Source: Saprospiraceae bacterium (lineage in GTDB: Bacteria > Bacteroidota > Bacteroidia > Chitinophagales > Saprospiraceae). From it: a stretch of 64,000 nucleotides of DNA. This document shows positions 1-64,000 of this stretch, piece by piece. A model generated the notes under the pieces. The model did not search any database, was not told where the DNA came from, and saw only the letters and a list, made by a program, of their open reading frames with translations. Both the position numbers and the translations under genes were made by a program. The stretch is taken from contig JAGFJA010000066.1 of NCBI GenBank assembly GCA_024103005.1, positions 1 through 64,000 on the forward strand, read 5' to 3'. The first letter of the stretch is position 1, and the number at the start of each line of letters is the position of its first letter.

Positions 1-30
1 CATTACTGTATAAATTTTTAAAGTTAATAA

Positions 31-97
31 AAAAGTTATTTCCGTAAATTTTTTTGAACTTTTTGGGGAAGTTCAAAAAATTTCCAGAATAACTTTT
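31..97. repeat. Long imperfect inverted repeat / possible terminator
   Basis: Two complementary outer arms of 10 bases (31-40 and 88-97) flank a small internal loop. An inner stem of about 15 pairs (46-61 with 69-83) closes a 7-base loop. The element lies about 100 bases past the stop of the minus-strand DUF4230 gene and could end that operon or a gene left of the window. The A/T runs lie inside the stem and no clean U-tract follows, so the terminator call is inference. Nothing else is visible in 1-194. Confidence 0.45.
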
Positions 98-194
98 CAA
101 CTTACACAGTTTATGAAATACTACTAACTTGCCAATCCTGACCAGCTTATTAATCGTGACGAAAACACATACATCCTATATTTTGTATCTCCTA

Positions 195-785
195 CTACCC
201 TTTAACCGGTACCGGATTTTCATTTATCACCTTCCACCCCGCTGTTTCAGCCATTACCTGAATAATTTTTATCGTCTTTGCGCTCTGAATCCGCGCTCTT
301 TGAGGCAAATCACTCTGCAGGGCAACTTTGCGGATATGTTCCTTCACATCTGCATTGATTTTATTATAGTCTTCAGCCGAAAATGAATTAAAAGTACCTT
401 CTGAAATATCATAATAGTCAAGGGTGTGATCCAGGCTTATTAATTCAGGTTCCGGTAAAGGTCCGATCGTCAACGTCTTCGATTTCCCGTCAAAGTCAAG
501 CTTTAGTTTATTTAAATCAATTCCCATTGAAGCTTTGGCTTTGACTCGAACGAGAGCTTTTTTCGTAAAAATGCTCCAGTCCATATTATAATAATTCTTG
601 TATTTATATATCTCTGTAAAATAACCTTCAACTGAAACTAATTTGGCAACTTCTTTTATTTGGTTTAAAACAACTTCATTTGAGACCTTCGTTTTTTCAG
701 CAGTTTTGTTATGTAAAAATTCAGAAAAAAAATAACCACCGCCAAACACAACTAAAATCAAAACGAATGCTACAATATATTTCAT
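195..785 (-). CDS. DUF4230 domain-containing membrane-anchored protein
   Basis: A 196-residue protein with one N-terminal membrane segment (about residues 4-21) and an outward-facing domain. The segment from about residue 42, with QIKEVAKLVSVEGYFTEIY, matches the DUF4230 family as I know it; the family function is unknown. It starts at an ATG and is probably the last gene of a minus-strand operon: the DUF3108 gene ends 51 bases upstream. No catalytic residues can be named. It is probably an envelope protein facing the periplasm. Confidence 0.75.
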   Translation of the reverse strand: MKYIVAFVLILVVFGGGYFFSEFLHNKTAEKTKVSNEVVLNQIKEVAKLVSVEGYFTEIYKYKNYYNMDWSIFTKKALVRVKAKASMGIDLNKLKLDFDGKSKTLTIGPLPEPELISLDHTLDYYDISEGTFNSFSAEDYNKINADVKEHIRKVALQSDLPQRARIQSAKTIKIIQVMAETAGWKVINENPVPVKG

Positions 786-836
786 TCCCTTAAATTAAAA
801 ATCTTGCAAACCAAATTAAACAATTTTTAAAACCTG

Positions 837-1673
837 CTAATTACTTATTTTGCTGCTAAGCGGATATCTTAGATTATCATAAGATTTAAGAATAACCTTG
901 ACACTACCAACACTGAGTTTGGTCTCAACCATCAACGGTATCTGGTTGGCATCCTGTGATATATACATCCGCATCGTATTTCCCTGATCGAAAACCTTTC
1001 CTGCAATAGTGGCCGGTGAAATAATATAAGAATTAAAAACTCCAAGACCCTTAAAGTCTTTCTTCCTGGAAATACCATTATATTTTGCAGACAACTTATT
1101 ATTCTCTCTATCCAAAAAAACACTTACCGGAAAATACTGCCCATTCTTGAAGGTTTTAAAAGGATAATTTCTAACAAAATACAAAATACTCAAAATGTCG
1201 TGCGCGCATTCTTTGATAGGAATTACAACAGTAGTCGCATCCTTTCGGGTCTTTCCGCGAGTTGATGTGACTGTCCCGTTTTTCTGATCAAATACCATTC
1301 TTTCATATTGGGTATAATTGTTTTCGTGAATATTCCGTGTTGACCAAATAGGAAGCAGCGTATTTTTATCAACAAAAACTTCATACACATCATGAACTGA
1401 ATAAAGCCATTCATAACTGGAATAAGTTTTTCCTACTGCCTTAATAAGATACCCTCCATGCTTCTCCTTTACCTCAAAGGTAGCCTCCCCTGCACTCAGC
1501 CAAATCAAACCCCAGTTATAGTAAATTTTATATACCAGTTTTTCATTATTCTTAAAGGACACATTGTCAATAGAACACGTCGATATATTGCTTATAAAAT
1601 CATTTCCAACCTGAGAATTTCCCGTCCAAACAGGTAAAGTCATCAACAAAAAAAACAAACTAATTATCCTCAT
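837..1673 (-). CDS. DUF3108 domain-containing secreted protein
   Basis: A 278-residue protein with an N-terminal signal peptide (MRIISLFFLLMTLPVWTGNS) followed by a DUF3108-type domain: EKLVYKIYYNWGLIWLSAGEA near the start, then ARG/TYR-rich strands, then the conserved AHDILSILYFVRN segment. The family is a periplasmic beta-rich domain of unknown role. I use the ATG at 1673 because a longer frame from 1700 puts nine extra residues before the signal peptide and deepens the overlap with the upstream gene. With this start, overlap with the flippase-like gene is 14 bases, which suggests translational coupling. Confidence 0.75.
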   Translation of the reverse strand: MRIISLFFLLMTLPVWTGNSQVGNDFISNISTCSIDNVSFKNNEKLVYKIYYNWGLIWLSAGEATFEVKEKHGGYLIKAVGKTYSSYEWLYSVHDVYEVFVDKNTLLPIWSTRNIHENNYTQYERMVFDQKNGTVTSTRGKTRKDATTVVIPIKECAHDILSILYFVRNYPFKTFKNGQYFPVSVFLDRENNKLSAKYNGISRKKDFKGLGVFNSYIISPATIAGKVFDQGNTMRMYISQDANQIPLMVETKLSVGSVKVILKSYDNLRYPLSSKISN

Positions 1674-2643
1674 TATTCTTGCTTGTATTCCAGAATACAA
1701 CGATTAGACCAGCCAAAGATGGTATAATCAAATTGTAAAAATAAATAACAAAACTTGAAGTCATCGCGTTCCATTCATCCACTCCCAGCTCCTTCCACAT
1801 AAAAATAGCAATACTACTTCTAGCAATCAAACCAGTGACGGGAGGAAGAGGAATACCGGTTTGAATCAGGAAAATCAACCAGGCAATTGGAATACCGGAT
1901 ACTAAATTAAAATCCGGAACCAGGAGTTTAATAATAAATAAATATTGAGTTGTCCATATACAAATCCTAAAAAGAGACAGAAGTAAAACTTGATTTAAGG
2001 AAAGAAATGAATAATTTGTCAGATATCTAAACCCTGTAAAATAATGCTTCCATTTCGGAGCCATTTTAAGATTACTGAAAAAATTCAAGACACTTCGTAA
2101 ATTGAAAAAACAAATTAGCCAAAAAACAATTATACCAGAGACTATTCCGGCAAATCCAACAATAATCCAGACATTCCTGCTCTTTTCATAATAATACAAG
2201 AATCCGCCAATTGCCCCCATTAATGTTATAGCCAAATTCTGGGAGAAACTCCCTATCAGACTGGATGCAGAACCTGCCAGCTTCAACTCATTACGCAACT
2301 TTAACACTCTACCAACAGGCTCACCCAACCTGCCGGGGGTAAGAATGGAAAACAACAATCCTGAAATAACATCTTTGTATGCATTGTATATGTCCATTTT
2401 CCTAAGTGGCCTTACTAAAATATGCCACTTGAATGACTCCAGCAAATAGTTTATGAACGTAAGGCTAATTATGCTAATAAATGCCATTATTGCCGATTCG
2501 CCTTTATAAAAAACAGAAACCCTATTCAACAAATCCGGCTTAGCTTTTAAATTGTTTAATTGAAAATAAAGTACCAAAAGGAATGCCGTAACCAGCATCC
2601 ACCTGAATATTGTCCACCACCCTTTCAATCCTTTATTTATCAT
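1660..2643 (-). CDS. Lysylphosphatidylglycerol synthase TM-region-like (flippase-like) membrane protein
   Basis: A 327-residue polytopic membrane protein with about eight hydrophobic segments. The conserved stretch GLLFSILTPGRLGEPVGR at about residues 94-111 is the signature of the UPF0104/LPG_synthase_TM family, which is related to the flippase half of MprF and to AglD-like proteins. The lysyl-transferase domain is absent, so lipid lysinylation is not implied; lipid or lipid-linked sugar translocation is the usual guess. It starts 7 bases after the stop of the 476-aa gene and overlaps the DUF3108 gene, so the three are likely co-transcribed. Confidence 0.75.
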   Translation of the reverse strand: MINKGLKGWWTIFRWMLVTAFLLVLYFQLNNLKAKPDLLNRVSVFYKGESAIMAFISIISLTFINYLLESFKWHILVRPLRKMDIYNAYKDVISGLLFSILTPGRLGEPVGRVLKLRNELKLAGSASSLIGSFSQNLAITLMGAIGGFLYYYEKSRNVWIIVGFAGIVSGIIVFWLICFFNLRSVLNFFSNLKMAPKWKHYFTGFRYLTNYSFLSLNQVLLLSLFRICIWTTQYLFIIKLLVPDFNLVSGIPIAWLIFLIQTGIPLPPVTGLIARSSIAIFMWKELGVDEWNAMTSSFVIYFYNLIIPSLAGLIVVFWNTSKNNEDN

Positions 2644-2650
2644 AGGGATG

Positions 2651-4081
2651 TCAAATCAGTTTAGAACGCTCATTCAGCTTATCTTTAAGCCATTGTTCAT
2701 TTACAACATTACCTGTTACTTTTTCAAGCTCTTTAATGACCTTATTTGTGTATTTTTTATCCCCATATTCAATGCCTGAGATAAGCCTTACCATAGATAT
2801 AAAATTTTGATAAGTCTTAATCCTTGCTGCCGGTATTTCCTTTTTCTTTCTGTTTAAAAATACTTTAAAACTTTCGGACCATGAATTTATGGCATCATAC
2901 TCCCTGAGCTCTAACAAGGTAGCCAGATAAATGGTCTTTGCCCGTAAATTGGTGAATAAATCAGGATACTCAACTCTTTGGAGCTGTTCAATTACATGTT
3001 CGAATTCTTTCTTATAAAAATAGATCTGAGCCAGTGAAAAGGTGACGATGCTTTCCTTCTGATTTATGGGCAATAAATCTTGATATTCCTTAATAAAACT
3101 TTCAGCAAAATCATAATTACCTGCTCTTAATGAAGTAGTTATCACATTTTTAAACTTGGTTGGCGTCAGATAATTTTCATTCAACAGAATGTTCTTCTCG
3201 AAGATAAAATCATAGATTGAAATCATTTCTTCCTGAAAATCGAAGTTCCCATCATTTATTTGCGCGATACAATAATTAAGAATAGCACCGAAAAGCTCCT
3301 GCAATTCTAACCCGTCAAAAGCTCTGTAATTTTCAAGTAAAATTCGCTTCAACTCAAAATAGGAATCCTGATTATCAGGTGAAGACAACGTTTTGTAAAT
3401 TAAATAATATATCCTGATAATCAAATCATTACTAAAGTCATTTGCTTCTACAAAAGATAAAAGTTCTCCAATAAAATTAAAATTATACTGAATATTTGAA
3501 AGCGCTTCCCGACCCAGAATTTCACAATAATACTTTAGCTTTTCGGCTATGTAAAACTTATCAAGATTTTCGGCTATATTTTCTACATTTTTCTTTGAAT
3601 ATAGCTCGATATTCCCTTCCTGTAAGTAAAATAAATTCTTTTCAATCTGAAAATGATACAAATAATAATCACTACTCCTGTTGTAAAACTTATTTGAAGC
3701 ATTCTGGCTAATCATAATTGAAGTATTTATTAGCTTAGGTATCTTCTTTTTGTTAGTGTATTCAAGCAGTAATTGTGAATTTAAAATAGGCCTGCCCCGC
3801 AGTTCTTCAGTTGCAAAAAACTCCATTAACAGTTTAAGCAAATCAGAAAGATACTTCCGAAACCGAACATCATCATAAGGTTCATTCGGTTTAACCACAG
3901 ACCAAACATCCACTTTAGAAATATCGAATTTGTAATCTTTGTAAAGTTCCATACATATTTTAAATATATCAATATTTAACTTATTGATATTAAAATACGG
4001 AGAAACTAAAAACCGCTCAAATCGATTTAGTTCACTGATAGTCAACTCCTTCACTATCTGATAAAACTTGGTAGATCTCAT
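2651..4081 (-). CDS. Uncharacterised helical protein, 476 aa
   Basis: I do not recognise a named family. From the ATG at 4081 the protein begins MRSTKFYQIVKELTISELNR. It has no signal peptide and is rich in amphipathic helices with Leu, Tyr and Asn, giving a TPR/HEAT-like solenoid appearance. It is therefore probably a cytoplasmic scaffold or interaction protein. The frame stays open upstream to 4273, but that extension is low-complexity and would overlap the divergent secreted-protein gene, so I reject it. First gene of a minus-strand operon with the flippase-like, DUF3108 and DUF4230 genes. Confidence 0.65.
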   Translation of the reverse strand: MRSTKFYQIVKELTISELNRFERFLVSPYFNINKLNIDIFKICMELYKDYKFDISKVDVWSVVKPNEPYDDVRFRKYLSDLLKLLMEFFATEELRGRPILNSQLLLEYTNKKKIPKLINTSIMISQNASNKFYNRSSDYYLYHFQIEKNLFYLQEGNIELYSKKNVENIAENLDKFYIAEKLKYYCEILGREALSNIQYNFNFIGELLSFVEANDFSNDLIIRIYYLIYKTLSSPDNQDSYFELKRILLENYRAFDGLELQELFGAILNYCIAQINDGNFDFQEEMISIYDFIFEKNILLNENYLTPTKFKNVITTSLRAGNYDFAESFIKEYQDLLPINQKESIVTFSLAQIYFYKKEFEHVIEQLQRVEYPDLFTNLRAKTIYLATLLELREYDAINSWSESFKVFLNRKKKEIPAARIKTYQNFISMVRLISGIEYGDKKYTNKVIKELEKVTGNVVNEQWLKDKLNERSKLI

Positions 4082-4217
4082 GAGTTTATGGTTTTCCTGA
4101 AGATAAAGGTACTCTCTTGTATTTACAAATATGTTAAAATTTACATGAAATAGCTGAAAAATTGAAAAGAAAGATGTATATTGCAACGATTTTTTTGAAC
4201 AAGAACCTTTTACGAAC

Positions 4218-6650
4218 ATGTCCAAACCTTTACAGAGCTTATACATGCTATGTGCCCTCATTATAGTGAGCACATTTGCACGAGCCCAGTCAACGGATTA
4301 TGTGGATTATTACAATATATTTCCATCTGATTCTGTAATCGTCTCTCTTCCCAGATATGACAATTCCTTTTTCTATACTAAAATAGCAAAGCACGGGACT
4401 ACTGATCAGTTACTTTCAACTAATGATGAGTTTATCATCAGGTATAAACCATATTCCGGACATTTCGGACTTGATACCTTCCAGGTTGTTTACTTCTATC
4501 CAAACCCGAATACAGGTGAATTGGCAAAAAAATCAAAAAAAGTAGTCATCAAAACGTCCGGTTTTATTTTAAACCCTGATGATTATACTCTTTACACCAC
4601 TGATCAGAATATTGAATTAAATGTTTTATCTAATGATAATATCCCGGGAGGAGGAGGTTTGATTACTAATCTCCCCATAAAAGGCAATGCTCAGTTAGCA
4701 ATTAATTCAGATAGTTCAAAAATAATTTTTCAGGGATGTAATCACGCAATGTCTGAGCAGATAACATACCAGGTTACTAAAAATGGGCAAAAAGAATTAG
4801 GGATTATCCGTATTAACGTACTGGATACAACTTCAACCCCTCAAACACTTTCCTTTTATAAGTTTCTTGTCAAAAATAATCCAATTTCATTTTCACATCC
4901 CTATCAATATTTAAATACTGTCCATAACACAGCCCATGGAAGCATAACACACAATGGTTTTGAATGGACATACACCCCTGATACAGATTATATCGGGACT
5001 GATACATTACAAATCGAAGTAGGAACATCAGGAAATTCAGCGGTTCACCAATTCTTGTTCAAAATAATTGATGCCAGCCCTGCCAATGTGCTGGTAAACA
5101 ATGATTACTTCTACAGCTTGAAGAGCCAAAATGTTGTATGTAATGTGCTGGAAAACGACTTTGATATGGTGTTGTATGTGACCATTGAAGCTCAACCGGA
5201 TAATGGAACACTGGTTAAAATGGCTAATGGAATATACAAATACATTCCAAATCAAGGCTTTGAAGGTGTTGATCTTTTCGTTTATAAAGCATGCGACTTA
5301 GCTTCTAATGTATGCGAATATGGAACTGCCACGATTACAGTAAGTAATTTTGAACCGGATAATGTATATCATTTGTATGCAGCGAAAGGCTCTCCTTTTA
5401 AAATCTATTATCCGTTTCCGGCTTCAGGCTATAAGGTATCAGTAATAAACTCTGCATATCCCAAGCATGCACTGGTGTATTCCGTAGATAACCAAAGAAA
5501 TCTCGAGTATAGCCCCTCACAGGATTATGTAGGTCTGGATAGTATGAAGATCAAGTACACCCTAATAGTTAATCCAAGTATATATTATATAGTTAAAGTA
5601 TATATTCATACCTACGATACGGATCCAAGTTGCTACAGTTATTGCGTCTGGCCTGGAGATCATAACAATGACGGCAGAGTGGATATGAGGGATTTGACCT
5701 TTATTGCACCATTTATCGGTCAAAGCGGTTCGCCCCGTTCTAATCCGCAAAATGATTATTGGGTAGGACAAAGTGCAGATGACTGGGATATTTCAAAGGA
5801 TAATACCAACCTTAAATATGGAGATGGTGACGGAGATGGTATAATCCTCGCGGAGGATACGCTAATGATGAATACTTATTATCGTAATCTCCATGGTATC
5901 TGGGTAAGTAAAGGTGTCAACAGTTCATATCTGCCTTTTGATCTTAGAAGCGACAAGGCAAGTTATGAACCAGGAGATTCTATAACAATGACCCTTTCGA
6001 TAGGAGATGAAACTCTGCCGGTGCCTGATTTGGCAGGTTTTACAGTGAGCTTTAATTTCAGTGAAGCATTTAATGACTCAAGTTTAAGTGCTAAGTTTAT
6101 AAATAATAACTGGCTGGAAAGTGGAGACAAAGTCCTCCAAATGGCTAAAAAACCAATTGCCAGAAATATTGATTTAGGAGCTGGAAGATTGAGCGGTAAA
6201 GGAGTCCCCGGATATGGCGATATTGCCGTTATTAAAGGTATCGTTGACGATGAACTTGACGGATTTAAAGATAACAACGGCACATATTATGCGAGAATTC
6301 AACTGAACGAGGCAACATTGTTACAAGGCGATGGCGTAGAATTGAGAACAGCTCCTCAGACATTCTACTTTCCTATTCATATTACTAAAGGTCAAGTAAA
6401 TAAAGCCGATAAGTCCGTTAAAGTTTATCCTAACCCATCGACCGGTAAAATCTGGCTACAAAGTACAAACACTGACAATATGATTCAGTCTTACAGTGTT
6501 TACTCAATATCCGGACAATTATTGGGTTCGAAAGAAAAAATAAATCAAAATAAAATTGAAATAAATCTTGAAAAATACCCAGCAGGTGTGTATCTTGTGA
6601 AGACTTTTACACTTCTTGGAGTAGAAGTAAAAAAAGTAGAGAAACTTTAA
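4218..6650 (+). CDS. T9SS type A sorting-domain secreted protein with Ig-like and dockerin-like segments
   Basis: An 810-residue secreted protein. Its signal peptide ends near FARAQ. It contains several cadherin/Ig-like repeats, the clearest at about 290-372 with VLENDFD and YKYIPNQGFEGVDLFVYKACD. Two dockerin-like calcium loops follow: DHNNDGRVDMRD at about 477 and DGDGDGIILAED at about 534. A cohesin-like region lies between and after them. The C-terminus (from about 734, VKVYPNPSTGKIWLQ to YPAGVYLVKT) is a type A T9SS sorting domain, so the product should cross the outer membrane and be surface-attached or released. It is divergent from the 476-aa gene, and a terminator follows at 6718. 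Confidence 0.85.
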   Translation: MSKPLQSLYMLCALIIVSTFARAQSTDYVDYYNIFPSDSVIVSLPRYDNSFFYTKIAKHGTTDQLLSTNDEFIIRYKPYSGHFGLDTFQVVYFYPNPNTGELAKKSKKVVIKTSGFILNPDDYTLYTTDQNIELNVLSNDNIPGGGGLITNLPIKGNAQLAINSDSSKIIFQGCNHAMSEQITYQVTKNGQKELGIIRINVLDTTSTPQTLSFYKFLVKNNPISFSHPYQYLNTVHNTAHGSITHNGFEWTYTPDTDYIGTDTLQIEVGTSGNSAVHQFLFKIIDASPANVLVNNDYFYSLKSQNVVCNVLENDFDMVLYVTIEAQPDNGTLVKMANGIYKYIPNQGFEGVDLFVYKACDLASNVCEYGTATITVSNFEPDNVYHLYAAKGSPFKIYYPFPASGYKVSVINSAYPKHALVYSVDNQRNLEYSPSQDYVGLDSMKIKYTLIVNPSIYYIVKVYIHTYDTDPSCYSYCVWPGDHNNDGRVDMRDLTFIAPFIGQSGSPRSNPQNDYWVGQSADDWDISKDNTNLKYGDGDGDGIILAEDTLMMNTYYRNLHGIWVSKGVNSSYLPFDLRSDKASYEPGDSITMTLSIGDETLPVPDLAGFTVSFNFSEAFNDSSLSAKFINNNWLESGDKVLQMAKKPIARNIDLGAGRLSGKGVPGYGDIAVIKGIVDDELDGFKDNNGTYYARIQLNEATLLQGDGVELRTAPQTFYFPIHITKGQVNKADKSVKVYPNPSTGKIWLQSTNTDNMIQSYSVYSISGQLLGSKEKINQNKIEINLEKYPAGVYLVKTFTLLGVEVKKVEKL

Positions 6651-6717
6651 TAATTTCAATAAAAACTTAAACAGTTGATATTGTATAGATAAATTTTGGA
6701 TTTGTTCATTATTCGTA

Positions 6718-6747
6718 GTGAGTTGTTGCGGCGACTCACTTTTTTTT
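6718..6747 (+). terminator. Rho-independent terminator after the T9SS cargo gene
   Basis: An 8-pair stem (GTGAGTTG with CGACTCAC, one G-T pair) with a 6-base loop is followed by eight Ts. It sits 67 bases after the stop of the secreted protein. The loop TTG may also serve as the -33 element of the feo promoter. Confidence 0.8.
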
Positions 6748-6758
6748 GGATAATTTTG
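6726..6758 (+). promoter_or_regulatory. Candidate Bacteroidota promoter for feoAB
   Basis: TTG at 6726-6728, a 22-base spacer and TAATTTTG at 6751-6758 fit the Bacteroidota housekeeping pattern TTG/TAnnTTTG. It would give a leader of about 125 bases before feoA. A 10-base palindrome TAGATATCTA at 6827-6836 lies in that leader and could be an operator; this is only suggestive. Confidence 0.45.
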
Positions 6759-6889
6759 CAAATTAGAATAAATCTAAATAAATCCAATTGAAAGTCATAA
6801 TTGCCCTATAGATTAAACCGCCGGATTAGATATCTATGTTAAAAGACAGGAAAAATACTCCGGTTTATGAAATGAATATTTTCGTATAA

Positions 6890-7126
6890 ATGGATTTAAG
6901 GTTAACAAATTTAAAGGCAGGTGATCTTTGTCAGATCATTGGTTATGAAGATAATTCAATCGCATCAAAATTGGTTAGTATGGGAATATTCCCTAACAGT
7001 GAGGTATTTTTGCTTGACGCAAACCGCAGAAAAAGCGTATATATGCTAGTTATTGGAAAATTGAAAGTGGGTTTATTGTATCAGGAGGCAAATTCAATTT
7101 TGGTTAAAAAACTTGAAACCGAATGA
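6890..7126 (+). CDS. feoA: FeoA family ferrous-iron transport accessory protein
   Basis: A 78-residue SH3-like FeoA protein. The family pattern is visible: LTNLKAGDLCQIIG at the start, then SKLVSMGIFPNSEVFLL (the usual rLxxmGi.pG region), ending in a short beta-barrel. FeoA binds the cytoplasmic side of FeoB and modulates Fe(II) uptake. The stop codon overlaps the feoB start (ATGA), so translation is probably coupled. Confidence 0.9.
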   Translation: MDLRLTNLKAGDLCQIIGYEDNSIASKLVSMGIFPNSEVFLLDANRRKSVYMLVIGKLKVGLLYQEANSILVKKLETE

Positions 7127-9177
7127 CAAAAGTATTCAATATATGCCTTGCCGGGAATCCAAATAGCGGCAAATCCAGTTTATTCAATGCACTTACAGGA
7201 TTAAATCAAAAAACAGCTAATTTTCCGGGTGTCACAGTAGATAAAAAATCCGGTAAATTATTTTTACCAAATGGAGAAAGTCATACTTTGATCGACTTGC
7301 CGGGCACTTATAGCCTTCATGCCATAACTTTAGATGAACAGATATTCACTAAAATTATTTTGGATAAAGAGAACAAAAACTATCCTGATCTAATCTGTTA
7401 TATCATAAATCCCGAACAAATTGATAAACAACTTTTATTAGCCAGTCAACTTGTTGACCTTGGCATCCCAATGATTATAGCTTTTTCGATGGGAGATATT
7501 GAGCAATTGAGCGAGGAAAAAATCAACCATCTATCCAATTATTTTAACGTCCCAATTGTCCAATTCAGTAGTAAAACCGGGATGGGCCTATCAGAATTGA
7601 AATTGTGTATTCAACATAATTTACTTAATAAAAACAGCCAAATAAACTCACATAATCCGATTGACTATTTCGATGAATTAGCCTCACTTGAGCTCAATTC
7701 AGATAAGAAAGAGAAAATAAATTATCAAGGATTTCTTGAAATTTTAAAGCAAGAAAAAGCGTCTCACCCCGGTGCAGTAATGAAAGCTGAAGTAAATGAT
7801 ACAATGTCGAGATTTGATCAACTTTCAGAACTAATCAGTTTCCTCAAACCGATCCAACAAACCGGCTCTCCTTTCCAAAACCGGCTGGATAAAGTATTAA
7901 TACACCCCTTTTATGGCATGATTATCTTTGGAGCCATCATGTTCCTTATTTTCCAGTCAATTTTCTCCTGGGCTGAGATGCCGATGGATTTACTTGAAAG
8001 GGGATTTGCTTTCTCGGGTGAGCTACTCGGTCATCATCTGCCTGACAATTGGTTCAGAGAATTGCTTATCAATGGTATTATCCCCGGCTTAAGCGGCATC
8101 ATCGTCTTTGTCCCCCAGATTTTCTTCTTATTTTTCTTTATATCAATCATGGAAGAGACCGGGTACATGAGTCGGGTGGTATATTTGTTTGATTTCTGGA
8201 TGAGAAAATTCGGATTAAATGGAAGAAGCACCATTGCCTTAATCTCAGGAGGCGCTTGTGCCATCCCTGCTATAATGAGCACCAGAACCATAAGTAACTG
8301 GAAAGAACGACTGATAACCATCCTTATAACACCTATGATAAGCTGTTCGGCAAGACTTCCTGTCTATTCCTTATTGATTGTGTTTATCATACCTGCCAAT
8401 TTATATTTCGGAATTATCAATGCAAGAGGTCTTGCATTTCTGGGAATCTATATTTTTAGCACATTAGCTGCCCTATTTGCAGCATTTGTGTTAAGCAAAC
8501 TTATTAAAACCAAAGAAAAGAGTCAGTTAATGCTGGAACTTCCCAACTATCGTATGCCCATAGCTAAAAATGTAGCATTTAACGTATGGGAAAAGGTCAA
8601 GACCTTTATTACAGAAGCCGGTAAGGTGATTTTTGTAATAAGTATTTTATTATGGTTTTTAACAAGTTTCGGACCGGAAAAGCGAAGACAAGCTGCATTG
8701 GAAACCTACAGAACTGAAGTAAAAAATGATCCTTCCTTGAGTCAGCATCATTCAGAATCCTCTATCCTGTTGGAAAATTCCTATGCCGGCCTGGCAGGTC
8801 AATACATTGAACCAATAATTAAGCCCTTGGGATTTGATTGGAAAATAGGTATTGCATTAATAACTTCATTTGCTGCCAGAGAAGTCTTTGTGGGAACTCT
8901 GGCAACTATTTATAGCTCACAGGATGACGGTGAAGATCCTGAAAAGTTATCCGTTATGCTTAGCAATCAGATAAATCCAAACACAGGTCAAAAAGTATTT
9001 AATCTGGCCTCATCAGCCTCCCTGATAATGTTTTATATGTTTGCCCTTCAGTGCTTAAGTACAGTTGCCGTGGTCAGGAAAGAGACGAATGGCTGGAAAT
9101 GGCCTATTATTCAATTAGTCGGATATACACTCCTGGCATATATTGCCAGTTTGATTACATTCCAGCTATTAAACTGA
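7123..9177 (+). CDS. feoB: Ferrous iron transporter FeoB
   Basis: A 684-residue protein with an N-terminal G domain and a C-terminal membrane permease of about eight segments. G1 is GNPNSGKSS (about 11-19), the G2 region is FPGVTVDKKSG, and G3 is DLPG (about 57). The two Gate-type hydrophobic repeats follow. At the G4 position, usually N-x-x-D (NMLD in E. coli), the sequence reads SMGD at about 121-124, so the Asn that reads guanine is Ser here. Function is Fe(II) import across the inner membrane. It overlaps feoA by four bases. The G4 change may alter nucleotide specificity or affinity, but the rest looks intact. Confidence 0.92.
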   Translation: MTKVFNICLAGNPNSGKSSLFNALTGLNQKTANFPGVTVDKKSGKLFLPNGESHTLIDLPGTYSLHAITLDEQIFTKIILDKENKNYPDLICYIINPEQIDKQLLLASQLVDLGIPMIIAFSMGDIEQLSEEKINHLSNYFNVPIVQFSSKTGMGLSELKLCIQHNLLNKNSQINSHNPIDYFDELASLELNSDKKEKINYQGFLEILKQEKASHPGAVMKAEVNDTMSRFDQLSELISFLKPIQQTGSPFQNRLDKVLIHPFYGMIIFGAIMFLIFQSIFSWAEMPMDLLERGFAFSGELLGHHLPDNWFRELLINGIIPGLSGIIVFVPQIFFLFFFISIMEETGYMSRVVYLFDFWMRKFGLNGRSTIALISGGACAIPAIMSTRTISNWKERLITILITPMISCSARLPVYSLLIVFIIPANLYFGIINARGLAFLGIYIFSTLAALFAAFVLSKLIKTKEKSQLMLELPNYRMPIAKNVAFNVWEKVKTFITEAGKVIFVISILLWFLTSFGPEKRRQAALETYRTEVKNDPSLSQHHSESSILLENSYAGLAGQYIEPIIKPLGFDWKIGIALITSFAAREVFVGTLATIYSSQDDGEDPEKLSVMLSNQINPNTGQKVFNLASSASLIMFYMFALQCLSTVAVVRKETNGWKWPIIQLVGYTLLAYIASLITFQLLN

Positions 9178-9302
9178 TATTAGTTTTACATCCAAGAGCT
9201 GTCAAATCAATTAATTTTAATTACGGCAACATGACATTCGAATTATTGCTTTCAATTTTTATCTCCGGACCTAAGAGAATAGCAGCATTCGCCAACTAAT
9301 AT

Positions 9303-9310
9303 TATATTTG
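9303..9310 (+). promoter_or_regulatory. Candidate -7 element TATATTTG
   Basis: A perfect TAnnTTTG match lies 52 bases before the ATG of the HEAT/cyclophilin lipoprotein. No clear TTG lies at the expected -33 distance, so confidence is limited. Confidence 0.35.
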
Positions 9311-9362
9311 CATCTGATTGGCATAGATTCTATTGTTCAATAGATATTTGAAAAAAGGGTGC

Positions 9363-11366
9363 ATGAGAAACTGGTTTTATCTTTCAATTGGCTTAATTTA
9401 TCTGGGATTTTCGTCTTGTATCCCGAATAAGCCTAAATCAAATCTGAACTTCTTTCTTGATCTGGAAGATAAGGAGATACAAATGGCCTTTGAGGCAGGA
9501 TACAATCATTCCCGTGATTCACTCTTAACTTTATTCCATCATAAAAACCCGACCATTAGGTATATTGCCGTCAATGCTTTTGCTTCATGGCCTGATACAA
9601 CCGTAATTGATTCAATTGCTCCTCTATTGAAGGACGTGGATGAAAATGTTCGTATCGGAGCGGCATATAGTTTAGGTCAGATGAGAAGTCTTAGATCTGA
9701 ACCCTATCTTAAACAATCTTTTGTAAAGTTTGACAGCCTTAATAATAATCAATTGTTTAATGCAACCATTCTTGAATCACTGGGAAAATGCGGTAGCATA
9801 GAAACTTTAAAACTTATAGCTGGAGTCAAATCTTATCTGCCAACAGACAGCGTCTTAGTCGCAGGTCAGAGTAGGTCCTTATACAGGTTCGCCTTGAGAG
9901 ATATGATAGTTCCTGAAGGCACAAAAACTTGCCTTCATATCACTAATACACTCGCGTATCCTTATGAAGCCCGACTGTACGCGGCTAACTATCTGTCAAA
10001 AGCAAAAGGTATTGATCTCAAAGGTCATGTAGATACATTGATTCATTATTTCAACCTAGAAAAAAATCCTAATATTCAAAAAGCACTCGCACTTGCCATA
10101 TCAAAAACTAAAACTGAGAAAGTCTTCAATTTCATTCAGGATGAATTAAGCAAATCCAATAATCCTTCGATCAGATATATTTTAATCAATAATATTCAGA
10201 CTTTTCCTTATGTACAATCCGATACAATTGCCTTCCTTTATATAAAGGATCCTGATTATCTGATAGCTCGTTCCGCTGCTCAGTATCTGATGCATTATGG
10301 AAATCCGGAAGATTCAAAAAAGTACTTTGAATGTTTTCTGGACCCTGCGACCAATAAGTCTGCTCATATAGAACTACTCGGTGCTGCAAACAAACACACA
10401 CCATATACCTTTTCTGTAACAAAGAGTACCATTAACAACATATTGAAAGACAGCCTTTTAAATGTTCCGGATGTATATCGTAAAACAGATATTATAGAGG
10501 CATTGTCCTATGATGTTACAAATTTTATGTTCATCAGAAATGTTACTGAAAAGTCACCTGACAAGGCTCTTCAGGTAGTAGGGCTTGAAAGTTTTGGAAA
10601 CATCTTAGGAAATCCTTATTTTCAGAAGGTGTACAGGTCAAATTATATCCCTTATAAAAAGTTGATATTCTCCTATTTAATTGATGGCATTTTATCCAAA
10701 GATGTAGGGTTGGTTTCGACGGCAGCCATGGTTTTGAGAAATCCTGAATTAAATTTCAAAACTTTTTTTCCAAGTGACTCTTTATTCAGAATAGCTCAGA
10801 GGAAACAGAAATTGCCTGAAAATGTAGAGGCTTATAATGAATTAGCCAAAACCATATCTTATTGGAGCGGCCAACCGTACAAACCCGGGCCAGATAAGGG
10901 CTTCAGGATGATGGATTGGGCAGTCCTGAATAATATTACGGATAGTACTACCTGCACAATAATAACCGGTAGAGGAACCATTAAAATCCAATTGTTACCA
11001 TCTGTTGCTCCGATGACAGTAGCTAATTGGGTTGAATTGCTCAAAAGGAACTATTACAACAACAAAAGTTTTCACAGAGTAGTTCCAAATTTTGTAATAC
11101 AGAATGGATGCAACAGAGGTGATGGATTCGGTGCGCTCAATTATACTATCCGGTCTGAATTTACTCAGGTATATTATGATCATGCCGGCTTTGTAGGCAT
11201 GGCATCGGCCGGACCGGATACCGAATCGGCGCAATTCTTCATAACATCATCCGCTACGCCCCACCTGGATGGCAGATACACTATTTTTGCAAAAGTAATT
11301 TCAGGCATGGATGTCGTTAACAAAATTCGCAAAGGAGACAAAATTTTAAAAATCAATATTAAATAA
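9363..11366 (+). CDS. Lipoprotein with HEAT repeats fused to a cyclophilin-type peptidyl-prolyl isomerase
   Basis: A 667-residue predicted lipoprotein (lipobox LGFSSC). The N-terminal two thirds are HEAT-like helical pairs, for example NPTIRYIAVNAFASWPDT and DENVRIGAAYSLGQM. The last 150 residues are a cyclophilin domain with SFHRVVPNFVIQNG, ESAQFFITSS and LDGRYTIFAKV. The active-site Arg is kept in FHRV, while Cys replaces the usual Gly-Asp after QNG. It probably folds or scaffolds envelope proteins in the periplasm. The frame extends back to a TTG at 9333, but the ATG at 9363 gives a proper lipoprotein signal. gcvT starts 14 bases downstream. Confidence 0.85.
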   Translation: MRNWFYLSIGLIYLGFSSCIPNKPKSNLNFFLDLEDKEIQMAFEAGYNHSRDSLLTLFHHKNPTIRYIAVNAFASWPDTTVIDSIAPLLKDVDENVRIGAAYSLGQMRSLRSEPYLKQSFVKFDSLNNNQLFNATILESLGKCGSIETLKLIAGVKSYLPTDSVLVAGQSRSLYRFALRDMIVPEGTKTCLHITNTLAYPYEARLYAANYLSKAKGIDLKGHVDTLIHYFNLEKNPNIQKALALAISKTKTEKVFNFIQDELSKSNNPSIRYILINNIQTFPYVQSDTIAFLYIKDPDYLIARSAAQYLMHYGNPEDSKKYFECFLDPATNKSAHIELLGAANKHTPYTFSVTKSTINNILKDSLLNVPDVYRKTDIIEALSYDVTNFMFIRNVTEKSPDKALQVVGLESFGNILGNPYFQKVYRSNYIPYKKLIFSYLIDGILSKDVGLVSTAAMVLRNPELNFKTFFPSDSLFRIAQRKQKLPENVEAYNELAKTISYWSGQPYKPGPDKGFRMMDWAVLNNITDSTTCTIITGRGTIKIQLLPSVAPMTVANWVELLKRNYYNNKSFHRVVPNFVIQNGCNRGDGFGALNYTIRSEFTQVYYDHAGFVGMASAGPDTESAQFFITSSATPHLDGRYTIFAKVISGMDVVNKIRKGDKILKINIK

Positions 11367-11380
11367 ATTCAAATAATATC

Positions 11381-12478
11381 ATGAAAGAAACACCATTGAC
11401 CGCAAAACACATCAGTTTAGCTGCCAAGATGGCTGAATTTGCAGGCTTTAATATGCCGATATCTTATAAAAGCATCATTGATGAACACTTAGCTGTCCGA
11501 AAAAGTGTCGGCCTGTTTGATGTAAGTCACATGGGCGAATTTATGGTACAGGGAAATGATGCGGAATCATTTTTGCAAAAGATTACTTCCAATGACGTAA
11601 GTGCATTAAAACCCGGTGCTATTCAATATTCCTGCCTGCCTAACACGAAGGGCGGAATTGTGGACGATTTACTTGTTTACAGACTTGATGACAAAGAAGG
11701 CAAAAAAGCCTTTCTCTTGGTTGTAAATGCCGGAAATATGAACAAAGACTGGGAATGGATTCATTCATTCAAAATTGGAGATGTAGAAATAGCCGACCTA
11801 TCTGAATCAACTGCCTTATTAGCACTGCAGGGACCTAAAGCTATCTCTACCTTGCAAAAGCTCACGGATGTCAACCTGTCAGAAATACCATATTATCATT
11901 TCAAATATGGGACAGTAGCCGGGGTGGAAGAAGTGCTCATTTCAGCAACAGGATATACCGGATCAGGCGGTTTTGAATTATACTGTAAGAATGAAGATGC
12001 ATTAAAGTTATGGGATGCATTAATGGATGCCGGAGAAGAATTCGGAATTATGCCGGCAGGACTTGGTGCCAGGGATACCCTAAGAATGGAAATGGGATTT
12101 TGTCTTTATGGTAATGATATTGATGATACAACCTCTCCCATGGAGGCCGGCTTGGGTTGGATAACAAAATTGAAGAAGGGGTCTTTCAACTCATCAGAAA
12201 TTTTTGAAGCTCAAAAAAGGGATGGAATTAAGAGAAAACTAATTGGTTTTAAATTAAAAGACAGGCGCGTTCCTCGTCATGGCTATCGTATTCTGGATAG
12301 TGAAAACAATCCAATCGGAGAAGTTACCTCAGGAACTATGTCTCCTTCGTTAGGCTATCCAATTGCTTTAGGCTATATAGCAACAGAGCATGCAAAGCCG
12401 GGAAATACAGCATATATAGAAATAAATAATAAACCTTTTGAAGCACAAATCGTTAAATTACCAATAATACAGTTATAA
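11381..12478 (+). CDS. gcvT: Aminomethyltransferase, glycine cleavage T protein
   Basis: A 365-residue tetrahydrofolate-dependent aminomethyltransferase, the full family length. Visible features are SVGLFDVSHMGEF near residue 50, LALQGPKA, the TGYTGSGGFELY loop, and RDTLRMEMGFCLYGNDID with the folate-site residues. It transfers the aminomethyl carbon from lipoyl-H protein to THF in glycine catabolism. gcvH and gcvP are not in the window. It sits between the HEAT/cyclophilin gene (14 bases) and the regulator (19 bases) in one transcription unit. There is no room for a glycine riboswitch directly upstream. Confidence 0.95.
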   Translation: MKETPLTAKHISLAAKMAEFAGFNMPISYKSIIDEHLAVRKSVGLFDVSHMGEFMVQGNDAESFLQKITSNDVSALKPGAIQYSCLPNTKGGIVDDLLVYRLDDKEGKKAFLLVVNAGNMNKDWEWIHSFKIGDVEIADLSESTALLALQGPKAISTLQKLTDVNLSEIPYYHFKYGTVAGVEEVLISATGYTGSGGFELYCKNEDALKLWDALMDAGEEFGIMPAGLGARDTLRMEMGFCLYGNDIDDTTSPMEAGLGWITKLKKGSFNSSEIFEAQKRDGIKRKLIGFKLKDRRVPRHGYRILDSENNPIGEVTSGTMSPSLGYPIALGYIATEHAKPGNTAYIEINNKPFEAQIVKLPIIQL

Positions 12479-12497
12479 AGAAGGAAATTGAATCTTT

Positions 12498-13010
12498 ATG
12501 GGATGTAGTTCTGAATTTGTTGCTACTAGAAAAGAATTCATCGAACGCTGGGGTAAGATTAGCAGTAGTTGGGGCGTCTGTAAAAGCATGGCACAGGTAC
12601 ATGCCTTATTGCTTATTAGTGCCAAACCAATGAGTGCCACATGTATTATGGAAGAATTGGATATTTCCAGTGGCGGGGTGAATACTCATTTGAGAGAATT
12701 GGTTGACTGGGGGCTGGTCTATAAATGTCAAAATATTTCCGGGCGTAAAGATTACTATCATGCCGAGAAAGATTTAACCAAGGTATTCAGGCAAATTATT
12801 GTCAATAGAAAGAAAAGAGAATTAGACCCCATAATTGAATTATTGAATCAGGTTGAACACCAAAAGGCAAGCTGTCCGGATTCTGAAGAATTCGTAAAAA
12901 TTGTTTCTGAAATAAGGGCACTTAGCACCCAATTGGAAAACACCCTGGATTCGATATTAAATACCGATCAACAATGGATGGTAAACGCTCTTTTCCGACT
13001 AGCCCATTAA
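12498..13010 (+). CDS. GbsR/MarR-family winged-helix transcriptional regulator
   Basis: A 170-residue DNA-binding protein. The segment RWGKISSSWGVCKSMAQVHALLL matches the N-terminal part of GbsR-like regulators, and SATCIMEELDISSGGVNTHLREL is the recognition helix-turn-helix. It is followed by the wing (GLVYKCQNISGRKDYY) and a C-terminal dimerisation helix. The effector is unknown. It lies in a tight operon between gcvT and an acyltransferase, so it may regulate membrane or osmolyte functions, though this is inference from position only. Confidence 0.8.
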   Translation: MGCSSEFVATRKEFIERWGKISSSWGVCKSMAQVHALLLISAKPMSATCIMEELDISSGGVNTHLRELVDWGLVYKCQNISGRKDYYHAEKDLTKVFRQIIVNRKKRELDPIIELLNQVEHQKASCPDSEEFVKIVSEIRALSTQLENTLDSILNTDQQWMVNALFRLAH

Positions 13011-13020
13011 TCCGGGCTGA

Positions 13021-13929
13021 ATGAAAATTATCACAATAATTATTTATTATGGGTTGATTATGCCCATATCAGTCCTTCCAATGCGGGTATTGTATATGCT
13101 TTCTGATATTCTTTTTGGGATAATATACCTGACCGGATACAGAAAAGATGTAGTCAAAATAAATATAGATCGGTCTTTTCCGGAAAAATCAGAAAAAGAG
13201 AAAAAAGATATAGTTAAATACTTTTATCGCCATCTATGTGATCTTATCGTCGAAAGTTTGAAGTGTTTTTCCATTAGAAGAGAAGATGCGCTCAGACGCA
13301 TGAAAATGGATAATCTTGACGAAATCCTCGATAGTTATAAGAAAGGCAAAAGCATAATCCTGGCAGGAGGACATTACAACAACTGGGAAATGTTTGCTGT
13401 GGCTATCCAACATTACATCCCGTTTAAAACCATTGCAATATACAGCCCGCTAAAAAATAAGTTTATTGACCGAAAAATGCAAAATTCTAGAAGCAGGTTT
13501 GGGCTTACCTTGATCCCAATGAAACAAATCGGAACCTATTTAAGCCATCACAAAGATAAACAAACTGCTACAATATTTGCCTTTGACCAATCACCCAGCA
13601 ACCCGCACAATGCATACTGGATGACATTTCTCAATCAGGAAACAGGAGTTCAGCTCGGTGTCGAAAAATATGCCAATAAATTTGATATGCCCGTATATTA
13701 CGGATGTATAAATAAAGAAAAACGCGGTTATTATAATTGTCATTTTATCAAGATAACCGATGATCCTTCTATGATGGAAGATGGCCAATTAACTTCTGAA
13801 ATAAATAAACAACTTGAATCAGATATTCGAAAAAATCCGCCATACTGGTTATGGAGCCATAAACGGTGGAAAAGGCAAAAGCCGGAAAACTATGTTTTAA
13901 GATCTTTAAAGACAAAGGACAATTCATAA
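13021..13929 (+). CDS. LpxL/HtrB-like lipid acyltransferase
   Basis: A 302-residue member of the lipid A late-acyltransferase family, with an N-terminal membrane anchor. The catalytic H-x4-E motif is GHYNNWE (about residues 117-123). The motif-II region is SRSRFGLTLIPM. The acyl-binding-side motif is near FAFDQSP, and the C-terminus carries PPYWLWSHKRWKR, typical of the family. It likely adds a secondary acyl chain to lipid A or an ornithine-type lipid at the inner membrane. It begins 10 bases after the regulator gene. kdsB nearby shows that LPS core synthesis is encoded in this region. Confidence 0.85.
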   Translation: MKIITIIIYYGLIMPISVLPMRVLYMLSDILFGIIYLTGYRKDVVKINIDRSFPEKSEKEKKDIVKYFYRHLCDLIVESLKCFSIRREDALRRMKMDNLDEILDSYKKGKSIILAGGHYNNWEMFAVAIQHYIPFKTIAIYSPLKNKFIDRKMQNSRSRFGLTLIPMKQIGTYLSHHKDKQTATIFAFDQSPSNPHNAYWMTFLNQETGVQLGVEKYANKFDMPVYYGCINKEKRGYYNCHFIKITDDPSMMEDGQLTSEINKQLESDIRKNPPYWLWSHKRWKRQKPENYVLRSLKTKDNS

Positions 13930-13932
13930 AAA

Positions 13933-13962
13933 TGACCTAAAATAAAACCGGTCACTTTTATA
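13933..13962. terminator. Weak hairpin between convergent genes
   Basis: TGACC and GGTCA arms around a 12-base AT-rich loop, with A-rich and T-rich flanks on both sides, lie between the acyltransferase and M42 peptidase stops. The core stem is only about five pairs, so it is a weak bidirectional terminator candidate. Confidence 0.35.
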
Positions 13963-13986
13963 TTATTATCCCATGTGCTTCATTCC

Positions 13987-15069
13987 TTAAAAGTATTTAA
14001 AATTAAAGCCGGGATCAATCTTTAAAACTGTTTTATAAATCAGCTTTATCAGATTTTCGATATCATGTTTATGAGCCATCTCAACTGTCGTATGCATATA
14101 CCTCAACGGCAGTGAAATAAGAGTACTTGGAATTCCGCCATTGGAGTAAGCAAATGCATCTGTATCTGTACCTGTGCTTCTTGATGCAACCGAAAGTTGG
14201 TAAGGTATTTCTTCCTCCTTAGCTGCATCTATGACCATTTGCAGCAACTTATTGTGGATAGAGGGTGCATAAGTCAAGGCAGGTCCTGCCCCGCTTGCTA
14301 TGTCGCCCTGTTCTATTTTATTGATCATCGGAGTCCTTGTATCATGGGTTACATCTGTAACGATAGCCATATTAGGACGGATGGTCTGAGCGATCATTTC
14401 TGCACCTCTAAGTCCTATCTCCTCCTGAACAGAATTAACAAAGTACAGTCCAAAAGGTAATTCGGATTTATGTTCAGACAATAACTTTGCCACCTGAGCA
14501 ATACAATATCCTCCCATTCTGTTATCTAATGCCCGGCCACAATAATAATTTTCACCTAATTCAAAGAATTCATCCTGATAAGTTACGACACAGCCAACGT
14601 GAATTCCTTTTTCCAATACCTCCGCTTTATTTTTAGCACCTATATCAATACAAATATTTTCAAGAGAAGGCGCCATATCCAGATTTTTCCCTTTCCTGGT
14701 GTGAATTGCCGGCCAACCAAAAACTCCTTTCACCACTCCACCCGGAGTATGTATATTGACTCTCATAGAAGGAGCAATGATGTGATCGGATCCTCCATTG
14801 CGAATTACATAAATGAAACCTTCGTCGGTAATATAATTAACAAACCAGGAAATTTCATCAGCATGTGCCTCTATTACAACTTTATACTCGTGTTGAGGAT
14901 TAATTACTCCATAGGCAGTTCCGTAATAGTCTGATCTGATCTCATCTACAAATGGTGAAATATACTCTGTCCATATTTTTTGCCCCGCCATTTCATATCC
15001 TGTAGGAGAAGCATTGTTCATGTATCTGAATAAGAAATCAAGGTGATCCGGTTGTCGTGATTCTGACAT
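13987..15069 (-). CDS. M42 family metalloaminopeptidase
   Basis: A 360-residue cytoplasmic peptidase of the M42 (FrvX/PepA-like, tetrahedral aminopeptidase) family. Metal ligands and catalytic residues appear in order: AHADE, GRALDNRMGG, NSVQEEIGLRGAEM (the Glu-Glu pair), VTDVTHD and a C-terminal RYMHT. All ligands are present, so it should be active with two Zn or Co ions. The ATG at 15069 is preferred to a TTG two codons earlier. Substrate is not predictable beyond peptides with a free N-terminus. Confidence 0.9.
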   Translation of the reverse strand: MSESRQPDHLDFLFRYMNNASPTGYEMAGQKIWTEYISPFVDEIRSDYYGTAYGVINPQHEYKVVIEAHADEISWFVNYITDEGFIYVIRNGGSDHIIAPSMRVNIHTPGGVVKGVFGWPAIHTRKGKNLDMAPSLENICIDIGAKNKAEVLEKGIHVGCVVTYQDEFFELGENYYCGRALDNRMGGYCIAQVAKLLSEHKSELPFGLYFVNSVQEEIGLRGAEMIAQTIRPNMAIVTDVTHDTRTPMINKIEQGDIASGAGPALTYAPSIHNKLLQMVIDAAKEEEIPYQLSVASRSTGTDTDAFAYSNGGIPSTLISLPLRYMHTTVEMAHKHDIENLIKLIYKTVLKIDPGFNFKYF

Positions 15070-15136
15070 ATTCAAAATGATTGTATCGTATTAAAAAAAG
15101 TTCACGAAGGTAGTACAATTAATAAATATTTCAAAG

Positions 15137-15766
15137 TTATTGGCGCCAAGCCTTAGGGTCTTTCTTCCATTCCATCAGATTCATCATTTGTTCTGCCGGA
15201 ATCATGTTACTCTTCACAGCAACATTTAAAAGCGTGTCATAATCTGAAAGGGTAATTACCTGAATACCCTTGTCTTCAAACAATTTTTTGGATTCTTCAA
15301 AACCATAAGAAAATATAGCCAACATGCCGGCTATCTGAGCACCTGCCTCAATCAAGGCTTCGATTGCCTGATAACTGCTTCCTCCGGTTGAAATCAAATC
15401 CTCTATAACCAGAACCCGCTGACCCGGAAGTAGTCTGCCCTCAACTGCATTTTTCAATCCATGGGATTTTGCTGCAGTCCGGACGTAGATAAACGGTAAC
15501 TCCAGTCTGTCCGCCAACAACATACCGTGAGCAATGCCTCCTGTCGCTACACCGGCAATTACGTCAATTTGTCCAAATGAAGCTGATGCTTCCTGAAATC
15601 CTTCGCAAATCAGATTTCGAGCTTCGATATCACTTAGGCTTTTGCGGTTATCACAATAAATCGGCGATTTAATACCGGATGCCCATGTGAAAGGCTCTTT
15701 ATAATTAAGATTAATTGCGTTAATTTGCAATAGCTTTTGAGCAATTTTACTTTTGTAATCAATCAT
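15137..15766 (-). CDS. pyrE: Orotate phosphoribosyltransferase
   Basis: A 209-residue PRTase. It shows the N-terminal FTWASGIKSPIYCDNR motif of bacterial PyrE and the PRPP loop VLVIEDLISTGGSS (about 115-128). It converts orotate and PRPP into OMP in pyrimidine synthesis. It is divergent from the NUDIX gene with only 20 bases between start codons, so the NUDIX promoter lies inside the pyrE coding start. A -7-like element for pyrE, reading TACATTTG on the minus strand, is at 15784-15791. Confidence 0.95.
   Translation of the reverse strand: MIDYKSKIAQKLLQINAINLNYKEPFTWASGIKSPIYCDNRKSLSDIEARNLICEGFQEASASFGQIDVIAGVATGGIAHGMLLADRLELPFIYVRTAAKSHGLKNAVEGRLLPGQRVLVIEDLISTGGSSYQAIEALIEAGAQIAGMLAIFSYGFEESKKLFEDKGIQVITLSDYDTLLNVAVKSNMIPAEQMMNLMEWKKDPKAWRQ
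15725..15755 (+). promoter_or_regulatory. Bacteroidota promoter for NUDIX-kdsB
   Basis: TTG at 15725-15727, a 20-base spacer and TACTTTTG at 15748-15755 match the TTG/TAnnTTTG consensus closely. The start of transcription would be about 25 bases before the NUDIX ATG. It overlaps the first codons of divergent pyrE. Confidence 0.6.
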
Positions 15767-15786
15767 ATTTAAGGAATTGTCGCCAA

Positions 15787-16410
15787 ATGTATAAAATTTA
15801 TATCAACGAAATGCCGGTAAATTTAATTAAAAGTGAAATGGTAGGCAGTATTAATCCTTCCAATTCAAATATTATTGTTATTCCATACTTAGGCAAACCG
15901 AATGTTTTACATCAAATTATTAAATTATCCGAACCACCCTATACGTTCGATGAAATTTTTATATATTCCCATACTCCGGAGCAAATTCTGAAGGCGTTAA
16001 AATCCGAAATAAAAGAAATAATTGCCGGAGGAGGTATAGTATTTAATGAGTTTAATGAAGTTTTATTCATTTACAGAAGAGGTTATTGGGACTTACCAAA
16101 AGGTAAGCATGAAAAAAACGAATCTATTGAACAAACATCTATCAGAGAAGTCGAGGAAGAAACAGGCATATCAGGTCTCCAATTGGGTCGCTACCTGGGT
16201 GATACTTACCACTTATTTAAAACACAGAGAAACGGAAATTATTTCTTAAAAAAAACATATTGGTACAAGATGACGACTCACAAACAGCAAATCAAAGTTC
16301 AAAAAGAAGAAGATATTGATGATGCTGTATGGCTCCCTATTCCAACGTTTCTAAAAGAATGCAAGCCTACATTCAATAATATACTGGACATTCTTAAAAG
16401 AGTAAATTAA
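15787..16410 (+). CDS. NUDIX hydrolase
   Basis: A 207-residue protein. The NUDIX box is complete: GKHEKNE, seven residues, then REVEEETGI, giving the G-x5-E-x7-REUxEExGU signature. The first 75 residues form an extra domain before it. It should hydrolyse a nucleoside diphosphate-linked substrate with Mg ions; the actual substrate cannot be read from sequence. kdsB follows after 11 bases, so a link to nucleotide-sugar metabolism is possible. Confidence 0.85.
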   Translation: MYKIYINEMPVNLIKSEMVGSINPSNSNIIVIPYLGKPNVLHQIIKLSEPPYTFDEIFIYSHTPEQILKALKSEIKEIIAGGGIVFNEFNEVLFIYRRGYWDLPKGKHEKNESIEQTSIREVEEETGISGLQLGRYLGDTYHLFKTQRNGNYFLKKTYWYKMTTHKQQIKVQKEEDIDDAVWLPIPTFLKECKPTFNNILDILKRVN

Positions 16411-16421
16411 AATTCAATAAA

Positions 16422-17162
16422 GTGCAAATAGCTGCCTTAATTCCAGCCAGACTCGAATCCACCCGTTTTCCGGGTAAGCTTCTAAAAAAAATCGGGGATA
16501 AATCGATTATTAGCCACGTATATGACAATATGGTTGCAACCGGATTATTTGCCCATGTTGGCGTAGTGTGCAACCACCAAGATATTTATGATGAAATAAA
16601 AAATCACGGTGGAGTTGCATATATGAGTCGCGAAGAACACGATAACGGAACATCCAGAATTGCTGAGATAGCTGTCGATATGGACTATCCTATTATATTT
16701 AATGTACAGGGAGACGAACCCTTTGTCAATTCTTCTATTCTAAAACCCTTAGTGGATATTTTTTTAGCAGATGTACAGGAAAAAATAGATATCGTATCAC
16801 CAATGACACAATTGGAAAATGAATCGGATATCGCCAACCCGAATATTGTGAAAGTGGTAACCACTTCAAGTATGGAAGCATTATACTTTTCAAGGAGCCC
16901 TATACCCTATCAAAGAAATAAAGAAAGCCAACGAGTCTGCTACAGGCACATCGGAATATACGGGTATCGCAAGACTGCATTGACAAAAATCAAGAACTTT
17001 CCAGAAAGTAATTTAGAAAATCAGGAAATGATAGAATGTCTAAGATATCTTGATCATGGCATGAAAATCAAGATGGCGATAACTAAATCACAAGGAGTAA
17101 GTATCGATACACCTGAAGATTTAAACAAAGCAATTAATTATTACCACAGAAGTCGTGAATAA
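16422..17162 (+). CDS. kdsB: 3-deoxy-manno-octulosonate (KDO) cytidylyltransferase
   Basis: A 246-residue CMP-KDO synthetase, family length. It starts MQIAALIPARLESTRFPGK (start codon GTG), the nucleotide-binding N-terminus typical of KdsB. It continues with FNVQGDEPF and the CYRHIGIYGYR segment near the sugar site. It activates KDO with CTP for transfer to lipid A. Its presence indicates an LPS with a KDO core. Translation is probably coupled to the NUDIX gene 11 bases upstream. Confidence 0.93.
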   Translation: MQIAALIPARLESTRFPGKLLKKIGDKSIISHVYDNMVATGLFAHVGVVCNHQDIYDEIKNHGGVAYMSREEHDNGTSRIAEIAVDMDYPIIFNVQGDEPFVNSSILKPLVDIFLADVQEKIDIVSPMTQLENESDIANPNIVKVVTTSSMEALYFSRSPIPYQRNKESQRVCYRHIGIYGYRKTALTKIKNFPESNLENQEMIECLRYLDHGMKIKMAITKSQGVSIDTPEDLNKAINYYHRSRE

Positions 17163-17352
17163 TCCGGTTCAATGCTGTTTTTATTTAGCAAAAATCTAAT
17201 CAGATATAAATTGTTACCTGTATTACTTTGAAGATTTCAAGTCATAAAATAATTTAATTTATATAGCTCTGTATAATAGTTTGTTAAATTGTATCTTTGT
17301 AACTTCAGAATCTTCTATGATTCTGTTTCCTACCAGACAAGATTGAAATAAT

Positions 17353-17913
17353 ATGCAACAACAATCAGATGGACAGATTATAATAGGGATAGACCCGGGA
17401 ACCATAAAAATGGGATATGCTATTATCCGCCATCGAAAAAACATGCCTGAGCTTATGGATTATGGCGTATTGAATTTACAGTACGTTGACGATGCGCACG
17501 AAAAACTGCATCAAATTTTTGTTAAAATGGAACAATTGATACAAAAATACCAGATCTCTGAACTGGCAATCGAGGCACCGTTTTTTGGTAAAAATGTTCA
17601 ATCTATGCTCAAGTTAGGGCGTGCACAGGGTGTTGTCATCTCTGCGGCCAGATATTTCGGGCTTATTAGTACAGAATATTCACCACGCAAAATCAAACAA
17701 TCAGTTGCCGGAAATGGTAATGCCTCCAAAGAACAAGTAGCAAGAATGATTGAAAAACAATTCGGCGTTTCTCTTCAGGATGCAGGGCTGGACGCCACAG
17801 ATGCACTTTCAGTGGCTATATGCCATTCTTTTTCCAAAAGAAATATAATTGCAAAAGGTGGAAGTAAAAACTGGTCGGACTTTATAAGAAAAAACCCTGA
17901 CAAAGTATTATAG
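17353..17913 (+). CDS. ruvC: Crossover junction endodeoxyribonuclease RuvC
   Basis: A 186-residue Holliday-junction resolvase. The four catalytic acids are placed as in the family: IIGIDPGT (Asp), LAIEAPFFGKN (Glu) and DATDALSVAICH (two Asp). It cuts four-way junctions with RuvAB during recombination; ruvA and ruvB are not here. A -7-like TATCTTTG lies at 17292-17299, about 54 bases before the ATG. The gene is convergent with HIT-greA, with no clear terminator in between. Confidence 0.93.
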   Translation: MQQQSDGQIIIGIDPGTIKMGYAIIRHRKNMPELMDYGVLNLQYVDDAHEKLHQIFVKMEQLIQKYQISELAIEAPFFGKNVQSMLKLGRAQGVVISAARYFGLISTEYSPRKIKQSVAGNGNASKEQVARMIEKQFGVSLQDAGLDATDALSVAICHSFSKRNIIAKGGSKNWSDFIRKNPDKVL

Positions 17914-17962
17914 CCAAGGGAATTTCATCATAAATGCCTTACTAAATAAAGAATGTCTAACT

Positions 17963-18355
17963 TTAAATTGAACTTCGGATTTTGTCTGCCAAAGCTGAAA
18001 ACTCTTCCTCTGACATGCTAAGCGGCAGATTTTTAAAATTCATATCTGACACAGCATTAATAGGCATCAGATGTACATGGGTATGCGGCACTTCCAGCCC
18101 AACCACGGCAACGCCTATACGACTGCAAGAAACGACTGATTTTAAGGCTTTAGCTATTTTTTTTGCCACGAGCATCAGCCCTATATATTCTTCGCTGTCC
18201 AAATCGAAAATATAATCCACCTCATTTTTGGGAATAACCAAGGTATGACCTTTTACAACCGGGCGAATGTCTAAAAAAGCGAAGTAGTGCTCATCTTCAT
18301 AAACTTTATAACAAGGCAGTTCACCTGCGATAATACGACTAAATATACTTGGCAT
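17963..18355 (-). CDS. HIT family protein (Hint-like nucleotide hydrolase)
   Basis: A 130-residue histidine-triad protein. The start (IFSRIIAGELPCYKVYEDEH) and the triad HTHVHLMP near residue 92 are standard for Hint-type nucleoside phosphoramidases. It lacks any extra domain. It starts 4 bases after the greA stop, so the two form an operon, an arrangement I recall from other Bacteroidota. Confidence 0.9.
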   Translation of the reverse strand: MPSIFSRIIAGELPCYKVYEDEHYFAFLDIRPVVKGHTLVIPKNEVDYIFDLDSEEYIGLMLVAKKIAKALKSVVSCSRIGVAVVGLEVPHTHVHLMPINAVSDMNFKNLPLSMSEEEFSALADKIRSSI

Positions 18356-18359
18356 AATA

Positions 18360-18833
18360 TCAATGATACAGTTTTAGGATTCTAAATTCCATGGCACCTG
18401 CAGGTGTATTTACCTGAGCTATTTCACCTTCTCTTTTACCCATTAACCCCTGTCCTATTGGCGAATTACCGGATATTTTCCCATTTTTCAAGTCAGACTC
18501 TGCCTCAGAAACAAGGGTATATTTAAAAACTTTCTTGGTCTTAGTATTTTCAATTTCAACCGTCGTTAAAAGTGTGACGATTGTAGGATCAAGTTGAGAT
18601 GTATCTAATAGTCGGGCGTTTGCCAGGATCTTTTCCAGTTCATTAATCCTTAATTCTAGCATTCCCTGGGCATTTTTTGCTGCATCATATTCTGCATTTT
18701 CAGACAAATCACCTTTTTCTCTTGCCTCTGCAATAGCCTTTGCTGCTTCCTGACGGCCCACAGATTTTAATTCATCAAGTTCAGCATTGAGCTTATCCAT
18801 GCCTTCCTGCGTTAAATATGTATATCCTGCCAT
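18360..18833 (-). CDS. greA: Transcription elongation factor GreA
   Basis: A 157-residue protein, full length for GreA. It has an N-terminal antiparallel coiled coil (LTQEGMDKLNAELDELK, then REKGDLSENAEYDAAK with the tip acids) and a C-terminal FKBP-like globular domain ending IGQGLMGKREGEIAQV. It inserts into the RNA polymerase secondary channel and stimulates transcript cleavage. First gene of greA-HIT; the terminator of the upstream PorV-like gene lies just before it. Confidence 0.95.
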   Translation of the reverse strand: MAGYTYLTQEGMDKLNAELDELKSVGRQEAAKAIAEAREKGDLSENAEYDAAKNAQGMLELRINELEKILANARLLDTSQLDPTIVTLLTTVEIENTKTKKVFKYTLVSEAESDLKNGKISGNSPIGQGLMGKREGEIAQVNTPAGAMEFRILKLYH

Positions 18834-18851
18834 AATATTTCTTTTTTAGAT

Positions 18852-18887
18852 AAAAAAACTAAACACTCCCTATTGGAAGTGTTTAGT
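18852..18887 (-). terminator. Rho-independent terminator of the PorV-like gene
   Basis: On the minus strand a stem of about 13 pairs (ACTAAACACT core with AGTGTTTAGT) closes an AATA loop and is followed by seven Ts. It lies between the PorV-like stop and greA, and separates the secretion cassette from greA-HIT. Confidence 0.88.
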
Positions 18888-18938
18888 CTTATGTTACAAA
18901 AATATGAAAAAAATTCTATTTAAAGAAGCAAACCCATT

Positions 18939-20030
18939 TTAAAGATTGATTCTGACACCTATGTTATGAGTTCCGCTAAATATTCTGGAACTCATATAGG
19001 CATAATCCAATGAAACTTTAGATTTTGTCTCTTTATTAAGGGTCAAATTAGCAGATGCTCCTAAAGATAATCCTGAATAAATATCTTCTTTAATTACTTC
19101 AGTGGTTTTCTGTATTTCAGCCTTATAAGCTCCTCTAACCTGCAGTATATCTTTCAAAAGCGAAATCTCTATTCCGCATCCTAATTGGTCTCTGCTAAAT
19201 GAGTTCGATGTAAAATTAACCATAGGTGTCAATCTCACTGCATCATCTGCTATATAAAAATCATAGGATGTTCCAATATTCAAAACAACCGGTAATTCGT
19301 AATTGGCAGCTCTCTGGTCGTAAGCAAGATTAACATTTTCAACATTTGGGTTAGGTCTGGTTACAGTAAATCCTTCACCCCTGAATTTTAGCGGTGTACC
19401 TAAATTACGTAATGCCAAACCTAGTTTAAAATTATCTTTTGCGCCATTAGAGTACTGTACACCGGCATCAAATGCAATACCGTGTGCCGAAATCCCAGGA
19501 ATAGATTCCATTACAAGTCGAACACCTAAGCCTACTGAAACTTTTCCCAATGATTCTTCATTGACAAACATGTGAGCATAGGATACACCGATATTTGCCC
19601 AAGATGCGTTAAAATATGTTCCGTTTCCTTCAGGAAAATCAACGGTAGTCACTTTTATGTCACCAAAATTCAATGCCATAAAATCAAGTCCAAATACACC
19701 GTTCTTTCCTATTTTCTTGGCAAGTCCCAATGCATTGGTAGATATTCCGGTTCCAACCAGGTATCTTCCATGACTATATGCTATTTCCATGCTTTGGATA
19801 TTTGTCAAACCGGCAATATTCAGTCTCGTAGCTTCGATACCTGAGACTCCTGAAGTATTAATCGTATGAAGACCTGCACTCCTTGCCCATGGGTTCATCA
19901 AAAGCTCTCCTGCGCCTGAAGAACCTTGCCGATCCGGGTTACCTGCAATTAGCACTGAAGAACATATCAATAAAGTAAATATTGTATATAATTTTTTCAC
20001 GTTTAATTCTTTAGTTAGTTTGTAATACAT
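18939..20030 (-). CDS. PorV/PorQ-family outer-membrane beta-barrel protein
   Basis: An outer-membrane barrel with a signal peptide. The mature start GNPDRQGSSGAGELLMNPWARSAGLHTINT and the repeated amphipathic strands (VGTGISTNALGLAKKIGK, VSVGLGVRLVMESIPG) match the PorV/PorQ family, whose members escort T9SS cargo or anchor it at the surface. The C-terminus is a strand ending in NIGVRINL. The ATG at 20030 is used. A GTG at 20000, giving MKKLYTIFTLLICSS, is an equally good start with a more typical signal peptide. It is the last gene after the TonB-receptor and 1356-aa genes. Confidence 0.78.
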   Translation of the reverse strand: MYYKLTKELNVKKLYTIFTLLICSSVLIAGNPDRQGSSGAGELLMNPWARSAGLHTINTSGVSGIEATRLNIAGLTNIQSMEIAYSHGRYLVGTGISTNALGLAKKIGKNGVFGLDFMALNFGDIKVTTVDFPEGNGTYFNASWANIGVSYAHMFVNEESLGKVSVGLGVRLVMESIPGISAHGIAFDAGVQYSNGAKDNFKLGLALRNLGTPLKFRGEGFTVTRPNPNVENVNLAYDQRAANYELPVVLNIGTSYDFYIADDAVRLTPMVNFTSNSFSRDQLGCGIEISLLKDILQVRGAYKAEIQKTTEVIKEDIYSGLSLGASANLTLNKETKSKVSLDYAYMSSRIFSGTHNIGVRINL

Positions 20031-20042
20031 TTTCAAACCGTT

Positions 20043-20073
20043 AGGTAATTCCGGTTTTTTACCGGAATTACCT
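20043..20073. repeat. Perfect 13-bp inverted repeat between the 1356-aa and PorV-like genes
   Basis: AGGTAATTCCGGT and its exact complement are separated by five Ts. In minus-strand RNA it forms a strong hairpin right after the stop of the 1356-aa gene, with no U-run behind it. An mRNA 3'-end stabiliser or partial attenuator fits better than a full terminator. On the plus strand it is followed by a T-rich stretch. Confidence 0.7.
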
Positions 20074-20083
20074 TATTTCTTTA

Positions 20084-23000
20084 TTAGAATCCGGATATTT
20101 CAAGTTGTCTGATAGCGCCAACCCATTTTATGACTCTTTCGCCCTCATCAGCTTTAATATGAATCAAGTAAATACCACTTCCGACCGTGATACCGCTTCC
20201 ATTCTTCAAATCCCATTCGATATCCGGCACAACCTGAGCATACCTAACTCCTCTTGCTTCACCATTTTTCCTCTCCCGTGTTTCATTCCTATTGAATTGA
20301 CGAATAAATTTGCCATCCAATGAGTAAATAGTTACGACACATTTCGGAGGTAAGTTAGTAATCTTAACGATATTAGAAATTTCAGTATTCTCATAGGCTG
20401 AGTAAGCATAATATGGATTCGGTACAACTGAAATACTATCTAAAGCGCTATTAACTAAATTATTATCACGTTCTGCTGCAGCTTTATCCTTGATCTGAAT
20501 CTTATACATTGGCATACCATTGTTAAGACCAGTTCTTCCATCTTCTTCAGAAGGCACTTTATAACTATTATTTACTCTTAATTTGTAAACGGTCTCCTGA
20601 GGTATGATACCATCTTTAAATGAAAGCAACTTAGAACCAAGTGGTACACCCACCCAAGTTACCTGAGATATTACTCTGGCCTTATTGATATCATTTGGAT
20701 TCTGCCCTTTCAAGTTTTTATAGAAAGTAGCACATTCATTATATTTTGTTTTAGTCACATAGATATAATGTTGTCCACCTGCGAAGAAATTATCAGGAGA
20801 CTGAAAATTATTACTTGAAGGAATAAACCAATTTGTTCCAGGATTAAATATCATATCTCTGGCTATGTTTGGATTTTCTCCATTCTCTTCAAGGAGACTT
20901 CCAAAAATTGCCGGATCAAAGCTTGAGTTTTCAGAGAAGAAAATATTCAATCTCATTCCTGTTTCGACATCAATAGCATAACCCGGGAACCAGCTCATAC
21001 CGGTAGAGTCCGGATCTGCATTAGGAACAGGGTTACCATCTGCGTCAAAGTCCTTAGTAATTGATCTTGCTCTTCTTAAAGCGAAAGACGGAGCATTTCC
21101 TTCTGGAGGCAAACCTAAAGCAGTATAGCTTGAGTTTGTTGCTTCAACCACTATACATTTTGACCATTTCGATCTATCGCTGGTGAAAACGATATCAACA
21201 TTATTTAAATCGGCTAAAGAATTGGATTTCTCCACAGTATTTTTGATGTTGGCAGATGCAGGTATTGGAGTTAAAAATTCACCTGCAGCAACGTCTCCAG
21301 CCTCTTTCAATGCGAGTACAGCAGGCCAGAATCCAAGTTTTTCATAAACACCTTCCGGGTCCGGATTTCCTGCAAATTTCTCAATAAAGTTTATCCAGTT
21401 CAAAGCTTCAGAAAGTATCAAAGAAACATTTGGATTCTCACTCAACGCTTCTCCACCATCTCTCAGCATAGTCAACCAGTTGTCCTTTGTAGGATCAGCA
21501 TAAACTCTTTCCTGGCCAACATATCCGTTTACCTCATCTTTATCATCTCCCGGATCATTATTAGGGAAAAATATAGATATCCCATATTCAGCTACTAAAC
21601 GTTCATTAAATTTGGAGAACTTCTCTTCTTTAACCAATGTATCTCCGCTTTCATTGGTGAGATTCCATACAGCTGAATTGATATCCAGAGAATTATCTGT
21701 AGGGTTAGCGTCATTAAATGCTACATTCAATACACCGTCCACTACATCTATCGGATTATAAACTTTCACTGCTACCGGACCGTTTCCCTCCTTATAAAGG
21801 ATTGTTCTCTCTGCAGATGGACCACTTATATAACTCAAATTAAATAGCCTGTCTCTTTCTCCATCCGCCAGTTCAAGGAAGGATCGGTAGGTGCCCTCAC
21901 CGTCCAGGCGGGTTATAATAGCACCTGAACCATAATCTGAATTCAATTTTCTATCAATAATCGGCCTCGGAATAGCTGTGTAAATCCTTGAATTTCTCCT
22001 ACCTAACGCAAAAGTTATTCTCTGACCATCACCTTTCACATCAAGGCTCTTATAGTTATTATATGCATAGGCGACAGCAGTATAGTAATACTTCTTATGA
22101 TTGATCAATCTGTCATCACCGGTAGCAAATAAATCTCTGTTTACTTCAAATGTATTTCTAAGTCCTTTATTTTCACCTACGACCATTGTTGTAGGAATCC
22201 AAATATTGTGCAGTGGATCTTTTGTATCCGGATAGGATGGATTAGGTATAGGAGTCCAGTTATATAGTGTTGTAACAGAGTCTTTCAGGTCAACCTGAGC
22301 AAATAATCTAGATTTTGTCGGATCTGTAAGATCTGCAGGAGAAATATCCGGACTTTTAACCTGATAAATCATATAACCCTGAAACTTAAACATCCCGAAA
22401 GTATCTTTTGATACTGAAATACCCGGGTTAAAGCCAACATAGTTCAAACCAAAGTTATTGGATGTTTCAGGATCGTTGCTCAATGCCAGAACCAATTTTT
22501 GATCCAGCTCAATAACATCAACGTCCGGTGCATCAGGTCCATCAAAAATTTTGAAACAGTTGTCAAAAAGTCCCTGACAAATGTCATCGGCAGCATAAAG
22601 ATCTGTTAAACCCGGGGCATTATTTGGTCCTGAGTAATCCTGATCAGGCACCCATGGAACTCCTACTACCAGGTAATTTGTTTTATTGGATTGGAGTGTG
22701 ATAGGTCCGGTTGACTGAGCAGTCCGGCGATCCACACCTGGCAAGCTTGTCACAGTTTTCATAGACCATCCATTTACATCTCCAGGTGCATCAGGAAATG
22801 GATACCTTGTTACAGGTCCACCTGATTTATATCCAGAGCCTCCATAAGTAAATGGAGTGCCATCCTTCCATTTTGCATCCAGGTAATTGTATAGCTGTTG
22901 AAGGTTATTCGGGTCAGTTGTACCCGGCTCACCACTTTCTCTGTTCCAATATGTAAAGGAAGTCATCCCAATATCAAGGTTCGTTTCCTTTCCATTAATA

Positions 23001-24154
23001 ATTGTATCGACAGTCGGACCTTCAAAGTAGTCAATACCTACAATCGGCACTTTTCTACCGTAAGTATTTACAGAACCACCACCTGCATTACACAGAGTCA
23101 TATCCGGTCCTGTATTACCATCGGTTCCATCAACATTGTAATAATAAACTAAACTTCTGGAAGAGTCACATCCTATAAGGTCATCGTCAGGGCAACCTAA
23201 GTCAGAGTCAACCCACCATCCGAAGATACATCTATCGGTCACTGTAGGAGAGCGATTGACCAGTTTGTAGCGCATAAATGTCATATCATTCAACTGGTCA
23301 TTAGTCTTGAAACCATAAGCCTGGACCTGCACTTCCATATTGATAGGTGCTCCATTGAATCCGGTATGTACATTACCATTATCATTGTATATCCAGAAAT
23401 ACATCTGATCTGCATAAGTAGGTGGTATCGGATTATCGGGCGTAGGTTCACAAGCACCTGCTACACCGCGAACTTCAATAATAGGAAAGTCTCCTTTTGC
23501 CGGATCATACTCTCCATCTCCATCATAATCGTAAAATGGTGCCAAGGCAGCAGTAGTAACAGGAAGACTCCAATTGTAAATAGATTTGAAATAAGGATTA
23601 CCTCTTGCAGGCCAACCTCTGACATTCAATGGAATCAAACTTTCAGGATAATCTGTACCTTCCAATTGAAACTTATTAAACTGAGCAATATGATTATCTA
23701 TTTCAGCGCCTCTGACCTCAAAAAACCTGTCCCAGTTAGAACATTCCTGAACAGTGATCTGACCTGTCAAATCATTCAATGGGCCGGGGAACCAGTCGTG
23801 TTTGTTACTGTTCCCTTCATACATTCTTCCGGCACCTTTTAATGATCCACCATTGTATCCCACAATCCAAACGGCAGCAGCGAAGATGGAAGAAACAGGC
23901 TTCACCGTCACATTTGGTACGATATATCGTCCATCGGATCTGTCCCACCAGACATCTCCTCCATTGAGCAACAAGGCACGGACGTTGTTGATATTAAGTT
24001 CTACTTTGGCTGTAGCCGGAGAACATAACTCTCTAAGCTCAAGTTCTTTCTGACTTGGAGGGTCTTTTTTATACCCTGGAGGTACATGCGCATTGGCCTC
24101 TCCTATAAAACCTAATACAAGAAGTATTATCCAAAATAATAAATTATTCTTCAT
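20084..24154 (-). CDS. Large secreted protein with C-terminal T9SS-like domain, 1356 aa
   Basis: A 1356-residue exported protein whose signal peptide ends near GEANA. It is beta-rich, with many Gly, Asn, Asp and Trp residues and Asp-rich turns such as YDYDGDGEYDPAKGD (about 212-226). The last 120 residues (VPNPYYAYSAYENTE, then VVTIYSLDGKFIRQFNR and SGIYLIHIKADEG) look like the FlgD/T9SS-type Ig-like C-terminal domain, though it continues to an unusual end, KWVGAIRQLEISGF. No enzyme motif is recognised. It lies between a TonB receptor and a PorV-like barrel on one strand, so it is probably their surface partner or cargo. Confidence 0.75.
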   Translation of the reverse strand: MKNNLLFWIILLVLGFIGEANAHVPPGYKKDPPSQKELELRELCSPATAKVELNINNVRALLLNGGDVWWDRSDGRYIVPNVTVKPVSSIFAAAVWIVGYNGGSLKGAGRMYEGNSNKHDWFPGPLNDLTGQITVQECSNWDRFFEVRGAEIDNHIAQFNKFQLEGTDYPESLIPLNVRGWPARGNPYFKSIYNWSLPVTTAALAPFYDYDGDGEYDPAKGDFPIIEVRGVAGACEPTPDNPIPPTYADQMYFWIYNDNGNVHTGFNGAPINMEVQVQAYGFKTNDQLNDMTFMRYKLVNRSPTVTDRCIFGWWVDSDLGCPDDDLIGCDSSRSLVYYYNVDGTDGNTGPDMTLCNAGGGSVNTYGRKVPIVGIDYFEGPTVDTIINGKETNLDIGMTSFTYWNRESGEPGTTDPNNLQQLYNYLDAKWKDGTPFTYGGSGYKSGGPVTRYPFPDAPGDVNGWSMKTVTSLPGVDRRTAQSTGPITLQSNKTNYLVVGVPWVPDQDYSGPNNAPGLTDLYAADDICQGLFDNCFKIFDGPDAPDVDVIELDQKLVLALSNDPETSNNFGLNYVGFNPGISVSKDTFGMFKFQGYMIYQVKSPDISPADLTDPTKSRLFAQVDLKDSVTTLYNWTPIPNPSYPDTKDPLHNIWIPTTMVVGENKGLRNTFEVNRDLFATGDDRLINHKKYYYTAVAYAYNNYKSLDVKGDGQRITFALGRRNSRIYTAIPRPIIDRKLNSDYGSGAIITRLDGEGTYRSFLELADGERDRLFNLSYISGPSAERTILYKEGNGPVAVKVYNPIDVVDGVLNVAFNDANPTDNSLDINSAVWNLTNESGDTLVKEEKFSKFNERLVAEYGISIFFPNNDPGDDKDEVNGYVGQERVYADPTKDNWLTMLRDGGEALSENPNVSLILSEALNWINFIEKFAGNPDPEGVYEKLGFWPAVLALKEAGDVAAGEFLTPIPASANIKNTVEKSNSLADLNNVDIVFTSDRSKWSKCIVVEATNSSYTALGLPPEGNAPSFALRRARSITKDFDADGNPVPNADPDSTGMSWFPGYAIDVETGMRLNIFFSENSSFDPAIFGSLLEENGENPNIARDMIFNPGTNWFIPSSNNFQSPDNFFAGGQHYIYVTKTKYNECATFYKNLKGQNPNDINKARVISQVTWVGVPLGSKLLSFKDGIIPQETVYKLRVNNSYKVPSEEDGRTGLNNGMPMYKIQIKDKAAAERDNNLVNSALDSISVVPNPYYAYSAYENTEISNIVKITNLPPKCVVTIYSLDGKFIRQFNRNETRERKNGEARGVRYAQVVPDIEWDLKNGSGITVGSGIYLIHIKADEGERVIKWVGAIRQLEISGF

Positions 24155-24213
24155 TAGTAATATTTTATTGTATTTATTGACTATAAATTAATGGTTAATA
24201 AATAGCTATTTAA

Positions 24214-27200
24214 TTAAAAATTAAAGCTTGCACCTATATAAATTCTCCTTGGACCATTAAAAAATCCAGGATTATACATCAACCAATTGTATGCATTTAT
24301 ATATTCAGTAGAAGTACGTCCTAGTCCGGTAGCTACCTGATTCAAATCAATTGCAGAATACAGGTTTTGTCCAAGGAATGTAGGCAGGAATCCATCATCA
24401 AATGGAGATCCGGAAGCCTTATACAACCCATATATATTTCTTGTATTCAACAAATTAGTCACACGAACATATACATTTAAAGAAGCTGCTCTTTTTGAAT
24501 CCATTGAATTCAATCTAAAAGACTTGTCAACACGTAAATCCAGGTTGAAATTCCATGGATAACGCTGACCATTATACGTTCCGATAGTTCCGCTACCACC
24601 TCTTTCAGTTGGAGTAGCTGCCTTGGTATAAGGACGGCCGGAAACCGCAGTGGTTATTAAGTTTACTCCTGCATTTGCAAAAACATCCACACCAAACCAT
24701 TCTGGCCCATTGTAAGCCTTTCCTTCATCAAATCGATAATCTGCTGTAAATTTCAAGGCGTGTCGTTCATCAAAATCCAATGGACTTAGTACACGTACCT
24801 GACCATTTCTAGCAATACTTGCCTGAGTATTCGGATCAGAACCTGTACCATCAGCAAACTGCAATGTATAGTTTGCCTGTAATGTCAGGTTGCTTGTTCT
24901 TCTTAAGTCGTACTGAATCTGAATACCTTTAACGGTACTAAAGTCAATATTTCGGTAAGTCAATAATTTACCTCCGATATTACTGGTATATAAAATCAAT
25001 GAGTTCTGAATCAAATCTCTGATTTCTTTATAATACAATGATAATTTCAGAGCTGAAGTGTTTGTTAACTTCTGCTGGAATCCGATTTCGTAGTCTATAT
25101 TTTTAGATGGCTTCAAATCAGGATTGTTGAAAGAAGACTGGTTCTCCCAATACAGGTAGTCCAAGCCTGAAGCATAGTTATTAGTAGGTCTTTCAACAAG
25201 AATGTCATAGTGACCGAAGAAGTTTGCTTCATCAGATATAGGGAAGGAAATGGCTATCCTAGGAGAGAGGCTTACTTGAGGCTTGTAGTCTCTGAATGAA
25301 CGGTTAGGATCATAAGTAGCCAATTGAATATCAGGTTTATTAACTTCGCCCGGAACCAATTTGTATCTTGGATTGACAACACCTTTCTGGAAGATATCAT
25401 CCGGATTAAGGGTAGCTACGCCTTGTGAATTGTACCATGTATCCCCAACTCTGAATGCTTTTACACCTGATGCATCATTGCCCAATGTATTCAAATAAAC
25501 ATAAGCATTCGGATTTATATTCTCCGGCAGCTGCTGTCCTATCTGATCATAATATTCTTTCGCAGTAGAAATTTCATATAAACTGTATGGATCTTTGAGG
25601 ACCTTGGTATTGGCATCATATCGTTCTACACGAAGGCCAAGTCTGAAAATCACATCTCTTGCCTGGAATTTATCCTGAATATAGAATGACTGATAAATAG
25701 GCTTGAACGGAGCCAGTAACATGGTTCTTACACCATTCTCACTTCCGGATGTTTTAGTAAAGAAGTCATTAAAGCTTGCATCTTTAATCTTGTTGCCAAG
25801 ATAATCGTATCCATAAAATCCTAAAATACCATAAGATGTCAACTCTCCGGGAGCAAACATATCCAATGACAATTGATCCGGACTCAGATTATTTACAAAT
25901 ATTGGTTGATCCAATGGAACTCCTAATTTTTCACGAACTTTCAGATAGAACTGATTTCCTGACTGTGGTGTAACTTTATATGGATATACAGGAATCTGAA
26001 TTCCTTGTACATCAATCGTATCAATAGCAGCTGCATTATAATCCAACTCTTTTAAGTGGGTATTAGCCAGGTTATTGGCCAGTGTCCACAGATTTCTTGG
26101 AGCTATGGAATAAGATCTTTGAACATTCTGTTCGTAAAGGAATCCAAGATTTATTGAGTGTCGGCCTGTTTCAGAAGAGCCGGGTACAATATCAAAATTG
26201 ACATCCAGCCTTCCGGTGTAAGTATCGCTTTCTGATTTACCAAAACTGTTATAAACCTGACCTACATTACTGTAAAGGCCAAATATCGCACCATACAGTG
26301 TGGATTGTGCCTGCTGTCCGTTATAGGTAATAAACTCCTGGTTTATAATCTGTGCAGGTGTCAAAGAGTTGTTATAGTTGGCCAATACCGGATTGGCTGT
26401 GCCCGGAGTAAAAGTTCCGTCATAAGATTCAACTAGGCTATAAACATGCTTCAAAGTGTCGTTTATCAATTGGATAGCAGGTTCACCTAATTTCGAATTG
26501 AATCTGCCTACGTATCCATAATCAAACAAGTTGGACTTATGGCGCAGGTCTTCTGAATGGGATTTTGATTTTTCATATCCACCTATCAAAATATACCCTA
26601 CGTTTTGAATAATACCTTTATTGGTAGTAGATAATTTATGTCTCAGTCTGATATTTCCACGATATCTGTTAAAATAGTTGTATGGATTATTTTCATAGTT
26701 GGCAAATTCCCATGCTCTGGATGGTGAAAATCTACTAACCCCATCTGTATATCCTAAGCCGACCTGAACATCGATAGCCTTAGAAATCCTGAAATCCAAT
26801 TTACCATTTAAGTCAAGATTCTTGCTCTGATTATTTATACCAATTTTAGATGCAAAGGTATTTTGAGTCAGGTTAAATTCACCTTCTGAATAGGTTCCTG
26901 CAGCACCGATATTTCTAACAGGGTTGGCCTCCAGTTCTTTAATTCTTTGTTCTGTCATATACTGAACAGGGTCATAGGTTGGGCTTGGATCCTTTGAACC
27001 TATATATCTGGCTCCTAATCTAAATCCTATAATAGGCTGATTGTTTTTATCTTTAATAATCGGCCCTGATGTAGAGAGATTAAACTCTGATCTTTCATAA
27101 GGATCTAAAAACTTGGAAGTTTCTGCATCTGCATAAACGCTATAATAACTACTTGGCCCTTTTGTTGTAGCGACAATCAGACCTCCGGTCACATCCCCAT

Positions 27201-27825
27201 ATTGAGCTTCCAAACCACCGGTAATTACCTGCAGTTGTTCGATTTCATTTGGAGGGAGATAAGCACCTGATACCCTGATTCCATCAATATAATAATTGGT
27301 AGAACCTGTACGGCTACCTCTGATGGAGATAGCCCCGCCATTGGCACTCGAAACACCTCCGGAAGCAGCCGCTAATGCCTGAATATTTTTTACAGGAGCC
27401 TTTGCAATTTGCTCTTGGGTCATTACAGTTCCCTGTGTTGTATTGTCCTGTTCGATTAACGGATTCTTGTAAGCTTTAATAACTACATCCTGCAATAAGG
27501 TAGTTTCAGTTGTCAGTTTCGTAACAGCCATTTTATTGGCCTTTCCATTAAAAACCTGCACATCCGTAATGATTACAGAACCATAACCGGTATATGATAT
27601 ATTTACATCATATGTACCAGGAGTGACTGCACTAAAGTAAAAGTTCCCATACTCATCTGTGATAGTCCCATCAGTCTGAATACCATTTCTTTTCAATAAA
27701 ACGGTAGCACCGATGATAACTTCACCTGATTCATTATCCACTATTTTTCCGGTCAAACTCGTTTGAGCTTCACTTAACACAGAAAAACTAAATAAAAAAG
27801 CAAAAAGTAAAAGAATTCTGCTCAT
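24214..27825 (-). CDS. TonB-dependent receptor with carboxypeptidase-regulatory-like domain
   Basis: A 1203-residue outer-membrane receptor. After the signal peptide comes a CarboxypepD_reg-like domain (SLTGKIVDNESGEVIIGATVLLKRNG, about 22-105). A plug domain follows (about 115-215, with AQYGDVTGGLIVATTKGP), then a 22-strand-type barrel that ends in a terminal Phe (YIGASFNF). The substrate is unknown and no SusD-like partner is present, so glycan uptake is not implied. First gene of the cassette with the 1356-aa protein (59-base gap) and the PorV-like barrel. Confidence 0.9.
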   Translation of the reverse strand: MSRILLLFAFLFSFSVLSEAQTSLTGKIVDNESGEVIIGATVLLKRNGIQTDGTITDEYGNFYFSAVTPGTYDVNISYTGYGSVIITDVQVFNGKANKMAVTKLTTETTLLQDVVIKAYKNPLIEQDNTTQGTVMTQEQIAKAPVKNIQALAAASGGVSSANGGAISIRGSRTGSTNYYIDGIRVSGAYLPPNEIEQLQVITGGLEAQYGDVTGGLIVATTKGPSSYYSVYADAETSKFLDPYERSEFNLSTSGPIIKDKNNQPIIGFRLGARYIGSKDPSPTYDPVQYMTEQRIKELEANPVRNIGAAGTYSEGEFNLTQNTFASKIGINNQSKNLDLNGKLDFRISKAIDVQVGLGYTDGVSRFSPSRAWEFANYENNPYNYFNRYRGNIRLRHKLSTTNKGIIQNVGYILIGGYEKSKSHSEDLRHKSNLFDYGYVGRFNSKLGEPAIQLINDTLKHVYSLVESYDGTFTPGTANPVLANYNNSLTPAQIINQEFITYNGQQAQSTLYGAIFGLYSNVGQVYNSFGKSESDTYTGRLDVNFDIVPGSSETGRHSINLGFLYEQNVQRSYSIAPRNLWTLANNLANTHLKELDYNAAAIDTIDVQGIQIPVYPYKVTPQSGNQFYLKVREKLGVPLDQPIFVNNLSPDQLSLDMFAPGELTSYGILGFYGYDYLGNKIKDASFNDFFTKTSGSENGVRTMLLAPFKPIYQSFYIQDKFQARDVIFRLGLRVERYDANTKVLKDPYSLYEISTAKEYYDQIGQQLPENINPNAYVYLNTLGNDASGVKAFRVGDTWYNSQGVATLNPDDIFQKGVVNPRYKLVPGEVNKPDIQLATYDPNRSFRDYKPQVSLSPRIAISFPISDEANFFGHYDILVERPTNNYASGLDYLYWENQSSFNNPDLKPSKNIDYEIGFQQKLTNTSALKLSLYYKEIRDLIQNSLILYTSNIGGKLLTYRNIDFSTVKGIQIQYDLRRTSNLTLQANYTLQFADGTGSDPNTQASIARNGQVRVLSPLDFDERHALKFTADYRFDEGKAYNGPEWFGVDVFANAGVNLITTAVSGRPYTKAATPTERGGSGTIGTYNGQRYPWNFNLDLRVDKSFRLNSMDSKRAASLNVYVRVTNLLNTRNIYGLYKASGSPFDDGFLPTFLGQNLYSAIDLNQVATGLGRTSTEYINAYNWLMYNPGFFNGPRRIYIGASFNF

Positions 27826-27977
27826 ATCAAGCTATTTATCAAATTAAGTTTTATAAGGTACAATAGTAACAAAATTTTAAGATATGGGAATAAAATTCAA
27901 AAAATTAAAATTTGTATTTTTACTAAAACTCAAAAAAAACAACAAATAGACATTCAGAAATATTTGAAAATCAACAA

Positions 27978-28940
27978 TTAATGAGATATTAATTCATTCC
28001 TAAAAAAATCAATTATTTTTTCCGAAAGCAATCTACTTATTAACTCCTTTGACTCAAATGTCCAGCCTGCGACGTGTGGAGTCAGGAGCACATTAGGGTG
28101 ATTAATCAGAAATTCCATCTGATGTCTTTCTTTCGGATTATAAGTTTCCGTTTTCTCATTTGGAAAAACATCAAAGCAACATCCCAATATTTTACCGGAT
28201 TTTAGGTTTTCGATAATTGCAGGCATTGAACATACTTGTCCCCTTGATGCATTAATGATTATTACATCATCTTTCATTCGTGAAATAAACTCTGAGTCCA
28301 CCATAGCGTTTGTTTCCTCAGTCAATGGCAGATTCAAACTCATAATATCGCTTTTTGCAAGAAGCTCATTTAATGGTGTCGCAATAATACGGGATCGTCC
28401 TTGTTTACAGTTTTTTACATCCTTGTATTTATCATAAACCAAAATATCTACTTTAAAACCGCCCAATACACCTGCAAATGCGGGACCGGTATGCCCAAAC
28501 CCAATTATACCAATAGTTTTCCCGGAAAGTTGTGTGCCACGTGCAGCCTCTCTATCCCATTTCATCTGTCGCACTTGCTCAGCGCCCAAGGGCAATTTAT
28601 TCAATAAAGCGAGAAGCATGGCCAACGAGTGCTCTCCTACTGCCTGAGCATTCCCTTCAGGTGTACTAATAACTGCTATCTTTTTTTCACGGGCAAATGC
28701 CAAGTCAATGATGTCCAAGCCTGATCCCATACGCCCTATGAATAACAAACGTGAACCATTCGTTATCCTCTTTTTATCCATTTTAACTCTGGTGTTAATG
28801 ATTATACCGTCATAATCAGATAATGATTTATCTATATCATCCAATGGAATCCCGGGAAGGTAGTTAACTATAAAGCCGGACTTAATTAAACCATCGACCA
28901 AACATGGGTGGCAGTCATCCGTTATTAAAATTTTTCTCAT
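27978..28940 (-). CDS. D-isomer-specific 2-hydroxyacid dehydrogenase family protein
   Basis: A 320-residue NAD-dependent oxidoreductase. It has the Rossmann fingerprint GIIGFGHTGPAF (about 144), the catalytic Arg in NASRGQV, Glu in DVFPNEK and His in LTPHVAGW. It resembles phosphoglycerate dehydrogenases without the ACT domain; substrate cannot be assigned (serA or another 2-hydroxyacid enzyme). It is divergent from the small lipoprotein gene, with a -7-like element reading TACATTTG on the minus strand at 28946-28953, close to the start codon. Confidence 0.85.
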   Translation of the reverse strand: MRKILITDDCHPCLVDGLIKSGFIVNYLPGIPLDDIDKSLSDYDGIIINTRVKMDKKRITNGSRLLFIGRMGSGLDIIDLAFAREKKIAVISTPEGNAQAVGEHSLAMLLALLNKLPLGAEQVRQMKWDREAARGTQLSGKTIGIIGFGHTGPAFAGVLGGFKVDILVYDKYKDVKNCKQGRSRIIATPLNELLAKSDIMSLNLPLTEETNAMVDSEFISRMKDDVIIINASRGQVCSMPAIIENLKSGKILGCCFDVFPNEKTETYNPKERHQMEFLINHPNVLLTPHVAGWTFESKELISRLLSEKIIDFFRNELISH

Positions 28941-29050
28941 AAATGCAAATGTAATTCAAACAGCACCAAAAATCCTATTCAAATGTTTAGTTTTGCCTCT
29001 GTATTAATAATCTACCTCAAATCCTGAAAAAGCGTACAATCCAATTCTTG

Positions 29051-29743
29051 ATGAAGCATATCTATACACACTATATTATATATATACTTTTAACTTTAGT
29101 GATTGCCCCCGGATGCAATTCCGACAGGTCCGATGACAACTTTCCGCGAAACGTGGATTTGTACATGAGGTATATGGCAGATGGAAATCAATTCAGCAGT
29201 TTGTGTAAAATCAGTTTTGCAGACACACTCGCAGAAGGTGAACCGGACACTGCAAACTATGACATCACCATAAATAATAAGGATTTAAAGAAGGTTATTT
29301 TAAATGGCGGTGTAAAAAATTATAACCTCCTGACGAAGATGAATTTCAAAGACAAATTTGAAATAAAACTAAAGGGACCTGATGGGAAAATATTAGCTCA
29401 ATCTACCAGGATGAACTCTATCGACAGTATCCGGATCGATGAGAAGGTCAACGTTTCAGAAGGCCTTACATTACAATATTTCGGCAAAGAATTGAATGCC
29501 AATGAGTCTTTAATTCTCATGCTTATTTCAAGTGACGATAAAACTTTCACAACTACGATACAAGGTCCAGCATCCAGCAACATTATTCAAATAAAACCCG
29601 ACGACCTTAAAATTCTTCCGGAAGGTCCGGCAAGTATATATTTGATCAGGACATATAATGATGAGGAAGTAAACGGTAAAATGCACTTCTTCATCCGTAA
29701 TGAATATTTCAGCCGAAGTAAGGAAATCACACTTATCCGATAG
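29051..29743 (+). CDS. Uncharacterised lipoprotein, 230 aa
   Basis: A lipoprotein with signal MKHIYTHYIIYILLTLVIAP and lipobox Cys (APGC). The mature part is beta-rich, of immunoglobulin-like composition, with no family I can name. Its first domain reads like a DUF4249/fibronectin-type strand pattern (NQFSSLCKISFADTL, then KKVILNGGVKNYN). The ATG at 29051 is preferred to a preceding TTG. It is a single gene, divergent from the dehydrogenase. Confidence 0.7.
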   Translation: MKHIYTHYIIYILLTLVIAPGCNSDRSDDNFPRNVDLYMRYMADGNQFSSLCKISFADTLAEGEPDTANYDITINNKDLKKVILNGGVKNYNLLTKMNFKDKFEIKLKGPDGKILAQSTRMNSIDSIRIDEKVNVSEGLTLQYFGKELNANESLILMLISSDDKTFTTTIQGPASSNIIQIKPDDLKILPEGPASIYLIRTYNDEEVNGKMHFFIRNEYFSRSKEITLIR

Positions 29744-30022
29744 CGTCGTAAATATCGAAGGGATGCCGGTAGGCATTGTTTCAGATAAAAAATTTTTAAT
29801 ATATAGGTCGCTAAAATTATCTCCCGAGTGACTTATAATCCCTATCTCATTGTCACACAACCGTTTGATTTAATCTTATACTTTTCTAAATCAGACTGGT
29901 TTATATGCGGTAAGTAACCTATGAACAGTCCTATGCCCAATGGCACATAATACCATGCTATGATGAAAAATTAACACATTGTAAGAAAATAAAAAAAGCC
30001 CCATTCAATCATGGGGCTTCGG
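29744..30022. other. Intergenic stretch before tRNA-Phe, no gene seen
   Basis: No credible coding frame on either strand. A small hairpin (ATGCC-ggta-GGCAT followed by TGTTT, at about 29763-29779) could end the lipoprotein transcript. The right end holds the tRNA terminator. Confidence 0.5.
29992..30020 (-). terminator. Rho-independent terminator after tRNA-Phe
   Basis: On the minus strand AGCCCCAT pairs with ATGGGGCT around a 6-base loop, followed by seven Ts, directly behind the tRNA 3' end. Confidence 0.88.
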
Positions 30023-30095
30023 TGGTACCTCCAGGAATCGAACCAGGGACACAAGGATTTTCAGTCCTTTGCTCTACCAACTGAGCTAAGGTACC
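30023..30095 (-). tRNA. tRNA-Phe (anticodon GAA)
   Basis: A 73-base cloverleaf on the minus strand. The acceptor stem is GGTACCT with AGGTACC, the D arm is AGCTCAGTTGGTAGAGC, the anticodon loop is CTGAAAA with GAA, and the T arm carries GGTTCGATTCC. The discriminator is A and the genomic sequence continues CCG, so the full CCA tail is not encoded. Confidence 0.97.
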
Positions 30096-30362
30096 AAAGC
30101 GGGTGCAAATATAGCATTAAGTTACAAATCAACAACTATTCTTTGAAAAAAATTATACTTTTAGAATCTGCTACAGACAAACGTTTTCATAGTCAAGTTT
30201 TTATAAGAAAAAAGTTATTAAAATCAATTATAGTTATCTCAAGGTTGATTAAAGAGAACATCATAACTCTTTGTAAAATATGAAATTCAGTTCGACATAC
30301 CACCACAATGATGGCAGTATCCAAATTCTTTGATTACATTTGCGACTAAAACTTTAGTGTAG

Positions 30363-31214
30363 ATGAAGTTATCGGGAATTCTTTATATCATAGCATTTGT
30401 ACTGGGAGGAGTTATTGTTTTTATTGAATTTGTTTACTATTCTGGCGACTTTGTCAATCCCTACCTGGTCATCCCGCTGGCATTGGGAATAGGAAGTTAT
30501 GTTCTGGCTCCTCAGCTGGATTGGTGGTACAGCAAACATTTTCCACCTAAATTAGAAGACAAGGTCAGACAGATATTCGAGAGCAATAGTTTGTTTTACC
30601 GGAATCTACCTCCGGAGCGCAGAAAAATTTTTGATGAGCGTATCTGTTTATTTGTAGAAGCTAAAGACTGGCAATATATAGGGATGGAGGGTGAATTACC
30701 TTACGATGTGAGGTCAATCATTGCATTTGAACCCGTAAGGCTTACACTTGCCCAGAATAATTTCCTAATGAAGCCATTTGACAGGATTGCTGTCTATCCC
30801 AATCCATTTATTACACCTGTTCATCCTGACAGATACCATGCATCAGAGATCTATCCGGAAGACGGGATGGCTATTTTTTCTTTAAAACATATAATGCCGG
30901 CCTTCAGGCATCCTACGCAATATTTTAATGTCGTCCTTTACGAATTTGCCAAAATCATGATTATGAGTTATCCTGATATAATTTTCCCGCAATTAGATGA
31001 TCATTTTTGGCCTGATTTATATAAGGTAGCCAATTACGGTAAAAGAGAAATCATGGGTGCAGTAGGCTTGCCCGACATCGAACCATTACCGGTAGCCATC
31101 CACCATTATTATATTTATGGTGAGTATTTTGGCGATGTCTATCCTACACTTTATGGCGAATTAAGGGATATTTTTGAGATACACCATCTTCCATTGCACC
31201 GGGTAAGTGAATAA
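30363..31214 (+). CDS. M90 (MtfA-like) family protein lacking the zinc-binding motif
   Basis: A 283-residue protein with an N-terminal membrane segment (about 7-24) and often a second (about 34-48), followed by a domain resembling the glucose-regulated M90 metallopeptidase MtfA. It shows RKIFDERICLFVEAKDW, RSIIAFEPVRLTL and YPNPF. Where active members have HEFAH, this one reads YEFAK (about residues 195-199); both zinc-binding His are gone while the Glu remains. It is thus probably a pseudopeptidase, perhaps binding a regulator as MtfA binds Mlc. A -7-like TACATTTG lies at 30335-30342. Confidence 0.75.
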   Translation: MKLSGILYIIAFVLGGVIVFIEFVYYSGDFVNPYLVIPLALGIGSYVLAPQLDWWYSKHFPPKLEDKVRQIFESNSLFYRNLPPERRKIFDERICLFVEAKDWQYIGMEGELPYDVRSIIAFEPVRLTLAQNNFLMKPFDRIAVYPNPFITPVHPDRYHASEIYPEDGMAIFSLKHIMPAFRHPTQYFNVVLYEFAKIMIMSYPDIIFPQLDDHFWPDLYKVANYGKREIMGAVGLPDIEPLPVAIHHYYIYGEYFGDVYPTLYGELRDIFEIHHLPLHRVSE

Positions 31215-31218
31215 AATA

Positions 31219-32313
31219 TCAAATCCATTTTTTTGACCTAAAATAAATCAAGGTTACAATCGTAAAAAATATCATTACAAGCCAGACCATCGGGTAACCA
31301 AACTGCCATTCCAATTCAGGCATGACTCTGAAGTTCATACCATATACTCCTACGATAAATGTCAATGGAATAAAAATCGTTGAAAGAATCGTTAATGTCT
31401 TAATGATATTGTTAGTCCGATAGTTAATCTCTGCATGATATAGATCATAAAGACCGTAGATCATTTCGTTGTATGTATCTGCCATATTATACAATTGGTT
31501 GGTATGATCCAGCAAATCTGCAAGATAGGCTTTTGTTTCAGCATGAATGGCTTCATTTCCGGAAGTTTTCATTTTTAACACTGCCTCGCGGATACCCGGA
31601 ATTACTTTCAGGAAGACTAAAAATGACCTTCTGAAATAAAATATTTCTTGTTTGAGGTGGTTATCCGGGTGTTTTTCAATTTTTACTTCCAATTCCTCTA
31701 TTTTATCGTCCAGATATTGAGAAGCCTCCAAAAATTTGTCCACAATCAAATCCAGGACAGCATACGTCAGGTAGTCTGGATGACGATTGTAAATGCGGTT
31801 TTTACCATTGTTTAGCCGGTCATAAATAGGCTGAAACTCAGGTGGGTCATCTTCTCTGAAAGTAATCAATACCTTTTCGTTAAAATAAATGGAAATCTGT
31901 TGTTTGTCAATTTTCTTTAAATCCGGATCGTAATAAAAAGATTGCATCGACAAGAAATTGCCTGATTCCAGTTCAACATACTTTGGGTTTTGATTGACAT
32001 TCAAAACATCTTCAAGTATAAGTGGATTGATACCATAATACTTTCCAATACGTTCAATTATTTCAGGATCATGAATTCCGATAATATCCAGCCATATCAT
32101 CCCTGCCGATGCCGACAATTGATTCATTTCGGCAAGATCGATAATATCTGAAAGTATTGAATCGCCGGATATTATTGTTCTTCGAATTTTTATCGCATCT
32201 ACTTTCTTTTGTCCTGTAAAAACCAGAGTTCCCGGTGCTGTACCAGGTTTCTTCATAATTTTTCGATGCTCAGGTTTAAATTTTGAACTATTATTTTCTT
32301 TCTCGGATTTCAT
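31219..32313 (-). CDS. corA: CorA family magnesium/cobalt transporter
   Basis: A 364-residue CorA. It has a soluble alpha/beta N-terminal funnel with a long helix (LDDKIEELEVKIEKH), then two C-terminal membrane segments with the ion-selectivity signature YGMNF and the periplasmic loop MPELEWQFGYP. It forms a pentameric Mg channel in the inner membrane. It is the last gene of a minus-strand run (rimK, aspartoacylase-like, dacB, mscS, corA) and converges on the M90-like gene with only 4 bases between stops. Confidence 0.94.
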   Translation of the reverse strand: MKSEKENNSSKFKPEHRKIMKKPGTAPGTLVFTGQKKVDAIKIRRTIISGDSILSDIIDLAEMNQLSASAGMIWLDIIGIHDPEIIERIGKYYGINPLILEDVLNVNQNPKYVELESGNFLSMQSFYYDPDLKKIDKQQISIYFNEKVLITFREDDPPEFQPIYDRLNNGKNRIYNRHPDYLTYAVLDLIVDKFLEASQYLDDKIEELEVKIEKHPDNHLKQEIFYFRRSFLVFLKVIPGIREAVLKMKTSGNEAIHAETKAYLADLLDHTNQLYNMADTYNEMIYGLYDLYHAEINYRTNNIIKTLTILSTIFIPLTFIVGVYGMNFRVMPELEWQFGYPMVWLVMIFFTIVTLIYFRSKKWI

Positions 32314-32353
32314 CTTTGATACTCAAATTATCGAATTATTATCATAAAAATCA

Positions 32354-33214
32354 CTATTCCAACTTAAAAGAAAACTTTGCAGCTTCAATATCGCTCAGTT
32401 TTGAAAACCATGCACCATGTGCAGGTAGCTGCTCTGCAAGCGTTTCAAGCAAATCATATCCTATTTTATTTGCATCAATAATATTTGTACCAGTAATACC
32501 GACTTGACAAAAAATGCCTTTTTCAGTGATATTGCTTACGTGAATGGGTATGGCCGCTTCCATATCGTCTGAACGTTCTGTATTTGCCTCCAGATAAAGA
32601 GGATGGCCGGAAATAAACTTGCGGATGACATTTTTAGCAGCCCGGATATCAGAACTATGATGAAGGATGATCTCTAAAGTTTTGTTAATATTCTCTTTGT
32701 GAAAGTCATAATTGACCACCACCTCATTGTTAATAAGAGCATTTGGTATGATGACTCTTCTGTTGTCTCCATCGCGGATGATTGTATGCCGAAGCGTAAT
32801 ATCCTCAACAACACCGGTAACTGTTTCTCTAAATTTCAGCCGATCATTGATACCGAATGGTTTAAAGATCACAATAAAGAAGCCACTGATGATATTACTC
32901 AACGCATTTTGTGCCGCAAAACTGACTGCGACTGTTACCAGACCTGCACCGGCAAGCAGGGAAGTAGAAACTGATTTGAGTACACCAATCTGAGATAAGG
33001 CAGTAACTATCCCTAAAATATAAACTGCAGCAGTAATGACATGCGTATAAAATTTAACTCTTGTCGGATTCTTAGTTAGCAGTTTTTCATTTTTTATCTT
33101 ATTGGAAGACAGGATATAACGCAGGATTTGAGCAACTACAATGGTTGCAAAAATAATGAGTACGAATGCAATAATTTGTTCCCATACAATCAGTTCCTCT
33201 AATTTTTTAACCAT
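32354..33214 (-). CDS. Small-conductance mechanosensitive channel (MscS family)
   Basis: A 286-residue MscS-type channel with two or three N-terminal membrane helices and a pore helix region AGLVTVAVSFAAQNALSNIISGF. A beta domain with PFGINDRLKFRETVTGVVEDITLRHT and VIIPNALINNEVVVNYD follows. It releases osmolytes under membrane tension. It starts 30 bases after the dacB stop and precedes corA by 40 bases, so co-transcription is likely. Confidence 0.92.
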   Translation of the reverse strand: MVKKLEELIVWEQIIAFVLIIFATIVVAQILRYILSSNKIKNEKLLTKNPTRVKFYTHVITAAVYILGIVTALSQIGVLKSVSTSLLAGAGLVTVAVSFAAQNALSNIISGFFIVIFKPFGINDRLKFRETVTGVVEDITLRHTIIRDGDNRRVIIPNALINNEVVVNYDFHKENINKTLEIILHHSSDIRAAKNVIRKFISGHPLYLEANTERSDDMEAAIPIHVSNITEKGIFCQVGITGTNIIDANKIGYDLLETLAEQLPAHGAWFSKLSDIEAAKFSFKLE

Positions 33215-33244
33215 ATTTCAACGATTTTATGAGTATCAGGACTA

Positions 33245-34702
33245 TTAAAGTAATTTATACATGGATTCCAGAAAATTTTCCGCCTTGGATTTTATCTGCG
33301 AAGAACTACATGAATAATTATTAATAATTAAGGTGAATACATAATTTTTTTGTGAAGAGCCGGTTATAATGCCTGAATAGCTTCTTACTCTTTCCATCGA
33401 GCCTGTCTTTGCCTTTATTTTCCCTTTTGCCGGTGAGTTGGTCAAAAAGTTTTTCAAGGTACCGCTGATTCCGGCAACAGGCAATGAATTTAACAGCGCT
33501 CCTGAAAGTGTTTCATCTTTAAAGAATTTGTACAATACTTTGGCAAAGCCTAAACTGGGGATCGAGTTAAATTTAGACAGGCCGGAACCATCTGCCAGAT
33601 AAAAACCTGACTGAGCATCCGATTCCTGCTCAAGGAAGGAGACATAGTTTTTCATTGCATTATCCAAGGTCGGATTCGCCTGACTCACGGCGCCACAATA
33701 TCGAAGAATTGCTTCAGCATTTAAGTTGATACTCTTCAACAATGTCTGATTCACTATTTGATCGAGGGGCTGAGAAAAATGAGTTTTTAAAATGGTTCTT
33801 TTTCCTTCAGGCAAAGGATCTTTGAGAGAACCGGAACTCGATTGGACTTGAATATTACGCGATTTTAATTTTTGTGCCAACAACCAGGCCGCTGCTGCAG
33901 TAGGATCCGGCAGGCTTCCCTTGATCTCAAAAAAGCCCGTCCCGGATGGGATAGTACCTTTTACTCTGCAATTATTTTGCAAGGGTCCTCCATAAATATA
34001 TGCATTATCTCCGCTATTTGGTCCTGCTGATATGACTTGTGATGTAAAATTCAGGTCGGGTATAGCAGGATAAAAACTATTGATGGAAGGAGCAGAGTTT
34101 TGACGACTTTGTTTAAATTTCAATTTATAAAGGTTGTCATAGATATTCAAGCCATAAACTCCTGCACCATAATAATTGCCAATATCATTCCACTGCCAGG
34201 AATCGCAAATTCCTTCTTTAGAAAAAAAACTACCATCACCATAGACCTTACCGTTGATAGCATGGATCCCGGCCGCAGTGACTGCATCTGCGAATTCATC
34301 CAAAACCCGGTCAAGAGACATACTTCCTACCGTCATTTCTGACCCGAGTGTCGGATCACCGTAACCGTGAAGAATTAAATCTCCCTGCAATATACCTTTG
34401 GCATCCACCTTTCCTGTTATCTCCAAAACAGTCTTAAATCGAAAATCTTTACCCAATTGTTTCAATCCGTAAGCACAGGTAAGCAATTTCAATGAAGATG
34501 CCGGAATTAAAGACATGTTTGGATTATGAGTCGCGATCAAATCGCCCGATTTTTGATCCAGAATGGTGAAACTTACATTTCCATTTTTTAATGCCGGATC
34601 ACCCACAAGTTTGATTATTGCATCCTTCATATTTTGAGAATACAACTTGCAAGAAAGAGTGAGTACAGATACAGCCAAAAATATCAGTCTAAATAACCTC
34701 AT
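33245..34702 (-). CDS. dacB: D-alanyl-D-alanine carboxypeptidase/endopeptidase (PBP4 type)
   Basis: A 485-residue S13 penicillin-binding protein with a signal peptide. Active-site motifs are in order: SSLK (S-x-x-K, about 67-70), the DGSGLSKFN motif (about 367-375) and KTG (about 430). It trims or opens peptidoglycan cross-links in the periplasm. About 235 bases of unassigned sequence separate it from the upstream aspartoacylase-like gene, so it probably has its own promoter. Confidence 0.93.
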   Translation of the reverse strand: MRLFRLIFLAVSVLTLSCKLYSQNMKDAIIKLVGDPALKNGNVSFTILDQKSGDLIATHNPNMSLIPASSLKLLTCAYGLKQLGKDFRFKTVLEITGKVDAKGILQGDLILHGYGDPTLGSEMTVGSMSLDRVLDEFADAVTAAGIHAINGKVYGDGSFFSKEGICDSWQWNDIGNYYGAGVYGLNIYDNLYKLKFKQSRQNSAPSINSFYPAIPDLNFTSQVISAGPNSGDNAYIYGGPLQNNCRVKGTIPSGTGFFEIKGSLPDPTAAAAWLLAQKLKSRNIQVQSSSGSLKDPLPEGKRTILKTHFSQPLDQIVNQTLLKSINLNAEAILRYCGAVSQANPTLDNAMKNYVSFLEQESDAQSGFYLADGSGLSKFNSIPSLGFAKVLYKFFKDETLSGALLNSLPVAGISGTLKNFLTNSPAKGKIKAKTGSMERVRSYSGIITGSSQKNYVFTLIINNYSCSSSQIKSKAENFLESMYKLL

Positions 34703-34937
34703 ATTTATATCATTATCTTAATCTTATATATTTAAACAATTAATATTAGAAATTTAACTATGATACTGACAAATGTAAGAAAATAATAATATCGAATGTA
34801 TAACATCCTGAAAGAAAGAAATAAGCCGTTGTTATAAGAAGAAAGTATTCTTGCTAAGGCAATAAATGCAAATATTTAAAATCAGAAGAATAAAATCGAA
34901 TTGATAAAAGATCTTACAAAAAAAGACTAAAGGAAGA

Positions 34938-35882
34938 TCAGGGAATGCCAATATTAAAAAGCGGGTCACCGGAATACACGACCGGACGGTTGTTGACGCA
35001 AAGCAGGTAGCCATTGGTATTGGAGACAACAGCCGTATTGGCATTTCCTGCAAGATCATGAACCCATCCAATCAGTTGGCCTTTATCAATTCTTGAGCCG
35101 TTATTTATAGTAGGATAAAACAGGCCCTGCGACTGGGCACGAATCCATGACATCCTTTTCAACAGGATATTTTCCTGTCGTTCGACCTGAAAATTAGTCA
35201 TATTGAGGTGATTAAGAACTTTTTTTAAGCCGTCCATTGACTGTTTTATGACAAACGGGTCAACTCTTAAAGTTTCACCACCTTCATATACCAGAATGGG
35301 AATACCCATATCAAAGGCTATTTTTCGGAGAGACTTTTGCAGAAAAGGTTTTATCAGGCTAAAAGGAGCATTGAAGGCATCTGCGAGTACCTTCCCCGAA
35401 GGGTGTCTGCCCGTAAATCTGATTTGAGGATAGTTAAATCTTGATTGGCTACCTGAATGAAAATCAATTCCGGCACTACAATAGGGAAGAATCTGACGGG
35501 AAATAATTCCGGCAATCCTTGAAGCCATTGATCCATGAGGAGATCCAGGAAAGCTACGATTAATATCTTTTCCATCGGTTGAATCTCTTGTAAAACTGAT
35601 AAAACCAAAGATATTGACAAGCGGAATAACAATAACTGTTCCACAGTTTAAATTTTCAAACAACTGTAATTCCAGTGCCTGCCGCAGCATTTCAATGCCA
35701 TTAATTTCATCACCGTGTATTCCACCCGTTAAAAGGATAACAGGACCCGGATTAAGAGACCTGAAGACATGAACCCTCATATTCAGCTGATTACCAACAG
35801 GCAATTTACCGAGAGAAATCTTTACAACAGTGTTTTCTCCGGGACTAATTGGTACTCCTCCGATGTTGATAATATCAGCCAT
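34938..35882 (-). CDS. Succinylglutamate desuccinylase/aspartoacylase-like zinc hydrolase
   Basis: A 314-residue M14-like amidohydrolase. The zinc ligands are visible in GGIHGDEINGIEML (His and Glu) and IDFHSG (His), and the catalytic Glu lies in YEGGETL. It overlaps the rimK start by 8 bases. In many bacteria such a hydrolase sits beside rimK, suggesting it acts on the glutamate-tailed product or a related N-acyl amino acid; that link is inference. Confidence 0.85.
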   Translation of the reverse strand: MADIINIGGVPISPGENTVVKISLGKLPVGNQLNMRVHVFRSLNPGPVILLTGGIHGDEINGIEMLRQALELQLFENLNCGTVIVIPLVNIFGFISFTRDSTDGKDINRSFPGSPHGSMASRIAGIISRQILPYCSAGIDFHSGSQSRFNYPQIRFTGRHPSGKVLADAFNAPFSLIKPFLQKSLRKIAFDMGIPILVYEGGETLRVDPFVIKQSMDGLKKVLNHLNMTNFQVERQENILLKRMSWIRAQSQGLFYPTINNGSRIDKGQLIGWVHDLAGNANTAVVSNTNGYLLCVNNRPVVYSGDPLFNIGIP

Positions 35883-36768
35883 TCAGTGAACTTCGAGCCA
35901 ATTGATCACCATAGGAAATTATAGCCCCTGCTACATTAACCTTTGTTACACTTTCGATTCCTTCCAATCCCGGACTCGCGTTTACTTCCAAAATAAGTGG
36001 TCCTTCCTCACTACGCATGATATCAACACCTGACACTTCCAGACCCAAAGTCTGTGAAGCTTTGAGAATGACTTCCTGTTCCTCCGTAGTCAATTCAATA
36101 TGAGACCCGGTAGAACCGCGATGCATGTTGCTTCTGTATTCACCTTCAGGTGCTTTACGCAGCATAGAAGCAACAATCTTTCCATTTACGACAAACGCAC
36201 GGATATCCTGACCTGCTGACTCTTTGATAAACTTCTGGATGATGAATTTTTTTTGCATCCTGACAAAGGCCTCTGACACCGCTATTCCATTCTGAAGTGA
36301 ATCAGACAGGATAACTCCCAAGCCATGCGTACTATCCAGCAATTTAATGATTGCAGGAAATTCAAACTCTCTCCTTATTAAATTGGCATCACATTCCAAA
36401 GGGCTGATTAAACCAGTCTTTGGAACGGGCAAATTATTCTTTGTAAGCAGTTGCAAGGCAATCAATTTATCTCTTGCCTGAAGCAATGCCTGTGAGGATG
36501 TAATTACCGGAATTTTTTTTAACTCAAACTGTCTGATGATGGCAGCACCATAGCTAGTTGCAGTCGAGCCTATACGAGGCAAAACCCAGTCCGCCTTGAT
36601 TTCCATACCTGAATTATCGATGACCATCGGGTTATGGTTATCCACTATCAAATTACACGTCAGCGGGTCCACAACCTGAACGTTATGACCTCTCTTCCGG
36701 CATTCCAATATCAACCGTTGAGTAGAATACAGGCCAATATTTCTTGATAAAATTAAAACTTTCATCAT
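35875..36768 (-). CDS. rimK: ATP-grasp ligase RimK (ribosomal S6 glutamate ligase type)
   Basis: A 297-residue ATP-grasp ligase. It shows LPRIGSTATSYGAAIIRQ and QARDKLIALQLLTKNNLPVPKT in the N-terminal half, IIKLLDSTHGLGVIL in the ATP-binding core, and EVNASPGLEGIE with the Mg-binding Glu and Asn at the end. RimK adds glutamates to the C-terminus of ribosomal protein S6. It is first in an operon with the aspartoacylase-like gene; the RimB-like zinc protease that accompanies it in other bacteria is absent here. Confidence 0.9.
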   Translation of the reverse strand: MMKVLILSRNIGLYSTQRLILECRKRGHNVQVVDPLTCNLIVDNHNPMVIDNSGMEIKADWVLPRIGSTATSYGAAIIRQFELKKIPVITSSQALLQARDKLIALQLLTKNNLPVPKTGLISPLECDANLIRREFEFPAIIKLLDSTHGLGVILSDSLQNGIAVSEAFVRMQKKFIIQKFIKESAGQDIRAFVVNGKIVASMLRKAPEGEYRSNMHRGSTGSHIELTTEEQEVILKASQTLGLEVSGVDIMRSEEGPLILEVNASPGLEGIESVTKVNVAGAIISYGDQLARSSLNG

Positions 36769-37293
36769 CCTTTATTTGCACTGCAAAATGAGGATATTTT
36801 ATCAAATAAAATACTCTTTACTTAATATAGAAAAGAAAAAATATGTAACCGTTCTAATTATCATGTTATTATATGATATTGAAAGTTTTAATCTAACAAC
36901 TATAATTGCAGAGCAACGATTTAATTCAGAAATTTGGCTTGAGAGCGCTTTTACTACGTCGCCTGACAGCTACACTGTTTGTTGACTGCGTCTTTTGATG
37001 GGCTTTCGCCTGTTTGATTTCCCGGATTTTAGGAATACCAAAGTGCCTGAAGTTGAAAGTTTAAGATTAATCAAAGAGGAAAAAAGTTGAATACAATCAG
37101 AAAGTTCATATATAAACTTAAATCATTTATAAACCAATAATTTAAGCAAACACATATAAATAATTCTCAGTTCATGTTAATCTGATTATCTTTTGGTTAT
37201 CAGCTCATAAACCATAGTAAAATAAAATGTCTTGCCAAGCTGAATCTACCGAGGAACTTATTTATTCAGCTATATTACACGTTTAAAGAATTC
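36769..37293. other. Intergenic stretch of 525 bases, no gene seen
   Basis: Open frames here are short, AT-rich and without a recognisable protein pattern. One imperfect inverted repeat (AGCTGAAT at about 37238 with ATTCAGCT at about 37264) is visible next to the adk stop. I see no RNA gene. It could be a decayed gene or a leader region. Confidence 0.4.
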
Positions 37294-37878
37294 TTATAAC
37301 CTATTCAGAGATCTTTCTATTCTTTCTGTCAAGGAGGCAAAAATGTCGTCCACATCACCGATGCCATTAATTGAGGTGGCAAGGCCCAGATTATGAAAGT
37401 AATCATAGACCGGTTGAGTTTCATTCTTGTAAACCAAAAATCGTTTTCGGATGATATTTTCATCGGTATCATCTGCTCTCCCTGATGTCTCTCCTCTCAT
37501 TTTAATTCTCCTTACAATCTCATCCTCTCCCACTTCCAAAGCAATCATGGCATTTAATGAGGTATTCATTTCATTGAGAAGGACCATCAAAGCATCTGCT
37601 TGATTCAGGGTACGAGGAAAACCGTCGAAAATAAAACCATTGGCATCCGGATGTCGTAACATCTTAGCTTTCAGCATATTTATCGTAACTTCGTCAGGGA
37701 CCAATTGACCCTGATCCATATAACTTTTCGCGAGTTTACCCAGCTCTGTCATATTATTCAATTCATATCTGAACAAGTCACCAGTGGAAATATGAACCAG
37801 GTTATATTTCTCAGCAATTCGGGTTGCTTGTGTACCTTTTCCGGAGCCCGGCGGCCCAAAGAGTATTAAATTAATCAT
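37294..37878 (-). CDS. adk: Adenylate kinase
   Basis: A 194-residue nucleotide kinase starting MINLILFGPPGSGKGTQ, with the P-loop at residues 8-15. It also carries DGFPRTLNQADAL, the RIKMRGETSGRADD lid region and the C-terminal Arg-rich helix. It has the short LID form, without a zinc-binding insertion, as in many Bacteroidota. The frame opens upstream to 37923, but those 15 residues precede the conserved N-terminus and are not used. It interconverts ATP+AMP and 2 ADP. Confidence 0.94.
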   Translation of the reverse strand: MINLILFGPPGSGKGTQATRIAEKYNLVHISTGDLFRYELNNMTELGKLAKSYMDQGQLVPDEVTINMLKAKMLRHPDANGFIFDGFPRTLNQADALMVLLNEMNTSLNAMIALEVGEDEIVRRIKMRGETSGRADDTDENIIRKRFLVYKNETQPVYDYFHNLGLATSINGIGDVDDIFASLTERIERSLNRL

Positions 37879-37958
37879 GGTTTTGAATGATAAATAAAAG
37901 TCGAAAATATAAAAAAATAGCAAGAATGACAGATTTATTTTTAATCTACCAAATCTTT

Positions 37959-39215
37959 CTATCCAATTACAACTTCAATCATACTTTCGGGTTGAATATG
38001 ATTCCGGGCACTTTCTCTGACTTCTTCCGGTGTAATATCAGCGACCTTATCGACCATTTCTTGTAAAGAATCAAAGGTAACTCCCTCGACGATGCATGAT
38101 CTGAAAGTATCGGCACATGTGAAAACACCATCGAAAGATGAAATTAAAACCCCCATCAAATAAGCGCGATTGCGTTCAAGTTCTGCTCTTGTAACAGGCT
38201 TATCCTTCATCAGATTCAGTTGTTTGCGTACTTCCTTTCTTAGTTGTGCAATGTGTTCCGCAGATGTCTCTGTAGATATATAAAACAACCCGTCATAAAG
38301 GTATGAGTCGAGGTTACTGAATATATCATAAGTCAGACCTTTCTTTTCTCTGATAACCTGACTTAGCCGGGAATTAAAGTATCCGCCAAGAATTGAATTG
38401 GCGATAAAAAATGGAATGTAATCCGGGTGATTTCTCCTGATACTCCTTTGACCTATCTTATAAGAGCATTGGATTTTACCTAAATCCCTGCTGTAAAAAA
38501 AATGAAGTCCGTCCGTTAAAGGTTCGGGATATAAATTTTTGCCGGCATCTTTCAACTGGATTGATTCAAGACATGTTTCAATAAACGATTTCAACGCATC
38601 CGGGATATCACCGCTGACCATAACAAAACCAGCCTTATTGAGATAATTATTCAAATAATGTTGCCTGATTTTTTCCCTGTCGATATTTTTAATGATATTT
38701 TCTGTTGTATTGTAACCATAGGGATGATATTTACCGAAAACCATTTCAGTAAATATCCGATATGACACAAAGTCTGCATCATCCAGATCCTGATGCAATT
38801 TAGAAATACTGTTTTGCTTAATAATCTCAAGGTCTCTTTCCGGAAAGAGCGGACCGGTAATCAAGTCATGAAACCGCTCGAGCAATGGCTTAAAATATTC
38901 TGCCAGGCAGTAAAAAGAATAAGAAGAATAATCAACGCCGGCATTTTGATTGAGCGATGAACCATAATAATCAAAATGTTCTGCAATATCAAACCCCGAA
39001 TATTTTTCCGTTCCTTCTTTTAAAAGGCTATGGCAAATCTTGGATACTAAATGAACTTTTTCAACGGTCCTGCCGGCCTTAAAACACCATTCAAACTTAA
39101 TGGTATTCTTAATTCCGCCTTCGAGATAATATACAGTCAAACCATTCTTTAAAATAACTTTACCGACCTCAGGTATTTTAAAAGGTTTGGGTGAATAAAT
39201 TCTTACTCCTTTCAT
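37959..39215 (-). CDS. M16 family protein, catalytically degenerate (non-peptidase subunit type)
   Basis: A 418-residue two-domain M16B-like protein. The inverted zinc motif H-x-x-E-H is replaced by KICHS at residues 59-63 (aligned by the following LLKEGT, where active members have MLFKGT), so all three key residues are missing. The C-terminal half keeps the R/Y pair region (REKKGLTYDIFSNLD) used by M16 partner subunits to shape the peptide chamber. Such subunits normally have an active partner, but none is beside it here. It overlaps the upstream PliI-like gene by 4 bases. Confidence 0.82.
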   Translation of the reverse strand: MKGVRIYSPKPFKIPEVGKVILKNGLTVYYLEGGIKNTIKFEWCFKAGRTVEKVHLVSKICHSLLKEGTEKYSGFDIAEHFDYYGSSLNQNAGVDYSSYSFYCLAEYFKPLLERFHDLITGPLFPERDLEIIKQNSISKLHQDLDDADFVSYRIFTEMVFGKYHPYGYNTTENIIKNIDREKIRQHYLNNYLNKAGFVMVSGDIPDALKSFIETCLESIQLKDAGKNLYPEPLTDGLHFFYSRDLGKIQCSYKIGQRSIRRNHPDYIPFFIANSILGGYFNSRLSQVIREKKGLTYDIFSNLDSYLYDGLFYISTETSAEHIAQLRKEVRKQLNLMKDKPVTRAELERNRAYLMGVLISSFDGVFTCADTFRSCIVEGVTFDSLQEMVDKVADITPEEVRESARNHIQPESMIEVVIG

Positions 39216-39850
39216 TTATTGGCCAATTGAAGTCTAAGTTGTCCTGCGTGTTTTATCAGCTTGTATTTGAGAATTTTCTTCCCTCCGGTAGGACAGCAAT
39301 TTGGATCCATAATATTGTAAAGCGGGAATGACCTGATCAAGTGATTCTCACTGATAGCAAAACTATCATGGCCCATATACTTATCCAGGTATTTAGCCGG
39401 AATATCGTCCATGATGATGCTGTCCATCCTGCCTCCATTTACCTGAAAGGCAAAGAGTTGACCATAACTACCGCTGCCGGCTGACTGATTGAAAATATAC
39501 AATTCCTGGATACCATCATTATTCAAATCGGCTGTCAAAGCATTGGAAATGTCACCATCAATGGCTATGGACTTGGCAATACTTTTCTTATCTTTTAGGT
39601 CCAAAGTCAGGTTCAGGTGTTTCAGTTCATCGTCTCCCGTTGTCCTGACATATAAATTGCCGCTATCTATAGGTAGGATTTTGTCAAAATGTTCTTCTTG
39701 TACAGGCATTTCTGAAGTATAGAGTGTATCAGAATCATTAATATTTCCGGAAGTATCATTATAGTTATCCTGCTTGCACGAGATAAACAATTGAAAAATC
39801 ATAGAAAGTAAAATAAATAATCGTGAATTTGCAAGAAAATGAAATTTCAT
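39212..39850 (-). CDS. Putative PliI-like (I-type lysozyme inhibitor-like) lipoprotein
   Basis: A 212-residue lipoprotein (MKFHFLANSRLFILLSMI, lipobox FISC). The domain has a calcium-loop-like ADLNNDGIQELYIF (about 107-120), then SAGSGSYG, YMGHDSF, RSFPLY and PTGGKKILKYKL. I recall this series of motifs from PliI-family proteins, periplasmic inhibitors of invertebrate-type lysozyme, but recall alone supports the assignment. It starts at the ATG at 39850; a longer frame from 39871 spoils the lipoprotein signal. First gene before the M16-like protein and adk. Confidence 0.6.
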   Translation of the reverse strand: MKFHFLANSRLFILLSMIFQLFISCKQDNYNDTSGNINDSDTLYTSEMPVQEEHFDKILPIDSGNLYVRTTGDDELKHLNLTLDLKDKKSIAKSIAIDGDISNALTADLNNDGIQELYIFNQSAGSGSYGQLFAFQVNGGRMDSIIMDDIPAKYLDKYMGHDSFAISENHLIRSFPLYNIMDPNCCPTGGKKILKYKLIKHAGQLRLQLANK

Positions 39851-40002
39851 TCGTTTAATATTTTCAAACAAGATAAACCATTTATCAACCTTTAATATTC
39901 ATCAATTACTTTCAGTTTCAAAATGGATGCAAAGGTACATATAAATATAAAAGGTCTAAAAAAAACCAAGATTTTTGATTAGTTTCCTTTCAAATTAAAT
40001 CG

Positions 40003-40031
40003 TTGGATTGATTTTAAATTTCATACTTTTG
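40003..40031 (+). promoter_or_regulatory. Bacteroidota promoter for the lipoprotein-phosphoglycosyltransferase pair
   Basis: TTG at 40003-40005, an 18-base spacer and TACTTTTG at 40024-40031 fit the consensus and lie just before the ATG at 40047. This also argues against the TTG start at 40008. Confidence 0.55.
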
Positions 40032-40046
40032 CGCTTTCAGAAAGGG

Positions 40047-40913
40047 ATGAGATCTTTAAAGCAGGAATTGAAAATATTTACCATCTTCATATTTATCTGG
40101 ATGATGGGGTGCAAGGGGGAAGAGAGTCTGATTCCCACTTATTTAAAGGTTCACCCGGCTAAAATGAATATTATACCGGGCACAGGAACAATTCACCAAA
40201 ACATAGAAGATTATTGGCTTTACGTTGATCATAAGCTAATTGGCGTTATACCTTCAGGTAACACAATTCCCGTCGTAGGAAATGGGGAAAAAGATTGGTC
40301 AATCCAGCCGGGGATAAGGGTCAACGGCCTTAGGGACGAAGCGCATATTTATTCCTTTTTACAGCCTAGCAGCGGAACAGTATCATTATGTGAATGCGGA
40401 GATACCGTGCATATTTATCCGGAGTTTGAATACAAGCCCACTGCACTTTTCAGTTTTATTGAAGATTTTGAAAACAGCAATCGTTTTACGGAAGATCTCG
40501 ACGAATATCCGTTGACTACAGGAGTAACCCAGCTTATCACTGCAGCCGAAGGAAAATATAGTCTGGCGATGAATGTCAGTGCCGATTTGCCTACAAATTC
40601 AATGTCAACCCAGGATTTTTACAATGATTTTAAGTCTGACGGAAGGGATGTTTTTTTGGAGTTTGAGTACAAGAGTGATTTCCCATTTTTAGTAGGAATT
40701 CAGGCACACTTATCTTCCGGCAATTTTACGGAATATGCCGCAGGAGCTTATGCTTCTCAGGTCTGGAAAAAAATGTATGTCAACCTGACGGATTTGGTGG
40801 TAGCTTCACAGAGTACCGGGGGCTACAGGCCGGTATTTACTGTCACTCATCCCGGTGGAACAATAGATGCGGGGAATTTATACATAGATAATATAAAACT
40901 AGTCCATTATTAA
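40047..40913 (+). CDS. Uncharacterised lipoprotein with C-terminal beta-sandwich-like domain
   Basis: A 288-residue lipoprotein (lipobox IWMMGC) I cannot assign to a family. The first 110 residues form a PEGA-like or carboxypeptidase-like beta domain (WLYVDHKLIGVIPSG, then DEAHIYSFLQP). From about residue 125, FIEDFENSNRFTEDL to the end (IDAGNLYIDNIKLVHY), the pattern looks like a carbohydrate-binding jelly roll. It precedes the phosphoglycosyltransferase gene by 6 bases, so a role in exopolysaccharide or cell-surface assembly is plausible. Confidence 0.65.
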   Translation: MRSLKQELKIFTIFIFIWMMGCKGEESLIPTYLKVHPAKMNIIPGTGTIHQNIEDYWLYVDHKLIGVIPSGNTIPVVGNGEKDWSIQPGIRVNGLRDEAHIYSFLQPSSGTVSLCECGDTVHIYPEFEYKPTALFSFIEDFENSNRFTEDLDEYPLTTGVTQLITAAEGKYSLAMNVSADLPTNSMSTQDFYNDFKSDGRDVFLEFEYKSDFPFLVGIQAHLSSGNFTEYAAGAYASQVWKKMYVNLTDLVVASQSTGGYRPVFTVTHPGGTIDAGNLYIDNIKLVHY

Positions 40914-40919
40914 GACCGG

Positions 40920-42320
40920 ATGAATAATACACGTAAGAAAGATTTATTGGTATATGGGATTTGGGATGGAATCATGTGTCTTGCTGCATGGGCTTTATTT
41001 TCTTTCCATACGGTTTGGGACAGAAATTATGTAATATTAGACAACATAACGCTTCAATCTGCCGGTATAGCTACACTTGTCGTAATCGGATTTATTCTGA
41101 TTTATGTACTATTTGATTTTTATAAAGATCTATACAGACAATCAAGGCTGGCGACTCTCACACATACCTTTTTCATATCGTTGTTGATTTGCCTGATTGT
41201 AATTTTATTAGCAAGAAACTTATTAACAGGGAATACCGCTGTACTTTGGCTACATTATTTTCTCTGGCACTTTGGTCTTACGGCGACCAGTAGAATGATT
41301 TTGCTAACCCGGGCCAGCCGAAGACTAAAAGCTGGTCTTGTTACATTCAACACCCTCATTATAGGTGGAGATGAAAATGCTCTGGAACTATATCTTGAAA
41401 TAAAAAGTCGCCAAAAAGGTCTTGGATACAAGTTTGTCGGGTTTATTGACAGCAATGGCAACTCTAACAATTTATTAAAAGATCATCTTCCGCTACTGGG
41501 AAAGATAGACAATTTAGCCTCAGTCATCGTACAACAAAAAGTAGAAGAGGTCATTATTGCTATCGAAACCCAGGAACATGATAAGTTGAGAAACATCCTT
41601 AATGTTTTATTTGACTTCGGTTCCAATATCCTTATTAAGATAATTCCAAGTATGTATGACATCATGCTCGGAACTGTCAAAATGAATCACGTTTATGGCG
41701 CTGTTCTCATTGAGATAGAACAAGTAATGATGCCTAAGTGGCAGATTCTGGTAAAGCGTTTATTGGATATTACGATTAGTATCATTGTGATGATTGTATT
41801 CAGTCCGTTATACCTGTATATTTATATCCGTGTCAAATTAAGCAGCCCTGGAAGTTGTATCTATAAGCAACAGCGAATAGGTCTTAATCACCGCCCGTTT
41901 GATATATATAAGTTCAGATCAATGTATGTCAATGCGGAAGAAGACGGACCTCAGCTCAGCAATGAGAATGATTCAAGATGTACTCCCTGGGGAGCTGTTA
42001 TGCGTAAGTGGCGCCTCGACGAATTGCCGCAGTTTTTCAATGTTTTAAAAGGCGAAATGTCAATTGTCGGCCCCCGTCCTGAGAGGAAATACTATATCGA
42101 AAAAATCATGGAGCGGGCCCCTCACTATAAGCATTTACTTAAAGTCCGGCCCGGAATAACCAGTTGGGGCCAGGTAAAGTATGGATATGCCTCAAATGTG
42201 GACCAAATGATCCAACGACTTAAATTTGATATCTTGTATATAGAGAATATGTCCTTATCACTTGATTTCAAAATAATGTTTTATACCCTCCTTGTATTAT
42301 TTCAGGGAAAGGGTAAATAA
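40920..42320 (+). CDS. Exopolysaccharide polyprenyl glycosylphosphotransferase (WcaJ/WbaP type)
   Basis: A 466-residue polytopic phosphoglycosyltransferase. It has four N-terminal membrane helices, a CoA-binding-like domain (TLIIGGDENALELYLEI, about 141), a fifth re-entrant helix (about 278-300), and the catalytic domain with YKQQRIGLNHRPFDIYKFRSM, WRLDELPQFFNVLKGEMS and GPRPER. It attaches the first sugar phosphate to undecaprenyl phosphate for capsule or exopolysaccharide. No other synthesis genes lie here, so the polymer cannot be inferred. Confidence 0.93.
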   Translation: MNNTRKKDLLVYGIWDGIMCLAAWALFSFHTVWDRNYVILDNITLQSAGIATLVVIGFILIYVLFDFYKDLYRQSRLATLTHTFFISLLICLIVILLARNLLTGNTAVLWLHYFLWHFGLTATSRMILLTRASRRLKAGLVTFNTLIIGGDENALELYLEIKSRQKGLGYKFVGFIDSNGNSNNLLKDHLPLLGKIDNLASVIVQQKVEEVIIAIETQEHDKLRNILNVLFDFGSNILIKIIPSMYDIMLGTVKMNHVYGAVLIEIEQVMMPKWQILVKRLLDITISIIVMIVFSPLYLYIYIRVKLSSPGSCIYKQQRIGLNHRPFDIYKFRSMYVNAEEDGPQLSNENDSRCTPWGAVMRKWRLDELPQFFNVLKGEMSIVGPRPERKYYIEKIMERAPHYKHLLKVRPGITSWGQVKYGYASNVDQMIQRLKFDILYIENMSLSLDFKIMFYTLLVLFQGKGK

Positions 42321-42347
42321 ATAGTCTAATTAAAAAAACATAGTAAA

Positions 42348-42707
42348 ATGAAAAAATTAATTTTCAGCCTAGGAATCATTTTTATTCTGGCATCATGTAA
42401 GCCAACAAGTACCAATGACTCTGCCAATGCTTCTTCAATGCCTGTACAAACAGGTAATGACCCTGCAACTTTAATACCCCTGGAAAACAAAGAAGCTGAA
42501 AAGTTTGCCGTTAGTTTAGATTCAATTCTGGAGGTCGCTATCAATGCTCAAAAAAGTGGAGATACGGCTACCGTAGCTAAAATTCAAGCTATGGTAAAAT
42601 CGTTTAATGAGAAGCGAGATGAGTTTAGCAAAAAATTGAGTGGCAAGGATGTTGAAACTTTTGAAGGTTTTACGGAAAAACGTCTTAGTACCATCAATTC
42701 CCTGTAG
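42348..42707 (+). CDS. Small uncharacterised lipoprotein, 119 aa
   Basis: A short lipoprotein (MKKLIFSLGIIFILASC, lipobox LASC). After a Ser/Asn-rich linker, the rest is one long amphipathic helical region (EKFAVSLDSILEVAINAQK, then KIQAMVKSFNEKRDEFSKKL), suggesting a coiled helical hairpin. No family is recognised. It follows the phosphoglycosyltransferase by 27 bases, so it may be the last gene of that unit. A perfect hairpin follows. Confidence 0.7.
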   Translation: MKKLIFSLGIIFILASCKPTSTNDSANASSMPVQTGNDPATLIPLENKEAEKFAVSLDSILEVAINAQKSGDTATVAKIQAMVKSFNEKRDEFSKKLSGKDVETFEGFTEKRLSTINSL

Positions 42708-42751
42708 GATTTTTTGCAACAAAATGCATTGAAGATAATCATAAACCTTTA

Positions 42752-42800
42752 TTTAACAATAAGAGTCTTTCGGAGCTACCAAAAGACTCTTATTGTTAAA
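42752..42800. terminator. Perfect 19-bp inverted repeat, likely bidirectional terminator
   Basis: TTTAACAATAAGAGTCTTT at 42752-42770 and its exact complement at 42782-42800 flank an 11-base loop. It lies between convergent genes (small lipoprotein and Spy-like). The arms' own ends supply U-rich tracts in either direction, so it can end both transcripts. Confidence 0.85.
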
Positions 42801-42850
42801 AATATCCGGGAAAATCTTAAACAGTATCTTTCCTGCGACTAAATGGCTGA

Positions 42851-43282
42851 TTACTTGCGACCTCTTCTTTCACCGATTACTCTAATAAGTTCTTTTTTAA
42901 AGCCCCTTTCAGCGAGATCCAATTTGGCAAGTTTTGTTGCCGGAATAGTTTTTAAAAACTCCCTGTAATAGGTTTTCTTCAGTTCTACAGCCCTCATTTC
43001 AGCATCCAAATCCTGATTGATAAGGGCATTCGCTTCTGACTCAGTCAATTGCTCAATAGGTTTAGAAGGCTTGTTGTCTTTGCGAAGTTGCTGCACCTTC
43101 TGACTATATTCCCAATAAACAGGCCAGAATTTTTCTGATTCAGCGGGTGTCAGAGCAAGTTTATCTGTAATATATGCAACTTTCTGTGCTTTAACCCTAT
43201 CCAGGTTGGCTTTCTTCTGTGCTTTTGCCATACCGAACATAGTTAAAAGGCAAAGCAAAATAATACTCAAACGTGATTTCAT
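42851..43282 (-). CDS. Spy/CpxP-like periplasmic protein
   Basis: A 143-residue exported helical protein with signal MKSRLSIILLCLLTMFGMAKA. The segment ITDKLALTPAESEKFWPVYWEY corresponds to the LTxxQ-type region of Spy/CpxP-like proteins, in a variant common in Bacteroidota. A basic C-terminus ends GERRGRK. Such proteins are periplasmic chaperones or sensors. It is the last of three genes with an ECF sigma factor and its putative anti-sigma, so it may sense envelope stress or be the regulon's output. Confidence 0.78.
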   Translation of the reverse strand: MKSRLSIILLCLLTMFGMAKAQKKANLDRVKAQKVAYITDKLALTPAESEKFWPVYWEYSQKVQQLRKDNKPSKPIEQLTESEANALINQDLDAEMRAVELKKTYYREFLKTIPATKLAKLDLAERGFKKELIRVIGERRGRK

Positions 43283-43303
43283 TTTTTTAATATTTAATTT
43301 GGA

Positions 43304-43750
43304 TTAGTTAATAATGTCTTCGAGTGGTAAGTCTTCGTATAATGCATCTGTATCTATCGCATTTAAATCTGAAGGAATAAAATTCAATGGCTCAAAATTA
43401 TCTGCAACTTCATTGGAGAGTAGTTCCAGATCTATCTGGTCTGAATTTTGATTCAGGTAAGCCATTATTTCTTCATTATTCAGAGAAGTGGGATCAAACC
43501 GGTCAGAATTCTTTCCCGGAAGATTCCAATAAACCAACAAAGCAATAGCTGCAGCTACCAGTCCTGTTATCCAGTATCTTCGCGAATAATTCATTTTGAT
43601 TACTTTTCCCGGGGATTGTTGTCTGGTAGTATTTTCTTCAGTTTTATCCGATTCTTTCCATCTATCTATAATTTTGTCGGAAATATTTTCAAAATAGTCT
43701 TCGGGCACTTTAAAATTATCCTTCTTCAATTGATTGATATCGCGGTTCAT
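43304..43750 (-). CDS. Putative anti-sigma factor, single-pass membrane protein
   Basis: A 148-residue protein with a cytosolic N-terminal part (about 1-58), one membrane segment (about 61-76, WITGLVAAAIALLVYW) and an acidic periplasmic tail. The N-terminus FKVPEDYFENISDKIIDRW recurs in Bacteroidota proteins encoded after ECF sigma genes. No zinc anti-sigma HxxxCxxC motif is seen. The function is inferred from topology and from sitting 2 bases after the sigma gene. Confidence 0.65.
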   Translation of the reverse strand: MNRDINQLKKDNFKVPEDYFENISDKIIDRWKESDKTEENTTRQQSPGKVIKMNYSRRYWITGLVAAAIALLVYWNLPGKNSDRFDPTSLNNEEIMAYLNQNSDQIDLELLSNEVADNFEPLNFIPSDLNAIDTDALYEDLPLEDIIN

Positions 43751-43752
43751 TT

Positions 43753-44313
43753 TTATATATTTATTTTTTTTATATAATCTTCAATTTTTTTCACGGCGTG
43801 GAAGTATGATGCCTTCAATGCGCCTTCTGTCAATTGCAACAGCTTACTCATTTCGCTGTACTTCATTTCTTCAAAATACTTCAATCTAAATACTTCCCGC
43901 TGTTTTTCAGGCAGCGATGCCACAGCCTTCCACAATTCTTTCTGAACAACGTCACCGTCAAAGTATGGGTCAGCTTCCAAGATTTGTCCTGCAATATGCT
44001 CCGGCATGCTTCCGTCATTCGTAAGTATCTTTTTTTGAGTCCTCAGAAAGCTTATAGCTTCATTGGTAGCTATTTTATACATCCAGGTATAGAGTGATGA
44101 TTTCATCTCAAAACGGTTGATATTATTGAATATTTTAACCATTGTATTTTGAAAAACATCATCTGCATCGCTATGATCAAGCACTATTCGTCTGATAACC
44201 ATATACACTCTCTCTTGATACATGACGAGCAGGCATCGGAATCCGTGCTCCCTTTTATCTTCGCTTTGCATCATAGCGATTAATTCCTGATCTGTCCAAT
44301 TTTTCTTTTCCAA
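43753..44313 (-). CDS. RNA polymerase sigma factor, ECF (sigma-70) family
   Basis: A 186-residue ECF sigma factor. Region 2 includes DHSDADDVFQNTMVKIFNN and SSLYTWMYKIATNEAISFLR (about 47-95). Region 4 includes LPEKQREVFRLKYFEEMKYSEMSKLLQLTEGALKAS (helix-turn-helix, shown here only as an extent of about 134-169). It starts a three-gene unit with the membrane anti-sigma candidate and the Spy-like protein. The upstream 367-base region carries an unusual repeated palindrome, a possible control site. Confidence 0.92.
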   Translation of the reverse strand: MEKKNWTDQELIAMMQSEDKREHGFRCLLVMYQERVYMVIRRIVLDHSDADDVFQNTMVKIFNNINRFEMKSSLYTWMYKIATNEAISFLRTQKKILTNDGSMPEHIAGQILEADPYFDGDVVQKELWKAVASLPEKQREVFRLKYFEEMKYSEMSKLLQLTEGALKASYFHAVKKIEDYIKKINI

Positions 44314-44443
44314 TGTTGTGTTGTTATATATTGGATGTAAGTTTGACCTGAAAGTTTAATTCATTTTAAAATTAATAAAAATTTTTTAGCGGGTCATGAT
44401 GATAGGTATTGATTATGAGAGGTTTAGAATTTTTTAAAAATGA

Positions 44444-44585
44444 AGTAGGTAGTTAACTAATACTCAAAAGCATTGATATAGCTGAAGAGCCCACTTAAAT
44501 TTGTCAAAATTTTTATCTAAACTGACCAATTTATTTTTAAAATCCTTGTATATCGGCAAGTGCAAATATTAGTTAACTACCTACT
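44444..44585. repeat. 19-bp terminal inverted repeats framing 142 bp (operator pair or MITE-like)
   Basis: AGTAGGTAGTTAACTAATA at 44444-44462 and its exact complement at 44567-44585 are separated by 104 bases. Each arm also contains the 10-base palindrome TAGTTAACTA. The element occupies the gap between the divergent ECF-sigma and AI-2E transporter genes. It may be two copies of an operator or a small non-autonomous element. No target-site duplication is evident. Apart from this and a -7 element, no feature is seen in 44314-44680. Confidence 0.7.
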
Positions 44586-44661
44586 CCAAGAAAATCTCTT
44601 CCCCAAACCTCCATTACCATAAACATTTAATCTTTAAATCACATTATTTCACTCATCTGGT

Positions 44662-44669
44662 TACCTTTG
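44662..44669 (+). promoter_or_regulatory. Candidate -7 element TACCTTTG for the AI-2E family gene
   Basis: A TAnnTTTG match ends 11 bases before the ATG at 44681, implying a very short or nearly absent 5' leader. No TTG is placed well for a -33 element. Confidence 0.4.
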
Positions 44670-44680
44670 CAAAAAAATAA

Positions 44681-45823
44681 ATGATTTTCCAGCGCCGATA
44701 TATTCTGCTCTTTGTAACTGTCCTTATTCTAATCGGGATAATTTATTTTATGGGCGATATTGTCACCTACATCATCGGCGCTTGGGTATTGGCATTGATA
44801 GGAAGTCCCATTAAGAAATCTATCCTGAAAATTCCGGGATTAAAATCATGGAAATATGGCAATACAATAGCCTCTGCAACGACTTTATTGCTATTTCTCG
44901 CTATAATAATCATCGGATTTTTTATCATCATACCTATTCTGGGAGAACAATTCCGTGTATTGACCTCCATTGATTACAATAAAATTGCAACCACTCTACA
45001 GGAGCCGTTATCTAAGCTTGAAATATATCTGAAGAAAATTGGTATTCTGCAAGATAGTGTTTCCCTTTTGCATGAAATTTCGAATGAAGCCGGAAGGATT
45101 TTAATTCCATCTAATGTCTCTGATTTTTTTAATGGTGTAGTCACTACCATCGCCAATATCGGACTTGCCATTCTTTCGATATTATTCATTGGCTTCTTCT
45201 TCATTAAAGATCAGGGACTTTTTGCAAGCGGGATTCGTACCATTGTCCCTGATAAATACGAAGCTGCTATTTCAAAAGCCATTGATGACATAGCCTTGCT
45301 TCTTTCCAGGTATTTCAGCGGTTTGATTATCCAAAGCTGTGCTATTTGGTTTATCATATCCACTACCCTGACAATTCTCGGCTTTCACAATGCATGGTTG
45401 ATCGGCTTCTTTGCCGGGATGGTAAATATCGTTCCATATCTGGGGCCTTGGATTGGCGCCGGTTTTGGCGTATTGGTTACCATCAATGCCAATATTAATA
45501 TGGACTTTACAAGTGAAATTATGCCGATGATTGTCCAATTTGCAATCGTCTTCGGAGCCACTCAATTGATAGACAATTTTTTAATCTATCCACTACTTTT
45601 TTCAAACAGAGTCATAGCCCACCCTGTTGAAATTTTTATTGTCGTCTTGCTTGGGGCCAAAATTGGCGGCTTAGTCGGCATGATTGTTGCCATTCCTTCC
45701 TACACAATAATCAGGGTTCTGGCTGGTGTTTTCTTTAGTGAATTCAAGGTCGTGCAACGTATAACGGCCGGAATAAAAAGAATAACTCAGGAAGAAAATG
45801 AACTCCCATCAGAAAATAATTAA
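44681..45823 (+). CDS. AI-2E family transporter (UPF0118/PerM-like)
   Basis: A 380-residue inner-membrane protein with about seven to eight helices. The family architecture is present: helix pairs at the N-terminus, a soluble alpha-helical periplasmic or cytosolic segment (about 95-145), then IDDIALLLSRYFSGLIIQ and VNIVPYLGPWIGAG, and the ending PSYTIIRVL. Family members export autoinducer-2 or act as Na/H antiporters; the substrate here is unknown. It diverges from the ECF sigma operon. Confidence 0.88.
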   Translation: MIFQRRYILLFVTVLILIGIIYFMGDIVTYIIGAWVLALIGSPIKKSILKIPGLKSWKYGNTIASATTLLLFLAIIIIGFFIIIPILGEQFRVLTSIDYNKIATTLQEPLSKLEIYLKKIGILQDSVSLLHEISNEAGRILIPSNVSDFFNGVVTTIANIGLAILSILFIGFFFIKDQGLFASGIRTIVPDKYEAAISKAIDDIALLLSRYFSGLIIQSCAIWFIISTTLTILGFHNAWLIGFFAGMVNIVPYLGPWIGAGFGVLVTINANINMDFTSEIMPMIVQFAIVFGATQLIDNFLIYPLLFSNRVIAHPVEIFIVVLLGAKIGGLVGMIVAIPSYTIIRVLAGVFFSEFKVVQRITAGIKRITQEENELPSENN

Positions 45824-45881
45824 AACCAATTTTTGACAATTAGTCTTATAATTTTCCGACCACTTCGTTCAAATGCACGGA

Positions 45882-46604
45882 TTACTGACGATTGCTGTCT
45901 TGTTTTGCAAATACCTTCTTAAGCAACTCTGTCACCCTTTTTACCGGATTCCTTCTGATTTCCTTCTCTTCATTAGCCACCATCTTAAACAATCCGTCCA
46001 GTGCCTGCTTAGTCACATAATCATCAAGGCGTGGATTTACCTGCTTCACTAAAGGTATAGAATTATAGGCATTGGTAACTTTAGACCAATATTCTATAGC
46101 ATTAAACTTGTTCAGACTGTTGACAATAACCGGGTTAAACTCACTATAGAGTGTATTGTAAGTCGCACTCTTAAGATATTGTGTAGCCGCATCATCCGGG
46201 CCCATCAGAATGTTAAGTACATCACTGATAGTCATGCTTTTGATAGCTTTTATAAAGATTGGCTTAGCCTTGGATGCAGCATCCTCCGCTCCACGATTAA
46301 TTTTCTCCAGGATGATATCCTCTGCATTAGAAAAACCGGGTATGTTCTGAAGACGGTCAGTTATCTTCCTTGCTTCAGGCGGCAAAAGAATTTTATATGC
46401 ACTTTTAAAATACCCGTCCTTTGCTGAAAGTTGGTCAGCGCCTTTAGATATACCGATATTCAGAGCCTCTTTCAGACCATCTGAAATTTCTGCATTTGTA
46501 GGTTCACTCATGGTAGAATTGACAAACTGTTGCAACTCAGCACATCCCGTCATTAAAAAAACAGGAAAAATCAACATTAGGAAGTATTTCATGGCTTTAT
46601 TCAT
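45882..46604 (-). CDS. DUF4197 domain-containing lipoprotein
   Basis: A lipoprotein (MKYFLMLIFPVFLMTGC) followed by a helical DUF4197 domain: ISDGLKEALNIGISKGADQLSAKDGYF near the start and ALDGLFKMVANEEKEIR at the end. Family function is unknown. ATGs at 46604 and 46592 are both possible; the first is used, while a TTG at 46613 is rejected. A single gene, convergent with the AI-2E transporter. Confidence 0.8.
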   Translation of the reverse strand: MNKAMKYFLMLIFPVFLMTGCAELQQFVNSTMSEPTNAEISDGLKEALNIGISKGADQLSAKDGYFKSAYKILLPPEARKITDRLQNIPGFSNAEDIILEKINRGAEDAASKAKPIFIKAIKSMTISDVLNILMGPDDAATQYLKSATYNTLYSEFNPVIVNSLNKFNAIEYWSKVTNAYNSIPLVKQVNPRLDDYVTKQALDGLFKMVANEEKEIRRNPVKRVTELLKKVFAKQDSNRQ

Positions 46605-46722
46605 TTTATTCAACTGATTTATTTTAATTCAAACTTAAGAATATTGTTAAAAGAACGATATTTAGACGAAATTTAAGGTATCAGGATACCTAATTTTTTC
46701 TTAAATATAAAAAAACAAGGCT

Positions 46723-47913
46723 TTGTTGAAGGCAAGATGGTCCCATTGCAATGATATCAGATCGGCTCTCATTGAAATTATGAATGAGGGTGGAAATACA
46801 GAAATTACGGTAAAAAAATACACTTCTTCCCCTCATAAGGGATCTAAAGACAGGAGGTTTATAGCAGAAGCCATCTTTGACATCGTCAAAAATTACAGAT
46901 TTTATGATTATATTAAACCGGAAAGAGGAGATTCTTTCATTGCGATTATAACCGCTTATTTCTACCAAAATCAGATTTTACCCCCTGATAATCCGGAGTG
47001 GCAAATTATTGACCCTGCATCAATCGACCAAAAAATTCAAGAAGCCAATCTTCAGCCGGAAGTGAAATATTCCGTCCCTCAATGGCTTTTTGAAAAAGGT
47101 AGCCAGTCATTACCAAATCATTGGCTGGGCATTATAGCCTCATCAATCACAAAGGCTCCGATATATTTAAGGGTCAACAACACCATCTCCGACTGCAATC
47201 AATTAAGCCGTTATTTTTCAAAACTCGGAATAGGCCATACTATTGTAAACGAAAATTGTATCAGACTCCATAATCGCATCAACCTGAATCAGGACCGTGC
47301 CTATCAAAACGGATGGTATGAAATACAGGACAAGGGCTCTCAGCGTATCGGTCACTTCTGCAATCCTCATATCGGAATGAGTATCATTGATGCTTGTTGC
47401 GGAGGCGGAGGCAAGTCACTGCATCTCGCTGATCTGATGGAAAATTCCGGACATATTCTTGCACTGGATATAAATGTCAATGCGCTTAAGTCTTTCAAAA
47501 ACAGGTTGCAACGTACACCTTTTACCAATATATCAATAGCGGATTACAATGATGCGCATAAAATCGAATCCCTCAACAATTCTGCTGAAATGGTTCTCTG
47601 TGATGTTCCATGCAGCGCTACGGGAGTGATGCGACGTGAAATAGATCAGAAATGGAAGTTAACTCCTGAACAATTAAACCGACTTATGGATACTCAGTCA
47701 TCCATTCTGTCAATGTCAAGTCACTGGGTCATTCCCGGAGGCTATCTGATTTATGCGACCTGCAGTGTTTTACCGGATGAAAACCAAAATCAAATAGAGA
47801 ATTTTCTGAGAAGCCACTCAGAATTCCTGAAAATTGATGAAGACCAATTATATCCGGAAACAGACGGTCACGATGGTTTCTACATGTGTAAAATGCAACG
47901 CAACGAATTCTAA
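46723..47913 (+). CDS. RsmB/NOP family rRNA m5C methyltransferase
   Basis: A 396-residue SAM-dependent RNA methyltransferase with an N-terminal NusB-like helical domain (SALIEIMNEGG, then GSKDRRFIAEAIFDIVKNYR). The C-terminal Rossmann domain has the SAM loop DACCGGGGKSLHLAD and the two catalytic Cys segments DVPCSATG and YATCSVLPDEN. It probably makes m5C in 16S rRNA. No ATG is available at the expected start, so the TTG at 46723 is used; an ATG at 46780 would cut into the NusB-like domain. Confidence 0.9.
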   Translation: MLKARWSHCNDIRSALIEIMNEGGNTEITVKKYTSSPHKGSKDRRFIAEAIFDIVKNYRFYDYIKPERGDSFIAIITAYFYQNQILPPDNPEWQIIDPASIDQKIQEANLQPEVKYSVPQWLFEKGSQSLPNHWLGIIASSITKAPIYLRVNNTISDCNQLSRYFSKLGIGHTIVNENCIRLHNRINLNQDRAYQNGWYEIQDKGSQRIGHFCNPHIGMSIIDACCGGGGKSLHLADLMENSGHILALDINVNALKSFKNRLQRTPFTNISIADYNDAHKIESLNNSAEMVLCDVPCSATGVMRREIDQKWKLTPEQLNRLMDTQSSILSMSSHWVIPGGYLIYATCSVLPDENQNQIENFLRSHSEFLKIDEDQLYPETDGHDGFYMCKMQRNEF

Positions 47914-47981
47914 CCTTTACTTTTTCACAAAATTTTACGCTCACTTTACGGCTACTATAATTGTTTAAATAAAGGATTCCG

Positions 47982-48014
47982 TTGCCCTCTAATCAATATT
48001 TTTCCATACTTTTG
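47982..48014 (+). promoter_or_regulatory. Bacteroidota promoter for mtaB
   Basis: TTG at 47982-47984 and TACTTTTG at 48007-48014, with a 22-base spacer, lie 20 bases before the ATG at 48034. Confidence 0.5.
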
Positions 48015-48033
48015 CACAAAAATCAGGATATAT

Positions 48034-49383
48034 ATGGCGACTCCGCGCAGTGTTGCATTTTACACATTGGGTTGTAAACTCAATTATTCAGAAACCAGTT
48101 CTATTTCAAGGCTATTTGAAAACAATGGCTATGCCGTCAGGGAATTTGATGAGGGAGCTGATGTCTTTGTTATTAACACATGCAGTGTAACAGATTCGGC
48201 AGATAAAAAATGCAGAAACATAGTCAGACAAGCACTTAAAGTTTCACCCCAGGCCAAAGTCATTGTTATTGGTTGTTATGCGCAGTTGAAGCCTAAAGAA
48301 ATAACTGAAATTGAAGGTGTCGACTTAGTTCTCGGCGCTGCAGAAAAATTTAGAATAGTAGAATTTGTTGAAAGCATCGGAAATGCTACCTCCAAAGGGA
48401 TGATAATGGCAGGTGACGTAAGAGAAGCCAACAAGTTTGTTTCCTCTTTTTCAATGGGTGATCGTACCAGGTCTTTTCTTAAAGTACAGGACGGATGCGA
48501 CTATAAGTGCAGTTTTTGTACAATTCCAATGGCACGGGGAGCCAGCAGAAGTGACACAACCCAACAAGTAATTGACAATGCAAAATATATCGCTGCACAA
48601 GGGGTTAAGGAAATCGTGCTGACGGGAGTAAATCTCGGCGATTTCGGCAATGGGACCGATGTTATCGAAGGAAATAAAATCAAGAAAAATGAGCTTTTTA
48701 TAGACTTAATCCACCAATTGGACAAAGTCCGTGATATTGAAAGATTCAGAATTTCATCCATTGAACCAAACTTACTGACGGATGAGATTATTCATTTCGT
48801 ATCTGAGAGTGAACGATTTGTACCCCATTTTCATATACCACTGCAATCAGGCAACAATAAGATTCTTGCAGCCATGCGCCGCCGTTACAAGCGGGAATTG
48901 TATGCAGACAGGGTCAAGCTCATCAAAACCTTAATGCCCCATTGCTGTATCGGTGTGGATGTTATCGTCGGATTTCCCGGCGAAGCTGATGAAGATTTTA
49001 ACGAAACTGTCAGATTTATTGACTCATTGGATGTCAGCTACTTACACGTCTTCACTTATTCTGAAAGATTAAACACTCCGGCAGCGGAAATGGCAGAGGT
49101 TGTACCAATGCATATTCGCCGTCAAAGAAATGAAATCCTATCTGACCTATCAGAGACCAAACGAAGGGCTTTTTATAAAAAACATCAGGGAGAAATGCGG
49201 CCAATGCTTGTCGAACATGGACATTCTACAGAAGAACTCACCGGTTATACCGATAATTACATCAAGGTTTCCCTACCCTATAACCCTAAACTGATTAATC
49301 AGGTAATTCCCGTGGAATTGGGTGCATTCAATCACGATGGCAATTTGATAGGCCATACGATATTTAACCATATCCCTGCTTAA
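48034..49383 (+). CDS. mtaB: tRNA t6A37 methylthiotransferase MtaB
   Basis: A 449-residue radical-SAM methylthiotransferase. The N-terminal UPF0004 domain starts FYTLGCKLNYSET and carries the three auxiliary-cluster Cys (GCKLN, NTCSVT, GCYAQ). The radical-SAM motif is CDYKCSFCTIP (about 151-161). A TRAM-like C-terminus follows. It converts t6A37 to ms2t6A37 in tRNAs reading ANN codons. It may be read through to the SRAP gene, 1 base downstream. Confidence 0.93.
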   Translation: MATPRSVAFYTLGCKLNYSETSSISRLFENNGYAVREFDEGADVFVINTCSVTDSADKKCRNIVRQALKVSPQAKVIVIGCYAQLKPKEITEIEGVDLVLGAAEKFRIVEFVESIGNATSKGMIMAGDVREANKFVSSFSMGDRTRSFLKVQDGCDYKCSFCTIPMARGASRSDTTQQVIDNAKYIAAQGVKEIVLTGVNLGDFGNGTDVIEGNKIKKNELFIDLIHQLDKVRDIERFRISSIEPNLLTDEIIHFVSESERFVPHFHIPLQSGNNKILAAMRRRYKRELYADRVKLIKTLMPHCCIGVDVIVGFPGEADEDFNETVRFIDSLDVSYLHVFTYSERLNTPAAEMAEVVPMHIRRQRNEILSDLSETKRRAFYKKHQGEMRPMLVEHGHSTEELTGYTDNYIKVSLPYNPKLINQVIPVELGAFNHDGNLIGHTIFNHIPA

Positions 49384-49384
49384 C

Positions 49385-50086
49385 ATGTGCGGTCGTGCCA
49401 CATTAACAAAAAATGAAGCCGAACTGGAAGAAAAGTTTGGTTCTACTTTCTATACAGAAGATATAGCAAGGTATAATCCTTTGCCTTCCTACAATATAGG
49501 CCCTGTGCAGCCATTGATTTTTATCAATCAACAAGATCCGCATCATTTTCAGGTAGGTATTTGGGGATGGACTATTCAAATTGGGAGCTTGCCCAAACTC
49601 GTCATAAATGCCAGAATGGAGGATATTTTGAATAAAAAGTCCTTTATTCCTCACCTCGCATCCGGCAGATGCATCATACTGATGGATGGTTATTACGAAT
49701 GGATGGTGAACAATAAAGAGAAAATTCCCTTCAGGATAACATCTAAAGAAGGTGATATACTCAAAATTGCAGGATTGTGGAGAGAAGAATTAACACCTTA
49801 CGGCTTGAAAGAAAAAAAGGTAGTCGTCATTACCAGACCTGCACAAGAGGACATTCGGTTTATTCATACAAGAATGCCGCTTATTTTAACACAAAACGAA
49901 GAAAAAATATGGTTATCCGGCCAAATTGATCAGAATACGGTTGAAAGTTATTGCAATGCAGAGAAAATAATTAACTTGCACCAGTATAGGGTATCATCTA
50001 AGGTCAATTCTATCCGTAACAATGATAAGACTTTGATTCTTCCGGATGACAAGCCAATCTATTATCAGGATAATTTATTTGATTAA
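49385..50086 (+). CDS. SOS-response-associated peptidase (SRAP/YedK/HMCES family)
   Basis: A 233-residue SRAP protein. After Met removal the N-terminus is the catalytic Cys2 (MCGRATL). Other conserved residues are NARMED, GRCIILMDGYYEW (with the active Glu) and HTRMPLIL (His). It forms a stable thiazolidine crosslink with abasic sites in single-stranded DNA, protecting them. It follows mtaB by 1 base, so co-transcription is likely; the start codon position fits the obligatory Cys2. Confidence 0.93.
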   Translation: MCGRATLTKNEAELEEKFGSTFYTEDIARYNPLPSYNIGPVQPLIFINQQDPHHFQVGIWGWTIQIGSLPKLVINARMEDILNKKSFIPHLASGRCIILMDGYYEWMVNNKEKIPFRITSKEGDILKIAGLWREELTPYGLKEKKVVVITRPAQEDIRFIHTRMPLILTQNEEKIWLSGQIDQNTVESYCNAEKIINLHQYRVSSKVNSIRNNDKTLILPDDKPIYYQDNLFD

Positions 50087-50102
50087 CTAAAAACAAATTA
50101 CA

Positions 50103-50900
50103 ATGAAAAATTTATTTCAAGCATCATTTTTATTTTCGCTTTTATTGACATGTCTTCAATTGCAAGGTCAGGGCAGCTTTTTTGCAGGCCTAAACGGAAG
50201 TTATAATGCCACAATTGTTGCTAACCAGATGAATTACGGGCAAAAAGAAATGGACTATGACGGAGTGACATTCAATCCAAGCTTTGGTTTGGAAGTAGGA
50301 TATGATTTTAATGGTGGAAGTTTACTTTCCATAGGTGCCGGCATCGTTAATGGTGGACAAAAATACAAAGACGGATATGGCAATGGTGACAAATTAAAAA
50401 AAGAAATTAAGCTCAGTTACCTAGCTATTCCTGTAACTTACAAGTATTTGTTTGGAGGGAAAAAATCTCCTCATGAAGGAACAAAGTTCTTTGTCGCTCT
50501 TGGTGCTCAATTTAACTTACTGCAAAAAGCTGAGGTAACCCACACTGTTAATGGTACAAATACAACTTTAGAAACTTTCGCTAATCATATTGCCGGAGGT
50601 GGCGACCCATACAATTTCAATGCTACTGAAATAGCAAAACTTACTGTTAACGGAGAGCCAACTAATGATAAAGACTTATTCGAGTCAACTGACATTCAGG
50701 GAATTTTGGGTATCGGATTACAATCCTATTTTTCAGAAAATTTTTCAATGAGTTTTGAAGCGCGTGCAGCAGGTTCTTTGACAGACATAAATGCAACAGA
50801 CTGGCGTTTGGATGGCTACAAAGACGGAAAACGTCAGGATTATGACAAGAGCCAAAATGTTTCTGCCGGACTCCGTATCGGGCTTTATTATAATTTTTAA
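50103..50900 (+). CDS. Outer-membrane beta-barrel protein (PorT-like)
   Basis: A 265-residue barrel with a signal peptide (MKNLFQASFLFSLLLTCLQLQ). It consists of alternating amphipathic strands (FNPSFGLEVGYDFNGGSLLSIGAG, given as an extent of about residues 57-80), ends in an aromatic residue (RIGLYYNF), and has loop insertions rich in Asn and Asp. The pattern fits the outer-membrane beta-barrel/PorT-like class of Bacteroidota. Function unknown. It lies in a run with mtaB and SRAP, 16 bases after the latter. Confidence 0.75.
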   Translation: MKNLFQASFLFSLLLTCLQLQGQGSFFAGLNGSYNATIVANQMNYGQKEMDYDGVTFNPSFGLEVGYDFNGGSLLSIGAGIVNGGQKYKDGYGNGDKLKKEIKLSYLAIPVTYKYLFGGKKSPHEGTKFFVALGAQFNLLQKAEVTHTVNGTNTTLETFANHIAGGGDPYNFNATEIAKLTVNGEPTNDKDLFESTDIQGILGIGLQSYFSENFSMSFEARAAGSLTDINATDWRLDGYKDGKRQDYDKSQNVSAGLRIGLYYNF

Positions 50901-50925
50901 AATATAAAAAATTACAGGCATTCCA

Positions 50926-51567
50926 TTGAAAAAAATTCCGGCGCATATAATTTCAATCATTACGCATCCGATATTGATGATGAGTATAGGTTTGTTGCTC
51001 TGTATCAAATTAGATCCGTATTCTTTCGGAGTATATGACTGGACATTAAGGTGGCCTGTGGTGGCGATGATAGCGATGATGACTTTTGTCTTTCCTCTTG
51101 TCGTGGTATTCATGCTTAAAAAATTAGGCTTTATTGAAAGCTTTGAGATGAATACCACAAAGGAGCGGATTATTCCCTACATTGCCACTTCTATATTTTA
51201 TTTGTGGCTATATATCACCACACGAAGTAACCCGGAAATATCTTCGCTATTCAAATCATACACTTTAGGGGCCATCATTATCATTTTCATCATTTTCTTT
51301 ATCAATAATTTTTACAAGATAAGTGCCCACATGGCGGGCTTGGGAGGATTGGCTATGATGACTATTTTCTTAGGCCTTCAGATATCCGGGACTGAAACAT
51401 GGGGGATTGTTGCAGCTCCTCAATATTTACCATCCTTGGTATTGCTAGTCGGTGGATTGGCAGCAGGTGCAAGATTAGACCTGGGTGCTCATCGATGGCA
51501 CGAACTGGCTTCAGGTTTTGTCGTAGGCATCGTCGGCATCCTTGTTGGATATCAAATTTATTTTTAA
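50926..51567 (+). CDS. PAP2-like integral membrane phosphatase-family protein
   Basis: A 213-residue protein with five to six helices. It carries a diluted PAP2 signature: TKERIIPY where the family has K-x6-RP, SAHMAG where it has PSGH, and ARLDLGAHRWHE where it has SR-x5-H-x3-D, with Glu in place of the final Asp. It probably acts on a lipid phosphate if active. The start is a TTG at 50926 (MKKIPAHIISIITHP); no ATG is close. It follows the barrel gene by 25 bases. Confidence 0.7.
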   Translation: MKKIPAHIISIITHPILMMSIGLLLCIKLDPYSFGVYDWTLRWPVVAMIAMMTFVFPLVVVFMLKKLGFIESFEMNTTKERIIPYIATSIFYLWLYITTRSNPEISSLFKSYTLGAIIIIFIIFFINNFYKISAHMAGLGGLAMMTIFLGLQISGTETWGIVAAPQYLPSLVLLVGGLAAGARLDLGAHRWHELASGFVVGIVGILVGYQIYF

Positions 51568-51795
51568 TTATATTGTAGTAAACCTGATCAGACTTTATAG
51601 GAGCAAAATCAAATAAGGATACTACATAAATTTATTACTCCGAAGAAAAACAGCATCATATTTTTTTCTGCAAATTAACTTTTTAAAGGCAAATACTGTT
51701 TAGAGTCAATCATTTTCATATTTTGATATGATTACGTCAAAACGGAATTTTAAAAATATTTCAACCTAAAGGAAAAATCATCATCTTTGAAGGTT

Positions 51796-51803
51796 TAACT
51801 TTG
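51796..51803 (+). promoter_or_regulatory. Candidate -7 element TAACTTTG for smpB
   Basis: A perfect TAnnTTTG match ends 7 bases before the smpB ATG, so the transcript could be nearly leaderless. No clear TTG at -33. The rest of 51568-51810 shows no gene, and no tmRNA gene is seen there. Confidence 0.4.
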
Positions 51804-51810
51804 CAAGACA

Positions 51811-52272
51811 ATGGCAGAAAAGTTTAAAAATATAGAAATAAAAAATAAGAAAGCCTCCTTCGAATACTTCCTTTTACAGAAATTTGAGGCAGGGATTATG
51901 CTGAAAGGTACTGAGGTCAAAGCAATCCGTCTGGGAGCTGCCAACCTTACCGATGCTTTTTGCTATATCAGAGCCGGCGAGGTATTTGTAAAAAACTTGT
52001 TTATTTCTGAATACAGCCAAGGTTCTTATTATAATCATGACTCCCGCAGGGAACGGAAACTACTCCTCAATAAGGGTGAAATAAAGAAAATAGAACGAAA
52101 ATTGTCGGAAAAAGGATTTACCCTGATTCCATTGAGACTTTATATCAATGAAAGAGGATTTGCTAAACTGGAAATCTCACTGGCCCAGGGTAAAAAAATG
52201 TATGATAAACGGGCAACTATCAAAGAAAAGGACAATAGGCGAGATATGGATCGTTATAAAGTAAGCAGATAA
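51811..52272 (+). CDS. smpB: SsrA-binding protein SmpB
   Basis: A 153-residue tmRNA partner. It has IEIKNKKASFEYFLLQKFEAG at the start, KGTEVKAIRLGAANL, then VFVKNLFISEYSQGSYYNHDSRRERKLLLN (shown as an extent, about residues 54-83), and the basic tail KKMYDKRATIKEKDNRRDMDR. It brings tmRNA into stalled ribosomes. Its stop and the next gene's start share one base (TAATG), so translation is coupled with the glycosyltransferase. Confidence 0.96.
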   Translation: MAEKFKNIEIKNKKASFEYFLLQKFEAGIMLKGTEVKAIRLGAANLTDAFCYIRAGEVFVKNLFISEYSQGSYYNHDSRRERKLLLNKGEIKKIERKLSEKGFTLIPLRLYINERGFAKLEISLAQGKKMYDKRATIKEKDNRRDMDRYKVSR

Positions 52273-53210
52273 TGGAGTTTAGCTTGGTCATACCCATATA
52301 TAATGAAGCAGACAATTTGGATCTGCTGTATAGTCGCTGTAAAGCTATACTTGACCGGACATTTAAAGATTATGAGATCATCCTGGTCAATGATGGCAGC
52401 AAAGACTTATCGATTAATCAAATTAAAAAAATTGCAGCTCAGGATTCTACAGTCAGATATATCGACCTGAGTCGCAATTTCGGTCATCAGATTGCTGTAA
52501 TGGCAGGACTTGATGCAGCAGTAGGACAAACCATAGGCATCATCGATGCCGACCTCCAGGACCCGCCAGAACTTATATCTCCAATGTATGAAAAGATCAA
52601 GGAGGGCAATGAGGTCGTATATGCCCGGCGTAAAACCCGAGAAGGTGAGACATTATTCAAAAAGTGGACAGCCGGGATGTATTACAGGCTATTATCCTCA
52701 CTCACAAGTATTGATATACCTCTTGATACAGGGGACTTCAGGTTGATAGACCAAAAAATCCTTCATGTCCTGAAGCAAATGCCTGAAAAGAATAAGTTTT
52801 TGAGAGGGCAGATCGCATGGGCAGGATTTAATCAAACTTATGTAGAATATGACAGGGCGGCACGCCATGCCGGCGAGACCGGCTATAATCTGAGAAAGAT
52901 GCTCCGTCTGGCCATAGACGGAATTACGTCTTTTTCAAATATCCCTTTAAAATTGGTGACGTATTTCGGTATTCTGGTAAGCCTTTTTGCTTTTTTTGCT
53001 ACACTTTATGTCTTGTATTCTATTTATATCATTAAGGATTTTGTGCCAGGGTGGGGTTCATTGCTGATAAGTATATTGTTTATAGGTGGAGTACAGATGA
53101 TTGCGATAGGTATCATCGGCGAATACCTGAGCAGGATGAATCAGAATATATTGAATCGCCCACTTTACATAATAAAGGATAGTAATCTAGCTTCTACCCA
53201 AAAATTTTAA
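52272..53210 (+). CDS. Family 2 glycosyltransferase (polyprenyl-phosphate, DPM1/GtrB-like)
   Basis: A 312-residue GT2 enzyme. It has a GT-A core with IPIYNEADN, EIILVNDGS and IDADLQDPPE (the DxD-like site), followed by two C-terminal membrane helices (about 233-260 and 268-292) and GEYLSRM. It probably transfers a sugar to undecaprenyl phosphate at the inner membrane, as GtrB/DPM1-type enzymes do. Coupled to smpB by a shared base. Confidence 0.9.
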   Translation: MEFSLVIPIYNEADNLDLLYSRCKAILDRTFKDYEIILVNDGSKDLSINQIKKIAAQDSTVRYIDLSRNFGHQIAVMAGLDAAVGQTIGIIDADLQDPPELISPMYEKIKEGNEVVYARRKTREGETLFKKWTAGMYYRLLSSLTSIDIPLDTGDFRLIDQKILHVLKQMPEKNKFLRGQIAWAGFNQTYVEYDRAARHAGETGYNLRKMLRLAIDGITSFSNIPLKLVTYFGILVSLFAFFATLYVLYSIYIIKDFVPGWGSLLISILFIGGVQMIAIGIIGEYLSRMNQNILNRPLYIIKDSNLASTQKF

Positions 53211-53272
53211 AAACATTTTTTGAAAGATTAAAGTTTTCCAAGGGGACCTTTTATCAACTCATTAGTTTTCAT

Positions 53273-53782
53273 TCATTTAGGCTTTCCTTTATGCTGCATA
53301 TTCTTTTCCTCGACCAGTTTTTTTAACTTATCCTGTTGCTTTTTATAATAATATTCAGCCAATTGCTCAAACTGAATGGGTTGATTATTTAAGGATCTAT
53401 GATAAGCCGCTATGACACAGTCTATCATATCATCAGCATTATAAATCTTATTATCACGAAACCAGGCTGTCAGACGGCTTCCGTCCAGTATATGCCACCT
53501 TGCATTGATATATTTTCCAAATGAAAAATGGGTCCTCTTACGAGCTTCATCTTCCGACATTGATTTAAATCGGTTCTTGGCATCATCTTCCATTATTTTG
53601 TTTAGTTCAGCTATGGCATCATTGAGGTCCCGGGGTATATATTTTCCGTCTATCCTGGTTAGTTTTACCCGCTCAGCATATTCCTTTAATACAGTGGTAT
53701 CATCCGGATGGTCTGTAATGACCTGTGTACGGCCTTCAAGGCAAAAGAAACAAAAACAAACCAGCAGCATTAAATACTTCAT
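53273..53782 (-). CDS. DUF6794 domain-containing exported protein
   Basis: A 169-residue exported protein with signal MKYLMLLVCFCFFCLEG. The body reads KYIPRDLNDAIAELNKIM, FSFGKYINARWHILDGSRLTAWF and NADDMIDCVIAAYHRSLNN, which matches the DUF6794 pattern as I recall it (PDDL..A...L, GSRL..YF, PDDMs..I...YHR.LN). Function unknown. The ATG at 53782 gives the signal peptide; the longer frame to 53833 is not used. A -7 element reading TATGTTTG on the minus strand is at 53811-53818. Confidence 0.72.
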   Translation of the reverse strand: MKYLMLLVCFCFFCLEGRTQVITDHPDDTTVLKEYAERVKLTRIDGKYIPRDLNDAIAELNKIMEDDAKNRFKSMSEDEARKRTHFSFGKYINARWHILDGSRLTAWFRDNKIYNADDMIDCVIAAYHRSLNNQPIQFEQLAEYYYKKQQDKLKKLVEEKNMQHKGKPK

Positions 53783-53938
53783 ATCACAAGCATATCTTAT
53801 TAAAACGCTGCAAACATATAATAAATTACACATTCTTTAATTTTAGATTTATTTATCCAAATCCATATAAATAAATATTTTAGATTTGTAATTATAACTC
53901 ATAACTTTAGTTATTAGCAGCATTAAGCATAGTTAAAC

Positions 53939-56392
53939 ATGAAATATTTCGGACTTTTACTTACCGGGCTTATTTTAACAGGTATCATTTTTGCCTTGGA
54001 TTCCAAATGGGGCGCTACTCCCCCACTCGGCAGTTTATTAAGCCCGACACACGGTTACTTGCTCGACCTTGAGCTGCAGGAATCGCCCGCACAAAATACG
54101 ACCATGAATCTCACCGGTCTGAAAGACTCCGTAAAAGTTTTCTTTGATGATAGGATGGTCCCGCATATCTTCGCCCGAAACGATGAAGATGCCTATTTTA
54201 TTCAGGGCTACCTCCATGCCAGAGATCGCCTTTGGCAGATGGAGTTCCAGACCCACTTTGCAGCAGGGCGCATCAGTGAAATTGTCGGAGAGAAAGCTCT
54301 TCCCATTGACCGTGCCAACAGACGACTCGGAATGGTCTATGCCGCCGAACTCAGCCTTGCGGAAATGGAAAAAGACACCCTGACCTTTCAAGCTCTCAAT
54401 GCTTATACCGCCGGAGTCAACAATTACATCAACTCACTGTCTGAAAAAGAATTACCTCTGGAGTACAAAATTCTCGATTATCGGCCAGAACCATGGTCCA
54501 ACCTTAAATCGGCCTTATTGAGTAAATACATGGCTAAAGATCTCGCAGCTTATGACGATGATTTTGAGCGAACAGCTGTTCTGGCAACCTTAGGCAAAGA
54601 TGTATTTGACCTGATGTATCCCAACAGGGAAGATTCATTAGACTCGATCATCCCAAAAAGTTTTATTCCGCCCATAGGTAAAAATCCACCTGTAAGTGTA
54701 GCAGATTCTTCATTCTTTCACCCTCCTATGCCTGACCTCATTACACCGGACAATCCTGACAAAGACAACGGCAGCAACAACTGGGCACTTTCAGGAAGCA
54801 TGACGGCTACCGGCAAACCAATTTTATGTAATGACCCACACCTTAGACTAAGACTTCCTTCCATCTGGTATGAAATCCAGCTGACTACACCGGAATATTC
54901 TTGCTATGGTGTATCTATTCCGGGTGCACCTGGTATCCTAATTGGATTTAATCAAGACATTGCTTTCGGCTCTACCAATGCTATGAGAGACGTCCTGGAT
55001 TATTATGAAATTACCTTCAAAGACAAAACAAAACAACAATATAAATACAATGGTAAGTGGGTGAACGCTACGCAAAGAATAGAAACTTATGACATTCGTG
55101 GCGGTTCCGCAGTCGTTGACACAGTTGCATATACCCATTTTGGACCTGTGGTATATGATGATGCCTGGCAAGGTCTGAAAAAAGGAATGCCCAGAACGGA
55201 CCGCAACAAATGTTATGCAGCCAGGTGGAAGGCTCACGATCCTAATAATGATATTATTACATTTTTATTACTTAACAGGGCTAAGAATTATGACGATTAC
55301 AGGTCAGCATTGAGTCGCTTTTCCTGTCCGGGTCAGAACCTCATTTTTGCCTCCAGATCAGGCGATATCGCCATCACTCAGCAAGGCGTATTTCCTGCTA
55401 AATGGCGCTATCAGGGTGAATTTATCATGGAAGGTAAAGACTCTTTATTCGAATGGCAAAAAATGATTCCTCCGGATGAAATACTTACCATGAAAAACCC
55501 TGCCAGAGGCTTTGTAAGCTCTGCTAATCAGCTTCCTGTTGACCCCAAGGTCTATCCATACTATCTGGGGGGAGATTACATATATGAGCGTGGATACCGG
55601 ATCAATCAGGTGCTCCGCTCGCTCCACAAAGCTACCATTCAGGATATGATGAATCTCCAGAATGATAATTTCAATACACGAGCACATCAGATTATGCCCT
55701 TGATCGTTTCGAATATGGATAAAAACGGTCTTTCTGCAGAGGGCAAGGAGTTTTACCAAAAACTAGAAAATTGGAACTATATGAATGATGCCCAAAGTGA
55801 AGGAGCCACCATTTATTCCCTTTTGATGGACAGTTTGGAATCGAGGATCTGGGGTGACGAACTCAGGAAATCCATCATCGGCAGCTTACCGGAACATAAT
55901 ACCATCGTCCAGGATTTATTGAAAAACAAAGAATTTGCCTGTGTGGACAATATTTTTACACCGCAGGTAGAAACCTTTACACAGCAACTGAATGCAGCCT
56001 TTCAATCAATTATCTCACCTCTGTCGGATATTAAAAAATCAGGCAAACTGGCATGGGGAAAATATAAAGGTACATGTATCCCGCACATAATAGACCAAAA
56101 GCAAAATATGGCAGCATTGAGCAGATTTGACCTGAACGTAGGCGGAGGGGAAGGCATCGTGAATGCAACCAAACAAAGTCATGGACCCAGTTGGAAAATG
56201 ATTGTTTCCCTGACGACACCAATCGAAGCATGGGGTGTATATCCGGGAGGCCAATCGGGGCATCCGGGCAGCACTTATTACGACAATGGAGTCAGTACCT
56301 GGGCAGCAGGCAAATATTTTAAACTTTGGTTTATGTCCGGTCCACAAGACAAAACAGGTCGCATTAAACAAACCATTGCATTCATTCCCTAA
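53939..56392 (+). CDS. Penicillin acylase family Ntn-hydrolase
   Basis: An 817-residue periplasmic S45 hydrolase. The N-terminal signal/anchor is followed by the alpha subunit (YFIQGYLHARDRLWQMEF, about 80-97) and a linker. The beta subunit would begin at the Ser in DNGSNNWALSGS (about 280), the autocatalytic nucleophile. NDPHL and the FGSTNAM segment follow in the active-site beta subunit. It cleaves amide-linked acyl groups, possibly acyl-homoserine lactones or beta-lactam side chains; the natural substrate is unknown. TAGATTTG at 53881-53888 is a -7-like element. Confidence 0.9.
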   Translation: MKYFGLLLTGLILTGIIFALDSKWGATPPLGSLLSPTHGYLLDLELQESPAQNTTMNLTGLKDSVKVFFDDRMVPHIFARNDEDAYFIQGYLHARDRLWQMEFQTHFAAGRISEIVGEKALPIDRANRRLGMVYAAELSLAEMEKDTLTFQALNAYTAGVNNYINSLSEKELPLEYKILDYRPEPWSNLKSALLSKYMAKDLAAYDDDFERTAVLATLGKDVFDLMYPNREDSLDSIIPKSFIPPIGKNPPVSVADSSFFHPPMPDLITPDNPDKDNGSNNWALSGSMTATGKPILCNDPHLRLRLPSIWYEIQLTTPEYSCYGVSIPGAPGILIGFNQDIAFGSTNAMRDVLDYYEITFKDKTKQQYKYNGKWVNATQRIETYDIRGGSAVVDTVAYTHFGPVVYDDAWQGLKKGMPRTDRNKCYAARWKAHDPNNDIITFLLLNRAKNYDDYRSALSRFSCPGQNLIFASRSGDIAITQQGVFPAKWRYQGEFIMEGKDSLFEWQKMIPPDEILTMKNPARGFVSSANQLPVDPKVYPYYLGGDYIYERGYRINQVLRSLHKATIQDMMNLQNDNFNTRAHQIMPLIVSNMDKNGLSAEGKEFYQKLENWNYMNDAQSEGATIYSLLMDSLESRIWGDELRKSIIGSLPEHNTIVQDLLKNKEFACVDNIFTPQVETFTQQLNAAFQSIISPLSDIKKSGKLAWGKYKGTCIPHIIDQKQNMAALSRFDLNVGGGEGIVNATKQSHGPSWKMIVSLTTPIEAWGVYPGGQSGHPGSTYYDNGVSTWAAGKYFKLWFMSGPQDKTGRIKQTIAFIP

Positions 56393-56403
56393 ATCAAAAT
56401 AAA

Positions 56404-56766
56404 ATGAAGTTTACTAAATATATACTTTTTATTCTCTGTACATTGATCATTTCAGCAGTTTTGACCAATTTTGGTCCATGGTGGTTAATGGTAGTTGCAC
56501 CCCTCATCCTGGGATTTATATTTAAAATGGATGGCATTACAGCATTTAGTGTAGGTGCCATCTCTCTCGTTGTGTTTTGGGGAATATTGATAGTCTATCA
56601 TCTCAATACTACAGGGTGGACCATTACAGACAAAATGGCACTCTTATTACATCTCAAAGGTTCCGGTGTCCTCCTCGTTATTGTATCCCTTTTTTTGGCA
56701 GGTTTATTGGGAGGTCTTGCCAGCCTTAACGGTTTTTTCTGGAGAAAGGCGATGAATTTAAACTAA
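56404..56766 (+). CDS. Small integral membrane protein, 120 aa
   Basis: A 120-residue protein with four hydrophobic segments (about 6-22, 26-42, 48-66, 82-104) and little else. No family is recognised. It starts 12 bases after the penicillin acylase stop and so is probably co-transcribed; a partner or unrelated role is equally possible. Confidence 0.7.
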   Translation: MKFTKYILFILCTLIISAVLTNFGPWWLMVVAPLILGFIFKMDGITAFSVGAISLVVFWGILIVYHLNTTGWTITDKMALLLHLKGSGVLLVIVSLFLAGLLGGLASLNGFFWRKAMNLN

Positions 56767-56841
56767 TTATAATAATGATTATTAAGGCAAAATCATTCAA
56801 CCTCAAAAATATTTAGCCTTCCTTTAACTAATTATTCCGGA

Positions 56842-57897
56842 TTAACCGAGACCCAGGATTTTCCTGTTGACTTCCTTATTCTGATGCGTGGCAGCAAAGT
56901 CATCAAATGCCTTATCAGTCACGGGAATTATATGGTTTTTGATAAATGCTGCACCTTCTGCGGCACCAACTTCCGGGTGCTTGATGCAGCACTCCCATTC
57001 CATCACGGCCCAACCCGGATAATCGTATTGGGCTAATTTGCTGAAAATAGTTTTGAAATCTACCTGACCGTCTCCCGGCGAACGATATCTTCCTGCGCGG
57101 TCCGCCCATGATTGATAGCCGCCGAAGGTACCCTGGCTTCCTGTCGGATTAAATTCGGCATCTTTCACATGGAATGCTCTAATCTTCTCATGATAAAAAT
57201 CAATGTATTGGATATAATCCAACTGCTGCAGGACAAAATGGGACGGGTCGTACAGGATACAGGCTCTTGGGTGATTGTCGGCTGCTTCCAGAAACATTTC
57301 GTAAGTAATCCCGTCAAACAGATCCTCTCCCGGGTGAATCTCATAGCATAAATCAACTCCTGCATCATCAAAGGCGTCTAAAATAGGGAGCCATCGCTTA
57401 GCCAGCTCTTTAAAGCCTTCCTCCACCAATCCGGGCGGTCGCTGTGGCCATGGATGGAAGGTATGCCACAGTAAAGAGCCGCTAAAAGTAGCATGCGCAC
57501 TGAGGCCAAGGTTTTGAGAAGCCTTAGCAGCCAACTTTAACTGATGGATTGCCCATGCCGTCCTTTCTTTAGGATTATTCTGAAGTTCTGTGGGAGCAAA
57601 ACCATCAAATAAGGCATCATAAGCCGGGTGTACAGCGACCAAATGACCTTGAAGATGAGTAGATAATTCGGAAATTTCAAGACCAAAGGAATTGACGGTT
57701 CCTTTTAATTCATCCGCATAAGTTTTACTATCGGCTGCTAATTTCAGGTCAATAAAACGACTATCCATCGTAGGCATCTGGATCGAAACAAAGCCCAAGT
57801 CCGAAGCCCATTGGCAGATACTCTTCAAGTCATTAAAAGGCGGTTTATCACCGATAAACTGAGCCAAGAAAATTCCGGGACCTTTGATTGTGCGCAT
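56842..57897 (-). CDS. Sugar phosphate isomerase/epimerase (AP endonuclease 2 fold)
   Basis: A 351-residue TIM-barrel protein starting MRTIKGPGIFLAQFIGDKP. It shows the metal-binding side chains typical of the family: LCYEIHPGED, ILYDPSHF, AFHVKDAEF and the C-terminal VMEWECC. The substrate is unknown. The frame opens upstream to 57981, but the added 28 residues are low-quality and precede the conserved start. It converges on the small membrane protein gene. Confidence 0.86.
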   Translation of the reverse strand: MRTIKGPGIFLAQFIGDKPPFNDLKSICQWASDLGFVSIQMPTMDSRFIDLKLAADSKTYADELKGTVNSFGLEISELSTHLQGHLVAVHPAYDALFDGFAPTELQNNPKERTAWAIHQLKLAAKASQNLGLSAHATFSGSLLWHTFHPWPQRPPGLVEEGFKELAKRWLPILDAFDDAGVDLCYEIHPGEDLFDGITYEMFLEAADNHPRACILYDPSHFVLQQLDYIQYIDFYHEKIRAFHVKDAEFNPTGSQGTFGGYQSWADRAGRYRSPGDGQVDFKTIFSKLAQYDYPGWAVMEWECCIKHPEVGAAEGAAFIKNHIIPVTDKAFDDFAATHQNKEVNRKILGLG

Positions 57898-58117
57898 AAG
57901 AGATAAATGGTAAATGAATGTGAATGTAGGAAAAGAAAATAAACCATCAAAATTGTATTCAGAATTTATAAAAAGAACCATTTAAACATCAAAAAATTGA
58001 TAAAAAAATCCGTGTTAAGTTTAAATCAAATGTTGCGTTTTAGACAATAATGCGGTTTCATAAATTAGGTAAATCTAATATGGATTAAAAGTTTCAAGGA
58101 GCGAAACTCATAAGGGA

Positions 58118-58477
58118 ATGAATTCGTTATACAAAAAAAGTATAATGAGAGCAATTGCTACAACCTTCCTGTTGCTGATAACATCACTAACCTATGCGCA
58201 GAAAGTTTTCTCCGTTGAGTACCAAAATCAAGCAGATGTCAAAGTCTATGTGGTCAAATACGAAAGTCAGGCCGATCTGAAGGTATATAAGGTCAAATAT
58301 TCGAGTCAGGCCGGTAAAAACGACGGAAAATGGTACTTTACCGAATATTCCAGCCAAGCCGACAAAAAAATCTATTTTGTGGACTATGAAAATCAGGCCG
58401 ATGTAAAAATCTACTTTGTGGATTACGAAAATCAGGCAGGCTGGAGGAATAAAAGCAAGATGCAGTATTTTTATTGA
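58118..58477 (+). CDS. DUF6150 / 7(1) septoil-knot-type repeat protein, secreted
   Basis: A 119-residue exported protein made of six short tandem units after its signal peptide. Each unit reads about VKxYxVxYxxQAD: KVFSVEYQNQAD, VKVYVVKYESQAD, LKVYKVKYSSQAG, KWYFTEYSSQAD, KKIYFVDYENQAD and VKIYFVDYENQAG. This matches the family I know as DUF6150, renamed 7(1) septoil knot, whose predicted fold is a deeply knotted chain. The name is recall; the repeats are seen directly. ATGs at 58118 and 58145 are both possible, the second giving a compact signal MRAIATTFLLLITSLTYA. Confidence 0.75.
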   Translation: MNSLYKKSIMRAIATTFLLLITSLTYAQKVFSVEYQNQADVKVYVVKYESQADLKVYKVKYSSQAGKNDGKWYFTEYSSQADKKIYFVDYENQADVKIYFVDYENQAGWRNKSKMQYFY

Positions 58478-58806
<329 letters not shown>

Positions 58807-59099
58807 ATGAAATCTTTTATTATTTTAGCAGTCATGATGCTTGCGGTCAATTTCAGCAGTACCTTGGAAGATCAATCGAATTCCCAACGAATGAAAATGT
58901 AAGTTGCGTGGATATTCAAGATGTTCCGGTGAAGACAGATAGGAATGATTGGAAAGTTCGTTACAATGTCCTTGTCGATGATGGTTGTAAGGGTGTTTAT
59001 GAATACCAAGTCTTGGTTTACAATCCTATTACAGGTGTCTTTGAATGGTTTTCGTACAAGATGGATTGCATCTGTAAGGATTGTAATTGTACTTGTTGA
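58807..59099 (+). pseudogene. Small secreted Cys-rich protein with a broken reading frame
   Basis: The ATG at 58807 opens a clear signal peptide (MKSFIILAVMMLAVNFSS), but that frame stops after 31 codons at 58900-58902. A second frame, shifted by one base, runs on to 59099 as PTNENVSCVDIQDVPVKTD, a central DDGCKGVYEYQVLVYNP and a C-terminus MDCICKDCNCTC. Together they would make a protein of about 97 residues with seven Cys, five clustered at the end. The break may be a real mutation, a sequencing or assembly error, or recoding. No convincing slippery heptamer is seen. A strong hairpin follows at 59111. Confidence 0.6.
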
Positions 59100-59110
59100 T
59101 TTTATAATAC

Positions 59111-59137
59111 AAGTCCTCCTAACAATTAGGAGGACTT
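59111..59137 (+). terminator. Perfect 12-bp hairpin between the Cys-rich gene and the next gene
   Basis: AAGTCCTCCTAA and its exact complement enclose a 3-base loop (CAA). It is followed by an AT-rich stretch rather than a pure U-run, and the next ATG comes 19 bases later. It could end most transcripts after the small protein or stabilise its mRNA, giving less expression of downstream genes. Confidence 0.7.
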
Positions 59138-59156
59138 AAATTAAATAAATTTTAAA

Positions 59157-59822
59157 ATGAGAACCTTAATTTTTTGCATTATTTTGGCAGTGTCGTTACC
59201 GTACGCAATGGATTCTCAGACATGCTATCACGCCATATACAAAAACGTCTCGGGGCAAAATAATTCCAATCCGCCAATACCACAAAATACTCCACAAGAA
59301 GTCACAGAAAATATCAGAAAACAATCTTTAAAAGAAGGGTTTATCCATTGCTATAGTATGGGTGACACCTTGATGGTTTATCCGGTCGAGTTGCATGATC
59401 AATCAGGTGAAGTTGAAAAAATACCTGCACCTATTCACTTGGCAGATTTTAAGAATAAAGTGATTTATTCATATAGAGATGGAGAATCGGAAATGCTTCA
59501 AACTCCAATGGCCAATTACTTTATCACTGATGACGCTGAGGTTGAATACAACGGACAAAAAGTAAAAACAGCCTATAATAGCAAACAAAATGATGTAAGG
59601 ATAAAATACAAGACAGGCTATCCCATTGCTATGCCCTACCCTTCGTGGGACAAACCCGCCACCATATTTGAATTCACTGTTGATTACGGGGTAAACTTCC
59701 AGTTACAGCAGATAAAAAAAGAGAGTACAGGATGCCCTTTCCCGGATTTCAGTAAATACAAGATAAAGTCTTTGGACAATGATAAGGGAAAAGACAAAGT
59801 CCCGCATAAAGGTCAAAATTAA
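59157..59822 (+). CDS. Uncharacterised secreted protein in a GLPGLI-like position
   Basis: A 221-residue exported protein (signal MRTLIFCIILAVSLPYAM). The body is beta-rich and ends in a charged Lys/Asp tail (LDNDKGKDKVPHKGQN). It contains four Cys and a Pro-rich N-terminal stretch. Its size and position just before an outer-membrane receptor resemble GLPGLI-family proteins of Bacteroidota, but the GLPGLI motif itself is not present, so membership is only a guess. It follows the hairpin after the Cys-rich gene and precedes the receptor by 36 bases. Confidence 0.65.
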   Translation: MRTLIFCIILAVSLPYAMDSQTCYHAIYKNVSGQNNSNPPIPQNTPQEVTENIRKQSLKEGFIHCYSMGDTLMVYPVELHDQSGEVEKIPAPIHLADFKNKVIYSYRDGESEMLQTPMANYFITDDAEVEYNGQKVKTAYNSKQNDVRIKYKTGYPIAMPYPSWDKPATIFEFTVDYGVNFQLQQIKKESTGCPFPDFSKYKIKSLDNDKGKDKVPHKGQN

Positions 59823-59858
59823 TTGGCAAAAGCTTAATATGCAGTAAAGAAAACTAAA

Positions 59859-62399
59859 ATGCCAAAAAAAGGCCTAAGATATCGGTTTCATTATATCTTG
59901 GTTGTATATGCCTTGTTTGGTTCGCTTAGTGTATATAGTCAATATCAACTGAGTGGGTATGTCAGAAATAAAGAATTGGGCAATGTGGAATATTGCAACA
60001 TTATCTTTAAAGACAGTCATGGAGTACAAATAGGCTATACAGTCACTGATGCAGACGGCTTCTGGCAATATTCATCTCCGATAGAACAATTGATTCTGTG
60101 TACTCAGGCCGGATTCTATAAGGATACCTGCTTCAGTATAATCATCAATAAAATCAAATCTCCTATATATATCAATGTCTCCAATAGTATCCAACTCCTC
60201 CCGGAGGTCAAAATTATAAGTTCCCGAGCATATAAGATAAGGGGCGACACGACCTTTTTTAATAATAAATACTACGAACAGCATTTAGACAAAACTTTGG
60301 GGGATGTAATCAATAGAATTCCTCAATTTTCATGGAGTAAATCAGGCCGATTAGAATATAATGGGAAAGAAATCCGGGATTTAAGTATAAATGGATTCAA
60401 TATCTTTGACAAAGACCATCAAGCAATAAACAGGAGCATCAATAAGGACAACATAAATACCATTGCTATCATCGAGTCAAAAAATGAATCAAACGATATA
60501 GTTTACTCTTTAAATTTAGGCTTGGAGGAAAAGGCAAAAAACAAGGTGCTGGGTAGTCTGGATATTAAAAGTAATATAAAAAATACCGAATTGGAATCAA
60601 ATCCATATACGGTATCAACACAAACAGCGTTCAGTGGAGTAGTCAGAATAAGCGACAATGCTGCTTTGTTACAGATTGACCGGACAGAATATGGCAGAAA
60701 TTATTTTATGAGTATTTTTCCCAGCCCATATCAAAATCAGGTTTTTATTGAGCCTCCTCAAATAGCTGATATTTCTTCCTCCGGTAACAAACAATGGTCC
60801 GCAAAACTAAACAGCAACATCCATCGAAAAAAAACTACAGATTTGACCATCAATTGGTCGCCGGGATACTATAACAATATATCTTCCCGCGAATTTGAGT
60901 TGGTGACGACAGCGACCGAGAAACCTCTAAGATGGCTCATCAGAGAAAAAATGAATCTATTAGTCAACAATGCCAATGTCTCAATAAAATCAAAAAACAG
61001 TAAGGGATTAGAAATCAAATTTGATTGTCCGGTAAGTTTTTATAAATATCAAACACAGAAAGACATTAATGGAGACCTAATTCCCGAGGAATCATTTAGC
61101 AATACCAATTGGCAATCTCTTCAGATATCACCAGTATTGTCGATGTCCTCATCATTAAGCAGCAAAGTATCTCACGATTTTTTTGTAGGATACACATATA
61201 AGGGAATTCCTACTTACTTCAACTTGATCAAAATCCAATCAAACGAATTAAATCAGCAGACAAATAATTCTATTCAGCAGGCCTTTTTTCATAGCAGAAC
61301 ATATTGGAAAATAAACAAATGGCACATAGTTAATAACCTCCAATTTTCAACTACTTCAAATAGGTATTCTCAGAAAGTAAATAAATCGACCACACATTTA
61401 CAATCCAATGAATACATAATAATGGATCGATTAGTGGGCACCTATACTTACAATCCTTTGGAAATCACCGGATGTATTGAGATCCCATTATATTGGACAA
61501 TGCAATACAATCAAAACAAACTGAATCGCAACCAAATAAATGAAGAAATTACGCTCAGGTGGAAGCCAAAAAATGAAATGATATTTATTATAAAAGGTTT
61601 TAATGCATCTTATTATTGTAATCCTGATCAGTGGGAGAATGGATACAGATACACAGAATTTAACACAGTCGAAAATGGTACAATAAACCCTCTCACTCCT
61701 GTTAAAACTAAGGGATTGTCGGTAAATATGAATCTATTTTCCACAGGGAAAATCAATTACATGATAAGCTATAACTTCTCCGATTCAGACAATCCAATCA
61801 CAAGAAGGATGAGTATTGACACCGGTCTAAATGTGTTGACATGGATACAAGATAAAAACCAAAAATCTCATACAATCAACTCTTACCTTTCCATCGCAAC
61901 AAAGAAGAAACTATTTTTCCAATTTAGTTCAATATTCAACAAGTCAGTCTATTTAGAACAAAATGACACCAGATCAGGTACATTAAATGCAGAAGGCAAC
62001 ATAAATGTCTCTTTTCCAATAAATAATTCTATTGAAGCTACAGGTTGCGGCAAGGTTAATTACTCCAGTTATCAGGTTCTATCAGAGAATTACAGTAATC
62101 TGTGGTTTAATACTGGTTTAAAAATAAAGACAAAATTGAAAAAAATTGGAATTGAGCTTGAATATAGCTATATGGAAAATTTAAGTGAAAAAGCCATTCA
62201 GCATCTAAACATTTTTAATGCTGAAGCAGCTTATAATATTAAGAATAATACAATATCTTTTTATATCAAAGGATATAACCTGTTAAATATCAATAAAGTA
62301 CAATTTACACAAGCATCAGTATATAACAACTACAGTGAAAGTAACATCTTTAGTGTCAATCCGGCACGATTATATGTCGGAATAAGGATTTTAAAATAA
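59859..62399 (+). CDS. Outer-membrane receptor-like barrel with carboxypeptidase-regulatory-like domain
   Basis: An 846-residue exported protein, shorter than most TonB-dependent receptors. The N-terminus carries a CarboxypepD_reg-like domain (LSGYVRNKELGNVEYCNIIFK, about residues 31-115). A plug-like domain follows (IRGDTTFFNNKYYEQHL, then VINRIPQFSWSKSGRLEYNG and LSINGFNIFDKDHQAIN). The rest, about 230-846, is a barrel of alternating strands ending LYVGIRILK. This layout matches receptors paired with GLPGLI-type proteins. Substrate unknown. It is the third gene after the Cys-rich and 221-aa genes. Confidence 0.78.
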   Translation: MPKKGLRYRFHYILVVYALFGSLSVYSQYQLSGYVRNKELGNVEYCNIIFKDSHGVQIGYTVTDADGFWQYSSPIEQLILCTQAGFYKDTCFSIIINKIKSPIYINVSNSIQLLPEVKIISSRAYKIRGDTTFFNNKYYEQHLDKTLGDVINRIPQFSWSKSGRLEYNGKEIRDLSINGFNIFDKDHQAINRSINKDNINTIAIIESKNESNDIVYSLNLGLEEKAKNKVLGSLDIKSNIKNTELESNPYTVSTQTAFSGVVRISDNAALLQIDRTEYGRNYFMSIFPSPYQNQVFIEPPQIADISSSGNKQWSAKLNSNIHRKKTTDLTINWSPGYYNNISSREFELVTTATEKPLRWLIREKMNLLVNNANVSIKSKNSKGLEIKFDCPVSFYKYQTQKDINGDLIPEESFSNTNWQSLQISPVLSMSSSLSSKVSHDFFVGYTYKGIPTYFNLIKIQSNELNQQTNNSIQQAFFHSRTYWKINKWHIVNNLQFSTTSNRYSQKVNKSTTHLQSNEYIIMDRLVGTYTYNPLEITGCIEIPLYWTMQYNQNKLNRNQINEEITLRWKPKNEMIFIIKGFNASYYCNPDQWENGYRYTEFNTVENGTINPLTPVKTKGLSVNMNLFSTGKINYMISYNFSDSDNPITRRMSIDTGLNVLTWIQDKNQKSHTINSYLSIATKKKLFFQFSSIFNKSVYLEQNDTRSGTLNAEGNINVSFPINNSIEATGCGKVNYSSYQVLSENYSNLWFNTGLKIKTKLKKIGIELEYSYMENLSEKAIQHLNIFNAEAAYNIKNNTISFYIKGYNLLNINKVQFTQASVYNNYSESNIFSVNPARLYVGIRILK

Positions 62400-62627
62400 G
62401 ATGTATAATTTGGCTGAATAACAAAATTATAAACACAGTCTATTTTTTAATCCTAAAAAAGGGATAAATATTAAAGCCCGCTTTTTTATTCCCTAAATCA
62501 TATTTTGAACCCTTCAGAGTAATACAAATAATTTGTATCCGCATTTATTATTACATCATTTGAAAATAAACCATTTGGTTCATAATCGGAGTTTTTAAAA
62601 AAATTAGTGTCGATTATACTAATAATG

Positions 62628-62894
62628 TTAATTTACATATACTAAAAAGACCATTACGATTATAAAAAAGGCCAGTGCCATAGACGGTAAAAGCCAAGGC
62701 TTAAAGAGAGTTATTTCACCTTTTTCGACCTTATTAATTTTATAAACCGCAATAAGCAGTAAAGTAAATATCAACAATCCGTGAACCAATGCCAGGCGAT
62801 GGGATAAAGAATAAGACCATTGAATTAAATTAACAATTATTATAGTAAAAATAATGGTCTCATAACTTTCCGGTTTTAATTTTCGTATTCTCAT
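62628..62894 (-). CDS. Small membrane protein, 88 aa, partner of the adjacent lipoprotein
   Basis: An 88-residue protein from the ATG at 62894 (MRIRKLKPESYETIIF), with three hydrophobic segments. A TTG at 62921 would add nine residues. Unrecognised. It lies 30 bases after the lipoprotein stop on the same strand, which suggests a two-gene unit. Topology alone would fit an immunity or anchoring protein, but nothing shows that. Confidence 0.55.
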   Translation of the reverse strand: MRIRKLKPESYETIIFTIIIVNLIQWSYSLSHRLALVHGLLIFTLLLIAVYKINKVEKGEITLFKPWLLPSMALAFFIIVMVFLVYVN

Positions 62895-62924
62895 TTTATT
62901 AAGTATTTTTATTAAAGTCAATAT

Positions 62925-63593
62925 TTATATACAGCAATTATTCTGTATTGCTTGGGAAGTACAACAAGCTTTTTTTGCAACATAACCCTGATACATATTT
63001 TTACCAGTTGCTAAGATCATTCCTCCAAGTACCCCCCAGGGCCCTACTACACTACCCGAAATTCCATAAGAAACAATATCGCCGATAGCATTTAATCCAA
63101 CTTGAACTTGTGCATTCTTAATACAGTTCTTATAATCTAAACATGGGTCTGCCCTTTCCTCTAAATCTTCATTAAAATAGGATTCCCAAGCCAACGACAT
63201 TAAATCAATCTTTTCAGAATCTGTTAGTCCAGAATACTTGTTTAAGAAATATAAATACAACTTGATTGATGCTTCTTCCAAATCTTGCAAATTTGAAACA
63301 TTATTTTTAGAAAATTTGTAATAAATTGAGTCAGGAAAGCTAGAATTAACACCCAATAAATTCTCATAATAATTTAAAGAATCTTCTGAAACTTCAGTAT
63401 CAATAAGTTCGAAATAAAGAGGGCGAAGATACGTCTTAATACTATCATCAACAAAGGTAATTACTTTTACAGTTCCAACATTAATATCATTGTCATAATG
63501 CACTTGGTTATGCACTCCAAAACTTTGCTTTTCACAAGAAGTGAATAAAACAGTAATAAATATATAAATACAAACGCAAATTAGATTCTTCAC
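62925..63593 (-). CDS. Uncharacterised lipoprotein with a Gly-rich hydrophobic C-terminal region
   Basis: A 222-residue lipoprotein (start GTG at 63593, MKNLICVCIYIFITVLFTSC, lipobox FTSC). The middle is acidic and helical (for example LYLYFLNKYSGLTDSEKIDLM). The last 55 residues are hydrophobic and Gly-rich (IGDIVSYGISGSVVGPWGVLG) and end in a Cys-rich tail (KKACCTSQAIQNNCCI). Many Bacteroidota lipoproteins of unknown role have such Gly-zipper-like ends, which also resemble pore-forming peptides. No family is recognised. A TTG at 63602 is an alternative start. Confidence 0.7.
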   Translation of the reverse strand: MKNLICVCIYIFITVLFTSCEKQSFGVHNQVHYDNDINVGTVKVITFVDDSIKTYLRPLYFELIDTEVSEDSLNYYENLLGVNSSFPDSIYYKFSKNNVSNLQDLEEASIKLYLYFLNKYSGLTDSEKIDLMSLAWESYFNEDLEERADPCLDYKNCIKNAQVQVGLNAIGDIVSYGISGSVVGPWGVLGGMILATGKNMYQGYVAKKACCTSQAIQNNCCI

Positions 63594-63911
<318 letters not shown>

Positions 63912-63942
63912 AAAAAAAGCCCTGAGTTATGCACTCAAGGCT
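63912..63942 (-). terminator. Rho-independent terminator of the rRNA operon
   Basis: On the minus strand AGCCTTGAGT and ACTCAGGGCT form a 10-base stem with a 5-base loop, followed by seven Ts, just behind the 5S 3' end. Confidence 0.88.
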
Positions 63943-63952
63943 TGTGTATTGA

Positions 63953-64000
63953 TCCGGCAACGTCCTACTCTCCCACCCGCTCGGGGCAGTACCATCAGCG
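63953..64000 (-). rRNA. rrf: 5S ribosomal RNA, 3' part, cut by the window edge
   Basis: The minus strand reads CGCTGATGGTACTGCCCCG, then GGGTGGGAGAGTAGGACG and GCCGGAT, the 3' domain of bacterial 5S rRNA. The 5' part and the rest of the rRNA operon lie to the right of the window. Confidence 0.95.

Follow-up and report, generated by a model that had tools for sequence, protein, structure and literature searches.

Among the described systems closest to the locus reported here is Oar, which is required for secretion of PopC in Myxococcus xanthus and whose type of layout predominates in Bacteroidetes (PMC6434023). The features that tell export from import in TonB-dependent transporters are unknown (PMC6434023). 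The GLPGLI proteins (TIGR01200) offer a second point of reference, and among the papers that we found mentioning GLPGLI, none gives a function. A third comes from the regulation of nadA, where a tetranucleotide tract 5′ of the promoter controls expression (PMC2791445); we found no paper that describes secreted proteins under repeat-switched control in the group to which the present locus belongs.

Here we analyze a 64,000-nt stretch of DNA from a Saprospiraceae bacterium (the window), and describe a trio of genes that is best explained as a diverged copy of a recurrent three-gene envelope cassette. Judged by glycyl-tRNA synthetase, the closest named relatives to the host are Saprospiraceae MAGs (75% identity).

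Results

Three genes and a hairpin on the forward strand

A preliminary description of this DNA had reported three genes, the first of them a signal-peptide gene with clustered C-terminal cysteines and a one-base frame break, and we recovered all of these where it had placed them. The hairpin, and the repeat-bearing promoter and putative regulon described below, are additions to it. The features of the trio are as follows.

58807 to 58902, + strand: 5′ part of the small gene: the start codon, the signal peptide MKSFIILAVMMLAVNFSS and an out-of-frame stretch that runs into a stop (direct translation)
58857 to 59099, + strand: mature Cys-rich part, in a frame one base short of that of the start, 80 residues with 7 Cys (open frame and codon score)
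59111 to 59137, + strand: perfect 12-bp hairpin between the small gene and the second gene (−17.9 kcal/mol, z −5.5)
59157 to 59822, + strand: secreted protein of 221 aa, occupying the GLPGLI slot, predicted LolA-like fold, intact and strongly coding
59859 to 62399, + strand: 846-aa barrel of the TonB-dependent-transporter type, with predicted N-terminal domain and plug, intact and strongly coding

Translation from the ATG at 58807 gives 31 codons and a stop at 58900–58902, while the second frame is open from before 58857 to a stop at 59097–59099 and reads QYLGRSIEFPTNENVSC...MDCICKDCNCTC. The mature part ends in CICKDCNCTC, so that 5 of its 7 cysteines fall within the last 10 residues. Given the base composition, 80 stop-free codons have a probability of about 0.004 per frame, and codon score ranks this frame above the five others, albeit weakly. 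The Cys-rich piece is single-copy in the host genome. No homologue of the small protein was detectable in 398 genomes, and this includes the intact homologue of the joined frame for which the preliminary description had called. Three weak matches were dismissed as chance, two lying inside ORFs of more than 1000 aa and one overlapping an unrelated gene. Located 5′ of the trio, at 58118–58477, is a DUF6150 protein with tandem QADxKxYxVxY repeats (Pfam, 1.1e-25).

The second and third genes

The 221-aa protein had been assigned a GLPGLI-like position, an assignment that gene position and predicted fold bear out and sequence models do not. As in the GLPGLI slot, the protein has a signal peptide and its gene lies directly before the barrel. 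Searches of Pfam and NCBIfam returned no match to it and TIGR01200 gave none at E ≤ 1; the GP...GLPGLI motif is absent, the aligned stretch reading YPSWDKPATIFEF. Homology to GLPGLI proteins was also considered by profile HMM and hhalign and was dropped, as the score was no better than that of shuffles. No close orthologue was present in 100 relatives. The AF2 model (pLDDT 75.6, pTM 0.69) was built from an input alignment of GLPGLI proteins, which biases its fold. Using this biased model, Foldseek matched a PNGF-II-type PNGase (1.3e-7) and the LolA family (from 1.7e-5, probability 1.0), with TM-scores to LolA of about 0.37–0.41 by query length. Because of the alignment bias, the fold claim is firmer for the GLPGLI group than for the 221-aa protein, whose predicted fold is compatible with a LolA-like carrier. 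GLPGLI proteins occurred in 164 of 249 genomes of the order sampled, often beside such barrels. A TIGR01200 search of the host genome found only two other genes; we considered whether the host's other GLPGLI loci were the same cassette and dropped this, as they belong to other arrangements.

For the barrel, the AF2 model was of moderate quality (pLDDT 70.6) and matched BtuB, ZnuD, FecA and others in Foldseek, with E-values down to 6.5e-15. There were 163 PDB matches at E ≤ 0.001, and all among the matches listed were TonB-dependent transporters. By its modeled fold the 846-aa protein is a TonB-dependent transporter, and its earlier designation as a receptor-like barrel was correct in this respect. 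Pfam did not recognize the protein, nor did it find CarboxypepD_reg in it; this domain was found in a barrel relative (L178) at 6.1e-8, and the window barrel model has strands at residues 29–107. No close orthologue was identified by exact peptides. The closest relative of the window barrel, from genome G117 (L176), carries an in-frame stop that divides it into 584 + 282 residues.

The cassette recurs in relatives with a variable first gene

When the barrel was run as a query against 299 genomes of the order (Chitinophagales), relatives were found in 184 of them, the similarity lying mostly within the ~200 N-terminal residues. A GLPGLI gene lies 5′ of the best of these relatives, and before it there is often a small gene with a signal peptide and paired cysteines. 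Counting small secreted ORFs with at least 2 mature Cys located 5′ of GLPGLI and barrel genes, we obtained 12 of 33 barrel-anchored loci, compared with 0 of 33 on the reverse strand and 0 of 38 ordinary window genes. Co-occurrence at this level (12/33 vs. 0/33) supports the grouping of the three genes that had first been suggested from the window. The grouping would have been refuted had receptor homologues never accompanied Cys-rich small proteins, and in these loci they do accompany small Cys-paired ones. About ten more loci with a small gene were added by eye. GLPGLI-anchored loci with a barrel contained the small gene in 0 of 26 cases, which means that the small protein is no obligatory partner; moreover, since the locus set was enriched for likeness to the window barrel, the small gene is a feature of a single branch within the GLPGLI-barrel family rather than of the whole family.

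A profile of seven small proteins identified two non-training members at E < 1e-4, each about 1.1 kb 5′ of a barrel, and a wider profile identified a third new member, in another taxonomic order (1 of 1 at E < 1e-4). All three of these out-of-sample proteins are followed by a GLPGLI gene and then a barrel. Profile A5 matches at E ≥ 3e-4 were antisense noise.

The 26 intact small proteins form groups with no detectable similarity between groups, and no Pfam or NCBIfam name was obtained for the small proteins of the slot. They contain from 2 to 10 mature Cys each, and the count is even in 23 of the 26 (p = 4e-5 if the proteins are independent, and several are related to one another), as would be expected of disulfide pairs. 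Unusually Cys-rich members, with about 10 Cys each, are found in genomes G237 (L044) and G315 (L067), and the former has no ATG before its signal-like segment.

The window small protein has an odd number of cysteines (7) and no sequence homology to the other small proteins of the slot: related profiles score it as they score shuffles, and profiles A1 and A5 of the small Cys protein family did not recover it. It is thus assigned to the module by its position, signal peptide, cysteines and hairpin, and not by homology. As non-homologous proteins fill the slot, the lack of a joined-frame homologue does not refute the module. We consider it highly probable that the cassette is real; as far as we could find, this recurring Bacteroidota cassette is unnamed in the literature.

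The same loci bear on whether the cassette serves import, with the small protein acting as a released or displayed scavenging ligand for a metal or other nutrient, in the manner of a hemophore, and the barrel retaking the protein or its load. TonB-dependent transporters are mostly importers, the Foldseek neighbors of the barrel are importers that include ZnuD and the hemophore receptor HasR, and the CICKDCNCTC tail could bind metal. However, the slot proteins are non-homologous and many have only two Cys, which is not what a single conserved binder of metal or haem would look like. A LolA-like periplasmic partner is also better suited to outward delivery, and we regard import as unlikely.

Hairpins between the first and second genes

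The gap between gene 1 and gene 2 folded far better in relatives than its shuffles did, with z ≤ −3 in 13 of 29, compared with 0 of 29 and 2 of 29 in the two controls (p = 3e-5 and 1e-3), and long perfect stems were present in five of the gaps (L047, L049, L055, L201, and L211). Hairpin sequences differ among relatives, which argues that the hairpin is a constrained feature. An RNA family search of the region gave no match. The hairpin is probably an attenuator or a 3′-end stabilizer, which would yield more product than machinery.

Frame breaks in the small genes

In the window, the frame of the small gene is lost directly after the signal sequence, and the Cys-rich remainder is open to 59099. 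Among other cassettes, the small genes of L047 and L069 likewise go out of frame past their signal peptides, and that of L064 has an in-frame stop. Broken genes numbered 4 of ~30 for the small genes vs. 0 of 60 for the GLPGLI genes (p = 0.011); without the window, which is the index case, we estimate p at about 0.03. The small gene of L069, in genome G199, has a C9 homopolymer exactly at the point of frame loss, making this tract a candidate slippage switch. Programmed −1 frameshifting was considered for the window, and inspection by eye identified no canonical slippery heptamer at the break; as L069 has its C9 tract and L047 has none, frameshifting is no shared mechanism. Consensus error, decay or switching are all possible sources of the small-gene breaks.

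If the small gene were dead or misassembled, the trio would be an unremarkable transporter locus. The small protein has no homologue, draft genomes carry frame breaks, and the host genome (3.46 Mb) is a draft of 80 contigs, of which the window represents essentially one whole contig. Against this, 80 codons are still open, the promoter element, hairpin and partner genes are intact, and the same architecture occurs elsewhere with intact small genes; the completeness of the genome (100%) also disfavors a generally error-rich assembly. As an account of the whole locus, ordinary decay or consensus error is in our view very improbable, and even if the break in the window is an error, the recurring cassette stands.

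CTTT tracts and a shared promoter-like element

The following features lie 5′ of the trio, beyond it on the opposite strand, and on a second contig of the host genome (G000).

58588 to 58633, + strand: (CTTT)11.5 repeat, 174 bp 5′ of the small-gene ATG (TRF, 100% matches)
58720 to 58757, + strand: promoter-like element of ~40 nt, AGAATAGTTGnAnGnGAAAATAnCTTGAAAAGnGTAG, ~50 bp before the ATG
62925 to 63602, − strand: 225-aa lipoprotein-like gene with C-terminus ACCTSQAIQNNCCI and the same promoter, a presumed co-regulated neighbor outside the trio
63629 to 63658, − strand: second copy of the element (exact pattern match)
63740 to 63788, − strand: (CTTT)12 repeat, read as AAGA on the + strand, 5′ of the 225-aa gene
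Contig C71, 63579 to 63610: CTTT run 5′ of a 217-aa gene (L216)

CTTT runs of at least 6 units are found at only three places in the host genome, two of which flank the trio. Each run precedes a secreted-protein gene and a copy of the ~40-nt element, the latter about 85 bp downstream of the tract. The element before the small gene is 92% identical to the C71 copy and 89% identical to that at 63629–63658. The genome has six copies, all before signal-peptide genes; the element is absent from 60 relatives, two of them congeneric, and the reversed-pattern control gave no copy. The 225-aa gene resembles the 217-aa gene (C71:62769-63422) in C-terminus and promoter. Both of these lipoprotein-like genes encode C-terminal ACC...NNCC clusters and belong to no Pfam family.

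All six element-bearing genes encode signal-peptide proteins, and five are lipoprotein-like. One element precedes an operon on contig C52 (L226, 4046-6148) that encodes a 164-aa Cys-bearing lipoprotein, a 380-aa lipoprotein-like protein and a 157-aa lipoprotein with a CPGC motif, for which Pfam returned no match. A degraded CTTT tract is retained in the C7 promoter, and the two C52 promoters have poly-T tracts of 11 and 12. The lipoprotein-like gene on C7 (L227, C7:51485) is interrupted by an in-frame stop immediately behind its lipobox and is then open for ~260 codons more. Together with the small gene of the trio, which loses frame, this makes two of the six element-bearing genes that are broken directly behind the signal peptide.

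One of the two marks of a contingency locus is present here, a simple sequence repeat placed where expression could change; the other would be a tract length that varies between cells and alters expression. The six element loci suggest a phase-variable regulon in which the ~40-nt element, we infer, acts as a promoter, and we see an even chance that the (CTTT)n tract modulates transcription. A repeat-bearing promoter, extreme slot diversity, and broken small genes next to intact neighbors in several genomes are also what a competition cassette might display, in which the small protein would be an antibacterial or kin-recognition factor that the barrel and GLPGLI protein export or protect against, and hypervariability, switching and breakage would reflect conflict. 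Yet no toxin-like domain was found in the small proteins of the slot (Pfam, NCBIfam), no immunity gene was recognized, and no activity is known, and we think this reading improbable.

Discussion

Our preferred reading remains that the trio is a copy of the recurrent envelope cassette. Gene 1 would encode a small Sec-exported protein stabilized by cysteine pairs, the hypervariable slot being the cassette's product; gene 2 would provide the escort for this product, a periplasmic protein whose fold has a LolA-like cavity; and gene 3, a TonB-dependent-transporter-type barrel of Oar layout, would move the product across the outer membrane or display it there. The hairpin after gene 1 would keep the product in excess over its machinery, and the length of the (CTTT)n tract, some 85 bp 5′ of the six-locus element, would probably modulate transcription. 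In the sequenced consensus, the frame break just after the signal peptide would leave the product gene off. Taken whole, with its cargo, carrier, transporter, hairpin and repeat-modulated promoter, this explanation could equally well prove right or wrong.

What the analysis shows is the gene order and its recurrence, the hairpins, the repeats, the shared element, the frame break and, by prediction, the folds; the cargo, carrier and transporter roles, the export direction, the disulfides and the phase switching are what we infer. We think it slightly more probable than not that the small protein is the cargo of the other two and, granted this role, that export is the somewhat likelier direction. 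Oar, of similar layout, is needed for PopC secretion but SusC, which has the same layout, is an importer, and thus layout does not settle direction. That the receptor handles the small protein as a ligand, as first suggested, is plausible, although what it does may be to export the protein and not to capture it. It is conceivable, if doubtful, that the cassette represents an undescribed Bacteroidota outer-membrane delivery system, in which a LolA-like carrier and a dedicated barrel secrete hypervariable disulfide-bonded small proteins, with cargo excess set by an attenuator and a repeat-switched regulon of six promoters.

With a small product that recurs, a fold resembling that of carriers and a gene order that is precise, the "function unknown" of GLPGLI becomes a testable delivery model. 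The cassette is also relevant to the open question of which TonB-dependent transporters are protein exporters (PMC6434023), and the locus suggests that secreted proteins in this group are under repeat-switched control.

Compared with the Oar class (PMC6434023), the locus shares a TonB-transporter barrel with its plug and, putatively, an additional domain at the N-terminus, and Oar does secrete a protein. In contrast, PopC is a 50-kDa protease without a signal peptide, whereas the presumed cargo here is small, Sec-exported and provided with its own periplasmic partner, and the window barrel goes unrecognized by Pfam. The likeness to GLPGLI (TIGR01200) lies in a similar-sized secreted protein directly 5′ of the same barrel class and in a compatible predicted fold, while the 221-aa protein scores at noise level and is without the GLPGLI motif. 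With LolA/LolB, the 221-aa protein may share an open beta-barrel, as its model predicts, and P. gingivalis LolA is among the matches; however, TM-scores are low (about 0.37–0.41), the PNGF-II-type PNGase domain is the better match, and we claim no lipoprotein role for this protein. Finally, as in nadA (PMC2791445) and sabA (PMC4081817), surface or secreted genes have a simple repeat 5′ of their core promoter, but in this genome three promoters carry tracts of one (CTTT) family, a further core element is shared in six copies, and variation in tract length is a candidate feature.
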